Source: Kiloniella sp. EL199 (GTDB taxonomy: Bacteria; Pseudomonadota; Alphaproteobacteria; Kiloniellales; Kiloniellaceae). Taken from it: 64,000 nucleotides of DNA. Location: positions 372,001 through 436,000 of the forward strand of contig NZ_OMPU01000010.1 in NCBI RefSeq assembly GCF_900313065.1. The letters run 5' to 3'. A program made the position numbers and the translations under genes. How positions within the stretch are numbered: the first letter of the stretch is position 1; every line of letters starts with the position of its first letter. This document shows, piece after piece, positions 1-64,000 of the stretch. Under the pieces are notes generated by a model, which was not told where the DNA came from, did no database searches, and saw only the letters and a program-made list of their open reading frames with translations.

Positions 1-2
1 TG

Positions 3-2363
3 AAAGGCAGCTATAGCAGAAGTAATCAAAAGATCACGGTGGATAATGCCGCTATCAACTTTGGCCTCGAAGGTGAACAGGGGCCACAACTTTCAGTCGC
101 AGGTTCTGTTTCCGGTCTGGATGGGGATATGCAGGTTCTGGCCGGGGTAAAGGCTGTGCAGGTTCCCGTAGATGATCTGGCTTTGTATTGGCCGGAACCC
201 ATGGCGACGGATGCGCGGGCATGGGTTACGGAAAATATTAAAACGGGCATTGCTGAAGAGGCGGTGGTCAAGGCTGTACTGGATATTCCGGCTGGCGATT
301 TTGAACAGGCCAAACTGGTGTCTTTGGACGGCAGTATGAAGTATCGGGATCTGGATGTGCATTATCTCCGGCCCTTACCCCCGGTAAAAGGTGTTGCGGG
401 GACAGCCAAGGTGCGTGCTGATGGGCTTTCCCTGTTCACGGAAGGTGGAAGGCTGGAAGATATGTCGGTCCTGCCTTCTACCATTGAAATAACCGGGTTG
501 GACATTGAAGAAGAGCATATCGCTATTCAAACTGCTGTTGAGGGGCCGGTCAACACGGCTCTGTCCATTCTGAATAGTGAGAACCTGCGGCTGATTGATG
601 AACTGGGGATCAAGCCGGAAGAAACCAGTGGAAACGCAGCGGTTGCTGTTGATTTTGCATTTTTGCTGTTAAAGGACCTCAAATTCAAGGACATGTCCAT
701 CGATGCTTCGGCAGAGATAAAAGAAGCCCGGATTGGCAAGATCTATAACGGACATGATGCGACGGACGGGGATCTGAAACTCAATGTCACCCGGGAAGGA
801 ATGCACGTCACGGGACCGCTTTTGCTGGCTGATATTCCCCTGTCGGTCGATTGGAAAGAACAGTTTGGCAGCGAGGTGACGGTTCGAACCAATCTGAAAG
901 CCGATATTCCGCGTATTGAACCGGATGGGCTATCTAAACTGGGGATTCCGGTATCCGATTATCTGGAAGGTCCTGTTTCCCTTGCTTTGGCATTGGAAAA
1001 CAAGGTCGATGATACCGGTGTTGTGCAGATTGCTGCAAACCTACAGGACGCCCTGCTGAAGATTGAAGATCTTAAGTATTTCAAGCAACCAAAAGATCCC
1101 GGCCAGATACAGGCAATAGTCTCTTTGGTTGATGGCGAAGCCGTGCACATCAACAGTTTTAATCTGGAGGCAAATGACTTTGCCGCCAGTGGGGAGCTGT
1201 CTCTGACTGAAGGCAAAATATCGACGGCAAATCTTGATCAGTTTCAGCTTGGAAAATCGTTGTTGACTGGCGTGGAGGCTGATTTCTCTACTGATAAACC
1301 GTCAATTGTTATCGGTGGCGGTGTTCTTGATGCTGAATGGTTTGTGGGGGACGCACCTGATGAAAGCATTAATGCTGAAACAAGCCAGCCTCAAGATAAA
1401 CCTGATGTCACAGGCACAGGACAGGATAACGATGCGATCAAGGCGGAGGATGAGAAGAGTTTAGGGGCAAACCAGACAGCGCCGATCAGCGTTATTGCTG
1501 AAAACCTGGATGCCATATATATGGCCGAAGGCCGTTTCTTCCGCAAGGCATCACTGTGGCTGGACAAGGAACCTGAAGGCTGGAAACGGATGCAGTTTTC
1601 CGGCGAAATTCCAAAAGAACTCTGGTATGCCGAGGGGGCAAAAGCCACCCCGGAAACAGAGAACGTTAAACGTACCTTCTCTATGGCCTATCAACCACTG
1701 GAAGATGGGCGTCAGGGGCTGAATATTACAGCAAATGATTTCGGGGCCATGTTACGGGCGCTTGATGTGCTGGATACGGTGCAGGGCGGTTCGCTTCAGA
1801 TCTCTGGAATTGCCGAGAATTATTATAGCGAAAGCCTGTTAAAGGGAAATATTGAAGCTCGGGGCTTGCGATTGGTCAAGGCGCCAACGCTTGCCAAGAT
1901 GCTGGCCTTTGCTTCATTGACCGGGCCTGTAACAACATTAACCACCGAGGGTATCGCCTTTAATGAACTCAAAGGCGATTTTACGCTTCAGAACGGTTTG
2001 CTGCGCAGTGATCTTATCAAGCTCTATTCTTCTTCTATTGGCCTGACGGCCAAGGGGGAAGTCGATACCAACAGAAAGCTGGTCGCGGCCAAGGGAACAA
2101 TTGTACCAGCCTATACGATAAATCGTATTCTTGGCGGTATTCCCATACTGGGTGATATCCTGACCGGTGGTGATGGACAGGGGATTGTTGCCTTTAATTA
2201 TAGCTTGAACGGGGATTTGGAAGAGCCAGAGGTTTCGATCAACCCGCTTTCAGGTCTGGCCCCCGGATTTTTACGGAATATCTTTGGCAACGCGACCCCG
2301 ACAACAGAAAAAAAGATTGAAGAGAAAGAAGAAACTCCGGATGAGACAAAGCCTGAAAAATAA
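3..2363 (+). CDS. AsmA/YhdP-like protein (DUF3971), 5' end outside window
   Basis: This is the C-terminal 786 or so residues of a large envelope protein; the frame is open to the left edge, so the GTG at 39 is not the real start. The last 200 residues have the pattern of the AsmA-like C-terminal region of YhdP-family proteins, with the alternating beta-strand character of a long groove protein and a conserved ending around GGIPILGDILTGG. The tail after about residue 750 is rich in Glu, Lys and Thr and looks disordered. AsmA/YhdP proteins are inner-membrane-anchored periplasmic bridges linked to phospholipid transport to the outer membrane; that role is inferred from the family. A bidirectional terminator separates it from the convergent tyrS. 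Confidence 0.85.
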   Translation, partial: KGSYSRSNQKITVDNAAINFGLEGEQGPQLSVAGSVSGLDGDMQVLAGVKAVQVPVDDLALYWPEPMATDARAWVTENIKTGIAEEAVVKAVLDIPAGDFEQAKLVSLDGSMKYRDLDVHYLRPLPPVKGVAGTAKVRADGLSLFTEGGRLEDMSVLPSTIEITGLDIEEEHIAIQTAVEGPVNTALSILNSENLRLIDELGIKPEETSGNAAVAVDFAFLLLKDLKFKDMSIDASAEIKEARIGKIYNGHDATDGDLKLNVTREGMHVTGPLLLADIPLSVDWKEQFGSEVTVRTNLKADIPRIEPDGLSKLGIPVSDYLEGPVSLALALENKVDDTGVVQIAANLQDALLKIEDLKYFKQPKDPGQIQAIVSLVDGEAVHINSFNLEANDFAASGELSLTEGKISTANLDQFQLGKSLLTGVEADFSTDKPSIVIGGGVLDAEWFVGDAPDESINAETSQPQDKPDVTGTGQDNDAIKAEDEKSLGANQTAPISVIAENLDAIYMAEGRFFRKASLWLDKEPEGWKRMQFSGEIPKELWYAEGAKATPETENVKRTFSMAYQPLEDGRQGLNITANDFGAMLRALDVLDTVQGGSLQISGIAENYYSESLLKGNIEARGLRLVKAPTLAKMLAFASLTGPVTTLTTEGIAFNELKGDFTLQNGLLRSDLIKLYSSSIGLTAKGEVDTNRKLVAAKGTIVPAYTINRILGGIPILGDILTGGDGQGIVAFNYSLNGDLEEPEVSINPLSGLAPGFLRNIFGNATPTTEKKIEEKEETPDETKPEK

Positions 2364-2420
2364 GCTGTTTCAGGAGGGAAAGTCGAGTTTGTGTTCTTGA
2401 ACACAGATCTTCTTAACAAC

Positions 2421-2458
2421 AAAGGGGCTGCGATGTTCGCAGCCCCTTTCGTTTTTTG
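2421..2458. terminator. Bidirectional rho-independent terminator
   Basis: A GC-rich hairpin (arm AAAGGGGCTGCGA, 3-nt loop) is followed by a T-rich run on the plus strand and has an A-rich left side that gives T's on the minus strand. It lies between two convergent genes and probably serves both. Confidence 0.85.
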
Positions 2459-2473
2459 TTCTCAAAGACAGGA

Positions 2474-3742
2474 TTAAACAGGTTTTACCAGAATGTGCCT
2501 TTTCTTGCCTGCGGAGATCTTGATTGATCCTTCGTCAGTCAGGTCTGACAGAGAGATCGAAAGACTGTCATCTTTGATCTGCGTGTCATTCAGACGACCT
2601 CCACCACCTTTGATCAGCTTGCGGGCTTCGCTATTACTGCTTGCGAGGCCGATTTCCTTGAAGAGCAGGAATGCCGGAATGCCTTCTTCCAAGCGCGATT
2701 TTTCAATGTCGTGGCTTGGCAGGTCGGCACTCATGCTGCGTTCTTCAAAGGCTTTGCGTGCGGTTTCAGCGGCGGCTTCAGCGGCTTCAAGACCGTGGCA
2801 CAGTCGGGTCGCTTCTGTTGCCAGAACCTTTTTGGCTTCGTTGATATCTGCACCCTGCATCGTTTCCAGCTTTTGAATCTCTTCTTCGGGAAGTTCCGTG
2901 AACAGGCGGAGGAAGCGACCAACATCGGCATCTTCGGTGTTGCGCCAGTATTGCCAGAAGTCATAAACGGACAGACGTTCTTCGTTGAGCCATACCGCCC
3001 CGCCAACGGTTTTACCCATTTTTACACCGGAAGATGTGGTCAATAGTGGAGAGGTCAGGCCGTAAACTTCGTTTTGGCTGATACGACGGGTCAAATCCAC
3101 ACCGTTGACAATGTTGCCCCATTGGTCCGAGCCACCCATTTGCAACAGACAGTCCCGACGCTTGTTTAGTTCCATGAAGTCATAAGCTTGCAGGATCATG
3201 TAGTTGAATTCCAGGAACGACAGGGATTGTTCACGGTCGAGACGCAGTTTTACTGAATCAAAACTCAGCATCCGGTTGACCGAAAAGTGAACGCCGTAAT
3301 CACGCAAAAATTCAAGGTAGTTAATATTGTCGAGCCAGTCGGCATTGTTGAGCATAACCGCATCAGTCGGCCCATCACCAAAGGTCAGGTATTTTGAAAA
3401 TACCTTTTTAATGCCATCCATATTGTGTTGGATTTCTGCGTCAGTGATCAGCTTGCGGGCTTCGTCCTTGAAGGAGGGATCGCCAACTTTACTGGTGCCG
3501 CCGCCCATCAGAACAATCGGCTTGTGGCCTGTTTTCTGGAGCCAGCGCAACAGCATGATCTGAACAAGACTGCCCACATGCAGGGAATCTGCTGTGCAGT
3601 CAAAGCCGATATAGGCTGCCACAGGACCTTTTTCGAGTTTTGCATCCAGGGCGTCCATATCCGTACATTGATGGATATAACCGCGTGCGCTCAGTTCACG
3701 AAGGAATTCTGAACGGAAATCGGTTTTTTGTGGCGCAGTCAT
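2474..3742 (-). CDS. tyrS: Tyrosyl-tRNA synthetase
   Basis: Class I aminoacyl-tRNA synthetase that charges tRNA-Tyr with tyrosine in the cytoplasm. The HIGH-type motif is HVGS at residues 55-58 in the context ADSLHVGSL. The KMSKS-type loop is KMGKT at 241-245, as in bacterial TyrRS. The GGSDQWGN tyrosine-binding signature is at about 203-210. The last 70 residues form the S4-like RNA-binding domain. The length of 422 aa is normal. It is transcribed divergently from anmK across a 200-bp gap and convergently with the AsmA-like gene, an order I recall as common in Rhodospirillales. Confidence 0.97.
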
Positions 3743-3942
3743 TGTAACTCTCGCTTGTTTCGAAAAAGGTCATAAAAATGGGCGCAAAAGGCAACCTGCC
3801 TCTTGCCGTAGCCGCTGGGATTTACCACAATCATTTCCCATAAACAATGGGGGAAACAATTGGCCAAACAATGGTGATTAAAGCAGTTGGGATGAAACAA
3901 TGGGCAGAAAGCCCGTCAAAGAACAGGGATTAGAGCGGACAG

Positions 3943-5013
3943 ATGGGTAACGACAAGTGGCTTCTGGGATTGATGAGCGGGACGTCCATGGATGGGATTG
4001 ATGCGGCCCTGATTAAAAGTGATGGATACCATGTGACAGAAACCGGCGCGACACTGAGTTATAGCTACAGCCCGGAACAGCGTTCTTTACTTCAAAGTGT
4101 TATGGGCGAGGGAAAGGACGTGCGGGTTGCCGAAGAACAGATGACCCGGTGGCACCATGACGCTGTGACGGCGTTACTGAATAAAGCTAATCTGACTTCT
4201 GAGGATGTTGAGCTTATCGGCTTCCACGGCCAAACGACCTTTCATGATCCATCCCGACGCATCACTGTCCAGATTGGGGATGGCGACCTGCTTGCCAAAC
4301 TGTCCGGTATCCCTGTGGTGAATGATTTCCGCAAAGCCGATGTTGCTGCGGGGGGCGAAGGTGCGCCCTTTGCACCGCTTTATCATCAGGCATTGGCAAA
4401 GGATCTGGAAAAACCGCTTGTGGTGCTCAACATTGGCGGGGTTTCCAATATTACCTATCTTGACCCGGATGGAGCAGTGCTGGCCTGTGATACTGGCCCG
4501 GGAAACGGTTTGATTGATGACTGGGTGGAAAAGCATTTCGGGCAAGCAATGGATGAAGGGGGAAAGATTGCAGGCAAAGGAACGGTGAATACAGCAGCTT
4601 TGGACGTCATGCTCGACAATCCGTTCTTTGATCAGGCCCCGCCAAAGTCACTGGATCGATATGATTTTAATCTGGATGCGGTGCAGAACCTTAACCCGAA
4701 AGATGGTGCCGCAACCCTGACGGCTTTCACGGCGGCGGTAAATGCAAAGATTGTCGGCTTCCTGCCGAAAAGGCCTGAACGCTGGATCGTCACAGGCGGC
4801 GGACGGCATAATCCGGTTTTGATGGAGGCTTTGCGATCTGCTTTGGGTGTAACAGTTGACCCGGTAGAACGCGTTGGATGGGACGGGGATGCATTGGAAG
4901 CACAAGCCTTTGCCTTCCTTGCCAAACGCAGCCAGTTGAAGTTACCGCTGTCTTTGCCAACCACAACCAAGGTTCCAGAACCCTGCCTCGGCGGTGTGTT
5001 GCACGCGGCATAA
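3943..5013 (+). CDS. anmK: Anhydro-N-acetylmuramic acid kinase
   Basis: Phosphorylates and opens 1,6-anhydro-MurNAc to MurNAc-6-phosphate in cell-wall recycling. The N-terminus has the family signature GLMSGTSMDGIDAAL (residues 9-23). Sugar-kinase-fold ATP-binding segments follow: VNDFRKADVAAGGEGAP near 127, NIGGVSNITY near 164 and VTGGGRHNP near 284. The length of 356 aa is typical. It starts at the ATG after a purine-rich stretch. The upstream region carries four imperfect copies of AAACAATGG (3843-3900), whose meaning is unknown. Confidence 0.96.
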   Translation: MGNDKWLLGLMSGTSMDGIDAALIKSDGYHVTETGATLSYSYSPEQRSLLQSVMGEGKDVRVAEEQMTRWHHDAVTALLNKANLTSEDVELIGFHGQTTFHDPSRRITVQIGDGDLLAKLSGIPVVNDFRKADVAAGGEGAPFAPLYHQALAKDLEKPLVVLNIGGVSNITYLDPDGAVLACDTGPGNGLIDDWVEKHFGQAMDEGGKIAGKGTVNTAALDVMLDNPFFDQAPPKSLDRYDFNLDAVQNLNPKDGAATLTAFTAAVNAKIVGFLPKRPERWIVTGGGRHNPVLMEALRSALGVTVDPVERVGWDGDALEAQAFAFLAKRSQLKLPLSLPTTTKVPEPCLGGVLHAA

Positions 5014-5014
5014 G

Positions 5015-5058
5015 AAGAAAGGCCGCTCAAGAACATCAATCTTAAGCGGCCTTTTCTA
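5015..5058. terminator. Bidirectional terminator between anmK and the hydrolase gene
   Basis: An inverted repeat with arms AAAGGCCGCTCAAG and CTTAAGCGGCCTTTT (one bulge) ends in T's on both strands. It lies between the convergent anmK and alpha/beta hydrolase genes. Confidence 0.8.
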
Positions 5059-5114
5059 TACTTGGTTAGAGGAATATATCTCAGATTTATCCTGCAACCT
5101 TTATTCTCAAGCTC

Positions 5115-5768
5115 TTACTCTTCAACCGGAGCAACCAGGCGCTGGCTGACGTAATCCTGAATATGGCTGTCGATGATTTCCATCTCGTTTTCGAAATAGT
5201 GTCCGGCGGTTGGCTCAACGCGGTAATCAATTGCGATACCTTTTTGGGCGTTTAGCTTGTCAACCAGTTTGGCCGTTGCAGATTCCGGCACAACATCATC
5301 ACGCTCGCCCTGAACAATCAGACCGGATGACGGACAAGGGGCGAGGAAGCTGAAATCAAACATGTTTGCCGGGGGCGCGATAGAGATAAAGCCGTCAATT
5401 TCCGGGCGGCGCATCAAAAGCTGCATGCTGATCCAGGCCCCGAACGAGAAGCCGGAAACCCAGCACTGGCTTGCATTGGCGTTGACAGACTGAAGCCAGT
5501 CCAGTGCGGATGCGGCATCAGACAGTTCGCCTTCACCTTCGTCGAAAGTTCCTTGTGAACGACCAACGCCACGGAAGTTGAAACGCAGAACGGAAAAGCC
5601 CTGTGCCTTGAATGAATTGAACATCGTGTAAACGATTTTGTTGTTCATCGTGCCGCCGTGCTGTGGATGCGGGTGAAGCATCAAGGCAATGGGCGCATTT
5701 GGTGTTGGATTGTGAAAATAGCGTCCTTCGAGACGTCCTTCCGGACCGTTCAAAATAATATCAGGCAT
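5115..5768 (-). CDS. Alpha/beta hydrolase (COG2945-like)
   Basis: A 217-aa serine hydrolase of the small alpha/beta fold. Visible are the oxyanion-region motif HPHPQHGGTMNNK (about 32-44), the FRGVGRSQG turn, the nucleophile elbow GFSFG (about 117-121), an Asp region RDDVVPE and a catalytic His in AGHYFEN near 190. The substrate is unknown; the family is loosely described as acyl or dipeptidyl hydrolases. It is divergent from cysE. An Fe-S gene neighbourhood for such hydrolases is something I recall from relatives, not something shown here. Confidence 0.85.
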   Translation of the reverse strand: MPDIILNGPEGRLEGRYFHNPTPNAPIALMLHPHPQHGGTMNNKIVYTMFNSFKAQGFSVLRFNFRGVGRSQGTFDEGEGELSDAASALDWLQSVNANASQCWVSGFSFGAWISMQLLMRRPEIDGFISIAPPANMFDFSFLAPCPSSGLIVQGERDDVVPESATAKLVDKLNAQKGIAIDYRVEPTAGHYFENEMEIIDSHIQDYVSQRLVAPVEE

Positions 5769-5877
5769 GCAGTCACAGTTCCCCTTCGTCGAATTTCGAG
5801 GCTTTATTTCAGCCGTGCACCTGTTTAGACTGACCCGGACTTAGCCAAGGTGGTCGGTCCAAACACTATAGTTACAC

Positions 5878-5906
5878 TTGACCCTGACGATCTTGATAAT
5901 TATATC
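5878..5906 (+). promoter_or_regulatory. Candidate sigma70 promoter for cysE-iscR
   Basis: TTGACC (5878-5883) and TATATC (5901-5906) are separated by 17 bp, about 105 bp upstream of cysE. Spacing is ideal; the boxes each deviate slightly from consensus. It is inferred from sequence only. Confidence 0.4.
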
Positions 5907-6013
5907 GCAGACAATGTGCAATGTGTTTTCAATGCATTGTATATAAGCCAGTGCTTGCCCTGAGCCAAATACCTTTTTCAATAAAGTAAAAAGGTTCACA
6001 AGGAAACGAACCC

Positions 6014-6793
6014 ATGTTCGACAGAATTAAGGCCGAAATTGATGCAACCATGTCCCGTGATCCGGCTGCGCGATCACGTATGGAAGTGGTTTTGTGTTAT
6101 CCCGGTTTTCAGGCCGTTACGCTCCATCGTTTGTCGAACAAGCTCTGGCGAAGTAACTGGCGCTTGCTGGCCCGCAGTCTGTCCCATATCGGGCGGGTTA
6201 TCACGGGAATAGAGATTCACCCCGGTGCGACAATCGGTAAAGGCTTTTTTATTGATCACGGCATGGGGGTTGTTATTGGCGAGACCTCTATCATTGGCGA
6301 CAATGTGACGCTTTATCATGGCGTGACTTTGGGCGGTGTTGCCCCTAGTGTCGATTCTGACAGTCAGCGGGGAACAAAAAGACATCCGACGCTGGAATGT
6401 GGGGTGATCGTTGGATCGGGTGCACAGGTGTTGGGGCCTATTACAATATCCAGATGCGCGCGTATCGGGGCCAATGCTGTGGTGACCAAAGATATTCCAA
6501 AGTGTGCAACAGTGGTAGGTATTCCGGGCAAGGTTGTGAATACCAAATCTGATCGACTTTCTGCACCGACGCTGCCTGTTATCGAAGATCAGCCCTTTGT
6601 TGCCTATGGAACCCCGACCGGTGATGTTCCCGATCCGGTGGCAAAGACGCTGGAAGGTCTGTTGAACGAGGTTCAGTCATTGCGAAGTCGGTTGAATGCA
6701 CTGGAAGGTCAGGAAGATTATCAAAAAAATCTGCTGACAAAGTCAGTTGAGAATGACAAAAATGATGACGTTGGAGATAAAACTCCTTCGTAA
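6014..6793 (+). CDS. cysE: Serine O-acetyltransferase
   Basis: Makes O-acetylserine from serine and acetyl-CoA, the carbon skeleton for cysteine. The left-handed beta-helix shows as hexapeptide repeats from about residue 65 to 170. The active-site stretch is [12 protein letters not shown] (about 81-92), followed by YHGVTLGG and the lysine-containing loop GTKRHPTL. Residues 200-259 form a hydrophilic, helix-prone tail with a likely coiled coil ([20 protein letters not shown]), longer than in minimal CysE proteins. It lies 78 bp upstream of iscR, so cysteine supply and Fe-S control are probably co-transcribed. Confidence 0.95.
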
Positions 6794-6871
6794 AGAGAAT
6801 GGTAGCATCATTTCCGGATAGATGTAGTTATGATGCGGGAAAACCATTTATAAAGTTAGGAGAGTAAGGCC

Positions 6872-7342
6872 GTGAAACTGAGCACAAAAGGTCGTTATGC
6901 CGTTATGGCAATGGTTGATCTGGCTCTTTATGCCAATGAGCGCCCCGTGTCTCTTGCTGAGATAGCGGACCGGCAGGAAATCTCGCTTTCTTATCTTGAG
7001 CAGTTGTTCGCAAAACTTCGGCGCGAAAAACTCGTAATGTCCATTCGCGGCCCTGGCGGGGGGTATCGCATGGCTAAAGAGGCAAAAGATACTGATATTG
7101 CCGAGATTTGCAAAGCCGTTGAAGAACCGATAAAGGCAACGGCTTGTAATCCCATGTCACCCCACGGCTGCCGCAGTGACAAAAGCAGATGCGTTACCCA
7201 TGATTTATGGCAAGGTCTGTCCAATCACATCTATCGTTACCTTCATGGCGTATCAATAGCAGATGTGATCGAACGGCGTGTTGATCCTGGGTCGGACATG
7301 TTTATTTCTCCTGAACCTAATGACGGTGTTGCCGCTCAATAA
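6872..7342 (+). CDS. iscR: Rrf2-family Fe-S cluster regulator IscR
   Basis: Winged-helix Rrf2 regulator that represses Fe-S assembly genes when it carries a [2Fe-2S] cluster. The N-terminus MKLSTKGRYAV and the recognition region ISLSYLEQLFAKLR (about 37-50) are typical. Three cysteines at 92, 100 and 107 match the cluster ligands. The start is GTG at 6872, preceded by a good AGGAG site (about 6858). It lies between cysE and the first cysteine desulfurase. A perfect 16-bp palindrome follows it at 7371-7386. Confidence 0.93.
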   Translation: MKLSTKGRYAVMAMVDLALYANERPVSLAEIADRQEISLSYLEQLFAKLRREKLVMSIRGPGGGYRMAKEAKDTDIAEICKAVEEPIKATACNPMSPHGCRSDKSRCVTHDLWQGLSNHIYRYLHGVSIADVIERRVDPGSDMFISPEPNDGVAAQ

Positions 7343-7370
7343 TGAATGCTTGGAGCCAGAGAACCGTTGT

Positions 7371-7386
7371 AACATAACGTTATGTT
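7371..7386. promoter_or_regulatory. Perfect 16-bp palindrome upstream of the first desulfurase gene
   Basis: AACATAACGTTATGTT is a perfect palindrome in the 145-bp gap between iscR and the cysteine desulfurase gene. It could be an operator for IscR or another dimeric regulator. It has no T-tract, so it is not a terminator. The regulator is unknown. Confidence 0.45.
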
Positions 7387-7487
7387 TGTTCATGGGGTAA
7401 TCTGAAACGGGTTGACCTGATTTGGTTCAGATTATCTATTTAAGCCAGTTTATTTAAGCCCAATTTTAAAGAATGTGATAGCCCTTT

Positions 7488-8600
7488 ATGAACCGCACGA
7501 TTTATCTGGATTATAATGCAACCGCGCCTGTTCGCCCCGAAGCGATTGATGCTGTTACGGCTGCGATGAAACAAACGGGTAATCCATCGTCTATTCATGC
7601 CTATGGCCGGGCCGCACGACGACTGGTGGAAGATGCTCGGGCTGAAATTGCATCTTTAATGGGGACAAAACCAGCCCGGATCGTTTTTACATCTGGAGGA
7701 ACGGAAGCAAATAATCTGGCGTTGCGCGGGGCAGAAAGATCCCGTGTTTTAATCTCATCCATTGAACACGATTCTGTTTTACAGGTTCGTGAAAATGCAA
7801 TCAGGATCCCAGTGGATCAGCATGGTCGAATTGATCTAAGCGCGCTTGAAGAACTATTAGCTGTTGATCCTGAAAACACACTGGTTTCAGTTATGATGGC
7901 AAATAATGAAACGGGTGTCTTGCAGCCCGTAAAAGAGATTATTTCCCTCGCACATGCAAAGGGCGCTCTAGTTCATTGCGATGCTGTTCAGGCCGCGGGA
8001 AAGACGGATATTAACTGCGAAGAGTTGAACATCGATTTTACAACAATTTCCTCGCACAAGATGGGTGGCCCACAAGGTGTGGGGGCTCTTATTCTTGGCA
8101 AGGGGTTGGAAATAAAATCCCAGCAACTCGGCGGGGGGCAGGAACGTCGCCGCCGGGGTGGAACGGAAAATGTGCCGGGTATCGCAGGTTTCGGAGTGGC
8201 GGCCAAATTTTCTCGTGAAGGTTTGGCTGAGATGCAGAAAAAATCATACCTTCGAAACGAGATGGAAGAAAAGATGCTGACTGCCGCACCGGGGGCGCGT
8301 GTCTTTGGGGCAGAGGTGGAACGAGTGCCAAATACAACAACGATAACAATGCCCGGAGTGCCATCAGATACACAGCTTATGGTACTGGATCTGGAAGGAT
8401 ATGCGGTTTCATCCGGCTCGGCCTGTTCTTCGGGCAAGGTTCAGACTTCCCACGTGCTTCAGGCAATGGGGGCGGATGAAAAAGCGGCTGGAGAAGCAAT
8501 CCGTATTTCTACGGGGTGGGCCAGTGCGGACAACGATCTGGATCTGTTTGCGGATGCCTGGATTGCGTTGTTCAAGCGCAAGGGCGAACGCCCAGATTAA
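7488..8600 (+). CDS. Cysteine desulfurase (NifS/IscS-like, first of two)
   Basis: PLP enzyme of class V that takes sulfur from cysteine as a persulfide. Motifs in order: YLDYNATAPVRPEA at the N-terminus, TSGGTEANNLAL (about 67-78), the PLP lysine in SSHKMGGPQG (about 188-197), GGGQERRRRGGTEN and the persulfide cysteine in SSGSACSSGKV near 309-319. At 370 aa it is shorter than IscS. It is clearly a diverged paralogue of the gene just downstream. Pairs of this kind occur in alphaproteobacterial iscR operons; which acceptor it serves is unknown. Confidence 0.92.
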   Translation: MNRTIYLDYNATAPVRPEAIDAVTAAMKQTGNPSSIHAYGRAARRLVEDARAEIASLMGTKPARIVFTSGGTEANNLALRGAERSRVLISSIEHDSVLQVRENAIRIPVDQHGRIDLSALEELLAVDPENTLVSVMMANNETGVLQPVKEIISLAHAKGALVHCDAVQAAGKTDINCEELNIDFTTISSHKMGGPQGVGALILGKGLEIKSQQLGGGQERRRRGGTENVPGIAGFGVAAKFSREGLAEMQKKSYLRNEMEEKMLTAAPGARVFGAEVERVPNTTTITMPGVPSDTQLMVLDLEGYAVSSGSACSSGKVQTSHVLQAMGADEKAAGEAIRISTGWASADNDLDLFADAWIALFKRKGERPD

Positions 8601-8671
8601 GAGCACTATCCAATTGATAAAGTAAAGTATCGATGCCCTGATCAATAGCTAAAAACGAATAACCAGAAACA

Positions 8672-9865
8672 ATGCCACAGTTAAAAGCAAACAGATCTGA
8701 AAAGCCTATTTATCTTGACTATCAGGCAACAACCCCGACAGATCCCCGGGTTGTAAAGGACATGATGCCTTATTTTACCGAGAGCTTTGGCAATCCTCAC
8801 TCGGTCGATCATGCTTATGGTTGGGAAGCGGAAGAGGTTGTGGACAAGGCCCGAGAACAGATTGCCGATGCTATTGGGGCGGACCCAAGGGAAATAGTTT
8901 TTACGTCTGGTGCGACGGAATCAAATAATCTGGCGATTAAGGGCACGGCGCGTTTTATTCAGGATCATCCAAAAGGGACACCGCGTGATCAGGTCGTAAC
9001 GGCAGTCACAGAGCATAAATGTGTTCTGGAATCTGTTGCCCGTCTGGAGCGTGAAGGCTTTGACGTCGTGCGGTTATCTGTTGATGACGGTGGTTTGATT
9101 GACCTGAACCAGTTGGAAGATACTGTTTCCGAAAAAACGGCTCTTGTTTCGTTGATGGCCGTTAATAACGAGATCGGTGTTATTCAAAACCTCACCCGGA
9201 TTGGTGAGATTTGCAAAGAGGTTGGCGCAAAGTTCCATAGCGATGCTGCACAGGCGATTGGCAAAATTCCGCTGGATGTAAACCGGATGCAAATTGATTT
9301 AATGAGCATCTCTGGACATAAAATTTATGGCCCTAAAGGCATAGGGGCACTTTATGTGCGCAGGCGTCCCCGGGTGCGTTTAGAACCCTTGATGGATGGT
9401 GGCGGTCAGGAACGCGGCTTTCGCTCGGGGACATTGGCAACACCGCTTTGTGTCGGGCTGGGGGCTGCCGCTCAATACGCCAACGAGGCTTTATTTACGG
9501 AATATGATCGCTTGTCTTCGTTGAGTGTGCAGTTTCGAGATGCCCTTGAAACCAAGGTTGATGGCTTGAGATTTAATGGCGATGAAGACCAACGCATTCC
9601 GGGTAACCTTAATATAACCTTCGAAGGTGTTTCCGGGGCAGATATTATGAAAGCGGCACCAAAACTGGCGCTGTCTATGGGATCAGCATGCACATCTGCT
9701 GATCTGGATCCATCCTATGTTTTGAAAGCATTGGGACACAGCGATGATCAAGCTCTGGCTTCGTTACGTATCGGCTTTGGGCGTTTCACAACAGAAGAAG
9801 AGGTGGACGAGGCCGTAGAGATTTTAGCTGTAACCGTAAAGAAACTAAGATTATCTATAGAATAA
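8672..9865 (+). CDS. iscS: Cysteine desulfurase IscS
   Basis: The second, more canonical IscS: 397 aa, starting PIYLDYQATTPTDPRV. It has TSGATESNNLAIKG (about 79-92), the PLP lysine in SGHKIYGPKGIGALY (about 213-227), GGGQERGFRSGT and the persulfide loop MGSACTSADLDPSYVLKALG near 337-356, which is nearly identical in pattern to housekeeping IscS. It delivers sulfur to a scaffold and to tRNA thiolation. The expected iscU, hscA and hscB do not follow; a reversed TRAP permease gene begins after 33 bp. Confidence 0.95.
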   Translation: MPQLKANRSEKPIYLDYQATTPTDPRVVKDMMPYFTESFGNPHSVDHAYGWEAEEVVDKAREQIADAIGADPREIVFTSGATESNNLAIKGTARFIQDHPKGTPRDQVVTAVTEHKCVLESVARLEREGFDVVRLSVDDGGLIDLNQLEDTVSEKTALVSLMAVNNEIGVIQNLTRIGEICKEVGAKFHSDAAQAIGKIPLDVNRMQIDLMSISGHKIYGPKGIGALYVRRRPRVRLEPLMDGGGQERGFRSGTLATPLCVGLGAAAQYANEALFTEYDRLSSLSVQFRDALETKVDGLRFNGDEDQRIPGNLNITFEGVSGADIMKAAPKLALSMGSACTSADLDPSYVLKALGHSDDQALASLRIGFGRFTTEEEVDEAVEILAVTVKKLRLSIE

Positions 9866-9898
9866 TTTTCTGACTTTTCATACTTTCTCTGTCACTGA

Positions 9899-11941
9899 TT
9901 ATTCTTGTCTCTGAATGATTTCTGGTACGTGGTTTTGGCGTTGTTTTATCTGCACTAGAAGAATGGGGGCAAAAAGTAAAATACCAATGCCCATTGTCTC
10001 TAAGCCTGGTGCGATAAATAGTAGAGACACCAAACCAACCCACCAGCGTTGTAATGTGTTGAGAGGGGCAAGAAAATATCCGGCAAAGGCTATTCCAATC
10101 AAACTGATCCCCATCATGGCACCGGTAAGAGTGATTGTAAAAGCAGTCCAGGTAAATCCATCTGCGACAAGCAGTAGGGCAGGCGAATAAACAAAAACAA
10201 ACGGCACGAGTGCTTTTGCAATGCCTAACCTGAAAGCTGTATTTCCGGTTTTAAAGGGATTGGACCCTGCTATTCCGGCGGCGGCATAAGCTGCGAGGGC
10301 AACCGGGGGAGTGATGTCTGCCAAAACCCCATAATAAAAGACAAAAAAGTGGGAAACTAGCGGCTGTATTTGCAACTGAGCAAGGGCCGGGGCCGCGACA
10401 GCAACCAGAATAATATAGGTGGCTGTGGTGGGAATTCCTGCCCCCATAATGATACAGGATAGGGCAATAAGGATAAGAGTGAAAAACAGTGCCCACTGTT
10501 CAATCGCAAAGTAAGACAGGGGCCATATATTACCGATAAGATTACCAAGATCTGTCGCTGTTTGTATGACGACATATCCCAGACGAAAGCCAACACCCGT
10601 TAATGTGACAACTCCGACTATGATCCCGACACAGGCAGCGGCGGCCCCTACGGCAAGTGTGTTTTTTGCACCAAGAGAAAGAGCGTTCCATAGGTCTGTC
10701 AGGGTCAGTCGATTGACGGGATTTAAAAAACCGACCATAACACAAGCAATAATCCCGTAGACGGCTGCAAAATCTGGTGTTTTTCCACTTAGTATTAAAT
10801 AAACAAGGATTGCCAGTGGTATGATTGATAGCCAGTGCTGTTTCAAAACGAGAGCGGTCTTGGGCAGTTCATCTTTTGATAGTCCTTTGAGGCCAAGTTT
10901 TCTGGCTTCTAGGTGAACCATGATAAATATACCAAAGTAGTGTAACAGGGCGGGGAATAGAGCCGCAGCCAGAATATCGCGAAGTGGTATTTCCAGATAC
11001 TCGACCATAATAAAAGCTGCTGCGCCAAGTATGGGCGGGGTTATTTGTCCGCCTGTTGATGCGGTTGCTTCAACAGCCCCTGAAAAATGTGAGGGATAAC
11101 CGACCCTTTTCATTGCAGGAATGGTCAGAGCGCCCGTTGTGACTGTGTTGGCGATGGAGGATCCGGAAATGGTTCCCATAAAAGCTGATGAAAAAATAGC
11201 GACCTTTGCGGGGCCACCGGAATAGCGTCCGGCGATGACCATTGCGAGATCGATAAAGAGTTGCCCCAAGCCGATACGTGTTGCCAGAACACCGAACAGA
11301 ATGAAAAGAAAAACATATTGGGCCATGACACCGATGGCGATACCATAAATCCCTTGATTGGTCAGATAGAGATGATTAACCAAACCGACCCAACTGGTGC
11401 CGCCGTGTTTCAGAGCACCGGGGGCCAAGGGACCAAACAGAGCAAAAAGAATAAATATCAAACCAATAATAGGGAGCGTAGGGCCAACAGAGCGCCTTGC
11501 GGCTTCCAGTGTGAGAACCAAGAGTGTTGTCCCCATCAAGATATCATTTTGCGATGGGTTCCCTACTCTGATAGCAAGCTGCTCAGGTGGAAGAAGTGGT
11601 AGGTAAAGGGCGGTGACCACCGCAAGAATAGCAAAAATTAAATCGAGAAATGAAATGCCGTTAAAATAAAAGAAACCTGTTTGTAGAGTTTTAGTGATCT
11701 TTTTTCGGAAACCAAAAAGTAAAAATACCAGACTTAAGACAAAAGAAAGATGGATACCCCGGTGTAGAACTTCGCGGATAAGAGCAAAGCCAGAGGCGTA
11801 AAAATGGTAAAGTGACATGGAAACCAACAACAGAGTCACCAAGAGCGTGATTATATGGCCCGTTGGGCGAAACGCCGTTTCAGGGTCGTATTTCTCTTCT
11901 ATTGCTGCCAGTTGTTCGGCTGTTAAATTTTCGCCACTCAT
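9899..11941 (-). CDS. TRAP transporter fused permease (DctQ-DctM, TAXI-type)
   Basis: Inner-membrane permease of a sodium-driven TRAP importer with the 4-TM small and 12-TM large subunits fused, as is normal for TAXI systems. Hydrophobic segments run almost continuously from residue 20 to the end. The large-subunit signatures GTISGSSIANTVTTGALTIP and ATASTGGQITPPILGAAAF are visible, as is GAGIPTTATYIIL near the C-terminal half. I chose ATG 11941 with an AGGA site rather than the upstream TTG at 12037, which lies inside a hairpin. Its binding protein is encoded upstream on the same strand. It is a close paralogue of the permease at 38628-40850. Confidence 0.92.
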   Translation of the reverse strand: MSGENLTAEQLAAIEEKYDPETAFRPTGHIITLLVTLLLVSMSLYHFYASGFALIREVLHRGIHLSFVLSLVFLLFGFRKKITKTLQTGFFYFNGISFLDLIFAILAVVTALYLPLLPPEQLAIRVGNPSQNDILMGTTLLVLTLEAARRSVGPTLPIIGLIFILFALFGPLAPGALKHGGTSWVGLVNHLYLTNQGIYGIAIGVMAQYVFLFILFGVLATRIGLGQLFIDLAMVIAGRYSGGPAKVAIFSSAFMGTISGSSIANTVTTGALTIPAMKRVGYPSHFSGAVEATASTGGQITPPILGAAAFIMVEYLEIPLRDILAAALFPALLHYFGIFIMVHLEARKLGLKGLSKDELPKTALVLKQHWLSIIPLAILVYLILSGKTPDFAAVYGIIACVMVGFLNPVNRLTLTDLWNALSLGAKNTLAVGAAAACVGIIVGVVTLTGVGFRLGYVVIQTATDLGNLIGNIWPLSYFAIEQWALFFTLILIALSCIIMGAGIPTTATYIILVAVAAPALAQLQIQPLVSHFFVFYYGVLADITPPVALAAYAAAGIAGSNPFKTGNTAFRLGIAKALVPFVFVYSPALLLVADGFTWTAFTITLTGAMMGISLIGIAFAGYFLAPLNTLQRWWVGLVSLLFIAPGLETMGIGILLFAPILLVQIKQRQNHVPEIIQRQE

Positions 11942-12023
11942 ACTTTGGTTTCCTGACTTGCCCAGGCTTGTTACGGGGACTTTATAATAAGGTTTATGAC
12001 CGGGATTAGTTCCCGTTTTATTT

Positions 12024-12069
12024 AACCAGGGTCCCAAAGTTATCTTTAATAATCTTGGGACTCTGGGTT
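12024..12069 (-). promoter_or_regulatory. Intercistronic hairpin between TAXI and TRAP permease genes
   Basis: Imperfect arms AACCAGGGTCCCAA (12024-12037) and TTGGGACTCTGGGTT (12055-12069) form a long stem in the mRNA between the binding-protein and permease genes. Such hairpins often give partial termination or protect the upstream message, allowing more binding protein than permease. The role is inferred. Confidence 0.5.
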
Positions 12070-12105
12070 GTTTTCTCTAACGCTTTCTAACGGAAAGAAG
12101 TTGGA

Positions 12106-13119
12106 TTATTTGATGAGACCAACTTCTTTGTAATAACGCTCTGCACCCGGGTGAACGGGCACACCGATACCTGAAAGCGCAGTTTCAAGGGTGATTGTTT
12201 TGCCTTTGGCGTGACCAACATCCAATAATTTACGTGACTTGTCATTCCAAAGTGCTTTGGTGATTTGATAAATTAGTTCTTCGTCTTGATCTGCTGATGT
12301 ATACCACTGGGCCCCAACAGCGACCGTTGGTGTTTCTTCGACACCTTCATAAGCTCCAGCTGGAATAACGCTCTGTGAAAAGAAGCCGTATTTCTCTGCC
12401 AATGCCTTTGCTCCTTTACCGTCGATTGGAACAAGCTTGATATCATCGGCTGAGGCCAATTCAACTAAAGATCCCGTTGGATAACCTGCAACGACAAAAA
12501 AGGCGTCAATCTTACCATTTCTCAAGGCTTCTGCTGCAGCGTTTCCTTTTAAGGCTTCTGCGGTTACATCATCCAGTGCCAAGCCGTTGGCTTCGAGAAT
12601 AAGGCCTGCATCGACGTAGGTTCCAGAACCTGGTTCGTCCAACGAAACGCGTTTACCCTTTAGGTCCGCAACAGAGTTGATGCCGCTTTTATCAAGAGTA
12701 ACCAGATGGATATGCTCTTCAAATAAAGCCGCGATGGAACGCAATTTTGTTGCTGGCTCCTTGCCTTTCATCGTGCCTGTTCCTGTGTAGGCCCAATAGG
12801 CAACATCAGACTGGGCAAAACCAGAGTTTCTGAGGCCTGAAAGAATAGCATTGATGTTATCAACGGAGCCGCGTGATGATACGGCAGAGGCAATCAACCC
12901 ATCAACACCACAGCTACCACCTTCTTCACAGGGCCGAGATCCTGGCGGTTTGGAAATAGCATTGGCGATGACACCACCAACTGGATAATAGGTGTAGGCA
13001 GTACCACCAGTACCGATGGTAAAAAAGTTTATGTCCTGTGCCTGAGCAGAGATAGCGCTCAGGGTCAAAGTGGTTGCAGTCAGTATCCCTGCAGCCATTT
13101 TTTTTGCTATAAATTTCAT
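12106..13119 (-). CDS. TAXI-family TRAP solute-binding protein
   Basis: Periplasmic binding protein that delivers an organic solute, often a carboxylate or amino acid, to the fused permease encoded next. It has a Sec signal peptide ending at AISAQAQ (about 28). The TAXI start INFFTIGTGGTAYTYYPVGG follows, then GSRPCEEGGSCGVDGL with two cysteines that may be a disulfide. The ending VPVHPGAERYYKEVGLIK is typical. ATG 13119 is chosen because a strong AGGAGG precedes it; the longer frame to 13146 is not needed. It is strikingly similar to the TAXI protein at 40960-41970. Confidence 0.93.
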   Translation of the reverse strand: MKFIAKKMAAGILTATTLTLSAISAQAQDINFFTIGTGGTAYTYYPVGGVIANAISKPPGSRPCEEGGSCGVDGLIASAVSSRGSVDNINAILSGLRNSGFAQSDVAYWAYTGTGTMKGKEPATKLRSIAALFEEHIHLVTLDKSGINSVADLKGKRVSLDEPGSGTYVDAGLILEANGLALDDVTAEALKGNAAAEALRNGKIDAFFVVAGYPTGSLVELASADDIKLVPIDGKGAKALAEKYGFFSQSVIPAGAYEGVEETPTVAVGAQWYTSADQDEELIYQITKALWNDKSRKLLDVGHAKGKTITLETALSGIGVPVHPGAERYYKEVGLIK

Positions 13120-13538
13120 TGTTGATTTCCTCCTAAAATGGACCACGTATTGACGCCATTAATGATATCGGATTGCCGAATAGTATTACTGGCAGCGTTA
13201 ATTTTTATATTGTGGAATTAAACGGTTGGATTGGTTTTGAGAGATAGTTACTTTTAATTGCCATATCAGGGTAGTTTTTGTCTTCCAAATGCACAACAAA
13301 AGATTTTAAATTACCCAGGGAAATTTTATGGCCATAAATAAAGCCCATATAAATCAAGTGGTCTGCAGATGAATTTAAGTCTTGAAATGCTTGTAAGTGA
13401 ATGAAGGGGTCGTTATTCCGCAAGCAGGTAACGAAAATAGCTTCCCAAAATGGTCTTTGGCAGCGTATATAAGCTGCAATATTCAGGTTATCGCATTAAA
13501 ATGATGGCAGAGCGATGCTATGTTAGGAGAGTTGGCAG
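13120..13538. other. Intergenic region, no gene supported
   Basis: This 420-bp AT-rich gap separates the divergent TAXI and ferredoxin genes and should hold both promoters. A 72-codon frame on the minus strand (13205-13423) has no ribosome-binding site or recognisable motif and was not accepted. No convincing -35/-10 pair stood out. Confidence 0.5.
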
Positions 13539-13853
13539 ATGCCAAAAATGACTTTTGTCGAAAATAACGGAACTGAAAAAGAAGTGGATGCACCACTGGG
13601 TCTTTCTGTCCTCGAAATTGCTCAACGTAATGATATTGATATCGAAGGTGCTTGCGAAGGATCACTCGCCTGTGCAACTTGTCATGTGGTCATTGATCCC
13701 AGTTGGTATGGCAAGTTGGAAGAAGTCTCTGAAGACGAAGAAGATATGCTTGATCTTGCCTTTAATCTGACTGAGACATCGCGTTTGGGGTGCCAGTTGA
13801 TTATCACCGAAGAACTGGATGGTCTTAAAGTAAAGCTTCCAGACGCACTTTGA
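13539..13853 (+). CDS. fdx: ISC-type [2Fe-2S] ferredoxin
   Basis: Adrenodoxin-like ferredoxin that gives electrons for Fe-S cluster assembly. Cluster ligands are C39, C45 and C48 in [15 protein letters not shown], plus C85 in SRLGCQL. The acidic patch SEDEEDMLD (about 64-72) is the partner-binding helix seen in this family. 104 aa is the usual length, and an AGGAG site precedes the ATG. In ISC operons fdx follows hscA; here it is cut off from iscS by the reversed TRAP-TAXI pair. Confidence 0.92.
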
Positions 13854-13870
13854 GTAACAACATCTAGCTG

Positions 13871-13898
13871 GCGGTTTGGTTCCCGAACCGCTTTTTTC
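13871..13898 (+). terminator. Terminator after fdx
   Basis: The stem GCGGTTTGG/CCGAACCGC with a 3-nt loop is followed by TTTTTTCTT. It sits 17 bp after the ferredoxin stop and 35 bp before tenA. Confidence 0.8.
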
Positions 13899-13932
13899 TT
13901 GTTTGAAACCCAACAATTGAAATCAACAAGCC

Positions 13933-14613
13933 ATGTCTTTCTACGAAGATCTAAAAGCACAGTGTCCTGACGATTGGACGTCATATGTCTATCATCCCTT
14001 TGTTCAGGGGATGGGTGAAGGTACTTTGCCAAAAGATGCTTTTAAGCATTATCTGATTCAGGATTATCTCTTTCTGATTAATTTTGGTCGTGCCTATGCG
14101 CTTGCTGTTTTCAAAAGCGATAACCTTGACGATATGCGCCAAGCTGCGGCGACGATGAATGCGCTGTTGAACGATGAGATGCAGTTGCATATCAGCTACT
14201 GTGCAGAGTGGGGAATTGCAAAAGATGTCCTGGAAGCGGAGCAAGAAGCATCTGCAAACCTGGCTTATACACGTTATGTGATGGAACGCGGGCTTTCAGG
14301 TGATATTCTGGATCTGTTGGTTGCTTTGGCCCCTTGTGTCATGGGATATGCCGAGATTGGGTCTCGCTTGGCCGAAGAGCATATGGCAGACATGGAAAAC
14401 AATCCCTATCGCCCCTGGATTGAAATGTATGCTTCCAGCGATTATCAGCAAGCAGCTGCGGGTGCTTATGGTCAGCTGGAGCGGGTCGCCATGTCTCGGC
14501 TGGGTGAAGACTATCAGAATTCAGGGCGTTGGAAAGATCTCTGCAATACCTTTGCAACGGCAACCAGACTTGAAGCAGGTTTCTGGGAAATGGGTATGAC
14601 TGGATCTATGTAA
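13933..14613 (+). CDS. tenA: Thiaminase II / aminopyrimidine aminohydrolase TenA
   Basis: Hydrolyses aminomethyl-pyrimidines derived from degraded thiamin, for salvage. The all-helical TenA pattern is present: the N-terminal HPFVQGMGEGTLPKDAFKHYLIQDYLFL, then the catalytic Cys135 in APCVMGYAEIG, and Glu in the C-terminal helix (ATRLEAGFWEMG). The length of 226 aa is typical. It lies just after the fdx terminator, so it may be separately transcribed. No thiamin riboswitch was recognised upstream. Confidence 0.93.
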   Translation: MSFYEDLKAQCPDDWTSYVYHPFVQGMGEGTLPKDAFKHYLIQDYLFLINFGRAYALAVFKSDNLDDMRQAAATMNALLNDEMQLHISYCAEWGIAKDVLEAEQEASANLAYTRYVMERGLSGDILDLLVALAPCVMGYAEIGSRLAEEHMADMENNPYRPWIEMYASSDYQQAAAGAYGQLERVAMSRLGEDYQNSGRWKDLCNTFATATRLEAGFWEMGMTGSM

Positions 14614-14640
14614 CGTTAATTGAGTTTCTGGCATATGTAT

Positions 14641-14673
14641 AAAGGCAGAGAATATTTTCTCACTGCCTTTTCT
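14641..14673 (+). terminator. Terminator after tenA
   Basis: An 8-bp stem AAAGGCAG/CTGCCTTT with an AT-rich loop is followed by TTCT, between tenA and the convergent antiporter gene. The tail is short. Confidence 0.6.
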
Positions 14674-14717
14674 GTATCCAGTTTTGTCTATGTTCAGAGT
14701 TTATGTTCCGGGCTTGT

Positions 14718-15974
14718 TTATTTCACGAAGCGTTCAACGACTTTTTTGACTGTTAGGCCCTGAATGATGATCGAGAAAATAACAACACCATAGGTAATTG
14801 CGAGCAAACTTTCTTTTTCTGGAATGTTGGGAAGAGAGAGTACCAATGCAACAGATATGCCGCCGCGAAGACCGCCCCATGTGAGTACGGCAATGGCACC
14901 GGGTGTGTATTTTGCTTTCAAACTGAGTAAGCTGATGGGAAGACCGACAGCAATAAAACGCGCCAAAAGAACAACAGGAATCATGAGCAAAGTTGCAACA
15001 AGATTTGTTGCTGTTTCTGTAATTGCCAAGATCTCAAACCCGATGATCAGGAAAAGGGCCGCATTCAGGATTTCATCAAGCAAGGTCCAGAATTTGTGCA
15101 CATGGTCGCGTGTGCTATCTGACATAGCAAAGCGCATACCTCTATTCCCTATGAGAAGTCCGGCAATCACAACGGCAATGGGGCCGGAAAAGTGTAGGGC
15201 ATAAGCCAGGCTGTAACTCATCATGACCAGCGCAAGTGTAATGAGAACTTCGATCGTGTATTCATCAATACTTTTAAGGGCCAGATAGGCAATATACCCG
15301 GTAGCAAGACCCAGAACGGCACCTCCACCAGCTTCTAGCAAAAAGAGACGGGTGATTTCATAAGCACCAATGGCGTCATCTGATGGGGTTTGGGTTGCAA
15401 TAGCGACCAGAATGGTAAAGACGACAACACCGACACCATCATTGAACAGACTTTCCCCGGCTATTTTAGCTTTGAGAGAGGAAGGTACTTTAACTGTCTT
15501 GAGAATACCCAGCACCGCAACGGGATCGGTTGGGGCAATAAGGCTGCCAAAAACCAGACAGTAAATCAGCGGGATTTCAAGATTGATAAGGCCCGTCAGA
15601 TAAAACATGGCAAAGCCGATCAGGAAGGTGGATATCAACACACCAAAGGTTGCCATAAGAGTGATAGCATACTTGCGATGTAACAGATCTTCTATGTCAA
15701 CGTGCAGGGCGCCGGCAAAGAGAAGAAAAGACAACATCCCTTTCATCAGGGTTTCATGGAAATCAATTTGAGCAAGGGAAAGCCTTACAGCGTTCTGAAT
15801 ACCTAGTTCGGGTAAGATAATATCTGCCAACATTACAAAAAACGAAGCGACTAGGGCAATGATGACCAGTCCGATAGAAATCGGCATTCGAAGCCAGCGA
15901 TGATTAATGTACCCGAAACAGGCGGCGAGTGTGATGGTAATGGCGGCAATATTAAAGAGGGAAAGAGTTGGCAT
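14718..15974 (-). CDS. Na+/H+ antiporter, CPA1 (NhaP-like) family
   Basis: Inner-membrane cation/proton antiporter with about 12 hydrophobic segments. The family motif for ion binding is visible as SLIAPTDPVAVLG (about 146-158), followed by AGESLFNDGVGVVVF (about 171-185), in which the Asn-Asp pair is the exchange site. A later segment LTWGGLRGGISVALVLSLP (about 360-378) is also typical. I prefer ATG 15974; the open frame runs up to a TTG at 16040, which adds a poorly supported leader. Neither start has a strong ribosome-binding site. It lacks a C-terminal cytoplasmic regulatory domain. Confidence 0.9.
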   Translation of the reverse strand: MPTLSLFNIAAITITLAACFGYINHRWLRMPISIGLVIIALVASFFVMLADIILPELGIQNAVRLSLAQIDFHETLMKGMLSFLLFAGALHVDIEDLLHRKYAITLMATFGVLISTFLIGFAMFYLTGLINLEIPLIYCLVFGSLIAPTDPVAVLGILKTVKVPSSLKAKIAGESLFNDGVGVVVFTILVAIATQTPSDDAIGAYEITRLFLLEAGGGAVLGLATGYIAYLALKSIDEYTIEVLITLALVMMSYSLAYALHFSGPIAVVIAGLLIGNRGMRFAMSDSTRDHVHKFWTLLDEILNAALFLIIGFEILAITETATNLVATLLMIPVVLLARFIAVGLPISLLSLKAKYTPGAIAVLTWGGLRGGISVALVLSLPNIPEKESLLAITYGVVIFSIIIQGLTVKKVVERFVK

Positions 15975-16275
15975 GAATAAATCGCTAATTTCAAAAATGC
16001 AGGTACGCCAGCTTATCGTCCAAAACTGTGAGTTCAACAAGGGAAAGTGTCAGGTTTAAATATTTCAGGTGATTGAAGTGAAATATAGATACCCGTCAGG
16101 TTTCTGTAAGGAACACATTTTATATCTAATTTTATATCTAGCAGGCTAAAAGCCTTATGATTTGGCACAGGTTATTTCTTTTATAGATGGAATTTATGAA
16201 AATTGATGCGAATCAAGGCTTTGAAAATATTCTTGTGACAATTTCAGTTAAAGACAAAAAAGTTTTGGTGTGTAA

Positions 16276-16845
16276 ATGCAGGACCTGAATTTAGATATTT
16301 TTACGATGATCAATGCGACTTCAGATGCAGCGTTATGGCTAATTGACTGGGGGAGGTTTTTATCATGGTGGCCGCAGCTAATTGCTGTTTCGGGGCTGTT
16401 AATCCTCGTCCTGAGCAAAAATGACGATATCATTGAAGGAATTTTACCCGTAATTTCGACCATTGTTGTGGCTACAGGTATTAACCACTTGGTTGCATGG
16501 GCTTATCCGCTTGTAACGCCTGGCGATATTAGTGTCGGATATTCCTGGATGAGAGGAACTTCGTTAGGGCAGTGGATGGGACCTTATCCGATCTTTCTAT
16601 TCACGCTTATACTGGCGTGTATGATATGGTTCAGACGATTTGTGTTCTGCAGCACCCTTTTCTGCCTTGGTATTGCAAATGCGTGGGGCACCATCTTGGT
16701 CGGAAATTATTTTCCGTTTCAAATTTTAATGGGAATGGTTATTGGTGTGTTTAGTTCTCTTTTGGTTGTTTTGTTCGTTCGGGGCCAGAAAAGATTACGA
16801 TACTATTTCACATCTAATCAGGAAAACCTAAAGACGATGACCTGA
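16276..16845 (+). CDS. PAP2-like membrane protein lacking catalytic motifs
   Basis: A 189-aa protein with five or six hydrophobic segments. The beginning (LNLDIFTMINATSDAALWLIDWGRFLSWW) and the end (NYFPFQILMGMVIGVFSSLLV) follow the layout of BcrC-type undecaprenyl-diphosphatases of the PAP2 superfamily. The three catalytic motifs are absent: where KxxxxxxRP is expected there is YPLVTPG, where PSGH/PSDH is expected there is QWMGPYP, and the final SRxxxxxHxxxD is GTILVGNYFPFQ. It is therefore either a pseudoenzyme or a different membrane protein with similar topology. It stands alone in an AT-rich region. Confidence 0.55.
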   Translation: MQDLNLDIFTMINATSDAALWLIDWGRFLSWWPQLIAVSGLLILVLSKNDDIIEGILPVISTIVVATGINHLVAWAYPLVTPGDISVGYSWMRGTSLGQWMGPYPIFLFTLILACMIWFRRFVFCSTLFCLGIANAWGTILVGNYFPFQILMGMVIGVFSSLLVVLFVRGQKRLRYYFTSNQENLKTMT

Positions 16846-17104
16846 TTGGGTTTCCAACTTTATGTTATCTTAAAAGGGTTAATGGTTTGGTGATAGATAA
16901 GGCCATCTATCGCTTTTCTTTTTGATCTTTGTTGTGATGATTTTTCTGAGTACTTAATTACTCGACCAATTCGTTTTTACAGTATCCGTATTCACTTATA
17001 TCTTGATGGTTGGTAAAAACTTGAAAAGCCTGTCAGTTGTAGTTTTCTCATTATTATATGATAGTATAAATTAATTAGTTGTCACTGTTTGAAAATATTC
17101 CCTA

Positions 17105-18007
17105 ATGATTGATGAGTTGCGTGCTATGGCGGTGTTCGCCAAGACTGTTGAAACCGGGTCTTTTCGGGCTGCATCACGCGAGTTGGCACTGTCGCCTTCT
17201 GTGATCAGCCATCATGTTTCTCAACTGGAAGACAAGCTTGGGGTCGCACTGTTATATCGTTCAACCCGCCGCCTGTCATTGACCAACGATGGAGAGAAAC
17301 TTTTTGGTTATGCAAAGGAAATGCTGGCGCTGGCAGAAAGCGGTTTTGATGCTATTGCTCAAAGAGCAGCCGAACCTGCGGGTAAGTTAAACATTACTCT
17401 GCCAGCCGGATTTATTCACGGACCGTTGGTCAATGATCTGGCCGCTTTTGCACAGGCTTTCCCCAGAATAAACCTTTCTGTTAATTTCAGTGATCATCAA
17501 CAGGATATTATTCGTGACAGTATTGATCTGGCTATCCGTGTAGGAACAGTGCAAGACAGCACTTTGAAATCGAAGAAGTTGACTGACCTCAAGCGTAAGC
17601 TTGTTGTCTCGCCGGACTATTACAAAAAACATCCGGAACCTCGTAAAATTCAGGATCTGTCGAACTGGAATTTCATTGGTCTTAAAATGAGACCAAATGA
17701 CAAACTGTTAACAAATCAATCAGGCAAATCCATATGCCTAACCTATGAACCGCAAATTGTGTTGGATAGCATTCATGCTGTTGTACAGATGGCTCGCGCC
17801 GGGGCAGGTATCATTACACCGCCAGATTTTCTGGTTGCTGAGGATATCAAGCAGGGGCGTATGATTGAGCTTTTCCCCGAATGGACAGTTGAAAGTTTAC
17901 CTGTTTATACCATTTGGCCACCGAATGCCCCCCGCGAAGGTTTGACGCGTCGGCTCATTGATTACCTTGAAGTCTGTGAAAAGAAACACAGATCATTAGT
18001 AGAATAG
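17105..18007 (+). CDS. LysR-family transcriptional regulator
   Basis: 300 aa with the N-terminal LysR helix-turn-helix (DELRAMAVFAKTVETGSFRAASRELALSPSVISHHVSQLEDKLG) and a type 2 periplasmic-binding-like effector domain from about residue 90. It belongs to the CrgA/AaeR-like subgroup judging by the LAIRVG pattern. The effector is unknown. It is followed by a solute-binding protein gene on the same strand about 130 bp away, and has no divergent neighbour within 260 bp. Confidence 0.92.
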   Translation: MIDELRAMAVFAKTVETGSFRAASRELALSPSVISHHVSQLEDKLGVALLYRSTRRLSLTNDGEKLFGYAKEMLALAESGFDAIAQRAAEPAGKLNITLPAGFIHGPLVNDLAAFAQAFPRINLSVNFSDHQQDIIRDSIDLAIRVGTVQDSTLKSKKLTDLKRKLVVSPDYYKKHPEPRKIQDLSNWNFIGLKMRPNDKLLTNQSGKSICLTYEPQIVLDSIHAVVQMARAGAGIITPPDFLVAEDIKQGRMIELFPEWTVESLPVYTIWPPNAPREGLTRRLIDYLEVCEKKHRSLVE

Positions 18008-18137
18008 GGTTTTTCCGGTTTCTGTTGAAAAGACGAAATAACAAGAGGCATGGAGTTAAGGAAATTATTAATGTTTGTTACTATCTTTTTGGATATGTAA
18101 GGTTGGTATACTAGGTTTCTCTGACGGGAGCACAGAA

Positions 18138-18920
18138 TTGGCATCACGATTGCTGATTGTTCTATTCAAGCACTTGCAGCTTTTTTGTCTTGGCCTGTTT
18201 TTCTTTTCATCACAGGTCTCAGGTAAAGAAGTCACTATTGGTATGGGTAATTTCGAACCCTATTATATTGCCGAAGGTGAAACAGGTATTTTCACAGATA
18301 TTATTACAGCGGTTTTCCAAAAGATTCCCGATCACGAACCTGTTTTTGTCTTCGGGCGTCCGAACAACAGGTTATGGCAGGATTTCAACCGTCGCAAGGT
18401 TGATGCTGTTTCCAATTTATTTGACAGTGTTGAAATTCAGGGATGTCGGTCTGATCCTGTTTTCAGGTTTCGTGATGTTGCGATAACCCGGGCAGAAGAA
18501 AATCACTCGCTTGAAAAAATAGGGGATCTTAGAGGGCTTAATATTATTGCCTTTCAAGGGGCAAAAGAGTTTTTTGGCCCAGAGTTCTCTGCAATGATTG
18601 ATGATAGTACCTTTGCTGTTGCTTCAGAGCCTGGTGTACAAGCTCAGGCCTTGTGGGATGGGCGCGTTGATGTGAGCGTGGGCGATCTTTTTATTTTCCT
18701 GCACAGTTTGGAAAAAGTAAGTGGGAATGGTGCGTTGGCTAGTAAGTTCACGGTGCATGATATACTTCCCGTTGCTTATAGCCGTATGGGGTTCTGGGAT
18801 GATCATCTTTGTGCAGAATTCAACCGGGCTTTGCAGAAGATAAAAGACAATGGTGAGTACGAGAAAATATATGACCGCTATTTCCATCTCCTCGGAGTAG
18901 AAGTCAACTCGGGTAACTAA
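18138..18920 (+). CDS. Family 3 extracellular solute-binding-like protein
   Basis: About 260 aa with an N-terminal signal peptide (hydrophobic LLIVLFKHLQLFCLGLFFF, cleavage near VSG) and a bilobed SBP_bac_3 fold starting at VTIGMGNFEPYYI. I favour the TTG at 18138, which has GGGAG eight bases upstream; the frame remains open to another TTG at 18075. No permease or ATPase gene is near, so it may sense or chaperone a ligand rather than serve an ABC importer. Ligand unknown. Terminates before the convergent LysR gene. Confidence 0.75.
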   Translation: MASRLLIVLFKHLQLFCLGLFFFSSQVSGKEVTIGMGNFEPYYIAEGETGIFTDIITAVFQKIPDHEPVFVFGRPNNRLWQDFNRRKVDAVSNLFDSVEIQGCRSDPVFRFRDVAITRAEENHSLEKIGDLRGLNIIAFQGAKEFFGPEFSAMIDDSTFAVASEPGVQAQALWDGRVDVSVGDLFIFLHSLEKVSGNGALASKFTVHDILPVAYSRMGFWDDHLCAEFNRALQKIKDNGEYEKIYDRYFHLLGVEVNSGN

Positions 18921-18970
18921 AGTTATGCTTTCTTTTCTCTTAAAGATAGGTTCGTACTATGGCTGTTCTG

Positions 18971-19840
18971 CTAAACACTACTGGCAATCTCTTTCAGCCA
19001 TGTTTTAACAAGATCAATCTGTTGTGTAACGCGAATATCTTTAGGGTAAATTAAGCCGTATTGGCTGCCGTCTTCTTTGAAGCCCAGGGGGGCGATTAAG
19101 CGCCCTTTTTCCAAATCATCCCTAGCTAGAATATAGGGGCAAAGTGCAACGCCAAGACCATTCACGGCTGCTTCAATCATCAAAAAGTGATGGTCCAGTG
19201 TGCGGATTTCTCTCGGGGTAGGTGGGCCGTTTTGTCGAAATAACCATTCTTGCCAAGCTTTGGGGCGGGTTTTTGATGCCAGGCCGATGTAGTTATGATT
19301 ATCGAAATGCACACGCATACCGGGTTGCATCACAGGCCCTGTTTTTTCTTGTGAGAGGACATTTATTTCCCAATCCGGGTTTAGCGGAAAATCCAGCCTG
19401 CGAATAGCCAGCGTTATTCTGTCACGTTTAAAATCCAGAGTACCACCGCCCACGGACAGGTGGAGTTCGACATCTGGATAACGATCCTGAAAATCACTTA
19501 ATCTTGGAATAAGCCAGCGCATTGCGACTGATCTTTCGCAGGAAAGAACAATAGGACTATTGTTTGTATCATGCTTGATTGTTGCAACAGCTGTAATCAA
19601 CTCATCCAATGCGTTACGTGCAGCTTTGTTTAGGATCTCTCCTTCTCTGGTTATGCGAATACCTCGACCTTCGGGTTCTGATAATTTGATACCAATGTCT
19701 CGGGATAGCTTGGTGATGCGCCTGCTGACCGCGCCATGAGTCAGGGCAAGTTCTTCTGATGCTGCCTTAACAGAACCCAGCCGGGCAACGGCTTCAAAGG
19801 CGCGTATATCATCTAAAGAGGGAATGTCGGACCGTTTCAT
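18971..19840 (-). CDS. LysR/GcvA-type regulator of the sugar-acid operon
   Basis: 289 aa; the GcvA-like opening IPSLDDIRAFEAVARLGSVKAASEELALTHGAVSRRITKLSRDIG is a LysR helix-turn-helix, followed by a substrate-binding domain. It is divergent from the DUF1537 kinase gene across 74 bp. A 19-bp palindrome lies directly before its start codon. The arrangement strongly suggests that it controls the adjacent operon and itself, with a pathway intermediate as effector; this is inference. Confidence 0.9.
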   Translation of the reverse strand: MKRSDIPSLDDIRAFEAVARLGSVKAASEELALTHGAVSRRITKLSRDIGIKLSEPEGRGIRITREGEILNKAARNALDELITAVATIKHDTNNSPIVLSCERSVAMRWLIPRLSDFQDRYPDVELHLSVGGGTLDFKRDRITLAIRRLDFPLNPDWEINVLSQEKTGPVMQPGMRVHFDNHNYIGLASKTRPKAWQEWLFRQNGPPTPREIRTLDHHFLMIEAAVNGLGVALCPYILARDDLEKGRLIAPLGFKEDGSQYGLIYPKDIRVTQQIDLVKTWLKEIASSV

Positions 19841-19859
19841 TCGTGATTATATATCACGA
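19841..19859. promoter_or_regulatory. Palindromic operator candidate between lysR and kinase operon
   Basis: TCGTGAT and ATCACGA flank a 5-bp TATAT centre, directly adjoining the LysR start codon. A further half-site (ATTATCACGG) lies at about 19904-19913, next to the kinase start. A paired high-affinity site and weaker half-site are typical for LysR regulators. Confidence 0.55.
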
Positions 19860-19914
19860 GTATTGGTTATTTCATATAGATATTCATTGTTTATTTGTTT
19901 GATATTATCACGGT

Positions 19915-20991
19915 ATGAAAAATGCAAATTCAAAATATCCAACGGTTGTTGTTATTGCAGATGACCTGACGAGTGCGGCGGATGGGGCAGGTCCATTTCT
20001 GGAAAGAGGACTTAAAGTCACAGTTTGCAGGCCGACATCAGATAATTATTCAAATGCATTGGCAGACGTTATTTCGATTAATTGTCGTAGCCGGTCGTTA
20101 AGTGAAACCCAAGCCGCTTGTGCTGTAAGGCAGGCGATGAAGCAGGTACCTGATTGCGCGATTCTTTTTAAGACTGTTGATTCTACTTTACGGGGTCATA
20201 TCAAAGCAGAATTGGAAGCTGTTTATGAAGTCTCTGGCCGTAAGAAGGTTGTTATCGCACCGGCATTTCCTGATGCAGGAAGAACAACACGAAATGGTCG
20301 GCAATTTGTTCATGATATCCCTGTTTCTCAATCTTCCTATGCAAATGATCCTGTTCATCCTGCTAAAACAGCTTTGATCAGAGATTTGATTCCTTCAGCA
20401 ATCAAGAACGTCGTTATCCTTGATGCTGATACGCAAAAGGATCTTAATAAGCAGGTACGCGCTTTTGATCGCCCAGAGGAAATATTGTGGATTGGGTCTC
20501 CGGGGTTGGCAATTGCGTTGGCTGCGACACAATTTGACAAAAAAGTTTGCAATCAACCGATACCTCATCGCGAAAATCCTTTGATTGTGGTGGGAAGTGC
20601 TAATGCAGTGAGTAAAGCTCAGGTTAAAAATGCACAAAAAGTTAAAAGTCTTACCTGCCTTACGACCCCGGAAGAGAGAACAAGAAATCCAGATGCGGTT
20701 TTATCCGAGCTTATTTTAAAGGCAAGTGAGCTTGCGAAAAGTGGTTGCTATGGTGCTTTAATCGCAACTGGCGGTGATACAATGGAAGCACTGCTCGACA
20801 GGTTACATATTTACGAGTTTTTGCTTCTTGGTGAATTCGAGCCGGGATTTCCATTTGGTGTCGCTCTACTAGAGAATGGAGAGAATATTGTTATTGCGAT
20901 GAAAGCTGGTGGATTTGGCTCTGAAAACACGCTCACTCAAGCCGTTGAACAGCTTCTGTCTTCCAATTTCGAACTCGCAAAGGTGATGTAA
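19915..20991 (+). CDS. Four-carbon acid sugar kinase (DUF1537 family)
   Basis: ATP-dependent kinase of the OtnK/DtnK/DUF1537 family, which phosphorylate sugar acids such as threonate or erythronate at C4. The N-terminal motif IADDLTSAADGAGPF (about 13-27) matches the substrate-binding IADDLTGA. The C-terminal nucleotide domain shows ATGGDTMEALL (about 283-293), PGFPFGVALL and MKAGGFGSENTL. 358 aa is shorter than the usual 400-430. Its stop overlaps the next start in TAATG (20989-20993), so translation is coupled to the PdxA2-type gene, the enzyme that acts next in the known D-threonate/D-erythronate pathway. Confidence 0.88.
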   Translation: MKNANSKYPTVVVIADDLTSAADGAGPFLERGLKVTVCRPTSDNYSNALADVISINCRSRSLSETQAACAVRQAMKQVPDCAILFKTVDSTLRGHIKAELEAVYEVSGRKKVVIAPAFPDAGRTTRNGRQFVHDIPVSQSSYANDPVHPAKTALIRDLIPSAIKNVVILDADTQKDLNKQVRAFDRPEEILWIGSPGLAIALAATQFDKKVCNQPIPHRENPLIVVGSANAVSKAQVKNAQKVKSLTCLTTPEERTRNPDAVLSELILKASELAKSGCYGALIATGGDTMEALLDRLHIYEFLLLGEFEPGFPFGVALLENGENIVIAMKAGGFGSENTLTQAVEQLLSSNFELAKVM

Positions 20992-21995
20992 TGAATAATG
21001 CCCCGAAGCCTTTAGCAATTACCATGGGAGATCCTGCGGGGATTGGTCCCGAGATTGTTGTAGCTAGTCTTAAGAAGCAACCTGATAGCGCGAAAAATAT
21101 TGTATTCGGGTGCCCCAATGTCATGAAGCGTGCTGTCGAAGCCTTAAAAGCTGATATGACCGTCTCTATACTGGATCGAATAGATGATGCGCGTTTTGAA
21201 CCAGATGTTATTGAGGTCATCTCTACAAGCTGTTTCACGTCCTTGCCACCCTATGGAAAAGTTGCTGCAGAGTGCGGAAATGCGGCTTATGATGCCGTCG
21301 TTCGAAGCATTAGAAGTGCTGTAGATGGAAAAGTAAGCGGTATTGTGACAGCACCAATTCACAAAGAAGCTCTTTCTATTGCGGGTATTGAGTATCCGGG
21401 TCACACTGAAATTTTAGCAGACTTTGGCGGTGCTGAACGCGTTGCCATGTTATTGGGTAATGATGAAATTCGCACTGTCTTGGTAACTGTCCACTGTTCG
21501 TTGTCTGAGGCTATTAAACGTGCAGATTATGACGCACAGTTGTCGGCTATTCGATTGGCTCATGAAGGAGCAACAGCTCTTGGTTTTGAAAATCCAAAAG
21601 TTGCCGTTGCAGGCCTAAATCCCCATGCTGGTGAAAGCGGCCTGTTTGGTCGTGAAGAAATTGAAATTATTTCCCCTGCGATTAAAGCTGCACAAAAAGA
21701 AGATATTCATGTGTCCGGTCCATGGCCGGGGGATACGGTATTTATGCAAGCACGCAAAGGGAAATTTGATATTGTTGTGGCTCAATATCACGATCAAGGA
21801 CTGATACCTGTAAAATATATGGGACTTGAAAACGGTGTTAATATTACTCTTGGCTTGCCCTTTGTTCGAACAAGTCCTGATCACGGGACTGCATTTGATA
21901 TTGCGGGCCGGGGAGTTGCTGATGCCGCAAGCTTTGAAACTGCAATAAATTATGCACAACAATTGGTTAAAGTTCAAATGAAGGACTTCGCGTAA
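20991..21995 (+). CDS. pdxA2: PdxA2-type 4-phospho-sugar-acid dehydrogenase
   Basis: 334 aa, PdxA family: AITMGDPAGIGPEIV at the N-terminus, then the metal-binding His residues (PGHTEILAD near 135, AQYHDQGLIPVK near 263) and the ending FVRTSPDHGTAFDIAGRGVAD. PdxA makes a vitamin B6 precursor from 4-hydroxythreonine-phosphate. Paralogues beside a DUF1537 kinase oxidise and decarboxylate 4-phospho-D-threonate or erythronate to DHAP. The operon context favours the latter. It is overlapped on both sides by TAATG junctions. Confidence 0.88.
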   Translation: MNNAPKPLAITMGDPAGIGPEIVVASLKKQPDSAKNIVFGCPNVMKRAVEALKADMTVSILDRIDDARFEPDVIEVISTSCFTSLPPYGKVAAECGNAAYDAVVRSIRSAVDGKVSGIVTAPIHKEALSIAGIEYPGHTEILADFGGAERVAMLLGNDEIRTVLVTVHCSLSEAIKRADYDAQLSAIRLAHEGATALGFENPKVAVAGLNPHAGESGLFGREEIEIISPAIKAAQKEDIHVSGPWPGDTVFMQARKGKFDIVVAQYHDQGLIPVKYMGLENGVNITLGLPFVRTSPDHGTAFDIAGRGVADAASFETAINYAQQLVKVQMKDFA

Positions 21996-23050
21996 TGGGA
22001 TTACGATTTATCTTTATGCTGACACGGAATGATAAAACCGTTGATGATGCAGAGAAGCATTTACAAACTGCACTTGCTGCTGGTGTCCATCATATTGGTT
22101 TCAAGGATGTTGGCCTTCCTTTTGAGCGTTTGAAAAAGTTAAATCAGTCAATCAAAAAAGGGGGAGCAACGAGTTACCTTGAGGTGGTTTCCTTGGATCG
22201 GGATAGCGAAGTTGCTTCGGCGCAGGCCGCGGTGGAAATCGGGGTTGATATCTTGCTCGGCGGCACCAATGTTGACGCGGTATTACCTATTATAAAAGGT
22301 GCTGGCATCCAGTATTACCCCTTCCCGGGCAAAATTGTGGGGCATCCGAGTACCCTTGAGGGGACTATTGAGGAAATTGCGGCCAGTGCAAAGGATCTGT
22401 CATCACGTGAAGGGGTGGATGGTTTGGATCTTCTTGCCTATAGGTCACGGGAAGACGTTGGCAAACTAATGGCGGCCGTGTGTGCCGTTACGGATAAACC
22501 TGTGATCATGGCGGGATCAATTGACACCAAAGCACGCATAGCTGATGTCAAAAGTTCGGGGGCGGGCGGTTTTACAATCGGCACAGCTGCTTTGGATGGA
22601 ATATATCCCGCACAAGGAAATGATCTGGATGCACAGCTCCGTTCTATTTTGAAAGATGTCGCGGATGTAAACGATCATGTTTCAAGATTTTCAACAAAAA
22701 ATCTGGATGAGTCTTTCAGTAAGTTTACGGAAACCTGGAGCCCGCGGATTGCAGGACAGGTAAACAATATGATGATCAAGCTTGCCAAGTTTGAAGGCGA
22801 GTTTGTGTGGCATCATCATGCCGTTGAAGATGAATTGTTTCTTGTTCACAAGGGGAGCCTGATGATGAAGTTTCGTGATCGGGATGAAATGGTTCATGAA
22901 GGGGAATTCATCATTGTCCCCCACGGTGTTGAACATTGTCCGGTTGCAATGTCTGATATTTGCGAGGTTATTCTTCTGGAACCTGCGACGACCGTTAACA
23001 CAGGAAACACCGAGGATGATCGACGGGTTACAAATTTGGCTGAAGTATAA
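21995..23050 (+). CDS. TIM-barrel/cupin fusion protein in sugar-acid operon
   Basis: 351 aa with two domains. Residues 1-230 look like a phosphate-binding TIM barrel: alternating strands, FPGKIVGHPST, PVIMAGSIDTKARIADVKSSGAGGFTIGTAAL near the C-terminal phosphate grip. Residues 245-351 are a cupin: HHHAVEDELFLVHKG fits motif 1 (HxHx4Ex6G) and PHGVEHCP fits motif 2, so metal binding is expected. The barrel may be an aldolase, epimerase or isomerase and the cupin an isomerase or sensor; neither reaction is known to me. The start overlaps the pdxA2 stop (TAATG), tying it to four-carbon acid catabolism. Confidence 0.75.
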   Translation: MGLRFIFMLTRNDKTVDDAEKHLQTALAAGVHHIGFKDVGLPFERLKKLNQSIKKGGATSYLEVVSLDRDSEVASAQAAVEIGVDILLGGTNVDAVLPIIKGAGIQYYPFPGKIVGHPSTLEGTIEEIAASAKDLSSREGVDGLDLLAYRSREDVGKLMAAVCAVTDKPVIMAGSIDTKARIADVKSSGAGGFTIGTAALDGIYPAQGNDLDAQLRSILKDVADVNDHVSRFSTKNLDESFSKFTETWSPRIAGQVNNMMIKLAKFEGEFVWHHHAVEDELFLVHKGSLMMKFRDRDEMVHEGEFIIVPHGVEHCPVAMSDICEVILLEPATTVNTGNTEDDRRVTNLAEV

Positions 23051-23104
23051 ATGTTGCCTTAGATAAGGTTGTTCTTTTCAATGGCTGTATTCTTGCGCAG
23101 CTAT

Positions 23105-23152
23105 TTGATGACCATACTTGTTGATGACCATACTTGTTGATGACCATACTTG
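23105..23152. repeat. Three perfect 16-bp tandem repeats
   Basis: TTGATGACCATACTTG occurs three times head to tail (23105-23120, 23121-23136, 23137-23152), just after the sugar-acid operon and before the GNAT gene. Function unknown; slippage-prone. Confidence 0.9.
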
Positions 23153-23217
23153 GCTCTTGCAAGAATCTGGTTATAACAATGATAGTAAATGGCATTGTTT
23201 CCAGAAATCAGATCATC

Positions 23218-23760
23218 ATGAGTAACTTACCTAAAGATCAAATAACATTCCGAAATGTTGACGACGACGATATACCCTTTATTCAGGAAATTTATGCTGA
23301 TGAAGTATTGCACGGGGTGTCGAGTTGGGAAGAAACGCCACCAGATCACGTTGAAATGTTAAAGCGAAAAAATGGTGTCGTTGAGGGGGGGTATCCCTAT
23401 CGGGTTGCGGTAAGGAACAAACAGGTCGTTGGCTACGCTTATGCGTCGGCCTATCGTCCCCGCCCAGGCTATCGTTATACGGTGGAAAATTCGATTTATG
23501 TTCACAAAGATGCCCGTGGCACAGGGCTTGGTCGTCTGCTGTTGAATGACCTGATTGTTGAATGCGAGACCCGCGGTTATCGCCAGATGATCGCTGTCAT
23601 TGGTGATTCTGAAAACCTGCCTTCTATTGCGTTTCATCAAAAAATGGGGTTCGAGTTATCTGGAACAATCAGGTCTATAGGTTTTAAATTTGGCCGCTGG
23701 ATGGATAGCGTTCTCATGCAGCGGCCTCTTAATGATGGAAGCAACAGTCTTCCCGAATAG
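23218..23760 (+). CDS. GNAT N-acetyltransferase (phosphinothricin/methionine sulfoximine acetyltransferase-like)
   Basis: About 180 aa from the ATG at 23218. It fits the PAT/MnaT subgroup of GNAT enzymes: FRNVDDDDIPFIQEIYADEVLHGVSSWEE, the Y-YAYASAYRPRPGYRYTVENSIYVH strand pair, the acetyl-CoA loop ARGTGLGRLLLNDLI (about 99-113) and the ending HQKMGFELSGTIRSIGFKFGRWMDSVLMQR. These enzymes acetylate small amine toxins or amino-acid analogues. The frame is open further upstream through the tandem repeat, but that leader has no support. Confidence 0.88.
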   Translation: MSNLPKDQITFRNVDDDDIPFIQEIYADEVLHGVSSWEETPPDHVEMLKRKNGVVEGGYPYRVAVRNKQVVGYAYASAYRPRPGYRYTVENSIYVHKDARGTGLGRLLLNDLIVECETRGYRQMIAVIGDSENLPSIAFHQKMGFELSGTIRSIGFKFGRWMDSVLMQRPLNDGSNSLPE

Positions 23761-23790
23761 TTTGCACCTGAATTTTATCATGTTCAGGAG

Positions 23791-24165
23791 TTAAAGCGCG
23801 AATATTGCTTCAATTTCAATCTTTAATTCTGGTGCAAAAAGGGCGTCGATTTTGATCAAAGAACTCGCTGGGGTGTGATCGCCATAGATTTGTGTAAGTG
23901 CCACTCGAAGAGCGTCAATATCTGACATATCTGTCACAAAAATTGTAACTTTAACAAGATTTTGTAAGGATATGTGCTGAGCTTTGGCAATGATTTCCAA
24001 TTGAGCGAAAATTGCTTTTGCCTGCTCTGCTATCGAAGCACTTTGCTCTGGTGTCCCAAAGGCTGTGAAGCCTGATGTGTAAAGAGTATTCCCTTGAATA
24101 ACGGCATGGCTATAAGGTCCAACCGGTAACCCAAGTTCTGGATAGTTGATCCGTTCAAGTGACAT
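23791..24165 (-). CDS. RidA/YjgF family protein
   Basis: 124 aa trimeric RidA-fold protein; members hydrolyse reactive enamine/imine intermediates. Visible are LPVGPYSHAVIQGNTLYTSGF at the N-terminus and a conserved C-terminal half LVKVTIFVTDMSDIDALRVALTQIYGDHTPASSLIKIDALFAPELKIEIEAIF. The catalytic Arg of canonical RidA (in PARS) is replaced by PASS near 97, so it may belong to a non-deaminase subgroup. It is the last gene of a three-gene minus-strand run. Confidence 0.88.
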   Translation of the reverse strand: MSLERINYPELGLPVGPYSHAVIQGNTLYTSGFTAFGTPEQSASIAEQAKAIFAQLEIIAKAQHISLQNLVKVTIFVTDMSDIDALRVALTQIYGDHTPASSLIKIDALFAPELKIEIEAIFAL

Positions 24166-24184
24166 GTTTTTCTACCTGTATTAA

Positions 24185-24403
24185 TTAAGAAATTTTACGA
24201 ACGATCTGGTGACTTGTTAATTGGATGAAAGGCCCTAAGGCAAAGGCTATTATGGCAGCTGCTGGCCAAGCCAACCGAAAGGCGATGAACCACTTTGCTA
24301 TGAAGTCTGGCCCCCATCCCAAATTTATCCAGGTAACCCAACAGGTCATCAAAAGGGAAAGAATAAGGGACATCAGGATTGAAAAGACAATGCGGTGTTT
24401 CAT
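24185..24403 (-). CDS. DUF2798 small membrane protein
   Basis: 72 aa from the ATG at 24403. Two hydrophobic helices are separated by a short Trp-rich loop (WINLGWGPDFIAKWF), and PAAAIIAFALGPFIQLT is the DUF2798 hallmark. Function unknown. It lies 5 bp after the monooxygenase gene and 19 bp before the RidA gene, so it is probably in the same operon. Confidence 0.75.
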   Translation of the reverse strand: MKHRIVFSILMSLILSLLMTCWVTWINLGWGPDFIAKWFIAFRLAWPAAAIIAFALGPFIQLTSHQIVRKIS

Positions 24404-24408
24404 TTTGT

Positions 24409-24702
24409 CTAGGCCGCAGTATTCATCTGCAGGCGTTCGATATAACTGACCTTGGTGTAGTTGTTTTCCAGATAAGCTTTGGTGTGTGGAGCTTCGAAAT
24501 GGGCTGTTAAGGCATCGTCGTTCACCCAACATTCCCAAAGTGTGAAGCATTCAGGTTTGTCCTGCTGTTGTAAGATTTCGAATGTGATGCAGCCGGGTTC
24601 TTTGATTGTATCTTCAACCAGCTGGCAGAGGGCTTTTTTTGTTGCCTTTAAATCGGCGCCATCCTGAAGTTCGATGCCTGCACTAATCCAGAGTTTGCTC
24701 AT
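24409..24702 (-). CDS. Putative quinol monooxygenase (ABM domain, YgiN-like)
   Basis: 97 aa ferredoxin-like ABM-fold protein. Features are GADLKATKKALCQLVEDTIKEPGCITFEILQ, the ECWVNDDALTAHFEAPHTKAY block with its conserved Trp and His, and a short C-terminal strand. The family acts on quinols or polyketide-like aromatics without a cofactor. It heads a small operon with DUF2798 and RidA genes and is divergent from a LysR gene, its likely regulator. Confidence 0.85.
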   Translation of the reverse strand: MSKLWISAGIELQDGADLKATKKALCQLVEDTIKEPGCITFEILQQQDKPECFTLWECWVNDDALTAHFEAPHTKAYLENNYTKVSYIERLQMNTAA

Positions 24703-24807
24703 TTGTATCTCCGTTAAAAAGGGGTGTGTTACAGGAGATATCTTTATATGTTTTCATAATCAGGATATATATCTAATAATGAGTTTTTAAATTCCATATA
24801 TGAAACT

Positions 24808-25731
24808 ATGTTTGACGATATTTCCCTTTTTGTTCGCATTGTAGAAAATCGCAGTCTCTCTGCTGCGGGGCAAGATTTGAACCTGCCTGCGGCAACGGTC
24901 TCGCGCCGATTACAAAAGCTGGAAGAGAAACTGGGGTGTCAGCTTGTTCATCGTTCTGCACGCAAGTTCAATTTGACTGCAGAAGGAGAGGTTTATTATC
25001 AGGCCTATGCAGACCTGGTGCAGCAATTTGAAGCGACAAGCAGGAATTTAAGTGCTGATGTGCATCAATTAAACGGTAAACTGACAGTACTGGCACCCAC
25101 AAATGCATCTGTCGGAATTCTGCAGCCGATGTGGTCGGAATTCATCCGGCTCTACCCGGAAATACAACTCAACCTTTTCCTGAGTAATCAGACCAAGGAT
25201 ATTCATCAAGGTCAGGTTGATATGGCTTTGCGAATTGGCCCGCAGGAAGATTCTCAACTTTTCCAGAGGAAATTGGGCAGTGTTGCGACGATTCTGGTTG
25301 CCTCGCCTGACTATCTTGCCCGTAAAGGTGAACCAGATGATCTTGACATCTTTCATGAGCACAGAATTCTTCTTGTAAACACAATGCCATTATGGAGGCT
25401 GCAGTATTGCCCGGAAGGTTTTGTGAATAAAAATCGTTGGGAGGAAATGCGCCCCCGGGCAACAACCGTTATTGATGATATTGCACTGGCAAGACAATTG
25501 GCCCGGGACGGGCATGGTATCGTCCTGTTGCCTGTCAGTGAAATTGAGACAGAATTGAGTGAGGGGACGCTGGCACGTGTGTTACCGGAATGGCAAGGAG
25601 CGCCACGGGAAATTTTTGCTGTGTGGCCTACGGGGCGTTTGTTGAGTACCCGGGCGAAATGTTTACGGGATTTTATGCAAGATTTCATTGCGCGGAATCC
25701 GATTTTGCAAGGAGAAATACCGCCAAGATAA
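24808..25731 (+). CDS. LysR-family transcriptional regulator
   Basis: 307 aa; helix-turn-helix FDDISLFVRIVENRSLSAAGQDLNLPAATVSRRLQKLEEKLG and effector domain after residue 90 (VDMALRIGPQEDSQLFQRKLG). It is of the CrgA/DsdC-like class. It is divergent from the quinol monooxygenase operon across 105 bp, so that operon is the likely target. Its stop codon lies inside an 8-bp tandem repeat (25725-25771), so slippage there could alter the C-terminus. Confidence 0.92.
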   Translation: MFDDISLFVRIVENRSLSAAGQDLNLPAATVSRRLQKLEEKLGCQLVHRSARKFNLTAEGEVYYQAYADLVQQFEATSRNLSADVHQLNGKLTVLAPTNASVGILQPMWSEFIRLYPEIQLNLFLSNQTKDIHQGQVDMALRIGPQEDSQLFQRKLGSVATILVASPDYLARKGEPDDLDIFHEHRILLVNTMPLWRLQYCPEGFVNKNRWEEMRPRATTVIDDIALARQLARDGHGIVLLPVSEIETELSEGTLARVLPEWQGAPREIFAVWPTGRLLSTRAKCLRDFMQDFIARNPILQGEIPPR

Positions 25732-25771
25732 AAAGATAAAAAGATAAAAAGATAAAAAGATAAAAAGATAA
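25725..25771. repeat. 8-bp tandem repeat AAGATAAA, about six units
   Basis: The unit AAGATAAA is repeated five times exactly plus a near copy. The first copy supplies the last codon and the TAA stop of the LysR gene. A unit that is not a multiple of three can shift frame, but here the stop lies in the first unit, so only the downstream leader length would change. Confidence 0.85.
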
Positions 25772-25943
25772 TATGTATTCCGTTTTCATTTAACCCGGAG
25801 TTGTTGAAGTTTTAGCTTCAAATATCTCTTTCCCTTTAATCAGAATTCGAGTTTCAGGAGATAATTGTTAAATATGCCTTGAATAATTTAAGTTGTGTAC
25901 AATATAATGCCTCACAATTTAAATTTTACTTGGAGTAAATATT

Positions 25944-26387
25944 ATGAGTCAAGCAGCACAGAAGTTAGAGAAAGTTGTTTATACCGCATATGCAGAAGCC
26001 ACAGGTGGCCGCGAAGGAACGGTTAAATCAAATGACGGGGCACTGGATATTGTTCTGACAACTCCGAAGGAGCTTGGGGGCGCAGGCACGTTGGGCGTGA
26101 ACCCTGAACAGATGTTTGCGGGGGGTTATGCCGCTTGTTTCATTGGCGCGCTCAAGGTCGTTGCTGGTCATGAAAAGGTGACGCTCCCGGATGACGCAAA
26201 AATCGCGGGCGAGGTTGGTATCGGACCCATCCCCGGCGGCTATAACATTGCTGTCGTTTTGAACATCAGTCTTCCGGGAATAGAAGCATCGGTTGCAAAT
26301 GACCTTATTGAAAAAGCGCACAAGGTATGCCCCTATTCAAACGCAATACGTGGTAACGTGGATGTTGAACTCAAGCTTGCTTCGTAA
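25944..26387 (+). CDS. ohr: Organic hydroperoxide resistance protein Ohr
   Basis: 147 aa OsmC/Ohr-fold thiol peroxidase that reduces organic hydroperoxides. The peroxidatic cysteine is C65 in FAGGYAACFIGAL and the resolving cysteine is C129 in KVCPYSNAIRGN. The N-terminal KVVYTAYAEATGGREGTV matches the Ohr rather than the OsmC branch. An AGT-GGAG site precedes the ATG. A MarR-type regulator gene of OhrR kind lies 170 bp downstream. Confidence 0.93.
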   Translation: MSQAAQKLEKVVYTAYAEATGGREGTVKSNDGALDIVLTTPKELGGAGTLGVNPEQMFAGGYAACFIGALKVVAGHEKVTLPDDAKIAGEVGIGPIPGGYNIAVVLNISLPGIEASVANDLIEKAHKVCPYSNAIRGNVDVELKLAS

Positions 26388-26421
26388 TACTGCGGCAGCT
26401 GAAAAGCGATAGCTGGATTAG

Positions 26422-26464
26422 AGCGTGCTACCTCTGTTTATGTCAAAGACAAAGGTAGTACGCT
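26422..26464. promoter_or_regulatory. 12-bp inverted repeat between ohr and ohrR-like gene
   Basis: AGCGTGCTACCT and AGGTAGTACGCT (one wobble position) flank a 19-nt loop. It has no strong T-tract. It may be a weak ohr terminator or an operator for the downstream MarR protein. Confidence 0.45.
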
Positions 26465-26557
26465 TTAACGTTCCTGAACAGTTTTCCCGTTGCAAAGATC
26501 ATGCGGTAAGGTACTCTTGGGAAATTCAGGAATACAGAACAAGCCCGCCCGGACTAA

Positions 26558-27070
26558 ATGATGAACAGCGCGCATAAAAAACCTTCCGGGATCAAGCCTT
26601 CGGCAAAGATATCCGATGTGTCAAAGAAATCCCGCTTGTCAAAAGTTTCACAGTTGGAAGAACAGCTTTGTTTTGCGCTTTATCGCAATTCACAGGCGAT
26701 TATCAAAAAATACCAACCTTATCTGAAAGCACTAAACCTGACCTATCCGCAGTATCTGGTGTATCTGGCGCTGGAACCAGGGGGGGAGACCACGGTGAAT
26801 GCATTGGGGAAGGATCTCGGTCTTGATTCCGGTACGTTATCTCCTTTGTTGAAACGAATGGAGCTGGCCGGGTTCGTCAGCCGCAATCGCTCTGCCGAGG
26901 ATGAGCGCAAAGTGATGATCAAACTTACGGCGAAGGGGCGATCGCTTGAGGAGGGGGTTGCGAAGATGCAGCATGCCGTTTCTTGCTCTGTAGGTATTTC
27001 AATGGGTGAATTTCAAGATCTTCTCGGGCGGCTCAATCATATGGCCAAGGCTATGGGGGCGAAAACGTAA
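26558..27070 (+). CDS. ohrR: MarR-family regulator, OhrR-like
   Basis: 170 aa winged-helix regulator. The core starts at LEEQLCFALYRNSQAIIKKYQPYLKALNLTYPQYLVYLAL, with the redox-sensing cysteine of OhrR at C38. The wing DERKVMIKLTAKG is present at about 129-141. A basic N-terminal extension of about 30 residues (KKPSGIKPSAKISDVSKKSRLSK) is longer than in most OhrR proteins; a later start is possible. Oxidation of the cysteine releases DNA and induces ohr, encoded just upstream. Confidence 0.85.
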   Translation: MMNSAHKKPSGIKPSAKISDVSKKSRLSKVSQLEEQLCFALYRNSQAIIKKYQPYLKALNLTYPQYLVYLALEPGGETTVNALGKDLGLDSGTLSPLLKRMELAGFVSRNRSAEDERKVMIKLTAKGRSLEEGVAKMQHAVSCSVGISMGEFQDLLGRLNHMAKAMGAKT

Positions 27071-27249
27071 TGAATTCAAATTGCGTCAGTTGGATTTGTA
27101 CCCGATAAGACTATAGAGAGCTTTGTCTGGAAACATAAGAACGTGATATCCGGGTAGTTGTTGTACTGATTTTTTGTGACAGTCAGGTGATTTGATAACG
27201 CTGGGGTACAGACTGTTTTGTTTAAATAAATTGCTGAAAGGCCGGAACT

Positions 27250-27777
27250 ATTCGGATCTTTGATCAAAAGAAATCAAGAGAGAGTGTCCGGCGGGGATTA
27301 GCTGAAATTTTTCCCCGTCTGTGGCGCTATTGTCTGGTTTTGACGCGAAACAGGGATAGTGCGAACGATCTGGCACAGGCTGCTTGTGAACGGGCGCTGG
27401 AAAAGGCCGACAGGTTTGAAACCGGTACGCATCTGGATCGTTGGATATTCCGAATTGCACAACGGATCTGGCTAAACGAATTACGATCCCAGGCTGTTCG
27501 TCGTGGTGGTGGGCTGGTTTCCGTTAACGATATTGATCTGCCGGATACAAAGGCGGATACAGAAACGAATATATACGCTTCTCAAGTGTTAAAAGAGGTG
27601 TATCTCTTGCCCGAAGCACAGCGTGTGACCGTTCTGCTGGTTTATGTCGAAGGCTTTAGCTACAAGGATGCGGCTGAGGTGCTGGATATACCCATTGGCA
27701 CAGTGATGAGCCGGCTGGCGGCGGCACGTGGACGGATTGCGCAAAGAATGGACAAAGAAAAGACAGGTACGGAATGA
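27250..27777 (+). CDS. ECF sigma factor with no ordinary start codon
   Basis: Region 2 is LAEIFPRLWRYCLVLTRNRDSANDLAQAACERALEKADRF and region 4 is LPEAQRVTVLLVYVEGFSYKDAAEVLDIPIGTVMSRLAAARGRIAQR, typical of alphaproteobacterial ECF factors. Conserved region 2.1 lies upstream of the first usable start (TTG 27340). Between the in-frame stop at 27235 and 27340 there is no ATG, GTG or TTG in frame. ATT at 27250, seven bases after AAAGG, is the best placed candidate. A frameshift or a truncated protein are the alternatives. The stop overlaps the anti-sigma start in ATGA. Confidence 0.8.
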   Translation: MRIFDQKKSRESVRRGLAEIFPRLWRYCLVLTRNRDSANDLAQAACERALEKADRFETGTHLDRWIFRIAQRIWLNELRSQAVRRGGGLVSVNDIDLPDTKADTETNIYASQVLKEVYLLPEAQRVTVLLVYVEGFSYKDAAEVLDIPIGTVMSRLAAARGRIAQRMDKEKTGTE

Positions 27778-28532
27778 GCCGGATGACACAGTTCACAGAC
27801 GAAAATCTGACGGCTTTTCTTGATGGGGAAGCGACTGATGATCTGGCCTATCAAATAGAGCGCGCTCTTGAGGTTGATGCTGTTTTAAAAACGCGCCTCG
27901 AAGATCTTTCTTTACCTGTAGATGAGCTAAAAAAAGCAATGCAGCAGGTTAGGGATCAGGCACCTGATTTACCCTCTGTTTTGACAGAGGATGCGACTGT
28001 ATCAAACAGGCGTTCCGGTAACTGGGCTTATGCAGGATCTTTGGCGGCATCTGTTTTAATTAGCCTTATTATTGGCGGCCTGTTTGCAAGGACGTACCTT
28101 GCGCCAGACGAAGCCCGGGGGTGGAAGAGTTATGTGGCTGCATATCAATCGCTTTATGTTGGCCAGACACTGGATACCATTGAATTAACGCCGGAACAGA
28201 TACAGAAGAACCTTGATAACCTGTCTGTTGAAATGGGCATTGATCTGGCCAAAATGACATCTGGTTCCGAATTGATTTTTAAACGGGCACAGTTATTGGG
28301 ATTCAAAGGAAAGCCTTTGGTCCAGTTGGCTTATCTCTCGCCTGAAGGGCAGCCCGTTGCGCTTTGCATTATTCGAACGGATAAAGGTGACACAGAAGCA
28401 ATCGGTATGGATGAGCTAGAGGGAATGGCTGCTGCCAGCTGGCGCAAGGATGGTTACGCATATCTCTTCATCGGTGGGCAGGATGAAGCTGTTATTCGTG
28501 AGGGCGCGGCGCGTCTCAAGGCATTGTTATAG
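27774..28532 (+). CDS. Membrane-bound anti-sigma factor
   Basis: 252 aa. The N-terminal 80 residues (FTDENLTAFLDGEATDDLAYQIERALEVD) resemble the sigma-binding helices of anti-sigma factors but lack the HxxxCxxC zinc motif. One membrane helix lies at about 84-104 (YAGSLAASVLISLIIGGLFA), and the remaining 150 residues would be periplasmic, as a sensor. The ATGA overlap with the sigma gene couples their translation, which is the usual arrangement for a cognate pair. The signal is unknown. Confidence 0.8.
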   Translation: MSRMTQFTDENLTAFLDGEATDDLAYQIERALEVDAVLKTRLEDLSLPVDELKKAMQQVRDQAPDLPSVLTEDATVSNRRSGNWAYAGSLAASVLISLIIGGLFARTYLAPDEARGWKSYVAAYQSLYVGQTLDTIELTPEQIQKNLDNLSVEMGIDLAKMTSGSELIFKRAQLLGFKGKPLVQLAYLSPEGQPVALCIIRTDKGDTEAIGMDELEGMAAASWRKDGYAYLFIGGQDEAVIREGAARLKALL

Positions 28533-28569
28533 AGTTTTTCGAAATCCCCGGTCATGGATGCCTTGGTTT

Positions 28570-29106
28570 TTAAATGTTCCTGTTCCAGGGAAATGTGTCC
28601 TCTGGAATAAAGCTCACGTCATCCTCTTCACGCTGATCATCTTTGGAATTATCATGTTTACGCCGTCGACAGGGACCGACATAGCTTTCAATACGGACAA
28701 AGGGGCGTGGATGTTTAATGATACGCTCAATGGCTTTGTACAACATCATTGGTGACAGGGGTTTGAGAATGAATTCGTTCATACCCTTGTCACGTGCTGT
28801 TGTGACATCTGTTTTTTCTGCAAGCGCGGTTAGAACAATAATTTGAATATAGGGTGTCGGGCTACTGTCTTCTGTGCGAAGCTGACGGATAAGGTCATTG
28901 CCATTCACTGGCGCCATATCCAGGTCAATAATGGCAATGTCCGCTGGCATGGTCCGCAGTGCCTGAATGGCTTCTTCCGCCGAAGAGGCGACCCGTGGAT
29001 TGCTGACCTCAAAGGCGCGCAGGATTGTTTTCACAATACGCTGCATCACAGGATTGTCGTCAACAATCAGAAATTCAATGTTCTTAAGATCACAGGCAGC
29101 GGTCAA
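28570..29106 (-). CDS. Single-domain response regulator with acidic/basic tail
   Basis: 178 aa CheY-like receiver: acidic pair in IVDDNPVMQRIVKTIL (about 14-29), phospho-acceptor Asp in AIIDLDMAPVNG near 60, Thr in IIVLTALAE near 93 and Lys in FILKPLSP near 115. The last 50 residues are a charged tail (RRRKHDNSKDDQREEDD) with no DNA-binding domain. The start is TTG, since an in-frame stop lies four codons upstream and no better codon exists. No histidine kinase is encoded nearby. It lies next to a luxI remnant. Confidence 0.85.
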   Translation of the reverse strand: MTAACDLKNIEFLIVDDNPVMQRIVKTILRAFEVSNPRVASSAEEAIQALRTMPADIAIIDLDMAPVNGNDLIRQLRTEDSSPTPYIQIIVLTALAEKTDVTTARDKGMNEFILKPLSPMMLYKAIERIIKHPRPFVRIESYVGPCRRRKHDNSKDDQREEDDVSFIPEDTFPWNRNI

Positions 29107-29338
29107 TTTTACATCACTCTAGAACAAACTGTTTGAAACTCTAAAAAGAATATACTTCAAAGAATATGACCAGAAGGACTATTCATAGAGTGTCATATAA
29201 TCAAAGAGATAGATATGACGCCATCCTGGTTTATTTTTCGTTAAATCTTTAGTTTGTTGTTTTTCTGGTGTCTTTTATAACCAGTTCTTTTCTGTTTTTG
29301 AGCTTGAACATTCGCTTGCTATGAATAATCACACATTT

Positions 29339-29380
29339 ATATACTTCGTATAATTGAGTATATACTTCGTGTAATTGAGA
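29339..29380. promoter_or_regulatory. Two 21-bp direct repeats upstream of luxI remnant
   Basis: ATATACTTCGTATAATTGAG at 29339-29358 recurs at 29360-29379 with one mismatch (position 12 of the unit). The period of 21 bp is two helical turns, so both copies face the same side, as expected for an activator or repressor site. The luxI start is 67 bp downstream. Confidence 0.6.
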
Positions 29381-29415
29381 AAAGTATCCTAAACTCAGGC
29401 ATGAATTGCATTACA

Positions 29416-29446
29416 GTTTCTCTCCCTCAAATCAATGGAGAGAAAC
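29416..29446 (+). promoter_or_regulatory. Hairpin over the luxI ribosome-binding site
   Basis: GTTTCTCTCC and GGAGAGAAAC are perfect 10-bp complements around an 11-nt loop, and the right arm ends at the base before the ATG. The Shine-Dalgarno GGAGAG is inside the stem, which would mask it in the mRNA. Confidence 0.6.
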
Positions 29447-29608
29447 ATGTTTGTGCAAATAGATCCCAATCACTACGAGTATTTTCAACCACAGATCAGA
29501 TCCATGTTTGAATTGCGCTATCGCGTTTTTTGCGAACGTCTGGGCTGGGTTCCTGGTGAAAATCTGATGGAACGGGATTTGCCTGTGTCCGTTTATTTCG
29601 ATGATTGA
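29447..29608 (+). pseudogene. Truncated acyl-homoserine-lactone synthase (luxI family)
   Basis: A 53-codon reading frame starting at ATG with GGAGAG. It has the LuxI N-terminal signature FELRYRVFCERLGW...GENLMERD, with the conserved Arg, Phe, Trp, Glu and Arg-Asp in proper spacing. Homologues run to about 200 aa. Here the similarity stops after MERD and a TGA follows. The IS3-family element begins 25 bp later, and no 3' part of luxI is found on its far side. The synthase must be inactive. A luxR gene follows the IS. Confidence 0.8.
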
Positions 29609-29706
29609 GTTTAGATAAGCAAGGGATTGTAGTGCCCCCATTTTAGCAAGCCCGTTTTAAGATAGTTTTGGTGTGCAGTTTTTGGTTAAACTCACTCTCA
29701 AATTTT

Positions 29707-30435
29707 TCAGGCAGCATGTAGCCGAGCGTTGAGTGCAAATAGCTGCTGTTTATAGTGCTCAATCCATTTGTTTAAAGCTTCAAAAAATACGGTTGGGCTT
29801 GTCCATTCATTGATCCAGACAAGCTCTTCTTTCAGGGTCCGCATAAAACGTTCGGTATCAGCATTGCCCTTTGGATTGTTGTAAGAGGTAAAGGCCTGCT
29901 TTATGCCCATTGCGTTGCAGGCTTTCATAAAAGAAGTTGCTGTTGGCTGGCAGCCATTATCTGACATCAGTTTCAGATCGTGTTCTCTGACGCCACCAGG
30001 AAACTGTCGGTTAACACCGATATTAAGAGCCACCAGCCAGTGCCAGGCTTTGGATTGCAGGCCAGCATGATGACCAACAATCTTCTTGGTATGCCAGTCG
30101 ATAACAATCGTAACATAAACCCAACCATAACCTTCGATCATAACCTTGGTCATATCAATGCCCCACCACTGGTTTGGACGATCTGGTTTTGGCTTTTTGG
30201 TATTTGCCCGGCGAATAGCCTTAAGCTTCATGTTTTTTGTCACCAAAAGATTGTGCTCCTTCATCAAGCGGTGCACACGGTTCTTGCTGAGATTGATATT
30301 ATCCACATACCTCAAGTGTGCCCATGTCCTGCGATAACCCCAGAAAGGATGGTCTGATTTAATCTCCCCTATACGTCTGACAAGAGGCGCATTTTTAACA
30401 GCGACTGCTGCATAAGAACCCCGCTTCATAACCAC
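29707..30435 (-). CDS. IS3-family transposase OrfB (DDE integrase domain)
   Basis: 242 aa with the retroviral-type integrase core: first Asp in WWGIDMTKVMIEGYGWVYV, second in LMSDNGCQPT, Glu in NADTERFMRTLKEELVW. The upstream HTH_21-like segment HPFWGYRRTWAHLRY is present. It looks intact. It is probably made as an OrfAB fusion by -1 slippage at the A-run (30443-30450), since the frames overlap by 10 bp and OrfB has only a GTG start without a good ribosome-binding site. Confidence 0.92.
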   Translation of the reverse strand: MVMKRGSYAAVAVKNAPLVRRIGEIKSDHPFWGYRRTWAHLRYVDNINLSKNRVHRLMKEHNLLVTKNMKLKAIRRANTKKPKPDRPNQWWGIDMTKVMIEGYGWVYVTIVIDWHTKKIVGHHAGLQSKAWHWLVALNIGVNRQFPGGVREHDLKLMSDNGCQPTATSFMKACNAMGIKQAFTSYNNPKGNADTERFMRTLKEELVWINEWTSPTVFFEALNKWIEHYKQQLFALNARLHAA

Positions 30436-30698
30436 GGCTCGCTTTTTTTTAATTCAAGCGTTAGTTCTCCAACCAGTCCTTTGAGTTTCTGGTTCTCAAT
30501 TTCAAGCCGAGCCTGCTTCTTGCCAACCTTCTCACTATCAAATGCCCTCGAAGCATTCGACAAAAACTGGTCTCGCCACTGATAATATTGTGCCTGACTG
30601 ATGCCATGCTCAGTACAAATATCGCTGACGGATTGTCCCTGCAAGCCTGACAATACAATCAGGCTCTTCATCTCACTCGTCCATTTACGTCTTTTCAT
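30426..30698 (-). CDS. IS3-family transposase OrfA
   Basis: 90 aa from ATG 30698 (GGGAG ten bases upstream; the longer TTG start at 30719 is less likely). Helix-turn-helix RRKWTSEMKSLIVLSGLQGQSVSDICTEHGISQAQYYQWRDQF is followed by a leucine-zipper-like coiled coil (ARLEIENQKLKGLVGELTLEL). The zipper continues into the slippery run for the OrfAB fusion. Confidence 0.9.
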   Translation of the reverse strand: MKRRKWTSEMKSLIVLSGLQGQSVSDICTEHGISQAQYYQWRDQFLSNASRAFDSEKVGKKQARLEIENQKLKGLVGELTLELKKSEPWL

Positions 30699-30825
30699 AC
30701 ATCGGTCTCCCGGTATCAAACTGCAAAAAGACTATCTTACTTTAAGCTAATTTTAAATCGGGGGCAGGATACTGTTTGCTGTAAGGGTTGCTAGCTAATC
30801 CCCTAAATCGGATATATTTTATTGG

Positions 30826-30863
30826 ACGTTTCACCCTGAATTGCTAGGGTGAAACGTTCTTTT
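30826..30863 (+). terminator. Strong hairpin upstream of luxR
   Basis: Perfect 12-bp arms ACGTTTCACCCT and AGGGTGAAACGT with an 8-nt loop are followed by TCTTTTCG. It is probably the former terminator of luxI, left behind after the 3' part of that gene was lost. It ends about 20 bp before the luxR start. Confidence 0.65.
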
Positions 30864-30881
30864 CGTTGATTGGATAGGGCC

Positions 30882-31595
30882 ATGAAATACTCTGAGTTAG
30901 TGTTGTCATTGAAAGAAATAAAACAATGCGAAACAACTGATGATTTGCAGAGTGTTCTTACTAAAGTTATTCACAGATTAGATTTTCAGCAGTTTGTTTA
31001 TGTCCTCTTTACCAAGAATTGTGTGGCGATTGAGGTATCGATCTATACCTATAGTGAAGAATGGAAAGCTATTTATTTTGAAAAAAGATACGATCAAATA
31101 GATCCCGTTTTTGTCGAAGCATTCAATAGAAATGCTACTTTTTTCTGGTCAGCTTGCATGCCAGAGTTTACGGGGAAGTATCAGGATTTTTTTGATGAAG
31201 CGACAAAATATGGTGTTTTTAACGGAATAACAGTTCCTCTCAAATCGGTTGCAAAAGCAAAGGCGATTTTGACAATGGCTGCAGCAAAAACAGATGAAAA
31301 TAAAAATGTCAGGGAAGCATCGCCAGAAAAAATCGCTTGTGCGACAGCTATTGCTGAATGTTTTCACCAAGTAGCGATACATGTTTCCAAAGAGGGAAAT
31401 CTGACATTAAAGCTTCGGCAAAAACAAGCTTTGACGCTTGCCTCCTATGGAATGTCATCAAAGGAGATTGCTGCAACGTTGGATAAATCTGAAGCCTATA
31501 TCAATGAATTGATTACAGGTGTTTTGCATAAGTTAGGTACTCAATCACGGACAGCTGCTGTTCGAAGAGCACTAGAACTTGGTTTGCTCGATTGA
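30882..31595 (+). CDS. LuxR-family quorum-sensing regulator (orphan)
   Basis: 237 aa from ATG 30882. The autoinducer-binding domain has the conserved set W61, Y65, D74-P75, W89 and G115 (YSEEWKAIYFEKRYDQIDPVF, FFW, GITVPL). The C-terminal LuxR helix-turn-helix is LKLRQKQALTLASYGMSSKEIAATLDKSEAYINELITGVLHKLGTQSRTAAVRRALELGLL; the usual LTxRExE opening is altered to LRQKQAL. Ligand pocket residues are intact, so it can still answer to AHLs from other cells. Its likely partner luxI is destroyed. Confidence 0.92.
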   Translation: MKYSELVLSLKEIKQCETTDDLQSVLTKVIHRLDFQQFVYVLFTKNCVAIEVSIYTYSEEWKAIYFEKRYDQIDPVFVEAFNRNATFFWSACMPEFTGKYQDFFDEATKYGVFNGITVPLKSVAKAKAILTMAAAKTDENKNVREASPEKIACATAIAECFHQVAIHVSKEGNLTLKLRQKQALTLASYGMSSKEIAATLDKSEAYINELITGVLHKLGTQSRTAAVRRALELGLLD

Positions 31596-32117
31596 TAATT
31601 AGTTCACCCTTAATTCCTAGGGTTTATCTGATTTTCACTTTCTATAGTATGTACACTTATTGGTTGTTAGTTATAAGTATGAACTTCGCAGGGGTGTATT
31701 GGTAACATGGCAACTTTAGTATTTAGAGAAACCCCGATACGACTTAAGTGAAAGTGCGTACAAATGGTCACAAAGCTAAAGTGTAGTCGAGCATTGTTAC
31801 AGGCTCTTGATGCTGTAACCGCTATGGAGCAAGCGGGGCAGCAAGCCAAGCGCAGTAGTTCACACAAAAATTCTGGTAATGTTATTGGCTCGCATAACAA
31901 TAAAGAATTGAGACATAACGAATTTTTTGATCTACCAGTGATTAATTCGAAAAAGTTACAATAGACTTATTTAGCTATTATTTTCCTCACTTCTTATTAT
32001 GTTCCTCAGTATCTGGATCGTCGTTTAAGTAAAAAACTATGGATCGTTAATCATTGTTGAAATTGACAAATGACAAAGATTGCCATTAAATAATGTTTCT
32101 TTTAGAGGAGTTTTGGT
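31596..32117. other. 522-bp region without a supported gene
   Basis: Frames on both strands (31764-31964 plus, 31667-31900 minus) overlap each other, lack ribosome-binding sites and show no motif. The region is AT-rich and may hold the parD promoter. Nothing else was recognised. Confidence 0.5.
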
Positions 32118-32351
32118 ATGGCGACGATGAATGTGTCCCTTCCGGATCAGATGAAGAGCTGGGTTGAGGATAATGTGCAATCCGGGCGCTATGCTAATGC
32201 GTCTGATTATGTGCGAGATCTTATTCGGCAAGATCATTTGCGATTGGAAAAGCTTCGTGAAGCCTTAATCGAAGGTGAGAAATCGGGGGCTTCTTCCGCC
32301 TTGGATTTAGAAGCATTTCTGGTCGATAAAAATAAATCACTGACACTATGA
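32118..32351 (+). CDS. parD: ParD-type antitoxin
   Basis: 77 aa ribbon-helix-helix antitoxin: MNVSLPDQMKSWVEDNVQSGRYANASDYVRDLIRQDHLRLEKLREALIEGEKSGAS is a standard ParD/CopG pattern. A GAGGAG site precedes the ATG. The C-terminal tail would bind ParE. The stop overlaps the toxin ATG as ATGA (32348-32351). It is intact, unlike the toxin frame. Confidence 0.92.
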   Translation: MATMNVSLPDQMKSWVEDNVQSGRYANASDYVRDLIRQDHLRLEKLREALIEGEKSGASSALDLEAFLVDKNKSLTL

Positions 32352-32654
32352 AGGGGGCATTCGCCCTTACAGATTGTATTCACACCGCTTGCAAAAAGAG
32401 ACCTCAGTGATATTTGGAATTACACCAACAATCAATGGGGAGCCAAGCAGGCTGATAACTATGTCAGAGAACTTTATGCTGCGATAGAAAGGCACAGAGA
32501 AGAGCCTTTCTTGGCTAAGGATATTTCTGATGTCCGTAGTGGCTATCGGAAATTTTTATCTGGATCTCACGTAACTTTCTTTCAACAAGATAAGAGGGTT
32601 ATCAACGTTATCCGGATACTGCATAAGTCGATGGATTTTGACCGACATTTGTAA
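32348..32654 (+). pseudogene. parE: ParE-type toxin with a +1 frameshift after the start
   Basis: From 32352 the frame reads LQIVFTPLAKRDLSDIWNYTNNQWGAKQADNYV and continues through DISDVRSGYRKFLSGSHVTFFQ to VIRILHKSMDFDRHL, a full ParE/RelE-superfamily toxin. The natural ATG at 32348 is in another frame and stops after 20 codons. Removing one base from the run GGGGG (32353-32357) joins ATG to the toxin frame, giving about 101 aa. So the toxin is silenced, switched by slippage, or there is a sequencing error. No other start in the toxin frame exists near the N-terminus. Confidence 0.8.
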
Positions 32655-32936
32655 ATTGAGCGCTATCCGAACGATTAACTGCGGATGATCCTCTGTATAT
32701 CCATTATTCAAAAAATACCGCAACACTCTATGAAGAATGCTGCGGTAGAGTTGGTTCCTTATTTGACAGAACCGGGTTAATCCACAGTGTACGGTCTAAT
32801 GGCTTGGGAGAGCTTGAGGGGCGTACAGTGGTTTTATACGGGCTTGTGTGTGCCCGCTTGGCAGGTGGTGTCGAGCGGGGAAGGCCCGCAGCCGATGACT
32901 GGCTGGTACAATCGGCTGGAGCTTATTCCCGGACCT

Positions 32937-35423
32937 TCACCCGTCTGCTTTAGGCCGTTCTGACTTCGGGTCGTAAAGTGGCTTCAGGGACAAGGTGGCT
33001 TCAAAGCGTTCACAAGCGATTTCGACCGAGAAATTATCTTCTTTTACCCAGTCAACTGTGACGCCGTTTTCATCGTGGACATAACCAAGACCGATCGTAC
33101 AGCCCAGCGTATGACTGTAACGACCAGATGTAATCTTGCCGACAATCCTGTCACCTTTGTAGATCGGTTCGTTGTGGTACATCATCGGCGGTTCACCATT
33201 CGCGGTTTTGGCATCCTTGAGCTGGAGGGCAACCATCCGTTTGGTAAGTGGTCTTCCCTTCTGTTCCAGCAAAGCTTCGCGGCCAATGAAGCCATCTGGC
33301 TTGTCCCAGGCAAGCGCAAAGCCAAGACCTGCTTCCAACGGGGTATCCTCGTCAGAAATTTCGTGGCTCCAGTGACGGAAGCCTTTTTCCAAGCGCAAGG
33401 TATCCACCGCGTGCATGCCGCCAAGGGTGAGGTCCATATCCTTGCCTGCTTCCATCAGAGTATCAAAGACATGAACGGCATATTCGGATGGCACATAAAG
33501 TTCCCACCCCAATTCACCCACATAGGTGATGCGTCCGGCTTTGATCTTGGCATAGCCCATCTCGATTTCCTGACAGGTGCCAAAGGGGAAGGCTGCGTTG
33601 GAAAGGTCGGCAGGGGTTACCTTTTTCAATAGCTCACGGCTGTTTGGCCCCATAACAGCAAAGAGCGCATAGCCGGATGTGACATCTGTTGCAAAGCAAT
33701 GGTCATCTTCTGAAATATGGCTGTTGAGGAAATGGAAATCACGGGTCTGTGTGCCGCCTGATGACAGCACCATAAAGCTGTTTTCTGCCAGACGGGTTAC
33801 GGTCAGATCTGCTTCGATGCCACCGCGTTTGTTCAACCATTGCGTATAGACCATCTTGCCAACCGGGACGTCAATGTTGGCCCCTGAAATCCGGTTGAGG
33901 ATTTTCACAGCGTCCTTACCCTGCACCATGTATTTCCCGAAAGAGCTCATATCAAAAAGAGCAACGTTTTCACGGGCCGCTTTACATTCTGCGCCGCAGT
34001 AATCATGCCAGTTCTGCGGCCCATAGGAGTATTCATATTTTGGTTCAACACCTTCGGGGGCAAACCAGTTTGCGCGTTCCCAGCCAGCCATCTGCCCAAA
34101 ACAGGCGTTGGCTTTTTCAAGGCGATCATGAATGGGGGAACGTTTGATATCGCGACAGGTAACGGGTTGTTTTTCCGGCCAATGCATTTCATAGAGCAGG
34201 CCAAGAGCCTCTGTTGTGCGATCAAAAAGATATTTGTCACCACCCTGGAAGGGCTGAACACGGCGGATATCAACATCCCACAGATCAACCGGACAATGGC
34301 CTTTGGCAATCCAGTTGGCGAGCATCATGCCTGCGCCACCGGCGGATTGGATACCCGTCGAGTTAAAACCAGCAGCAACGTAGAAATTTTTCATCTCGGG
34401 TGCTTCGCCAAGGTAGAAACGGTTGTCGGGTGTAAAGCTTTCCGGACCGTTAAAGAAGGTATGAATGCCAGCACTTTCCAACAGAGGAATACGCGCCATG
34501 GCATTTTCCAGTGCCGGGGTGAACTGATCCCAGTTTTCAGGCAATTCATCAAAACAGAAATTATCAGGAATACCTTTGTGGCCCCATGGCACTGCATTTG
34601 GCTCAAAGCAACCTATCAGCAGCTTGCCCGCATCTTCCTTGTAGTAATTATAGCCATCCGGATCGCGGAGTGTGGGTAGTTTTGGCAGGCCTTCGATGGC
34701 CTCGGTCACGATGTAATAGTGTTCGGCTGCATGAAGGGGGACATTCACACCGACTTTTTTCGCCACTTCGCGCGCCCACATACCGCCGCAGTTCACAACG
34801 ATTTCAGCACGAACGTCACCCTGATCGGTGAGAACGCCTGTCACTTTACCTCCATCCGGGCCGGGTTCTGTTATGATGTCTTCGACCTTGATGCCTTCGA
34901 TAATCGTGGCACCACCCTGGCGAGCACCCTTTGCGAGGGCCTGTGTTGTATCAATCGGGTTTGTCTGTCCATCCCCCGGAAGATAAACACCACCGACAAG
35001 GTTACTGACATCAGCAATAGGATAGTGTTCCAGAATTTGTTCCGGTGTGATGACATCAACTTCCAGACCAAAGTTGCGGGCCATAGATGCGCCACGTTTG
35101 AGTTCTTCAAATCGACCTTCGGTCTGGGCAACAGAGACTGAGCCAGTGTGAACCAGCCCGGTTTCCTGTCCGGTTTCTGCTGCAAGGTTCTTGTATAGAT
35201 CAGCAGTGTATTTTGCCATTTTGGTCAGGTTTTCCGTTGCACGGAGTTGACCAACCAAACCCGCAGCATGCCAGGTCGTACCACAGGTAAGTTGTTTTCT
35301 TTCCAGCAGCAGAACATCTTTCCATCCGAGTTTGGTCAAATGATAGGCCACTGAGCAGCCGATTACACCGCCGCCAATAATTACAACCTGTGCCTGTTCG
35401 GGAAGAGCTTTTTTATTCGCCAT
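32937..35423 (-). CDS. Dimethylglycine/sarcosine dehydrogenase-like flavoprotein with GcvT domain
   Basis: 828 aa. N-terminal FAD domain: VVIIGGGVIGCSVAYHLTKLGWKDVLLLER (about 13-42) and TCGTTWHAAGLVGQLR, whose His is the covalent FAD site in DMGDH. The catalytic domain runs to about 420. The C-terminal half is a tetrahydrofolate-binding GcvT-like domain (DMSSFGKYMVQGKDAVKILNRISGANIDVPVGKMVYTQWLN, then GELGWELYVP). It oxidatively demethylates an N-methylated amino acid and passes the methylene to folate; the exact substrate is uncertain. An XRE-cupin regulator is encoded just upstream. ATG 35423 is preferred over TTG 35441. Confidence 0.9.
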   Translation of the reverse strand: MANKKALPEQAQVVIIGGGVIGCSVAYHLTKLGWKDVLLLERKQLTCGTTWHAAGLVGQLRATENLTKMAKYTADLYKNLAAETGQETGLVHTGSVSVAQTEGRFEELKRGASMARNFGLEVDVITPEQILEHYPIADVSNLVGGVYLPGDGQTNPIDTTQALAKGARQGGATIIEGIKVEDIITEPGPDGGKVTGVLTDQGDVRAEIVVNCGGMWAREVAKKVGVNVPLHAAEHYYIVTEAIEGLPKLPTLRDPDGYNYYKEDAGKLLIGCFEPNAVPWGHKGIPDNFCFDELPENWDQFTPALENAMARIPLLESAGIHTFFNGPESFTPDNRFYLGEAPEMKNFYVAAGFNSTGIQSAGGAGMMLANWIAKGHCPVDLWDVDIRRVQPFQGGDKYLFDRTTEALGLLYEMHWPEKQPVTCRDIKRSPIHDRLEKANACFGQMAGWERANWFAPEGVEPKYEYSYGPQNWHDYCGAECKAARENVALFDMSSFGKYMVQGKDAVKILNRISGANIDVPVGKMVYTQWLNKRGGIEADLTVTRLAENSFMVLSSGGTQTRDFHFLNSHISEDDHCFATDVTSGYALFAVMGPNSRELLKKVTPADLSNAAFPFGTCQEIEMGYAKIKAGRITYVGELGWELYVPSEYAVHVFDTLMEAGKDMDLTLGGMHAVDTLRLEKGFRHWSHEISDEDTPLEAGLGFALAWDKPDGFIGREALLEQKGRPLTKRMVALQLKDAKTANGEPPMMYHNEPIYKGDRIVGKITSGRYSHTLGCTIGLGYVHDENGVTVDWVKEDNFSVEIACERFEATLSLKPLYDPKSERPKADG

Positions 35424-35540
35424 CTTACTAATTCCATACAAGAGGGGGCTCAGTACAAGAGGAGTGGGCCCCGGGGCATTGTTTTATTTTGTTGGGGGTA
35501 GTCTTGAACGTAGCCCCCAACGAGTATCGATCACAGATCG

Positions 35541-36140
35541 TTAGTAGTGGGGCGGAGAGAGTATCCAGAGGACTTCTGCCTCTTCCGCGCCATTGTTATA
35601 GGTTTTGTGCGGATCTCCGGGATTGATGCGAAAGCTGTCACCAACACCGAGTTCATAGGTGTCTTCCCCGATTTCAACCGCGATGGTTCCTTTTATGACG
35701 TGTCCGGAAACTTCAACCTTTTCCCGGGTAATCTGTTCTTCACCTGTTGCTGATCCCGGCTCAAAACGCCCCATAATCAATTCGACGTCACCGCTAAGAT
35801 CGGGGGACATCAGCTCTTCGACCATGCCGGATCCGGTAAAGCTGAGGCGACGACGACTGCCTGCACGCACAACATGAGCCTTCTCGGTTGGATCTGCGTC
35901 ATTTTCACCGTGGAAAAACCATGAATTTGAGATTTCAAGTGCTGCAGAGATTTTGTTGAGAATGGGAATGGAAACCGCAGAGATACCGCGCTCGATCTGA
36001 CTGACGTAGCCAACAGATTTACCGATTTTTTCAGCCAGTGTTGTCACCGACATGCGTTTGGCCTTGCGCAGATCCCGGATCTGCCCACCAACGGTGACTG
36101 ACTCTTCTTCCAACTCGTTCTCTACTTTGGGTCGCGCCAT
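35541..36140 (-). CDS. XRE-family regulator with cupin domain
   Basis: 199 aa. The helix-turn-helix is at about 16-70 (GGQIRDLRKAKRMSVTTLAEKIGKSVGYVSQIERGISAVSIPILNKISAALEI). A cupin_2 domain covers about 125-195 (GHVIKGTIAVEIGEDTYELGVGDSFRINPGDPHKTYN). Such proteins bind a small ligand in the cupin and often control amine or amino-acid genes such as puuR. It is encoded 117 bp upstream of the dehydrogenase, on the same strand, and likely regulates it. The region upstream is very AT-rich. Confidence 0.92.
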   Translation of the reverse strand: MARPKVENELEEESVTVGGQIRDLRKAKRMSVTTLAEKIGKSVGYVSQIERGISAVSIPILNKISAALEISNSWFFHGENDADPTEKAHVVRAGSRRRLSFTGSGMVEELMSPDLSGDVELIMGRFEPGSATGEEQITREKVEVSGHVIKGTIAVEIGEDTYELGVGDSFRINPGDPHKTYNNGAEEAEVLWILSPPHY

Positions 36141-36322
36141 AACTTACCAAACTCTTCTAACCTGTTTGCATAATAGAGGCAGAATTAAATGAAAAAAGAT
36201 AGCAAAAATTTCATTTTAATGAAAAAAATATGTGAATTTCATATGATTTCATAATGGTGTTTTAAGTTTTATTCTTTTGAAAATATTACATAAAATTATG
36301 TTTTTGGCTTTTTATGCGAAAT

Positions 36323-36361
36323 GAAAAAAAAGCCCGAAAGACATGAAAATCCTTCGGGCCG
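36323..36361 (-). terminator. Terminator of the racemase operon
   Basis: On the minus strand, GCCCGAAGG and CTTTCGGGC form a stem followed by eight T's. It lies 130 bp past the racemase stop and ahead of the XRE gene. Confidence 0.85.
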
Positions 36362-36490
36362 TGAAAATGCTTTGGAGTCAGCGCACAGCGTTTTAATCCT
36401 GTTTTGATTCTGGCAAGTAGGCATGTCAGGTGAAAACAGATGCTCCAAAGCGGGGAAGAGGTTTGTTCGGGAACCTCTTCAAACTCGAGA

Positions 36491-37288
36491 TCAATTTGAA
36501 AAACGATCCTTGTAGCGTAGAGGCGTTGTGGCATTGTGCGCCATGGTCGCAAGGGTTGTCAGGTCGAATACGGGCAATCCCGTTTCCCTTTGAATTCGAT
36601 GGGCGTAAGGCGGCATATCAGTACATTCCAGAACCAGTGACTTGGTATCGGGCGCCCGTGCCAGCAGTTTTCGGGCAGCATCGAGAACTTCATCTTCTAT
36701 TCTTTGCAGATCCATATCAGTACGTTGGTTTTTTAGAATGACAGTCGAGAATTCAGGTTGATCCTCCATACCCTGTATTTCCACAGGAATATCGGCAGCT
36801 CCTACCGCCGCAAAGTGGGCAGGGGTAAGTCCCTTACTATTGGCGGTGAGCACACCCACCGGGGCTTTGCAGCCTGTCATATTCCAAACCAATGGGATCT
36901 GGATCAGGCTGGAAGCAAAGACCGGTACATCCACTGCTGCGGCGAGTTCTTTTTGATAGAGCGCTGAAAAACCGCAGCTACTCGTAATGGCCCGCGCGCC
37001 TTCGCGTACCAAATCCTTAGCCGCCGTAATAAAGCGATCTCGTAAGGCAGCATCCGGAGCATTAATAAGTTTTTGCACCGTGGCGCCTTTAATCGTGTGA
37101 TAGAGCACAGGGAAGGATAAGCCTGCCGGATTTTTGATATGGCCAGATGGCTTGGGGAAATAACTTTCAAGGCAGATAACCCCGATGGAAACACCATAGA
37201 TATTCCGATCACCACGTGTTCTATTACCTAAAGTTGGATGCCCGATATTATTGGCCTTTTGTCTCGTGTTTTTTGGTATCTGTGGCAT
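36491..37288 (-). CDS. Aspartate/glutamate (hydantoin) racemase family protein
   Basis: 265 aa of the Asp/Glu/hydantoin racemase superfamily, which use two cysteines for deprotonation and reprotonation. The two are in TSSCGFSALYQ near 106 and LECTDMPPY near 220. The N-terminal region (GVICLESYFPKPSGHIKNPAGLSFPVLY) is unlike MurI and more like hydantoin or maleate-type members. It is the last gene of the TAXI-TRAP-DadA operon, 45 bp after the flavoprotein gene, suggesting interconversion of amino-acid enantiomers before oxidation. Confidence 0.85.
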   Translation of the reverse strand: MPQIPKNTRQKANNIGHPTLGNRTRGDRNIYGVSIGVICLESYFPKPSGHIKNPAGLSFPVLYHTIKGATVQKLINAPDAALRDRFITAAKDLVREGARAITSSCGFSALYQKELAAAVDVPVFASSLIQIPLVWNMTGCKAPVGVLTANSKGLTPAHFAAVGAADIPVEIQGMEDQPEFSTVILKNQRTDMDLQRIEDEVLDAARKLLARAPDTKSLVLECTDMPPYAHRIQRETGLPVFDLTTLATMAHNATTPLRYKDRFSN

Positions 37289-37333
37289 GTTAATTCACTA
37301 TTCAAATTTTGTGTTTACTTATTTTATTATGCT

Positions 37334-38575
37334 TTATTTTCTGGTGAAACGTTCAGGCTTAAAGGCAGACAAGTCTGTGTTGATTGGATTGTTCATAACG
37401 ATATCAGCGACAAGTGCGCCAGTTTTGGGGGCCATCATTAATCCGTAATGACTGTGCCCAAATGCGGCGTATAGATTTTTGGAACCAGAAAATTCTCCGA
37501 TACAGGGCAAGCTATCAGGCAAAGAAGGGCGGGTTCCCATCCACGTTTCCGGGGGTGTTTCAGGCAAATTCGGAACCATCTGTCTCGCTAAATTTCCCAT
37601 ACGATTCGCACGGAATTTTGTGGGTGGTTTTTCCAAATCAGCGAATTCAGCCTGTCCGGCGACACGCAAACCATCATTCATTGAAGAGGCCACGCATTTG
37701 TAATCTACATCCATGATAGAGTGCGTCAGGGCTACACCCGGATCTTTGAACATGGCGTGATATCCACGTTCATACTGCAAAGGAATGTCGTACCCAAGAG
37801 GCTTTAGTAATTCTGTCGACCATGCTCCGGCAGCAATGACAACATTGTCCGTAACAATCTGTTCCTCTGTTGTTTTCACGCGCCACTGATCACCTGTTTG
37901 TCGGAGGTCAAGCACATTTGATCTTGTGATCGCCCCCCCCATAGAGAGAAATTTATTGGCAAGGATTTCGCCAATTAAGCCGGGTGAAGTTGCTCTTGCC
38001 TGTCCTTTTATCAGGATTGCAGCTTTGTAATTATGGGTAAGAGCAGGTTCCAGTTTTTGTAATGCTGAGGCATCAACTCGCTCAAGATCAGCCCCTTTTT
38101 CTTGCCTGATTTTATATTCCAAACTGGAAAGATCTGCGGCGTTGGCATTGCGATAGGCGTGGACATAGTAACTATCTTGAATGAGATGTTCGTATCCTGT
38201 GTCTTTGAGGTGTGTGCGATAACGCTGGATATTGTCTTGATTAAGAAGTTCCATCGCCTCGACGGCGGCATGAACATGTGGTGGCTTGGCTTGGGAAAGA
38301 AATTTTAATGCCCAAGGAATGAGCTTGGGTAGATGCGAGAAGTCAACTGATACAGGGCCATTGGGATCCAATAGCCATTTGGGTATGTTTTTCCAAACGC
38401 CCGGCATTGATTGTGGGATGATAGACCAGGGCGAGATAACTCCCGCATTTCCGTATGAGGTTCCTTGTCCCGGGGCATCACGATCAATCAGTTGTACCTT
38501 GGCCCCGGCTTCGATCAGGGACAAGCTGGTACATATGCCGACAATGCCGGCACCTATAACTGTTATTTCTTTCAT
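37334..38575 (-). CDS. FAD-dependent D-amino-acid dehydrogenase-like protein
   Basis: 413 aa DadA-like (DAO family) flavoprotein. The dinucleotide motif ITVIGAGIVGICTSLSLIEAGAKVQLIDRDAPGQGTSYGNAGVISP opens the protein. The C-terminal half has WMGTRPSLPDSLPCIGEFSGSKNLYAAFGHSHYGLMMAPKTGALVADI, the usual substrate/flavin region. It oxidises a D- or N-substituted amino acid to a 2-oxo acid; specificity cannot be read. It sits between the TRAP permease and racemase genes. Confidence 0.9.
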   Translation of the reverse strand: MKEITVIGAGIVGICTSLSLIEAGAKVQLIDRDAPGQGTSYGNAGVISPWSIIPQSMPGVWKNIPKWLLDPNGPVSVDFSHLPKLIPWALKFLSQAKPPHVHAAVEAMELLNQDNIQRYRTHLKDTGYEHLIQDSYYVHAYRNANAADLSSLEYKIRQEKGADLERVDASALQKLEPALTHNYKAAILIKGQARATSPGLIGEILANKFLSMGGAITRSNVLDLRQTGDQWRVKTTEEQIVTDNVVIAAGAWSTELLKPLGYDIPLQYERGYHAMFKDPGVALTHSIMDVDYKCVASSMNDGLRVAGQAEFADLEKPPTKFRANRMGNLARQMVPNLPETPPETWMGTRPSLPDSLPCIGEFSGSKNLYAAFGHSHYGLMMAPKTGALVADIVMNNPINTDLSAFKPERFTRK

Positions 38576-38627
38576 CTTTTACGATCTTTACTTAGGCCAG
38601 ATATCTATGATCAAAAGCTTATTGATT

Positions 38628-40850
38628 TTAGGCATTTACTAACGGGCTTTGCTCTCGTTGATTCCATTGCTGAATGAGCACTGGAATAACAATGACGAGA
38701 GACAAAAGATCACTATTTAAACTAGGTGCAACCATCAACAACCCGGCAACCGCCATCAGGAGACGCCAAATTCCTGTGAGGTGGGTAAGGAAGTAACCAG
38801 AAACGGATGTGGCTATGGCAAAAATACCCATAGCACAGGTTATTGTGACCTGAAGGAATGATGACAGACTATAATACTCTGGCAGGACAATCAGCATCGT
38901 CGGTGCATAGACAAAGACCATCGGGACCATAAGCTTGCCAAGACCAAGGGTGAAAGCACTGATGCCAGTTCTAAAGGGGTTTGCCCCTGCAATACCCGCC
39001 GCCGCATAGGCAGAAGCGCAAACAGGTGGCGTAATTTCAGAGATCACCCCGTAATAAAGCACGAACATATGTGTGGCGAGAGGTGGCACACCCAATTGAG
39101 AGAGAGCAGGCTGTGCCACTGAAACGAGCATGATGTAGAGGGCTGTTGTCGGTAATCCTGCACCCATCAGAATGCAGGCAATAGCAATAAGAACAAGCGA
39201 CAAGAATTGTTGTATGGATGCTTGAGTAAAGGCATCGACAGGAATCCAACCCAGAATGGCATGGAGGGTTTCAGCCATTTCTGCAGCACCACCGGTAACC
39301 ATAAAGCCTAATCTAAACCCAACCCCGGTTGTGTTTATGACCCCGACAACAATACCAACGGCTGCTGAAGCAGCACCCACTGCCAAGGCGTATTGAACGC
39401 CAACATGAAGACTGTCAAAAAGTGACCTGAAGCTATGACGTTCTCCTTTGTGGATCATCCCGATAATAATACAGGCAGCTAAAACACCAGCCATAACAGG
39501 TGAGAAACCTTCTCCACTGAGGGCAGACGCTTTCCAGAACACAAAGGCAAGCAAAGCCAGTGGCAAAATCAGGGTGAGAGGTTTTCTAAAGCTTGAAAAG
39601 CCGACTGTAATACAAAGACTAAGGCCAATAAATGCGGCCATATTCGGGGAGTAACCGGAAAAAAGAACAACCAAAAGAGCAATAAGGGGGATGATTGTAT
39701 GCCAGCCTTCTTTCCAAACTCTTATGAGAATAGGGAGTTCCTCTTTGGTGTAGGTCTTGAGGTTGAGCTTTTTAGCGGTGAAATGGACAATAGACATCAC
39801 GCCGATATAGTGCATCAGGGCCGGAATAATGGCGGCAATAACGATCGTCGTGTAGGGAACTTCCAGATATTCAGCCATCAAGAAACTTGCTGCGCCCATA
39901 ATCGGGGGCGTTATCTGTCCACCCGCACTGGCTGCTGCCTCAACACCACCAGCAAAATGGCCCGGATAGCCCATCTTTTTCATGTTGGGAATTGTGAGAG
40001 AACCCGTGGAGACAGTATTGGCAATGGAAGAGCCGGATATCGTGCCAAAAAAGGCAGATGAAACGACGGAAACTTTCGCAGGGCCACCCGTGTAGCGACC
40101 AGCAGCGATCATGGCATTATCGACAAAGAATTGACCAAGTCCCATCCGTTGGGCAACGACACCAAATAACACGAAGTGAAATACGACAGTTGAAACGACC
40201 CAGAGCGTAACCCCGAAAATACCTTCGAATGGGAAGTACATGTTGTTTACGAACTGATACCAGTCCACACCGGGGTGTTGTAATATTTGTACAGGCATTT
40301 GAGGGCCAAAAATCGCGTAGATCATAAAGATCATAATAATAAGAGGCAGAACAAAACCGATTGTTCTTCGAGCGATTTCAAGAACGGCTAGGATAAGTAC
40401 CGAGCCAAAGAAAACATCAAGTCCAGTGGGGTTTCCCTGACGTAACATCTGGCTGGGAACTTCATACCCGATGAGTGAAACACCTTGCCAGCTCACCCAC
40501 AAAAATAGTGATGCGGCAATCGCGAGTATCATGAAGATCCAGTCATAGAGAGGAACGTTGGCAGGTTTAATGAAACCTATCGGATTGTATTCTAGTCGTG
40601 TTTGATTTTTGATGATTGGAAAACCAATGAAAATAAACAGAAACAAACCCGATAGATGCAGACCCATATGAACATAATCCACAGGCGTTCCAAAACCAGC
40701 TGTCCATAAATGATAAAGGGCAAAGGCAACTGTCGCCCAATAGATGCATTTTGTTAAAAGCGGCCCGTTTTCTCTGGTGTTGAGAGAAGTATCATATTTT
40801 CTCTCAATGGCATCCAGAGCTTTCTGGTCGAGTTCGGATTGTAACGACAT
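38628..40850 (-). CDS. TRAP transporter fused permease (TAXI-type), amino-acid operon
   Basis: 740 aa fused DctQ-DctM permease, homologous along its length to the one at 9899-11941. Signatures: GTISGSSIANTVSTGSLTIPNMKKMGYPGHFAGGVEAAASAGGQITPPIMGAASF, then VVGVINTTGVGFRLGFMV and GAGLPTTALYIMLVSVAQPALSQLGVPPLATHMFVLYYG. About 18 hydrophobic segments. It lies after the TAXI gene and 52 bp before the DadA-like gene, so its cargo is probably the amino acid metabolised by those enzymes. Confidence 0.93.
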   Translation of the reverse strand: MSLQSELDQKALDAIERKYDTSLNTRENGPLLTKCIYWATVAFALYHLWTAGFGTPVDYVHMGLHLSGLFLFIFIGFPIIKNQTRLEYNPIGFIKPANVPLYDWIFMILAIAASLFLWVSWQGVSLIGYEVPSQMLRQGNPTGLDVFFGSVLILAVLEIARRTIGFVLPLIIMIFMIYAIFGPQMPVQILQHPGVDWYQFVNNMYFPFEGIFGVTLWVVSTVVFHFVLFGVVAQRMGLGQFFVDNAMIAAGRYTGGPAKVSVVSSAFFGTISGSSIANTVSTGSLTIPNMKKMGYPGHFAGGVEAAASAGGQITPPIMGAASFLMAEYLEVPYTTIVIAAIIPALMHYIGVMSIVHFTAKKLNLKTYTKEELPILIRVWKEGWHTIIPLIALLVVLFSGYSPNMAAFIGLSLCITVGFSSFRKPLTLILPLALLAFVFWKASALSGEGFSPVMAGVLAACIIIGMIHKGERHSFRSLFDSLHVGVQYALAVGAASAAVGIVVGVINTTGVGFRLGFMVTGGAAEMAETLHAILGWIPVDAFTQASIQQFLSLVLIAIACILMGAGLPTTALYIMLVSVAQPALSQLGVPPLATHMFVLYYGVISEITPPVCASAYAAAGIAGANPFRTGISAFTLGLGKLMVPMVFVYAPTMLIVLPEYYSLSSFLQVTITCAMGIFAIATSVSGYFLTHLTGIWRLLMAVAGLLMVAPSLNSDLLSLVIVIPVLIQQWNQREQSPLVNA

Positions 40851-40912
40851 GTTTCACCCAAGTCTTCTACAGCAGAGATTTGTTTATGTTTATTTATTGA
40901 AATTGGTCGTTA

Positions 40913-40942
40913 AACAGGGAGCAAGGTTGTTTGCTCCCTGTT
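40913..40942 (-). promoter_or_regulatory. Perfect 12-bp hairpin between TAXI and TRAP permease genes
   Basis: AACAGGGAGCAA and TTGCTCCCTGTT surround a 6-nt loop, 18 bp after the TAXI stop. The minus-strand tail is only TTTAACG, so termination would be partial. It probably sets the ratio of binding protein to permease; the first TRAP module has a similar device. Confidence 0.65.
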
Positions 40943-40959
40943 ACAAGATCAGTTTGATT

Positions 40960-41970
40960 TTACTTGATCATACCGACTTCTTTATAGAAACGTTCCGCGC
41001 CGGGGTGCAGAGGCACACCGATACCTTCGACACCATCGAGTGCCGTTTCAAGGGTAATGGCTTTACCTTTGGCGTGACCGTTGTCCAAAAGTTTGCGGGC
41101 AGTATCTGACCACATTGCTTTTGTGATCTGATAGATCAGTTCTTCATCCTGATTGGCGTTGGTTACAAGAATACCTGATACAGCAACAGTATTTACGTCA
41201 TAGGTAACGCCGGGGTAGGTACCCGCAGGGATTTTTGACGGAATGTAATAAGGCACTGTTTTGTTCGCCTGTTTTACTTCTTCGTCAGTGAAGGAATAAA
41301 GCTCCATCCCTTTGGTGTTATCCAGCTGGATCATTGCAGCAACCGGCGTTCCTGCAGCGTAGAAATAAGCATCTAGCTGCCCATCAGCAACACGTTCTGC
41401 ACTTTGAGAATTGTTAAGCTCTGCTTCTTCGATATTATCGCGATTAACGCCATAATCCCCGATAATCAGTTCAACCGCGATCTGTGTGCCTGATCCTGCC
41501 TGTGCAATACCAACGCGTTTACCTTTTAGATCTCCGATACCATCAAGTGATCCGCCTTTGGGCATCACAAGGTGAAGATCTTCGGGGTAAAGATTGGCAA
41601 TGATACGAAGGTCCGGTTTGGCGTTTCCTTCGTATTTGCCAATACCTTTATAGGCAAAGTGCAGGGTTGCCGCGCCGGAAAGACCGGCTTCCATCTGTCC
41701 GGCCTGAATAGCGTTTACGTTATGAGCCGATGCATTTGTTGATTGAGCCATGGCGACAAGGCCCGGAACGCCACAGTTACCGCCTTCGCCGCAAGCACGT
41801 GAACCTGGTGGGTTGGATATGGCGTTGGCAATGATGCCTCCAATTGGGAAGTAGGTCCCACCAGCACCGCCGGTCCCAATTCTAAAGAACTTCATTTCTT
41901 GCGCGGATGCAGCACCTGCGAGCATAGAACAGGCAAGAAGAGCACCTGTAATCTTGGTTAAACGTTTCAT
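40960..41970 (-). CDS. TAXI-family TRAP solute-binding protein, amino-acid operon
   Basis: 336 aa periplasmic protein with signal peptide (LLACSMLAGAASAQ). The TAXI core begins MKFFRIGTGGAGGTYFPIGG and contains GSRACGEGGNCGVPGL. The C-terminal 60 residues are nearly the same as in the TAXI protein at 12106-13119. A Thermus TAXI protein is known to bind glutamate/glutamine, which fits the neighbouring amino-acid enzymes; the ligand here is inference. First gene of the operon running down to 36491. Confidence 0.93.
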   Translation of the reverse strand: MKRLTKITGALLACSMLAGAASAQEMKFFRIGTGGAGGTYFPIGGIIANAISNPPGSRACGEGGNCGVPGLVAMAQSTNASAHNVNAIQAGQMEAGLSGAATLHFAYKGIGKYEGNAKPDLRIIANLYPEDLHLVMPKGGSLDGIGDLKGKRVGIAQAGSGTQIAVELIIGDYGVNRDNIEEAELNNSQSAERVADGQLDAYFYAAGTPVAAMIQLDNTKGMELYSFTDEEVKQANKTVPYYIPSKIPAGTYPGVTYDVNTVAVSGILVTNANQDEELIYQITKAMWSDTARKLLDNGHAKGKAITLETALDGVEGIGVPLHPGAERFYKEVGMIK

Positions 41971-42121
41971 TGTATTTCTCCACTGTTGTCATCAGTTCGA
42001 TTGAATCGAAGCTTGTTTTTATGTGTTTTGGAAATAACGAGAATCACAGTGACAAGAATTATTCATAAATACAAATTTGAAATATCTTGGTTTTGATAAA
42101 AATAATTTATATATATTTCAT

Positions 42122-42754
42122 ATGAATTTAAAAAACCTGGCTATTTTCCGCGAAGTAATGCGGACGGGATCTGTTTCTCAGGCGGCCCGTAATCTGAATA
42201 GAACCCAACCAGCTTTGAGCGCGGGTTTGAAAGCGCTGGAGGATGAGTTGGGAATTTCCTTGTTCGAACGTCGGAGCCGTCGACTTATTCCTGTTCCCGA
42301 AGCGCATTATTTAATGTCTGAAGCGACTGATATTTTGTCCCGGTTACAGACAACTGAACAAAATATGCGCTCTATTCGTGATTTTGAAAAAGGCGTTCTT
42401 AGAATTGTAGCGATGCCGGGGCCGTCAGCGTTTTTACTTCCCAAAGTTATCAGTCAGTTCACAGGGGAGCAGGAAAATATCAGAGTGACCCTGACAACAA
42501 GGAGTTCACCACAAGTTCACAAGATGGTCGCAACGCAGAGTTTTGATCTGGGTATTGCTGATATCAGTGGCACAGATCACGAGGATGACTTGTTGAACGG
42601 TGGTGTCATGAAGGGAAACTGTTTGTGTGCTTTGCACAGGGATGATGATCTTGCAAAGGCCTTCATGTCCAAGTGGAATGATGAAGTTCACAGGATTATT
42701 AATTACTTCGAAACCTCGAATATTGATAAGACTGATAATACAGAAAGGCCCTAG
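42122..42754 (+). CDS. LysR-family regulator with shortened effector domain
   Basis: About 210 aa from ATG 42122. The helix-turn-helix is complete (NLKNLAIFREVMRTGSVSQAARNLNRTQPALSAGLKALEDELGISLFERRSRR), and the effector domain proceeds normally to GNCLCALHRDDDLA. It then jumps to AFMSKWNDEVHRIINYFE, which resembles the last helix of a LysR protein. Some 80 residues, mainly effector subdomain II, are missing, with the frame kept. It is divergent from the TAXI operon and would be its regulator; it may now be constitutive or inactive. Confidence 0.8.
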   Translation: MNLKNLAIFREVMRTGSVSQAARNLNRTQPALSAGLKALEDELGISLFERRSRRLIPVPEAHYLMSEATDILSRLQTTEQNMRSIRDFEKGVLRIVAMPGPSAFLLPKVISQFTGEQENIRVTLTTRSSPQVHKMVATQSFDLGIADISGTDHEDDLLNGGVMKGNCLCALHRDDDLAKAFMSKWNDEVHRIINYFETSNIDKTDNTERP

Positions 42755-42778
42755 AGCCATTCTGTACCTCGCAATATT

Positions 42779-43465
42779 TTAAGATTTGAACCAGCGATAG
42801 CTGAAACCAGCGACGAGTGCGCCAAGAAGTGGGGCAATCCAGAATAGCCAAAGCTGTTCAAGTGCCCATCCGCCAACAAAAAGAGCAGGGCCTGTGCTAC
42901 GGGCAGGATTTACCGAGGTGTTCGTGACAGGGATAGAGATCAGGTGAATGAGGACAAGCGCGAGGCCAATAGCCAAGGGTGCAAAGCCCGCTGGTGCCTT
43001 TTCATCGGTGACACCCAAAATGATGAAGAGAAAGAAGAAGGTTAGAAGGACTTCAATAAGGAGGCCACTCATCATAGAATATCCCATCGGCGAATGTTCC
43101 CCGTATCCATTCGAGGCAAAGCCACCAGTTACAGAAAAATCCGGGACACTGCTTGCAATCACATAGAGTAATCCGGCTGCAATAAAGGCACCAGCGAGTT
43201 GGGCAATCCAATAGGGAATGATTTGTCCTGCAGCGAATTTGCCCCCCGCCCACAGGCCAAGAGTAACAGCAGGATTAAAATGCCCGCCGGATATATGGCC
43301 AACAGCATAAGCCATTGTAACAACGGTAAGACCAAAGGCGAGAGAAACACCGACAAAACCAATGCCAAGATCAGGAATACCTGCCGCGAGGACAGCCGAT
43401 CCACAGCCACCGAAAACCAACCAGAAGGTGCCAAGGAACTCGGCACTATATGCTTTTATACTCAT
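42779..43465 (-). CDS. aqpZ: Aquaporin Z-type water channel
   Basis: 228 aa, six membrane helices, with the two half-helix motifs HFNPAVTLG (about 66-74) and [12 protein letters not shown] (about 185-196). The AqpZ start [26 protein letters not shown] is present. The selectivity residues (Phe, His, Thr/Cys, Arg) point to water rather than glycerol. An AAGG site precedes the ATG. Monocistronic. Confidence 0.95.
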
Positions 43466-43761
43466 TTTGAAACCTTTCCCGTTCAGCAGGCCAAATTGAT
43501 GTCATACGTGCCCGGAGTTTTGAGCATCATATCCAGCCTCTGAAGTTTATGTGTCGATGACGCACCAAATAATATCACGCCTCTGATGAAAAGATGCTGC
43601 GTAATGATACTTAGTCTTCATCAGGGGAGGGGTGAAAGTTGTTTTGAAAGATTACTTTCACTGAGAAATCACGGCAGGGTCATATCTTGGTAATAGGCAG
43701 GGAGCAGGATGATGAGATCCTATCTTCTTATTCTTCTTCTTGGCGAAAGTGATTTTTTGTT

Positions 43762-45771
43762 ATGAGTAATGTTAAATTGGGGATGACCCGCCGTCGGTTG
43801 CTTCTTGGGGGTGTGGTTGCGGCATCTGCTGTTGGTTTTTCTCCCTTTTTAACGATGCGTAGTAATGCGTCACCACTGGCTGGGGAACTGCAATTGGTTC
43901 CTGCTACACCCAATCCTTTGGGATCGATAGAAAAACTGTTTTTGCTCAAGGGAGACCCATTGAGCGGTGCAATTAAACAGATTGTCACTGAAGAAGGTAG
44001 CCCGGTTCCATCACCAACACTTACTGCTGGTGAACGGCGGGTTCTACGAATTCTTCATTTTAATGACATGCATAATCATATTACCGAAATGCATGGGAAA
44101 AAAGGAGATACCTATCGTTTTTCCCAGATTGTAAAGCGGGTAAAGGCTGCACGTGCGTCGGCTGCTGAAAACGAGGCCGTGCTTTTTGTATCTGCCGGGG
44201 ATGACCACACGGGATCAATCTTTGATGAACTTATGGGGTGGAACGTAGATGAGTTCGTCGCTGATGCAGGCTATAGAACCTATTCTGCAGCAGGTCTGGA
44301 CATTGCGGCCATTGGTAATCACGAATTTGATCGCGGTGCGGAACTTTTGAAAAAAGCGGTACAAACCGATGCACGTTTTCCATTGTTATCCGCGAATGTG
44401 CATTCTTCTCAACATTTAAAGCGAGATGAAGATTATGTCGCGGCGGTGATTGCCGAAATCAAAGGCCTGCGGGTTGGCTTGGTTGGACTGACAACCAACA
44501 TCGATACTCGTGTTGGACAACCGGATGACAAAACGCTGGCCGTCGATCGTCCTTTGAAGGCGATCGAGAACATTTTGCCTGCAGTTGCTGAAATTTCTGA
44601 TGTTGTCGTGATTCTTTCACACTGTGGCTATGGGGTTGGTAAACATACATCCGGGAAGGCTGCGACAGTACGTGATGTTGGAGAGGGGGATTTTGCAATC
44701 GCCGGACTTGCCAGCAAGTTGACAGACAAGCCCGTTGTCGTCGTCGGGGGACATACGCACACGCGTCTTAATGAAGAGAAGATGGATGAAAACAATCTAA
44801 TTGACGGTGTATTGATTACGCAGGCAGAAGCACATGGCAAGTATCTGGGGGATATTGCCATGTCTATTGCGGCAGAGAACGGTCGCAAAGACTGGTATAG
44901 CTCGGTTTCTCTACATCCGATTAAACCCGGGGATAAACGTGTTGCTGTTGATGATCCAAAATTTCCGTCACTGCAAAACGAAGACGACTATGATGCAGAG
45001 TTTGAAAAGCAGCATATAACACCGCTAATCAAGGCGCTGGATAGTAAACTAGCAGAAGTAATTGGTAGAGTTGAAAGTACTGATCTGATACGTAAGGAGA
45101 TGATTGCATCGCGCTATGTCGGGGAAAATAAGCTTGCGAACTATATGAATGATGCTGTGCTGGCAAGATCTGAAAGCTTCGCCGGGGGGCAGGTTGACTT
45201 TGCACAATTTAACGCAACAGGTATTTCAACGGGTGTAGAACACGGTCCCCTCAGCTTCAAGAACTGGTATGATGTTATGCCCTACGCGGATGCCATTCAC
45301 ATCGCCAGCCTTAACGGACAACAGATAAATGAGATGCTGCAATCTAATGCCAAAAGGTTATTGCGTCAGGAAGAAGTTGAAAACACCAATCTTGATGGAT
45401 TTGTATCGCGTGGTTTTCTGCATTTTTCTTCCGGCATTCGTTATGAAATTGATCCCGGAGCATCAGCACGTGATGCGAGGGCTGTGAACATCACCTTGAA
45501 AGGCGAGCCTATCGAGAAGTGCTTGGAAAAAAGCTATACGATGGTCGTGAATACCTATCTTGCACTCGGAGGCTTTGGTGAAAATTGGAACGGTAAGACA
45601 ATTGGCGGTGGCGTTCCTGAGGGAATTCCAAGTTTTGATATGCGCAAACTGGACTACGACCACACAGGATTGATCTATCGAAATGAAGTTATTGCTCACA
45701 TTCGCAACAGTCAGATTATTTCACCTGAAACAGGTGCCAGACTGGACGGGCGGCTTGTTGTTTTGGGGTAG
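43762..45771 (+). CDS. Tat-exported 5'-nucleotidase/metallophosphatase
   Basis: 669 aa. The N-terminus has a twin-arginine signal (TRRRLLLGGVVAASAVG). The metallophosphoesterase domain shows LRILHFNDMHNH (about 96-107), SAGDDHTGS, GNHEFDRG and GGHTHTRL. The C-terminal 5'-nucleotidase domain starts at about 420 (NYMNDAVLARSE) and includes FKNWYDVMPYADAIH and NTYLALGGFGENW. It would hydrolyse extracellular nucleotides to nucleosides and phosphate in the periplasm. A later ATG at 43783, just before the Tat motif, is an alternative start. Confidence 0.92.
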   Translation: MSNVKLGMTRRRLLLGGVVAASAVGFSPFLTMRSNASPLAGELQLVPATPNPLGSIEKLFLLKGDPLSGAIKQIVTEEGSPVPSPTLTAGERRVLRILHFNDMHNHITEMHGKKGDTYRFSQIVKRVKAARASAAENEAVLFVSAGDDHTGSIFDELMGWNVDEFVADAGYRTYSAAGLDIAAIGNHEFDRGAELLKKAVQTDARFPLLSANVHSSQHLKRDEDYVAAVIAEIKGLRVGLVGLTTNIDTRVGQPDDKTLAVDRPLKAIENILPAVAEISDVVVILSHCGYGVGKHTSGKAATVRDVGEGDFAIAGLASKLTDKPVVVVGGHTHTRLNEEKMDENNLIDGVLITQAEAHGKYLGDIAMSIAAENGRKDWYSSVSLHPIKPGDKRVAVDDPKFPSLQNEDDYDAEFEKQHITPLIKALDSKLAEVIGRVESTDLIRKEMIASRYVGENKLANYMNDAVLARSESFAGGQVDFAQFNATGISTGVEHGPLSFKNWYDVMPYADAIHIASLNGQQINEMLQSNAKRLLRQEEVENTNLDGFVSRGFLHFSSGIRYEIDPGASARDARAVNITLKGEPIEKCLEKSYTMVVNTYLALGGFGENWNGKTIGGGVPEGIPSFDMRKLDYDHTGLIYRNEVIAHIRNSQIISPETGARLDGRLVVLG

Positions 45772-46002
45772 GATACTATTGGCTACCTGGCTCAATTCTT
45801 TCCTGCGTTTTCCCAAAAATGTACTATCGCCTATGCAGAGAAATATACATTTCCTTTAGCCTTTAGCAAAAATCAAGTTAAACACCTATATCGGTTCAAT
45901 TTGATTTTTGATGCTGTGTGTTTCAGAGCAAGGTCACCTAACGGGCTGGCCTTGCTGCTGGCTTGAAAAGTGTGATCAAGTTAACGCGCTTTTTGCCTGT
46001 GA

Positions 46003-46449
46003 CTAGTGGTCGGGTACATTGATCTTGATTAGAAGTTTTGAAAGCGTTCCAAGATCATTTTCTGACAGTCCGGAACCTATAATATCTTGGATTGCTTTTG
46101 CGTAGATTGGCCACATCCTTAATCTTGTATCTCGTCCCTTTTTTGTGATGACTATCCGATGTCCCCGACCATCTTCTTCACAGGGTATACGTTGTAGATA
46201 GCCATTTTTTTCGATGCGATCCAACAAGCGAGACAATCCATACTGCGGAAGCAGCAGGTTACGTTCAATTTCGAAAGGACGGAGGCCATTGTTACCAGCT
46301 TTATCCAGCTCTAACAGGATATCATACCATGAAAGTCGGGGAAGCTGTTCGGCCTTGAGTGCATTTTCTGTATAGGCCAAAGCTTTTTTCTGGATGCGGA
46401 ATATTCGCCCCCAGATTTTCATGATTTCTTGTGTTGGTATATGCGTCAT
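46003..46449 (-). CDS. MarR-family regulator divergent from DoxX
   Basis: About 148 aa from ATG 46449. The winged helix is LSWYDILLELDKAGNNGLRPFEIERNLLLPQYGLSRLLDRIEKNGYLQRIPCEEDGRGHRIVITKKGRDTRLRMW. The frame continues through the operator region to 46548, but that leader would put coding sequence across the palindrome and is unlikely. It probably represses itself and the doxX gene through the 40-bp palindrome. The ligand is unknown, perhaps a phenolic or thiol-reactive compound. Confidence 0.88.
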   Translation of the reverse strand: MTHIPTQEIMKIWGRIFRIQKKALAYTENALKAEQLPRLSWYDILLELDKAGNNGLRPFEIERNLLLPQYGLSRLLDRIEKNGYLQRIPCEEDGRGHRIVITKKGRDTRLRMWPIYAKAIQDIIGSGLSENDLGTLSKLLIKINVPDH

Positions 46450-46493
46450 CTGACAACAATGACAGGTAGCTGCAATTGCATCAAGTTTGACAT

Positions 46494-46533
46494 ATATATG
46501 CATTTGCATTAATGTACATGCAAATGCATATAT
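46494..46533. promoter_or_regulatory. 40-bp perfect palindrome, MarR operator candidate
   Basis: Arms ATATATGCATTTGCAT (46494-46509) and ATGCAAATGCATATAT (46518-46533) are exact complements around TAATGTAC. The right arm ends three bases before the doxX ribosome-binding site. It lies between two divergent genes. Confidence 0.75.
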
Positions 46534-46547
46534 GTGGAGGTATCGCA

Positions 46548-46967
46548 ATGACTCAGGATAATTTGACGGAACTTACTACTTTTGTACTTCGAGTAGCGCT
46601 TGGCATCATGTATTTAGCGCATGGCGTTGTTTTGAAGTTTTACATTTTCGGATTGGCAGCAGCGGCTGATTTTTTTGAAACAATTGGTTTTCCCGGCTGG
46701 ACTGTCTACGCCGTTTTCACTGCTGAATTAATCGGTGGTCTTATGCTGGTGTTGGGAATTCAGGCGCGATGGGTTGCACTGGCCTTGCTTCCCATTCTTC
46801 TTGGGGCAACATGGGTACATGCTGGTAATGGATGGGTTTTCTCTTATCCTAATGGTGGTTGGGAATATCCAGTTTATTTAATTTTGCTGTCTTTCGCACA
46901 GTTCACACTTGGTGACGGTCGTTTTGCGTTAAGCAAATCCAAAGTTCTACCAAACATGATTTCGTAA
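46548..46967 (+). CDS. DoxX-family membrane protein
   Basis: 139 aa from ATG 46548 (GGAGG eight bases upstream). Four hydrophobic helices; VLRVALGIMYLAHGVVLKF and FFETIGFPGWTVYAVFTAELIGGLMLVLG are DoxX signatures. The family is linked to quinone/thiosulfate redox or detoxification, but most members are uncharacterised. It is controlled by the divergent MarR gene and followed by SDR debris. Confidence 0.87.
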   Translation: MTQDNLTELTTFVLRVALGIMYLAHGVVLKFYIFGLAAAADFFETIGFPGWTVYAVFTAELIGGLMLVLGIQARWVALALLPILLGATWVHAGNGWVFSYPNGGWEYPVYLILLSFAQFTLGDGRFALSKSKVLPNMIS

Positions 46968-46999
46968 TTATAGAACCCTTAAGACTATGTTTTGTTAAT

Positions 47000-47342
47000 G
47001 CAGGCGCTGTCTTGAATCAACAGGTTGTACTAGTTACAAAATTTGCGTCATTTGAAGCCGGAAATAATGTTACGCTTGCTATTCTTTCGCGGTGTGCCGC
47101 AGGTCTGTTGCTATGGTTTGTAACGAACCCTTCCTTTGTTGGAAGCAATAGAACGTTCCATGAGTATCTGCGCCACCGGGGAGAATACTGTTTACCCACA
47201 AATCCTTCGGAGCCGTATTTTGTTGCGAGACGTTCATCACGCCATTGATTCCGGATTTTAGAGCTGCATAGGGTGCCATATCCAGCATATCAATGGTGTG
47301 CTCGACAAAAGTGGAGGTGAAAAAACAAAAATTCAAAAGCAA
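47000..47342 (-). pseudogene. Decayed short-chain dehydrogenase (SDR) 3' fragment
   Basis: On the minus strand, one frame reads MAPYAALKSGINGVMNVSQQNTAPKDLWVNSILPGGADTHGT, matching the YxxxK active-site helix and the VNxxxPG strand of SDRs. After a frame change near 47190 another reads HRERIASVTLFPASNDANFVTSTT, matching the SDR C-terminal PEEIA...LFLASDDASFVTG. The NAD-binding N-terminal half is gone and at least one frameshift is present. It lies between doxX and ada. Confidence 0.6.
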
Positions 47343-47431
47343 GAACCAGAGTTTGGATAGATGATCTTTGAGATAGCTTTTAGAAACTGACGAAATGTTG
47401 TGTTACAAGTTGGATGACAGGAGCAAAAGAG

Positions 47432-48511
47432 ATGGCAAATGTTATGGGTGCCTCACCAGAATTTTTAACGGATGATGAGCGTTATCAGGCGATTGTAGAT
47501 CGTAATACTGCGGCTGATGATGTTTTTTATTATGCTGTCTTGACGACAGGAGTTTACTGCCGTCCTTCCTGTGCTGCGCGTTTGGCATTGCGAGAAAATG
47601 TCAGCTTTCACAGCAGCTGTGAAGAGGCTGAAAAAGCAGGATATCGTGCTTGTAAACGGTGCCGTCCCAATGAAATGAAAAAGGAAGAACGTCAGGCTCT
47701 TGCAATTGAAAAAGCCTGCCGCCTGATCGAAGAAGCCGAGGACGCACCGGATCTTGATACCTTGGCAGAAGCTGTTGGCATGAGCCGTTTTTATTTCCAC
47801 CGTACCTTTAAGGCGATCACAGGCGTCACACCAAAAGCCTACAGCAATGCACATCGGGATGATCGGGTACGTAAAGGGTTGAACAAAAGCGAGACGGTGA
47901 CAGAAGCCATTTATAATGCCGGCTTTAATTCCAATGGTCGCTTCTATGCCAACACTGAAAAGTTGTTGGGGATGAAGCCAACGAGCTATCGCAAAGGGGG
48001 CAAGGATACTGAAATTCATTTTGCCCTTGGGGAATGTTCGCTGGGATCAATCCTTGTTGCTGCAAGTGAAAAGGGAATTTGTTCCATTATTCTTGGCGAT
48101 GATCCCGAGATCATGTTGCAGGATCTGCAAGATCGTTTTTCCAATGCAATCCTGAAGGGTGGTGACACGGAATTTGAAAAATGGGTGGCACAGGTGGTCG
48201 GGTTTGTCGATGACCCCGCAATTGGTCTTGATCTGCCGTTGGATATTCGGGGCACAGCCTTTCAACAGCGCGTCTGGAAAGCTTTGGTTGATATTCCGGT
48301 GGGAAGCCGATTGAGCTATGCGGAAGTGGCAGAGAAAATTGGCTCACCTAAGGCGGTTCGGGCTGTGGCCTCGGCTTGTGCGGCAAACCATATTGCCGTT
48401 GCCATTCCTTGTCATCGCGTTGTCCGTAGTGATGGTGCTTTGTCCGGCTATCGCTGGGGCGTAGAACGCAAGCAAAAGTTATTGGATTGTGAAGCGGTTG
48501 CAGCCCAATGA
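47432..48511 (+). CDS. ada: Ada: methylphosphotriester/O6-methylguanine-DNA methyltransferase and regulator
   Basis: 359 aa from ATG 47432 with AGGAG eight bases before it (an ATG 18 bp earlier is less well placed). N-terminal Zn domain: VYCRPSCAARLALRENVSFHSSCEEAEKAGYRACKRCRP, with the acceptor cysteine and zinc ligands. The middle AraC helix-turn-helix is TLAEAVGMSRFYFHRTFKAITGVTPKAY. The C-terminal methyltransferase has PCHRVVRSDGALSGYRWG with its acceptor Cys. Methylation of the N-domain turns it into an activator of the alkylation response. The stop overlaps the next gene as ATGA. Confidence 0.95.
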   Translation: MANVMGASPEFLTDDERYQAIVDRNTAADDVFYYAVLTTGVYCRPSCAARLALRENVSFHSSCEEAEKAGYRACKRCRPNEMKKEERQALAIEKACRLIEEAEDAPDLDTLAEAVGMSRFYFHRTFKAITGVTPKAYSNAHRDDRVRKGLNKSETVTEAIYNAGFNSNGRFYANTEKLLGMKPTSYRKGGKDTEIHFALGECSLGSILVAASEKGICSIILGDDPEIMLQDLQDRFSNAILKGGDTEFEKWVAQVVGFVDDPAIGLDLPLDIRGTAFQQRVWKALVDIPVGSRLSYAEVAEKIGSPKAVRAVASACAANHIAVAIPCHRVVRSDGALSGYRWGVERKQKLLDCEAVAAQ

Positions 48512-49263
48512 AAATTCTTGAAAATATGGATGTGGCAGAGAGCTTCAGTGATCAATTTTTGGGTTATCGGGGGTTCTGTGCGATATCTGAGGTCAAGATG
48601 GCGCAAGACTTGGATAAAAAAGGTTACGCCATCCTCAAGGGAGCAATTTCTGAGCGCGATTGTCATGTTCTGGCTGCCGGTTATGACGCAGAAGATCCTT
48701 ATCGCTCTCGGGTGGTTATGTCCCGACATGGTTTTGGACAGGGAGAATATAAATATTTTGATTATCCTCTCCCGGATCTCATTGCTCGTTTGCGAAGGGA
48801 ATTTTATGAGCCCTTGGCTAAAATTGGAAACAGGTGGAATGGGTTGATGAAAATAGATCAACGCTTTCCCGGAACGCATCAAGAGTATCTCGATATTTGC
48901 CACGACGCAGGACAAAGCAAGGCTACGCCTTTGTTATTGCAATACGGAGTTGGGGATTATAACTGTCTGCATCAGGACGTATACGGTGAGTTCATCTTTC
49001 CCTTGCAAGTTGCTTGCCTGCTTTCCAAGCCCGAACAGGATTTTACCGGGGGTGAGTTTGTTCTCACAGAACAGCGACCCCGTATGCAGTCGCGTGTAGA
49101 GGTTGTTCCTCTTGATCAAGGTGATGCCGTTATTTTTCCTGTTCGTCATCGCCCTAAACATGGAACACGTGGAACTTATCGGGTGAATATACGACATGGT
49201 GTTAGTGAAATCAGGTCCGGCAAGCGCCACACCCTCGGTCTGATTTTCCACGATGCGCAATAA
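48508..49263 (+). CDS. 2OG-Fe(II) oxygenase linked to ada
   Basis: 251 aa of the 2-oxoglutarate/iron dioxygenase fold. The metal triad is LHQDVYGEF (His and Asp, about 152-160) and HGTRGTYRVNIRHG, in which a His and the 2OG-binding Arg lie near 214-224. The N-terminal KMAQDLDKKGYAILKGAISERDC resembles COG3826-type proteins rather than AlkB itself. Overlap with ada (ATGA) indicates co-regulation with alkylation damage, so demethylation of DNA or RNA bases is plausible but not shown. Confidence 0.85.
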   Translation: MKILENMDVAESFSDQFLGYRGFCAISEVKMAQDLDKKGYAILKGAISERDCHVLAAGYDAEDPYRSRVVMSRHGFGQGEYKYFDYPLPDLIARLRREFYEPLAKIGNRWNGLMKIDQRFPGTHQEYLDICHDAGQSKATPLLLQYGVGDYNCLHQDVYGEFIFPLQVACLLSKPEQDFTGGEFVLTEQRPRMQSRVEVVPLDQGDAVIFPVRHRPKHGTRGTYRVNIRHGVSEIRSGKRHTLGLIFHDAQ

Positions 49264-49425
49264 TATTTGCGATAGCTATTTAAGCCAAAGGTCTAAGGCT
49301 TTGATAGGAAAATTTATCCTCGGCAAACGTTTTATTAACTTAAATACGGGACCTTATTATCTGCGATTTTGAGAAGTACAGGCATTACAGGATGCCTTAA
49401 AAAAAACAGGGGGTGTTATCGCCGA

Positions 49426-51135
49426 ATGGAGAAAATTGCGACTAGTGAGAACACGGATAATTTAACGCTGGCTGAACGGCGGGCTTATGCTGCCCGTCGC
49501 GATCTTCATACACTTGGAGATGCTCTGCAGGGAGAGTTTGAAGGAACAATGTCCCAGGTCAAATTGGCGGGGGACGCGATGCAGGATGCAAGTATGGCAA
49601 CGCGGAATGCGTTGGATAGTGTCAGTACCCAGGCTAGCCAACTGGAAAATGACGCTAATACCGCAACACAAAATGTTGATGCTGTTGCAGCTGCAACGGA
49701 AGAAATGAATGCTTCTGTTGCGTTGGTGGGCGAACATGTAGCCAAAACTGCGGAAAGTGCGAAGGGTGCTGCAAAAGAAGCCAAAGGAGCAACTGATACT
49801 ATCCAGATCCTTGCGCAGGCTTCCGAACGGATTGGGGATGTTGTCAAACTGATTGAAGGTATAGCCGGGCAAACCAATCTTTTAGCTCTGAATGCGACAA
49901 TCGAAGCTGCCCGGGCAGGGGATGCCGGGAAAGGATTTGCCGTTGTTGCCAGTGAAGTGAAAAGCCTTGCGCAACAAACTGCGGAAGCAACAAAAGACAT
50001 AACTGATCAGATTAGTGAAATTCAGTCGGTGACAGGGCAAGTGGTCGAGGTGATTTCGAACATTTCTTCTGTTATCAATTCTGTCGAAGATTTTTCTTCG
50101 GAAGTATCTGATCGTGTTCAGGAACAAGTCTCTGCAATTAATGAAATCGGCAAGAATGCACAGCAAGCTGCCGTTAGCACGCGCCAGGTAACAGATTCTA
50201 TGTCGAAAGTTGTTGCAGAAGTGAACGATGTTTGCAGTTTGACAGGAACGCAGGAAAGCAGTGCAAATCAGATGCGGGATCTTCTTGAGGCGCTTAATCT
50301 TCGTTTAGAGACTGCAGTTAAGGAAACACACTCGGATGGCGGAGAACAACTCGAACGTATCCCGTATGATCTATATGGTATTGTGGCTTATGAAGGAACC
50401 CGTCAGCCCGTAACATTGCGAGATTTTACAACAGAAGGTGTTTTATTATGCAGACTCGATATGATTTTGGAAGAGGGGAATTCTGTTGATATTGAGTTAC
50501 GCCCCTATGGAATGCTTCATGGTGTTGTGCAGGACGCTCATGTTTCAGGAATTAAAGTCTCTTTTAATCAAGAGTCTAGTGAAATCGCGAAAACATGTTT
50601 GGAAGGGGTGATTGCAATTGACCAGCCCTTTATTGCAAAGGGAATAAGTGTAGCGGAAGATATTGGCCGACGCTTTGAAAAGGGGGTCGATGCGGGTGAA
50701 ATATCATTGGATGATTTGTTTGACCGAGACTATCAAGCTGTTGAAAACAGCAATCCACAACAACACACGACAAGGTATCTGGACTTCACTGATCGCGTCT
50801 TGCCCGAAGCTCAAGAACCTGTTCTTGATTTTCATGAGAAGGTTGCTTTTTGTGCGGCAGTTGATGTTAACGGATATCTGCCAACCCATAACTTGATTTA
50901 TAATAATCCGCAAAGACCAGATGATCCTGTCTGGAATGCGGGTAATTGTCGAAATCGGCGAATTTTCACAGATAGGACAGGGGCGTCTGCCGGAGCGAAT
51001 GTACTCGAATACCTGTTGCAAAGTTATTTACGGGATATGGGCGGAGGGAACTTTGTTTTAATGAAAGATCTAAGTACCCCAATCATGGTTAAAGGAAAGC
51101 AGTGGGGTAATTTGCGCATGGGCTATGCACCCTGA
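49426..51135 (+). CDS. Soluble methyl-accepting chemotaxis protein with PilZ-like and C-terminal sensor domain
   Basis: About 569 aa from ATG 49426, with no membrane helix. Residues 20-300 are the coiled-coil signalling domain with its hairpin tip ([50 protein letters not shown]). Residues of about 325-405 look like a PilZ-type beta barrel ([14 protein letters not shown]...[21 protein letters not shown]). The last 120 residues ([21 protein letters not shown]...[20 protein letters not shown]) resemble a PAS/Cache-type ligand domain seen in alphaproteobacterial MCPs. It would signal to a CheA array in the cytoplasm. Confidence 0.88.
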
Positions 51136-51165
51136 ATAATCAAGCCTTATTCCGCTATCATTTAT

Positions 51166-52110
51166 TTACAAGGCTTTTATCCATTGGGCCTCATGGTTGG
51201 TAGCTGCCGATGTTTGTGATCGGAAAATAGCGGTTGTCTTTTTGACATACTCTGGGTCCCCGGAAGTGAAGTATTGCGTTTTGCCTTGTTGTTTTGTTGT
51301 TTTGTTTGTCAGCTTGGGGTGTCTTTTTAGGTAATCTGCTAGACTGTCAGCACAGATAGAGGGTTGGCAGAGAATGGGAACACCTTGGCCCATGATATTG
51401 CCGATGATTTTGTCAGCAGCCTTCTCAAACGCTTTTTTAAGCAAGGGATAGTGCGTACAACCCAGCATGATCCAGTTGGGGATTTTATTGTTTTCCTCAA
51501 CCAGTTGGCTTACATAATCTTCGACTAATGCATCTGTTATTGCTGAGTCTATTTTCGTTTCCAGCGCAGGAACCAGTTCCGGACAGGCTTGTTGGATGAC
51601 GTTAAGCTGTGGCGCACGTTTGCCAATTTCAACAAGATAGGTCTTGCTTTTCACCGTAGCTTCGGTAGCAAAGATACCCACAGTTCCCTGTAGATATTGT
51701 TGGGGGTGTTGTTCCCACTTAATCCAGGGGCGGTCCGTGATAGTTTCAACCATGGGAACAAGCACGCCGAGGATACGTTTGTTGGGGGCATAGGAAGGCA
51801 ACCATTCCTGTTGCAACTTTCGCAGGGCAATGGCTGATGCTGTGTTGCAGGCCAGAATGACAAGGTTGCATCCCTGATCGAACAGGAATCGAACTGCTTG
51901 TCGGGTCATTTCATAAACTTCCGGCCCGGTTTTCTCACCGTAAGGTGCCCGCTGATGATCCCCGAAATAGAGGAAATCATGCATTGGTAAAGTGGTTTGT
52001 AGCGCCTGTAATATGGTAAGGCCTCCCGACCCGGAATCAAAAACGCCGATAGAACCAGATAGATTTATTGTATCGAATTGTTTTGGTATGGATGTGTCAG
52101 CTTTGAGCAT
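51166..52110 (-). CDS. murI: Glutamate racemase
   Basis: 314 aa from ATG 52110. Converts L- to D-glutamate for peptidoglycan. Motifs: SIGVFDSGSGGLTILQAL (Asp-Ser), VILACNTASAIALR with the first catalytic Cys and WIMLGCTHYPLLK with the second. The length exceeds the usual 260-290 because of an insertion near 130-160 (DRPWIKWEQHPQQYLQG) and a longer C-terminus. Its 5' end overlaps the upstream gene by about 14 bp, so the two are probably co-transcribed. Confidence 0.93.
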   Translation of the reverse strand: MLKADTSIPKQFDTINLSGSIGVFDSGSGGLTILQALQTTLPMHDFLYFGDHQRAPYGEKTGPEVYEMTRQAVRFLFDQGCNLVILACNTASAIALRKLQQEWLPSYAPNKRILGVLVPMVETITDRPWIKWEQHPQQYLQGTVGIFATEATVKSKTYLVEIGKRAPQLNVIQQACPELVPALETKIDSAITDALVEDYVSQLVEENNKIPNWIMLGCTHYPLLKKAFEKAADKIIGNIMGQGVPILCQPSICADSLADYLKRHPKLTNKTTKQQGKTQYFTSGDPEYVKKTTAIFRSQTSAATNHEAQWIKAL

Positions 52111-52498
52111 TTTTACAGCTATAAACACCACTTATGGCAGCAATTTGACGATGATGGTAGCTCAGTTGAAATTCTGCATCCGGTACTATTTCCACAGGGC
52201 TTTTCGCAGCTTCCTGAAGCAAAAGAGCACAGAAGCTTTTCAGGTTTCCGTCCAGAGTCTCTTGTGAGAGAGCATTGTCGTCAGAAGCGCCAGTGATGAG
52301 AAAGCGTACTTCGCGATCTGAAAGGATTTCAACCTGTCCAATCCCTTTGTCTTTAAGCGATCCGTAATTGCTTACCGCAGCACGGATAAACTGCCGCTGA
52401 TCAGGAGCAGTTTTTTCTTCGGGTAATATATAAAATAATGAGAGCGATAGAAGAGCAATAACTGCTAAGCTGCTGATGATCCACTTGTTTGTTCGCAT
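52097..52498 (-). CDS. Hypothetical membrane-anchored protein upstream of murI
   Basis: 133 aa; one N-terminal helix (WIISSLAVIALLSLSLFYIL) followed by a mixed alpha/beta soluble part with a single conserved-looking core GQVEILSDREVRFLITGASD. I do not recognise the family. It has its own ATG start and overlaps murI by 14 bp, so it is probably a real gene in a two-gene operon. It is likely periplasmic. Confidence 0.6.
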   Translation of the reverse strand: MRTNKWIISSLAVIALLSLSLFYILPEEKTAPDQRQFIRAAVSNYGSLKDKGIGQVEILSDREVRFLITGASDDNALSQETLDGNLKSFCALLLQEAAKSPVEIVPDAEFQLSYHHRQIAAISGVYSCKNAQS

Positions 52499-52709
52499 GG
52501 TTGCTTTGCACTCAATTCCTGTGTAAAAAAATAGAAGTATTTGGTTATGTACTTTTTATGTACTGCCGTACTATATAGGCCCGATTATCCCGCGGGTCAT
52601 CTAAATTTGTAGGAATTGATTTCGGGGTAGAGTGCGACCTGAGTTGGGGGATCCCGGTAACACCCCTGTTACAGGGATGTTGTTTGCGAAATATATCACG
52701 GTGTTGTTA

Positions 52710-53780
52710 ATGCGAAAGCCAATTTTCGGCCTGTTGCCGTTTGTCGGTACTATTGCCCTTATGGTTCTCTTTGTACTTGTCCTGGGGGGGATAAATCCTA
52801 GAGTTGCCTTTGCTGATTTTACAGAGGGAAAAAAGGCGTTTGATGCTGAAGACTATTCAACTGCTTTTCGCTATTGGCACACCAGTGCGGATCAAGGTGA
52901 AGCGAAGTCGCAATTGGAGTTAGCGCGCCTTTATCGTGATGGCAAAGGTACAAATGAAGACAAGATTGTTGCCTCGCTTTATTTTACCTTGGCTGCCCAA
53001 CAGCAAATAAAAGTCGCAGCCAAAGAACAACAGGATCTCGTCGAGGGACTATCGGAAGAAGAACTGGTCCTGGCGCAGAAGCTTGTTGCGAGTTGGGAGC
53101 CGGTTGATGCGAAATCCAGCCCTGAAAAAACTGAACTGAATAGCCAGGAAAAGGAAGCGTTACGCTGGTTTAAAGCGGCAGAAAAAGGAACCGTCAAAAC
53201 AATTAAAGAAATGATCTCGGGCGGGATTGATCTCAATAAAAGAGATAAAGACGGCTGGACGGCCCTTATGTTGGCTGCTCTTAACAATCATAAAGTGACA
53301 TCCAAGATTTTGATTGAGGCAGGCGCTGACCTTAATATTGCTGATCCTTTGGGGATGACGGCATTGATGGCTGCGTCTGTGGCCGGAAACAAACTGCTGG
53401 TCGAGTTTATGGTTAAATCCGGTGCCGATATCGAACAGGAAGATACGGTCGGTGAAACGGCTGAATATATGGCTGAACAGGCCGGGCACGTGACGATCGC
53501 TCGCTACTTCTCGACACTGGAATTACCTGAAGAGCAGATTAAAGAGGCACAAGAACTTTTGATTGCTCTTGGTTATTTAGAGGGAAGTGCTGATGGCAAG
53601 ACAGGGCCAAAAACGTCTGAAGCCATAAAGAAATTTCAAAAGTCCAGTGGACAGAAACAAACCGGGCTTGTTCGTAAGCTGTTATTAGAAACTCTTGAAG
53701 ATAAAGTAACAAATAGGCCATTGCTTCCGGTTGAGAAAACAGAAAGCCCGTTTGAGGCCGCTTCAGTAACGGCGGAGTGA
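52710..53780 (+). CDS. Sel1-like/ankyrin/peptidoglycan-binding protein
   Basis: About 356 aa from ATG 52710 (earlier starts at 52677 and 52632 remain possible). A signal or anchor helix (FGLLPFVGTIALMVLFVLVLGG) is followed by a Sel1-type repeat (DYSTAFRYWHTSADQGEAKSQLELARLYRDGKGTNEDKIVASLYFTLA), then about three ankyrin repeats (DGWTALMLAALNNHKVTSKILIEAGADLNIADPLGMTALMAAS). A PG_binding_1 domain closes it (EAQELLIALGYLEGSADGKTGPKTSEAIKKFQKSSG). The mix suggests an envelope protein attached to peptidoglycan that binds partners in the periplasm. Function unknown. Confidence 0.82.
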   Translation: MRKPIFGLLPFVGTIALMVLFVLVLGGINPRVAFADFTEGKKAFDAEDYSTAFRYWHTSADQGEAKSQLELARLYRDGKGTNEDKIVASLYFTLAAQQQIKVAAKEQQDLVEGLSEEELVLAQKLVASWEPVDAKSSPEKTELNSQEKEALRWFKAAEKGTVKTIKEMISGGIDLNKRDKDGWTALMLAALNNHKVTSKILIEAGADLNIADPLGMTALMAASVAGNKLLVEFMVKSGADIEQEDTVGETAEYMAEQAGHVTIARYFSTLELPEEQIKEAQELLIALGYLEGSADGKTGPKTSEAIKKFQKSSGQKQTGLVRKLLLETLEDKVTNRPLLPVEKTESPFEAASVTAE

Positions 53781-54143
53781 TAAATCGTACTGCCAAGGAA
53801 ATTTGCTTTTTTCATAATGAGAGAGTACTTCTGGTCTGGCCTGTATCGCTGAACAGTTAAAGGATCCAACTCTTTTATTGACAAGAGTGGCTTAGATGTT
53901 TAGCTCCTCACAGCGTTTGAAGCGGGAAGATATCTCATCGTCAAAAAATGTGGGAAGTTTGGGAACTTTTGCCAGATTTTTGGTGTTATTGGTGATGTAT
54001 CGAAAGATATTTCAAATCAGAGACTCGACTCGAGTTACCTAAATCTATAAGGTAGCCCGTCATTCGCGGTAGCTGGGTATCTTGATAGGTGTTTTGGTTT
54101 TCGCTTCATATTTGATTTTAATTTACACTTTAAGGCAGTCTAG
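53781..54143. other. 363-bp gap before gcrA
   Basis: No supported gene. It should contain the gcrA promoter. A small hairpin ACTCTTTTATTGACAAGAGT (53868-53887) was noted, without a T-tract. No GANTC-rich cluster was obvious by eye. Confidence 0.45.
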
Positions 54144-54851
54144 ATGAACTGGACGGAAGAGCGTATTGAGCTTCTGAAAAAACTATGGGCAGAAGGCCAT
54201 AGTGCTTCACAAATAGGAAAAATGCTGGGCGTTTCTAAAAACGCTGTGGTTGGTAAAGCGCACCGGATGAAACTGGCGGCGAGACCTTCACCTATTAAAC
54301 GAAGTGCGAAAAGTGACGGTACGAAAAAAGATGCTCCGGCTAAAAAAGCAGCTCCTAAAGCTGCTAAGCCAGCAGCACCTGCGGCACCAAAACCAGCAGC
54401 CAAACCTGCTGCTGCGCCTGTCGCAGCGAAGCCAGTTGCTGCACATGTTCCGCCGAAACCAAAAGCGCCAGTGGCACCGGCTGCTCGTGTTGCTACACCG
54501 AGGCCTGTGACGCCTGCAGCTCAACCGACGCCTGAGGAAATTAAAGCTGCTTCACTGCCTGCAAAAGCACGTCGTAAAGCCAGCATGGATGCAGCTGATC
54601 GCAAACTTTTCAGTGGTGCAATGGAAAAGCGCAGAGGGCCAAAGTGTCTTTGGCCTCATGGTGATCCCGGGGATGCGGATTTCCATTTCTGTGGTGCACC
54701 GGCGGTTCCGGGGAAACCATATTGCGCTGAACATTGTGCTCGTGCTTACATTACCAAGAGCAGCCGTAACAGCAGTAATTCAGGTAACGAGCAGGAAAGC
54801 AGTGAAAGTGAGGCAGTCAAGCCAGGCGAAGCGGGTAGCAAACAAGCTTAA
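54144..54851 (+). CDS. gcrA: GcrA cell-cycle regulator
   Basis: 235 aa. The N-terminal DNA-binding domain MNWTEERIELLKKLWAEGHSASQIGKMLGVSKNAVVGKAHRMKL is diagnostic. Residues 60-135 are an Ala/Pro/Lys-rich linker. The C-terminal part PKCLWPHGDPGDADFHFCGAPAVPGKPYCAEHCARAY, with four Cys and His, is the sigma70-binding domain. GcrA works with sigma70 at CcrM-methylated (GANTC) promoters in alphaproteobacteria. The linker is longer than in Caulobacter (total 173 aa there). A terminator follows. Confidence 0.96.
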   Translation: MNWTEERIELLKKLWAEGHSASQIGKMLGVSKNAVVGKAHRMKLAARPSPIKRSAKSDGTKKDAPAKKAAPKAAKPAAPAAPKPAAKPAAAPVAAKPVAAHVPPKPKAPVAPAARVATPRPVTPAAQPTPEEIKAASLPAKARRKASMDAADRKLFSGAMEKRRGPKCLWPHGDPGDADFHFCGAPAVPGKPYCAEHCARAYITKSSRNSSNSGNEQESSESEAVKPGEAGSKQA

Positions 54852-54873
54852 GTCGTATTTTTACATGTAATGC

Positions 54874-54899
54874 AAAGGGTGCCTTTGGTGCCCTTTTTG
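54874..54899 (+). terminator. Terminator after gcrA
   Basis: AAAGGGTGCC and GGTGCCCTTT pair around TTT (two wobbles), followed by TTTT, 23 bp after the gcrA stop. Confidence 0.7.
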
Positions 54900-55089
54900 T
54901 TTGTGCTTGTATGCCTGAGAGCCAGCTTAATATAGCTATCGTGAACACGTGGCTTGTTAGCAGTACGTAAAAATCCCAATACTGCCAGACTTTCGCCAGA
55001 ATTATATGTTTATATAGGTGATATAAAGGTCTGTGAGTTTATTCTCGCTTTGTTGTGCAGGTCTTGATCAAAGATAAGAGGACGGTCTT

Positions 55090-55425
55090 GTGACAAAGAG
55101 TATTCAAAAGTTGAACGCTGACTTTAAGTTGAAACTTAAGAAGTTTTCTCTGTGTTTTGCCGTTTTAAGCGGTCTTGTTCTTTCATTTGCATTGCCTCAA
55201 CACAGCTGGGCACAGGAAGAAGAAAATCCGGGCGAACTCGCGCGTGAAAGCCTGGAGCTTATGATGAAGTCTCTCAGTCTTGTCATTGATTCCATCCCGC
55301 AATACGAAATGCCTGTTATTACTGAAAACGGTGATATTATTATCCGCCGCAAACAAAAAGATGACTGGGAAGATCTGGACGAAACCCCGGCACCTGAGGA
55401 AAACGAAGATTCCAAACAGATATAA
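55090..55425 (+). CDS. Small periplasmic protein, function unknown
   Basis: 111 aa from a GTG start with AAGAGGA upstream. A signal peptide ends near HSWAQ (about 42). The mature part has one amphipathic helix (GELARESLELMMKSLSLVIDSIPQYEMPVI), then ENGDIIIRRK and an acidic tail (EDLDETPAPEENED). I do not know a named family; proteins of this shape occur near gcrA in relatives, as I recall. It ends 9 bp before the convergent LysR gene's stop. Confidence 0.7.
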   Translation: MTKSIQKLNADFKLKLKKFSLCFAVLSGLVLSFALPQHSWAQEEENPGELARESLELMMKSLSLVIDSIPQYEMPVITENGDIIIRRKQKDDWEDLDETPAPEENEDSKQI

Positions 55426-55433
55426 ATTTTTGC

Positions 55434-56321
55434 CTATTTTATAGGGGCTCTTTTTGCTAAACCTTCTTTCAAGTGCTCAATGAGTAGACGTACTTTGGAA
55501 GAGAGCTGACGGTTATGTGGATAAATTGCCCAGATGCCTTCGTCTGAAGAGCGAAAATGATCCAATATAGGGACTAATTTACCTGTTTCTATGTACAATT
55601 GGACATAATAATCAGGCAATTGGATAAGGCCGATGCCTTTGAGTGCAGCATCCACAAGTGACCAACCGCTATTGCATTGCAAGTTTCCCTTTACGCGAAT
55701 TTGTCGTGTTTTTCCATTCTCTTCAAAACGCCATGTGTCCAGAGTTCCTCTCAAGCAATTATGTTGATCTAACTCTGTCAGATTTCGTGGTTTGGAGTTT
55801 TCTTTTAAGTATTCTGGTGATGCACAAATGTAATTTGTTCTTGATGAAAGCCGCTTTGCAATCATTGTACTGTCTTCAAGTTGACCTAGGCGGATTGCCA
55901 GATCGTAACTTTCGGCAACAAGATCTAGCTTGTGATTTGTAAGTGCTAAACTAATTCTCAGATCAGGATACTGTTTTGAGAAATCATTTATGAGAGGGGC
56001 GATAACATTTTCTCCATAGGTCACTGGGGCAGTCAGGTTCAATCTTCCTTGTGGTGATTGATTTAGATCGGTTACGACCCGTTCTGCTTCTTCCAAGCTA
56101 TCAAGTATCTGCCTACAGTGATTATAATAAATTTGGCCCGTTTCTGTTATGCTTACCTTTCTGGTTGTACGATAAAATAATTTAACGTTTAGTCGGCCTT
56201 CCAATACGTTAATTTGGCGACTTACTTGGGCTGTTGATATTCCCAAATGCCTAGATGCATCTGTAAAGCTCTTGCGTTCTGCGACGGCTACAAACTCTGT
56301 AACGCCTTCCCAATTATGCAA
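55434..56321 (-). CDS. LysR-family regulator divergent from adhC
   Basis: 295 aa; HTH NWEGVTEFVAVAERKSFTDASRHLGISTAQVSRQINVLEGRLNVKLFYRTTRKVSITETG, with the effector domain after residue 88. Divergent from the glutathione-dependent formaldehyde dehydrogenase gene across 165 bp that contains an 18-bp palindrome. LysR regulators encoded beside frmA/adhC commonly control it; target assignment is inference. Confidence 0.92.
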   Translation of the reverse strand: MHNWEGVTEFVAVAERKSFTDASRHLGISTAQVSRQINVLEGRLNVKLFYRTTRKVSITETGQIYYNHCRQILDSLEEAERVVTDLNQSPQGRLNLTAPVTYGENVIAPLINDFSKQYPDLRISLALTNHKLDLVAESYDLAIRLGQLEDSTMIAKRLSSRTNYICASPEYLKENSKPRNLTELDQHNCLRGTLDTWRFEENGKTRQIRVKGNLQCNSGWSLVDAALKGIGLIQLPDYYVQLYIETGKLVPILDHFRSSDEGIWAIYPHNRQLSSKVRLLIEHLKEGLAKRAPIK

Positions 56322-56361
56322 TTTTTTCTCCTTTGCCAGATCATTATTGGTATATTCTAAC

Positions 56362-56379
56362 TATTACTATATGGTAATA
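56362..56379. promoter_or_regulatory. 18-bp palindrome between lysR and adhC
   Basis: TATTAC and GTAATA flank a TATATG centre, 40 bp before the LysR start and about 108 bp before adhC. It has the T-N11-A shape expected of LysR boxes. Confidence 0.5.
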
Positions 56380-56471
56380 ATGTTTTGCAAATAACGGTAA
56401 TTGTATCGTATGTGAAATAGTTTAAGTCATAGCTAACAACGGACGACTAAATGTCGGAAGTTTTATTATGA

Positions 56472-57614
<1,143 letters not shown>

Positions 57615-57639
57615 TATTGAAAATAAAGAGTATCTGGAC

Positions 57640-57671
57640 GAAGTCGCATCGTTATGTGCGGCTTCGCTTTT
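57640..57671 (+). terminator. Terminator after adhC
   Basis: GAAGTCGCA and TGCGGCTTC pair (one wobble) and are followed by GCTTTTATT, 26 bp after the stop. Confidence 0.75.
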
Positions 57672-57724
57672 ATTATTGTGTGCTTGCAGTATTGATCTTT
57701 CAAAGGTACCTCATTTAAGCAGAG

Positions 57725-58993
57725 ATGAGTGAAAAAGGAACGGTTGGAATGTTTGATAGCCTTGGTGCTTTTGTTCCCGGTGGTAATATGACTTTTGAAG
57801 GGACCGAGAAAGGACCTTTGAAAGGCTTTGGCTTTGCAGTCAAGGATATCTATGACCTCAAAGGTTATGTGACGGGCTATGGCAACCCTGACTGGCAGAG
57901 CCGCCGCCGCCCTTCGAAAAAGCATGCTGCTGTTGTACAAAAGCTGCTGGATGCTGGGGCTATGGTCATTGGCAAGACGATCACTGACGAATTTGCCAGC
58001 AGTCTCGATGGGCAGAATTATCATTACGGTACACCGGCAAATCCCGAAGCTCCCGGTCGCATTCCCGGTGGTTCATCCAGTGGTTCAGCCTCTGCTGTGG
58101 CTGGCGGATTGGTTGATTTTGCTTTGGGGTCCGATACGGGGGGATCTATCCGTATACCGGGTAGCTATTGTGGTTTATTTGGTCTGCGACCTACCCATGA
58201 CCGAATAACGAAAGAAGGTGTTCTTCCCCTTGCAGACAGCTTTGACACCGTTGGCTGGTTCACTCGCGATGCCTGGTTACTTAATCTGGTTGGTGAAGTC
58301 CTGATGGAAGCCAAAGCGGATCAAGGGGCAATGCCAGAAAAGCTTTTGGTGGCAGTGGATGCCTTTGATGTGCTGGATGAAAAATCGCGGGCTGCGCTAA
58401 AACCACATCTGGACCGTTTGGAGCAGCGTTTGGGAAAGGCAGAATATGTTTCTCTGAACCCTGATAATCTGCACGTAATTGGTTTCGATGAGTCGCTTTC
58501 ACAAGGGCTACAGGGGTTGGCAACTCTTTTCCAGGTTGCTCAAGGGCGTGAAGTTATTGAAACTCATGGCGCATGGTTTGACCGTGTAAAACCAAAAATG
58601 GGGCCGGAAATTCAACAGCGCATGGATTGGCGAAAAACAATCACCGATGAACAGGTAAGTGAGGCTCTTGAAAAAAGATCTCTGTTCAAAGCACGGATGA
58701 AAGCCCTGATCCCAAGTAAGAGCGTTGTGTGTTTACCCTCTGCCCCGGGCATTGCCCCAAGAATTAATGAAGACCCTGATGTTTTGAACGCACACAGATC
58801 GAAAATCCTGTCTCTGACTTCTGCGTCTGGTTTAGCAGGAAACCCCCAGATTACCATGCCACTGGCAACTGTTGACGGATGCCCGCTTGGTCTCTCTTTA
58901 ATCGGACCTCATGGATCCGATCTGGAGCTTTTGGCCTTTGCGGAAAGCTTTTGTTCCATGGAAGATGAACAGCAAAGCCTTTCTCCTTTTTGA
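57725..58993 (+). CDS. Amidase (amidase signature family)
   Basis: 422 aa with the Ser-cisSer-Lys triad: Lys in VIGKTITDEFASS (about 81-93), cis-Ser in GRIPGGSSSGSASAVAGG (about 112-129) and the nucleophile Ser in GSDTGGSIRIPGSYCGLFGLRPTH (about 138-161). It hydrolyses a carboxamide to acid and ammonia. The C-terminal SGLAGNPQITMPLATVDGCPLGLSLIG is typical of the AtzF/indoleacetamide-type members. Substrate unknown. A MOSC-domain gene follows after 54 bp. Confidence 0.92.
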   Translation: MSEKGTVGMFDSLGAFVPGGNMTFEGTEKGPLKGFGFAVKDIYDLKGYVTGYGNPDWQSRRRPSKKHAAVVQKLLDAGAMVIGKTITDEFASSLDGQNYHYGTPANPEAPGRIPGGSSSGSASAVAGGLVDFALGSDTGGSIRIPGSYCGLFGLRPTHDRITKEGVLPLADSFDTVGWFTRDAWLLNLVGEVLMEAKADQGAMPEKLLVAVDAFDVLDEKSRAALKPHLDRLEQRLGKAEYVSLNPDNLHVIGFDESLSQGLQGLATLFQVAQGREVIETHGAWFDRVKPKMGPEIQQRMDWRKTITDEQVSEALEKRSLFKARMKALIPSKSVVCLPSAPGIAPRINEDPDVLNAHRSKILSLTSASGLAGNPQITMPLATVDGCPLGLSLIGPHGSDLELLAFAESFCSMEDEQQSLSPF

Positions 58994-59047
58994 TCAACTA
59001 AAGCTGGATGTGGTAATTTGATATCGCCTGAATGAAAGAGAATAATC

Positions 59048-59599
59048 ATGTCCTTTCGTAACCCAATGGTTATCGCAACAAGTTTGTGCCCAGAGCATAG
59101 CTTCTCCAAACCAACTGTTGATGCTTTGGAATTGATAACAGGGCAAGGGATAAAAGGCGATGCTCATTGTGGAGTGACAGTCAAACATCGTTCTCGTGTC
59201 GCCAAGGGGCCAAGCACGCCAAACTTACGGCAGGTACATTTGATTCATTCAGAACTTCATGCAGAATTGCTTGCAGCTGGCTTCAAGGTAGGTCCGGGTA
59301 TTATGGGGGAGAACATCACGACACAGGGTGTTGACCTGCTCAAATTACCAGTCGGAACGATTCTACGTTTGGGGGCAGAGGCCGTGATTTGGATTACGGG
59401 CTTAAGAAACCCCTGCAAACAGTTGGATGAATATCAACAAGGTTTGACGCAGGCTGTATTAGGGCGTGATGAACACAATAATCTTGTACGCAAAGCCGGG
59501 GTAATGGCAATGGTTCTCGAAGGCGGTATCGTGCAAGCCGGGGACAGAATTATTATTGAACTGCCCCCGCTACCACATAGGCCATTGGAAAAAATCTAA
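59048..59599 (+). CDS. MOSC-domain protein
   Basis: 183 aa. The MOSC fold with GIKGDAHCGVTVKHRSR (about 35-51), the HSELHAELLAAGFKVGPGIMGENITTQGVDLLKLPVGTILRLG block and the conserved cysteine in GLRNPCKQLDEYQQGL. MOSC proteins transfer sulfur or reduce N-hydroxylated compounds using molybdenum cofactor; this one resembles YiiM-type members. A link to the amidase upstream is only positional. Confidence 0.9.
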   Translation: MSFRNPMVIATSLCPEHSFSKPTVDALELITGQGIKGDAHCGVTVKHRSRVAKGPSTPNLRQVHLIHSELHAELLAAGFKVGPGIMGENITTQGVDLLKLPVGTILRLGAEAVIWITGLRNPCKQLDEYQQGLTQAVLGRDEHNNLVRKAGVMAMVLEGGIVQAGDRIIIELPPLPHRPLEKI

Positions 59600-59629
59600 A
59601 AGCCTAGAGTTCTGGTGACCAGATAATCT

Positions 59630-60154
59630 TTAATCGTCGTATTGAATGAGTGACGTGACGGGCAGTCCACCAAGTTTGTCCCGGCCTTTCAGGAAGTTCA
59701 GTTCAATAATACAGGCAATTCTTCTGACATCGGCACCAGCCTGTTTCATAAGTGCGACAGCGGCTTCCATAGTTCCCCCTGTTGCCAAGAGATCATCAAG
59801 CATGACGATGCGCTGGCCGGGTTTGATTGCATCTTCCTGAATTTCGATGGTGTCGGTGCCGTATTCCAGATCATAAGTATAGGGAATGGTTTTTCCCGGT
59901 AATTTGCCTTTTTTACGGATCATCATAAAGCCCATACCCAAACGCATTGCCAGCGGTGCAGCCAAAAGAAAACCACGGGATTCAATACCGGCGAGAACAT
60001 CGGGCTTTTCTTGTTCAATAACAGTGGCCAATTGTTCAATGGTTTCATGCCAGGCTTCTGCATGTGCCAGAAGGGTAGAGATATCATAGAAAAGAATACC
60101 GGGTTTGGGATAGTCTGGAACTTCCCGGATGTGATCTTTCAGATTGATGTTCAT
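59630..60154 (-). CDS. apt: Adenine phosphoribosyltransferase
   Basis: 174 aa; salvages adenine to AMP with PRPP. Motifs: [21 protein letters not shown], the [23 protein letters not shown] block, and the PRPP loop [20 protein letters not shown] (about 126-145). Typical length. The FxDISTLL sequence replaces the usual FRDITTLL, with F-Y-D instead of F-R-D. Convergent with the MOSC gene. Confidence 0.95.
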
Positions 60155-60539
60155 GGTCTCTATGATCCCTTATTCGCTGGTATTATTTAGACTTGGGTGG
60201 AAGGCTTTAGTTTCTGCCCTATAAATGACACTGATGTTTATGCAGAACTTGCGCTCGACTTGCAATGATTCGGCCACAAGACTTTGAAAGAGAAATATAG
60301 AGAAACAGCCAATTTCGCAGAACAAAGCAGCAATATAGATATCCTATCAGATACGATGAGAGAAGCTATCACGAAGTGGTGAGGTCTGTTGCCATGGCAT
60401 AAAGCTTATGGTGCTATCCAATAGATATTTCGGGAAGCAAAAATCTTGTGGTGGCAAGTGTTGCTTCCTATGTGAAGTATTCAAATTTTTCAGTTTGTTG
60501 TTTTCCAACTATACGATTTTTCAGGGCAGGAGAAGTCAC
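60155..60539. other. 385-bp gap between apt and the DUF302 gene
   Basis: It should contain two divergent promoters. The frame upstream of 60540 is open back to 60408 but gives a poor leader, so it is treated as noncoding. Nothing else was recognised. Confidence 0.45.
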
Positions 60540-61061
60540 ATGATCAGGCGTCGTTACGGTTTAATAGGATTTATTTTGAAATCATTACCTCTGTTAACAA
60601 TGGTTCTGTTCGGGAGTGTTGTGTCGCCGTCTTTATTCATGTCAGGGGCACAGGCGGATCAGGGATATCCCTATGAAGGGATGGTTGTTATGAAAACAGA
60701 GAAATCCTTTAAAACACTTGTCGATGACCTGAAATCTTCTATCAAAACAAACAAAATGGGGCTTGTTACACGTGCGAGTGCTTCTGGTGGTGCGGCTAAG
60801 GCGGGGATCACGATACCGGGGAACATGGTTGTCGGTGTTTATCGTAATGATTTTGCCCGGCGTATGCTGGCTGCATCCGTTCCAGCTGGCATTGAAGCGC
60901 CGATACGGTTTTATTTGACTGAAAGCAGTGACGGTACTTCTGTTTTGGCATACCGGAAACCAACTGCGGTTTTTGCGCCTTATGATTCTGCTGATCTGAA
61001 TGTTATGGCAAAAGAACTAGATGATATTTTTGAAGCCATTGCCAAGGGGGCGATAAAATAA
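60540..61061 (+). CDS. DUF302 periplasmic protein
   Basis: 173 aa from ATG 60540, with AGGAG nine bases upstream. A signal peptide (LKSLPLLTMVLFGSVVSPSLFMSGAQA) is followed by the DUF302 domain: MVVMKTEKSFKTLVDDLKSSIKTNKMGLVTRASAS, GNMVVGVYRNDFARRMLAASVPAGIEAPIRFYLTE and YRKPTAVFAPY. Function unknown; the fold may bind a small ligand. An imperfect 20-bp direct repeat follows the stop. Confidence 0.85.
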   Translation: MIRRRYGLIGFILKSLPLLTMVLFGSVVSPSLFMSGAQADQGYPYEGMVVMKTEKSFKTLVDDLKSSIKTNKMGLVTRASASGGAAKAGITIPGNMVVGVYRNDFARRMLAASVPAGIEAPIRFYLTESSDGTSVLAYRKPTAVFAPYDSADLNVMAKELDDIFEAIAKGAIK

Positions 61062-61063
61062 GT

Positions 61064-61103
61064 CTCATTTCAAGGTGGTTTTCCTCATTTTAAGGTGATT
61101 TTC
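61064..61103. repeat. Imperfect 20-bp tandem repeat
   Basis: CTCATTTCAAGGTGGTTTTC is followed at once by CTCATTTTAAGGTGATTTTC, two mismatches. It lies just past the DUF302 stop. Function unknown. Confidence 0.7.
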
Positions 61104-61264
61104 TAGGCATGTTATTTGTCTGGAATTGAGAACACGTAGTTATTGTAACCTCATGTCTTTGATGATGATGTGACCTTTTGTTATGGCTTTACCCTTTTGA
61201 GGTGATCGTTTAGAGAGGTATCTTTGATAAGCTTCGATACTGAGCTAATTCGAGAAGGCCACGA

Positions 61265-61909
61265 ATGAAACGGCGCGTTAAAGACCCCTTATCGGAAGCA
61301 AATAGTGATGAGCTTGCAGAAGGTCATTTGTTTTGTGACTTTGCAGGTGGTGCGGTTGGTCATCGATTAAAATTTGGGGGGGGCAGAGGGCAAGCTCTGC
61401 CAAAAGCTGCGGGCTTTACCAAGGGGCGGACGCCGACGGTTATAGACGCAACAGCAGGGTTTGGTCGGGATGCGTTTCTTCTGGCATCCCTGGGGGCCGA
61501 AGTTGTCTTGATCGAACGGTCTCCTGATGTACATGCAATGTTGGAAGAAGGGTTGGAAAGAGCACGCGTAGCCGATCCACAAATTGCGGCGATAGTTGCT
61601 AGAATGAAACTTCTCTTCGGTGATGCCAAAGAGCTTATCCCTGATTTGTCAGCAGATGTTATTGTGGTGGATCCGATGCATCCGCCACGGAAGACCAAGG
61701 CATTGGTGAAAAAAGAGATGAGAATTCTTCGAAGCTACGTTGGGTCAGACCCTGACGCCGAAGAGTTGGTGAAGGTGGCATTAAAAGTGGCAAAAAAACG
61801 TGTCGTTTTGAAGTGGCCTGCCAAGGGCGACCCTTTACCCAATATTAGAAAACCATCTCACCAACTGATGGGAAAGTCGACCCGTTACGATGTTTTTATG
61901 ACTGAGTAG
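61265..61909 (+). CDS. rsmJ: 16S rRNA (guanine-1516-N2)-methyltransferase RsmJ
   Basis: 214 aa class I SAM methyltransferase. TVIDATAGFGRDAFLLASLGAEVVLIERSPDV (about 59-90) is motif I and the acidic loop; the catalytic-type motif is VIVVDPMHPPRKTKALVKKEMRILRSYVG (about 134-162), which is diagnostic for RsmJ/YhiQ. The N-terminal LEGHL...FCDFAGGAVGHRLKFGGGRGQALPKAAG is typical. It methylates N2 of G1516 in 16S rRNA. Confidence 0.9.
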   Translation: MKRRVKDPLSEANSDELAEGHLFCDFAGGAVGHRLKFGGGRGQALPKAAGFTKGRTPTVIDATAGFGRDAFLLASLGAEVVLIERSPDVHAMLEEGLERARVADPQIAAIVARMKLLFGDAKELIPDLSADVIVVDPMHPPRKTKALVKKEMRILRSYVGSDPDAEELVKVALKVAKKRVVLKWPAKGDPLPNIRKPSHQLMGKSTRYDVFMTE

Positions 61910-62187
61910 ATTGCCATAAGTACTTGGGGAGCCTTTTGAAGTAATTTCCTAAAATTGTTTTTATCTGTTATTATTTCATAATGACGGGGATGTGGTTTTT
62001 GTTTTTTTATTCTCCTACAGTTGGTTGAAATCGTCGTAATTCATACGGCAAGAAAATATGATACGTGCGGCACGCACTCATTATTCACGAAGCCGGCTTT
62101 AAGTTGATCTTATCTGAAATCTACTGGCTTAAGTCGGTAGTGATTTAGTGCCGAAATGTCCTTATCTCCTTGTTGAGGTGTTTGCTG

Positions 62188-63030
62188 ATGTCGGCTAAAT
62201 GGATTTTCAAGTGCATATTGTTTTCTCTTTTCATTACCTTGCCTCTGGCCATTGCTCTTCTTTTGGCAATTTCTTCTGCCAAAGCTCAAAGTCTGGTTGA
62301 AATTCAAAAGAGAAAACTGCTTGTTGCCTCTATTGACTGGTGTCCTCAGTTATGCCCAAAGGCGAAGCAGGAAGGGTATATTATGGATACTGTGAAAGAG
62401 ATTTTTGCCGAAAGTCCTTATGAACTGGAAATTGTGACCTATCCCTGGTCTCGATCAATATATATGACACGAATGGGTGAAGTGCATGCCCTGTTATCGC
62501 CTGCTCGTGCTGAAGCGCCGGATCTCTTGTATCCAAAGGAAGAGGTCGGAGCTCAGAAAATGTGCTTCTTTGCGTCGCGCGGATCAGCGTGGACTTACCA
62601 GGGAGAAGCATCTTTAAAAGGACAGATGATTGGTATCGCCCACGACACGTCTATTGAAGAACTCAATGATTATATCGCAGAAAACAAAGAAGGATTTCAC
62701 TTTCTGACTTATGGTCCCCGTTATCTCCCACTGAGCTTTCGCATGGTTGATGGCAGGCGATTGAACAGTTTTCTTTTTACTTATAATTCAACGGTTTACG
62801 CGCTTAAGAAAGAGGGTTATGCCGATAAAATTGTATCTGCAGGCTGTGTGTCCAAAGCAAACGTCTATATGGCTTTTACGCCAGATTTGAATAAAAGGGC
62901 TTTTGTTCTGGAGGCAATGGAATATTTTGACCAGAAAATGAAAGCTCTGGTGCAAGCTGGGCGTGTCCCGGAGATTATGAAAGCTTATGGGTTACCAGAT
63001 TGGAAAGGGGCATTACCGTCTGTTTTTTAG
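62188..63030 (+). CDS. Family 3 solute-binding-like protein
   Basis: 280 aa from ATG 62188 (GAGG upstream). A signal peptide (LFITLPLAIALLLAISSAKA) precedes VEIQKRKLLVASIDWCPQLCPKAKQEGYIMDTVKEIF, the start of an SBP_bac_3 fold. The CPQLC pair may form a disulfide. It shares the style (weak similarity) of the protein at 18138-18920 and likewise has no permease or ATPase neighbours. Ligand unknown. Confidence 0.82.
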   Translation: MSAKWIFKCILFSLFITLPLAIALLLAISSAKAQSLVEIQKRKLLVASIDWCPQLCPKAKQEGYIMDTVKEIFAESPYELEIVTYPWSRSIYMTRMGEVHALLSPARAEAPDLLYPKEEVGAQKMCFFASRGSAWTYQGEASLKGQMIGIAHDTSIEELNDYIAENKEGFHFLTYGPRYLPLSFRMVDGRRLNSFLFTYNSTVYALKKEGYADKIVSAGCVSKANVYMAFTPDLNKRAFVLEAMEYFDQKMKALVQAGRVPEIMKAYGLPDWKGALPSVF

Positions 63031-63056
63031 AAGTTTATATCAGTTTTGTGTCATGA

Positions 63057-63095
63057 AGCTCCTGATACTCTTTGGTCAGGGGTTTTGTCTTTCTG
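63057..63095 (+). terminator. Weak terminator after the solute-binding gene
   Basis: CTCCTGA and TCAGGGG pair around a 10-nt loop, followed by TTTTGTCTTT. Confidence 0.55.
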
Positions 63096-63321
63096 CGTAT
63101 ACCAGCCACATAACTGTGAAACTACGCTTCTAACGATTAGATCTGATCGATTAAGAGGCGCTTTCACACTAGTAAACAGACGCTCATATACATTTGTGTC
63201 GTCGTAATCCTTCTATGTCAAAGAGAGCCTTGCCAGTAAGTTGGGTCATCAAAAAATGACCACCATCAGAGAGGGGCAACTGCTTTTCCATATTGATGAT
63301 GGTCGATATAGGAAAAATAAG

Positions 63322-64000
63322 ATGTCTAATCTGGATAATTACTCTCACGGGGCCGTTCTTGATGAAACAAAGCAACCTTCGTTATTTGTTGCTTTGCTCC
63401 CGGTTTTAATGACACTGGCTGTCCTCGGTGTTCAGTTGTTTTATTTTGAGGATTTTACGCCACATATTCCATTGGCGATTGGCATTGCTATTACGGCAAC
63501 AATTGGCCTTACTCTAGGGCATAAGTGGTCAAGTACTGAAAAAGGTATTTTTCATGTAATTAATGTGTCGTTACCATCTGTTTCCATTCTGGTTACAGTA
63601 GGGATGATTATTGGTGTATGGATTGCCAGTGGCACAGTACCTACGCTGATTTATTATGGGCTTGTTCTGTTGTCTCCAGAGATTTTCCTGGCAGCTGGTA
63701 TGATTTTGTGTTCAATCGTTTCTGTATCTCTTGGTACATCATGGGGGACTGTTGGAACAGTAGGACTTGCTTTGATGGGGATTGGGGCAGGTTTTGATAT
63801 TCCTGTCTACTGGACGGCGGGTGCTGTTGTTTCCGGCGCCTTTTTTGGCGATAAGATTTCACCCTTGTCTGATACAACAAATTTGGCTCCGGCTGTTACG
63901 GGTACCAAGTTGTTTGACCATATCCGTAACATGATGCCAACAACTGTGCCAGCGATGCTCATTGCATTGGTTATCTATACTTTCGTAGGTTTTACGCTGA
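63322..64000 (+). CDS. NhaC-type Na+/H+ antiporter, 3' end outside window
   Basis: The first 226 residues of an NhaC/MleN-family antiporter, open at the right edge. ATG 63322 has AGGA ten bases upstream. Seven or so hydrophobic segments; key stretches are VGMIIGVWIASGTVPTLIYYGL, SVSLGTSWGTVGTVGLALMGIG and SGAFFGDKISPLSDTTNLAPAVTG, the last being the family hallmark with its Asp residues. It exchanges sodium for protons, or sodium-lactate for malate in MleN-type members. Confidence 0.9.
   Translation, partial: MSNLDNYSHGAVLDETKQPSLFVALLPVLMTLAVLGVQLFYFEDFTPHIPLAIGIAITATIGLTLGHKWSSTEKGIFHVINVSLPSVSILVTVGMIIGVWIASGTVPTLIYYGLVLLSPEIFLAAGMILCSIVSVSLGTSWGTVGTVGLALMGIGAGFDIPVYWTAGAVVSGAFFGDKISPLSDTTNLAPAVTGTKLFDHIRNMMPTTVPAMLIALVIYTFVGFTL

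Follow-up and report, generated by a model that had tools for sequence, protein, structure and literature searches.

Between positions 29447 and 31964 of the window (the whole 64,000-nucleotide stretch of DNA analysed here), the marine bacterium Kiloniella sp. EL199 carries four pieces of a luxI gene, an IS3-like insertion sequence (IS) lying among them, a complete luxR, and a short region 3' of luxR with promoter-like elements and a small ORF. We consider it very probable that this is a degraded AHL quorum-sensing pair in which luxI was lost stepwise and the complete luxR is now a LuxR solo. The features of the locus are as follows.

29447..29578, plus strand: luxI remnant A, codons 1-44, in frame, with 86% amino acid identity to K. 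spongiae LuxI 1-44
29579..29594, plus strand: luxI remnant B, equivalent to luxI nt ~191-206 and not in the frame of remnant A
29592..29627, plus strand: luxI remnant C, equivalent to luxI nt ~376-412 but lacking one base, and containing a TGA
29628..30771, minus strand: IS3-like insertion sequence, 1144 bp, with ends TGTAGTGCCCCC / TATCCTGCCCCC and without a target duplication
29707..30435, minus strand: orfB transposase (rve, HTH_21), 242 aa, its 3' end shifted relative to the second copy of the element
30426..30719, minus strand: orfA (HTH_Tnp_1), 97 aa, an IS3-type ORF
30780..30798, plus strand: luxI remnant D, final 6-7 codons and stop, a DNA match
30824..30859, plus strand: luxI-luxR intergenic hairpin, terminator-like, with its core ACCCT-N8-AGGGT at 30833-30850
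30882..31595, plus strand: luxR, 237 aa (Autoind_bind and GerE), from ATG
31606..31623, plus strand: second ACCCT-N8-AGGGT palindrome, candidate LuxR site, ~42 bp before the inferred start
31645..31650, plus strand: TAGTAT, a -10-like hexamer, spacing counted by eye
31764..31964, plus strand: small ORF of 66 aa that may be a LuxR target; K. spongiae and K. majae have a related ORF in the same position

The lux cassette within the genus

The locus was compared across nine Kiloniella genomes, one genome per species, including EL199 itself, whose assembly (G000) comprises 4,177,471 bases in 19 contigs with a completeness given as 99.88%. The five nearest LuxR loci, all from the same genus and labelled from identity and coordinates, are those of K. 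spongiae (G003, 88%), K. laminariae G21630 (G002, 71%), a Rhodospirillales MAG (G008, 62%), K. laminariae DSM 19542 (G001, 62%), and K. majae (G007, 61%). In these five of the nine genomes luxI and luxR are paired at the same place, and EL199 has luxR with a luxI remnant. Directly upstream of luxR, the luxI of the five relatives can be matched without an internal stop across 210 or more of 221 residues, and the Pfam model Autoind_synth scores above its cut-off in the same five genomes, at 146.7-157.3 bits for the copy adjoining luxR. The reference luxI of K. spongiae has 221 codons and a stop 82 nt before the luxR ATG. The first-pass annotation had read the locus as a broken quorum-sensing pair, and the uninterrupted luxI-hairpin-luxR order, looked for in related genomes, is present there; this would be the ancestral cassette, kept in the five other genomes of the genus.

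Neither luxI nor luxR is found in the remaining three genomes (G004, G005, and G006), although G005 is only 77% complete and its absence is uninformative. G004 and G006 keep the flanking genes on both sides with the cassette missing, and the simplest history involves at least 2 reductions at the lux locus within the genus. A tree of the dehydrogenase gene groups the window with K. spongiae and K. majae (support 81) and places G004 and G006 together (89) beside that group, with lux-bearing genomes outside. Inside the window's group, this tree joins K. spongiae with K. majae at a support of only 49, while a tree of three flanking genes in 5 genomes pairs the window with K. spongiae (93). The luxR and luxI trees conflict on K. 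majae, so recombination may have affected the locus.

Pieces of luxI and the order of the lesions

The frame that opens at the ATG at 29447 has 53 codons and closes, as the first-pass annotation had it, with a TGA (29606-29608), which lies in remnant C. Its description there as a LuxI N-terminus stands for the start and for 44 codons in frame, but the last 9 residues are two out-of-frame pieces of luxI, remnants B and C. Remnant B matches the luxI of K. majae at 15/16 positions (0/2000 shuffles), G008 at 14/16 (0/2000), K. spongiae at 13/16 (14/2000), K. laminariae G21630 at 12/16 (69/2000), and K. laminariae DSM 19542 at 12/16 (29/2000), and its final three bases, TTT, are common to the start of remnant C. 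These values come from an ungapped shuffle test, a global alignment having split remnant B in two. Applied to remnant C, the ungapped test reached at best 19/37 (394/2000 shuffles for K. spongiae, other relatives similar or worse) and matched nothing because of the 1-nt gap and a searched range that ended inside the target; with gaps, remnant C matches K. spongiae luxI at 33/38 positions (E 2e-8), column 38 being the first base of the IS.

Nothing of the missing LuxI had been recognized beyond the IS at first pass, which is nearly right, except that the final 6-7 codons are found there as remnant D, reading AVRVAS* against IVKIAS* in K. spongiae (read by eye), followed by the luxI-luxR spacer. 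The portions of luxI absent from the window are approximately nt 133-190, 207-375, and 413-647. Since the damage left of the IS amounts to at least 2 internal deletions and a 1-nt deletion, the first proposal, a break caused by the IS alone, is not supported. Another possibility, named beforehand, was that the 53-codon frame is a conserved separate gene; it is ruled out by the five relatives, all of which carry a long luxI.

Loss of luxI and orphaning of luxR, the core of the original proposal, are borne out by the relatives that hold the pair and by the searches of EL199 for a further luxI. The K. spongiae LuxI query at E<=10 returned the remnant alone, and in the Pfam scan of the LuxI family over the 9 genomes, in which the relatives serve as a working control, EL199 reaches only 14.4 bits. 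The Pfam LuxI family at E<=0.001 likewise gave nothing in EL199, but the control genomes were silent too, which makes that threshold uninformative alone. On the remnant, Autoind_synth scores 17.9 bits (E 0.0024) over profile positions 2-38 of 183, short of the cut-off of 24.

The ends of the IS were set by a second copy in EL199 (G000:C12) and by G008, where partial matches, several of them at contig edges, break off at these ends too. The element begins at 29628, 19 nt past the TGA, rather than the 25 bp after the stop that had been estimated. Its assignment at first pass as an IS3-like element downstream of the remnant agrees with two Pfam domains that are over their cut-offs (HTH_Tnp_1 in orfA, 54.8 against 24.1; rve in orfB, 50.2 against 32.6), and with NCBIfam, whose best model is transpos_IS3. 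Against the cut-off of 160 for that model, orfB reaches 146.5 and orfA 39.4 bits, but the model spans the fused protein and the two ORFs were scored apart, with orfB shifted near its end, the shift being due to one base that the window copy has in excess of the second. In having orfA and orfB, an rve domain, and a short target duplication (at the second copy), the element is like the IS3 family. Its TG/TA ends presumably resemble those of IS2. The IS2 TnpB model scores 49.7 on the window IS against a cut-off of 597, far short. Matches to the IS occur in 3 of the 9 genomes (EL199, K. laminariae DSM 19542, and G008), with none at E<=0.001 in K. spongiae or K. majae.

From the second copy 179 internal bases are missing, and it is bordered by GATG at each end, a 4-bp target duplication, whereas the window copy has GGAT on its left and CTGT on its right. 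This comparison confirms the missing target duplication reported at first pass and lends support to the flanking deletion suggested with it. The simplest reading is that a deletion of ~230 bp abuts the IS on the right, because luxI nt ~413-647 are absent directly to its right and there is no target duplication here. We envisage that luxI would have been lost by at least 2 internal deletions, a 1-nt deletion, an IS3-like insertion, and this deletion abutting the IS, and that the loss was probably recent.

As to the order of these lesions, the sequences lean weakly towards luxI having been dead before the IS arrived. At positions of the 44 codons of remnant A that do not vary among the other five, the window carries private changes, 3 of them replacement and 0 silent; summed over the same codons, the private changes of those five are 3 replacement and 7 silent (Fisher p 0.07). 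By a rough clock, the IS copies diverged at about 0.6-1% of the lineage length, and constraint on luxI was lost at about 8-13% of it (upper bounds 20-33%), given chosen inputs of a branch dS of 0.3-0.5 (half of the pairwise 0.75-1.02), 103 replacement sites, and 4 derived replacements in the 44 codons, where H12Y and K18R were polarised by eye and the counts are small. Between the window IS and the second copy there are 6 differences in 964 aligned bases, and this near identity of the two copies hints at a young insertion, although gene conversion between them would also produce apparent youth. If the IS insertion was instead the first and decisive lesion, then the other deletions would be the later decay of a dead gene, a history to which we give somewhat less than even chances. 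It would suit the right-hand deletion, which adjoins the IS and removed one side of the expected target duplication, and dead genes are expected to collect internal deletions, but the 6/964 divergence of the IS copies sits at a much smaller share of the lineage than the loss of luxI constraint and argues weakly against it. That the whole arrangement is an artefact of sequencing, or of assembly around a repeat, is highly improbable. IS elements are common misassembly points, but this one is internal to contig C19 of the 19-contig, nearly complete assembly, the other copy differs from it in its missing bases, and the luxI pieces flank it in the correct order and orientation.

The remaining LuxR and its candidate sites

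The luxR product passes the cut-offs of both of its domains (Autoind_bind, 75.4 bits against 23; GerE, 30 against 23.5) and is the one PF03472 protein of the EL199 genome. Six orthologues, those of the window and the five relatives, align gap-free apart from the final residue in K. majae. W61, Y65, D74, P75, W89, and G115, which we take to be the invariant ligand-domain set of the LuxR family, are present in all six, in keeping with the first-pass annotation, which had listed them as retained. Q stands at the position of TraR E178 in all six Kiloniella LuxR proteins, the register being taken from an alignment with RhlR. Presumably the Glu at this position, at the start of the DNA-binding domain, is commonly conserved and not defining; the Q is a group trait and not damage, because the intact pairs carry it too and GerE is still over its cut-off.

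Pairwise omega of LuxR against K. spongiae is 0.059 (0.036 in the last 76 codons), and four flanking genes in the same species pair give 0.021-0.126. Counts of derived residues in the window and K. spongiae proteins are 11 vs 9 with K. laminariae G21630 as outgroup, and 10 vs 7 and 9 vs 9 in the other comparisons; we see no clear acceleration of the window LuxR over that of K. spongiae. These measures were used in place of a branch codon model, discarded because its outgroups were saturated and its polarisation poor; it assigned an omega of 12 to the window branch, which is tiny, and 0.14 to that of K. spongiae. The constraint measured on LuxR for the most part predates the loss of luxI.

At sites invariant elsewhere, the window LuxR has 7 private changes, and the other five have 4, 3, 5, 4, and 6. 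Those in the ligand domain of the window protein, numbered from Met, are F26L, G34D, A39V, R42L, and I112V. Position 34 is Gly also in TraR and RhlR in the alignment, and residue 39 aligns with TraR Ala38 (in an alignment made with the K. spongiae LuxR), which a table in the available portion of the review PMC9654057 lists as a TraR ligand residue. A further change, D123V, falls at a site where D is found in three relatives and N or S in the remaining two. The private changes in the ligand domain hint at drift or at a retuned, changed specificity.

The sequence ACCCT-N8-AGGGT occurs twice in the 64-kb window, flanking luxR, against an expectation of 0.03 (0/100 shuffles have 2). The palindrome in the luxI-luxR spacer is present in 6/6 genomes with an invariant ACCCT/AGGGT core and sits in a hairpin of 13 pairs, for which all 78/78 cells are paired in the 6 sequences and slid versions reach 37-51%. 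Two-sided changes occur in 6/13 pairs (reached by 9/500 shuffles), and the covariation score is reached by 0/500 shuffles, the number of further pair types by 84/500. A terminator scan of the region found 3, compared with 2.2 in shuffles, and Rfam over 29000-32400 gave 3 matches with E 0.15-1, all under the gathering score. The spacer palindrome reads as a hairpin that may double as a protein site; since it behaves as an RNA hairpin, its conservation may be unrelated to LuxR. Pairing of the post-luxR transcript with the luxI leader was considered and set aside, being short, seen by eye only, and not conserved between species.

The second palindrome fits the pattern in 4/6 genomes, with K. majae and G008 deviating in the left arm, and its extended arms are absent. 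Downstream of it lies a conserved ACACTTATT-GTTG block with the -10-like hexamer at a near-fixed distance, the hexamer standing 21-22 nt past the palindrome in 6 genomes with uneven quality; TAGTAT is not among the calls of the promoter scan, which needs a -35 element. We assume that palindrome, hexamer, and block together represent the layout of a LuxR-activated promoter. Besides the related ORFs of K. spongiae and K. majae, both K. laminariae genomes have ORFs with a similar SRALL motif after luxR, and none of this type was found in G008 within the stretch read. From the sequence, both palindromes are candidate LuxR sites.

A wider LuxR regulon defined by the palindrome was rejected. In a search of 8 of the 9 genomes (G005 left out), in which sites fitting both strands count twice, the palindrome was above its control in 3/8 genomes and below it in 5/8. 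Forward plus reverse sites against control were 3+0 / 2+0 in G000, 3+1 / 1+1 in G001, 3+2 / 0+0 in G002, 2+2 / 3+4 in G003, 0+0 / 1+3 in G004, 0+2 / 2+1 in G006, 1+1 / 4+4 in G007, and 2+1 / 4+4 in G008.

If LuxR still folds and binds ligand, it would act only on an AHL-like ligand coming from other cells. Provided that the palindromes are indeed its sites, it probably still binds ACCCT-N8-AGGGT on both sides of its own gene, and its target may be the promoter that follows luxR. That it has been kept as an eavesdropper on the AHLs or related signals of neighbours, perhaps with altered specificity, has in our view somewhat less than even odds. In favour of this stand the complete LuxR, the six pocket residues, and the candidate operator and -10-like element still in place, and a review of SdiA treats a LuxR solo listening to foreign bacteria (PMC12086679, in its available portion). 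Against this, selection on LuxR alone may not yet show if the loss is so young, and the constraint noted above is mostly older than the loss. The contrary reading, in which LuxR is itself decaying, a passive leftover whose ligand binding is gone, strikes us as possible but rather doubtful. It could draw on the private ligand-domain changes, G34D and A39V at the TraR Ala38 position among them, and on G004 and G006, from whose lack of the cassette it follows that the genus can live without it, but it must contend with a full-length frame, the low omega in the last 76 codons, and no clear excess of derived residues. A more specific form of eavesdropping, which we think unlikely, is that the acyl pocket of the orphan LuxR is being retuned to foreign AHLs through A39V, G34D, and R42L, with sites and promoter unchanged. 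If this were true, then the same LuxR output would now be driven by neighbours.

Comparison with known LuxR solos

Among the titles and abstract openings of the literature on the genus, we found none reporting AHL genes in Kiloniella, although print may still hold some, and PMC6356914, in the part available, reports Kiloniella isolates and not lux genes. LuxR solos are common, and the transition from pair to solo is as a rule deduced from which genomes have the genes and which lack them. In this genus a single locus occurs as an intact pair, as a half-erased one, and not at all, so that existing species allow tests of the sequence of losses, of what becomes of LuxR once its signal has gone, and of a candidate operator.

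The K. spongiae LuxI and the window LuxR find their best NCBIfam models in TraI and TraR (NF052393, 173.6 bits; NF010444, 72.5 bits), but they are not equivalents of these proteins, falling far under the curated cut-offs of 250 each. Degraded systems have been described in Rhizobium, where the available text of PMC13133039 reports pseudogenes of luxI, contexts in which luxR persists without luxI, and, where the context is incomplete, seven LuxI-type frames of 42-162 aa. The present case differs in its genus, in the linkage of its locus to a dehydrogenase gene, and in the IS inside luxI.

The survey in PMC4338825, as far as its available portion goes, defines a LuxR solo as a protein with autoinducer-binding and HTH domains for which the cognate AHL synthase gene is missing from the genome. 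The window LuxR has both domains, in a genome where the search for LuxI-type synthases gave only the remnant. According to the same portion of the survey, LuxR solo genes can have transposases and pseudogenes in their neighbourhood, and one proposed origin of such solos is that the LuxI homologue was lost. The window locus is like the solos so explained in its two-domain LuxR, its LuxI-less genome, and its related species with luxI/luxR in an equivalent context. Orphaned receptors being already well documented, it is a well-preserved case of a known kind; what distinguishes it from the solos in the accessible part of PMC4338825 is that the intermediate is readable, with four luxI pieces in order, an IS inside them, and an adjoining deletion.

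Candidate regulatory sequences around luxI and luxR

The complete luxR is flanked by twin palindromes of the form ACCCT-N8-AGGGT, which we regard as candidate LuxR operators:

window 30833-30850, palindrome 1, on one side of luxR, in 6 of 6 genomes having this luxR
window 31606-31623, palindrome 2, on the other side, in 4 of these 6

In the leader of luxI (window 29417-29445, and at the equivalent position in L001-L005, the five nearest loci by LuxR) lie TTTCTCTCC and GGAGAGAAA, which, judged by eye and from sequence only, are complementary or nearly so in 6 genomes and, again by eye, enclose the ribosome-binding site of luxI. Translation of luxI may be controlled through this complementarity. 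Further upstream of the luxI remnant, a direct repeat, TATACTTCGTATAATTGAG / TATACTTCGTGTAATTGAG, was noted by eye at window 29340-29379, and none was seen by eye in the leader of K. spongiae.

Reading frames downstream of luxR

The N-terminus of the 66-aa small ORF (window 31764-31964, + strand) weakly resembles five frames at other places in the genus, each 73-97 aa long (E 0.03-0.09):

G003:C7:7379-7477, K. spongiae, weak
G007:C3:81212-81307, K. majae, weak
G004:C20:7323-7409, Kiloniella-genus genome, weak
G005:C117:2379-2450, Kiloniella-genus genome, weak
G008:C5:27401-27481, Rhodospirillales MAG, weak

Such similarity suggests that the small ORF and these frames could belong to one small-protein family.

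Beyond it lie two further frames:

window 32118-32654, ParD-like antitoxin, then an open ParE-like frame

The ParD-like antitoxin scored 51.2 bits, and a ParD relative lies near the equivalent place in G004; the frame that follows, assigned to ParE by eye, is open and has no obvious ATG, GTG or TTG start. Around the place equivalent to window 31965-32936, K. spongiae, G004 and G006 carry an ORF of about 540 aa. The window gave no hit to it at E<=1e-4, and in G008 a relative lies upstream of the luxI of that genome.

The second IS copy and lux pairs across the genus

The genome of the window holds another copy of the element, bounded by a GATG target duplication:

G000:C12:6111-7074, IS copy 2, 179 internal bases missing

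By eye, these bases were apparently deleted between short direct repeats, CTTTGGATTG.

An additional luxI-luxR pair is present in 2 of the 9 genus genomes (K. laminariae G21630, G002:C44 ~106900-108200; G008:C14 ~55800-57050), and this extra pair was not found in the window's genome. In G004:C12 (L070) and G006:C383 (L071), the flanking genes are retained and the luxI-luxR cassette is absent between them. At K. majae L005 5247-6710, luxR clusters in trees with that of G008 (support 82) and luxI does not, a pattern that may reflect recombination inside the K. majae pair.
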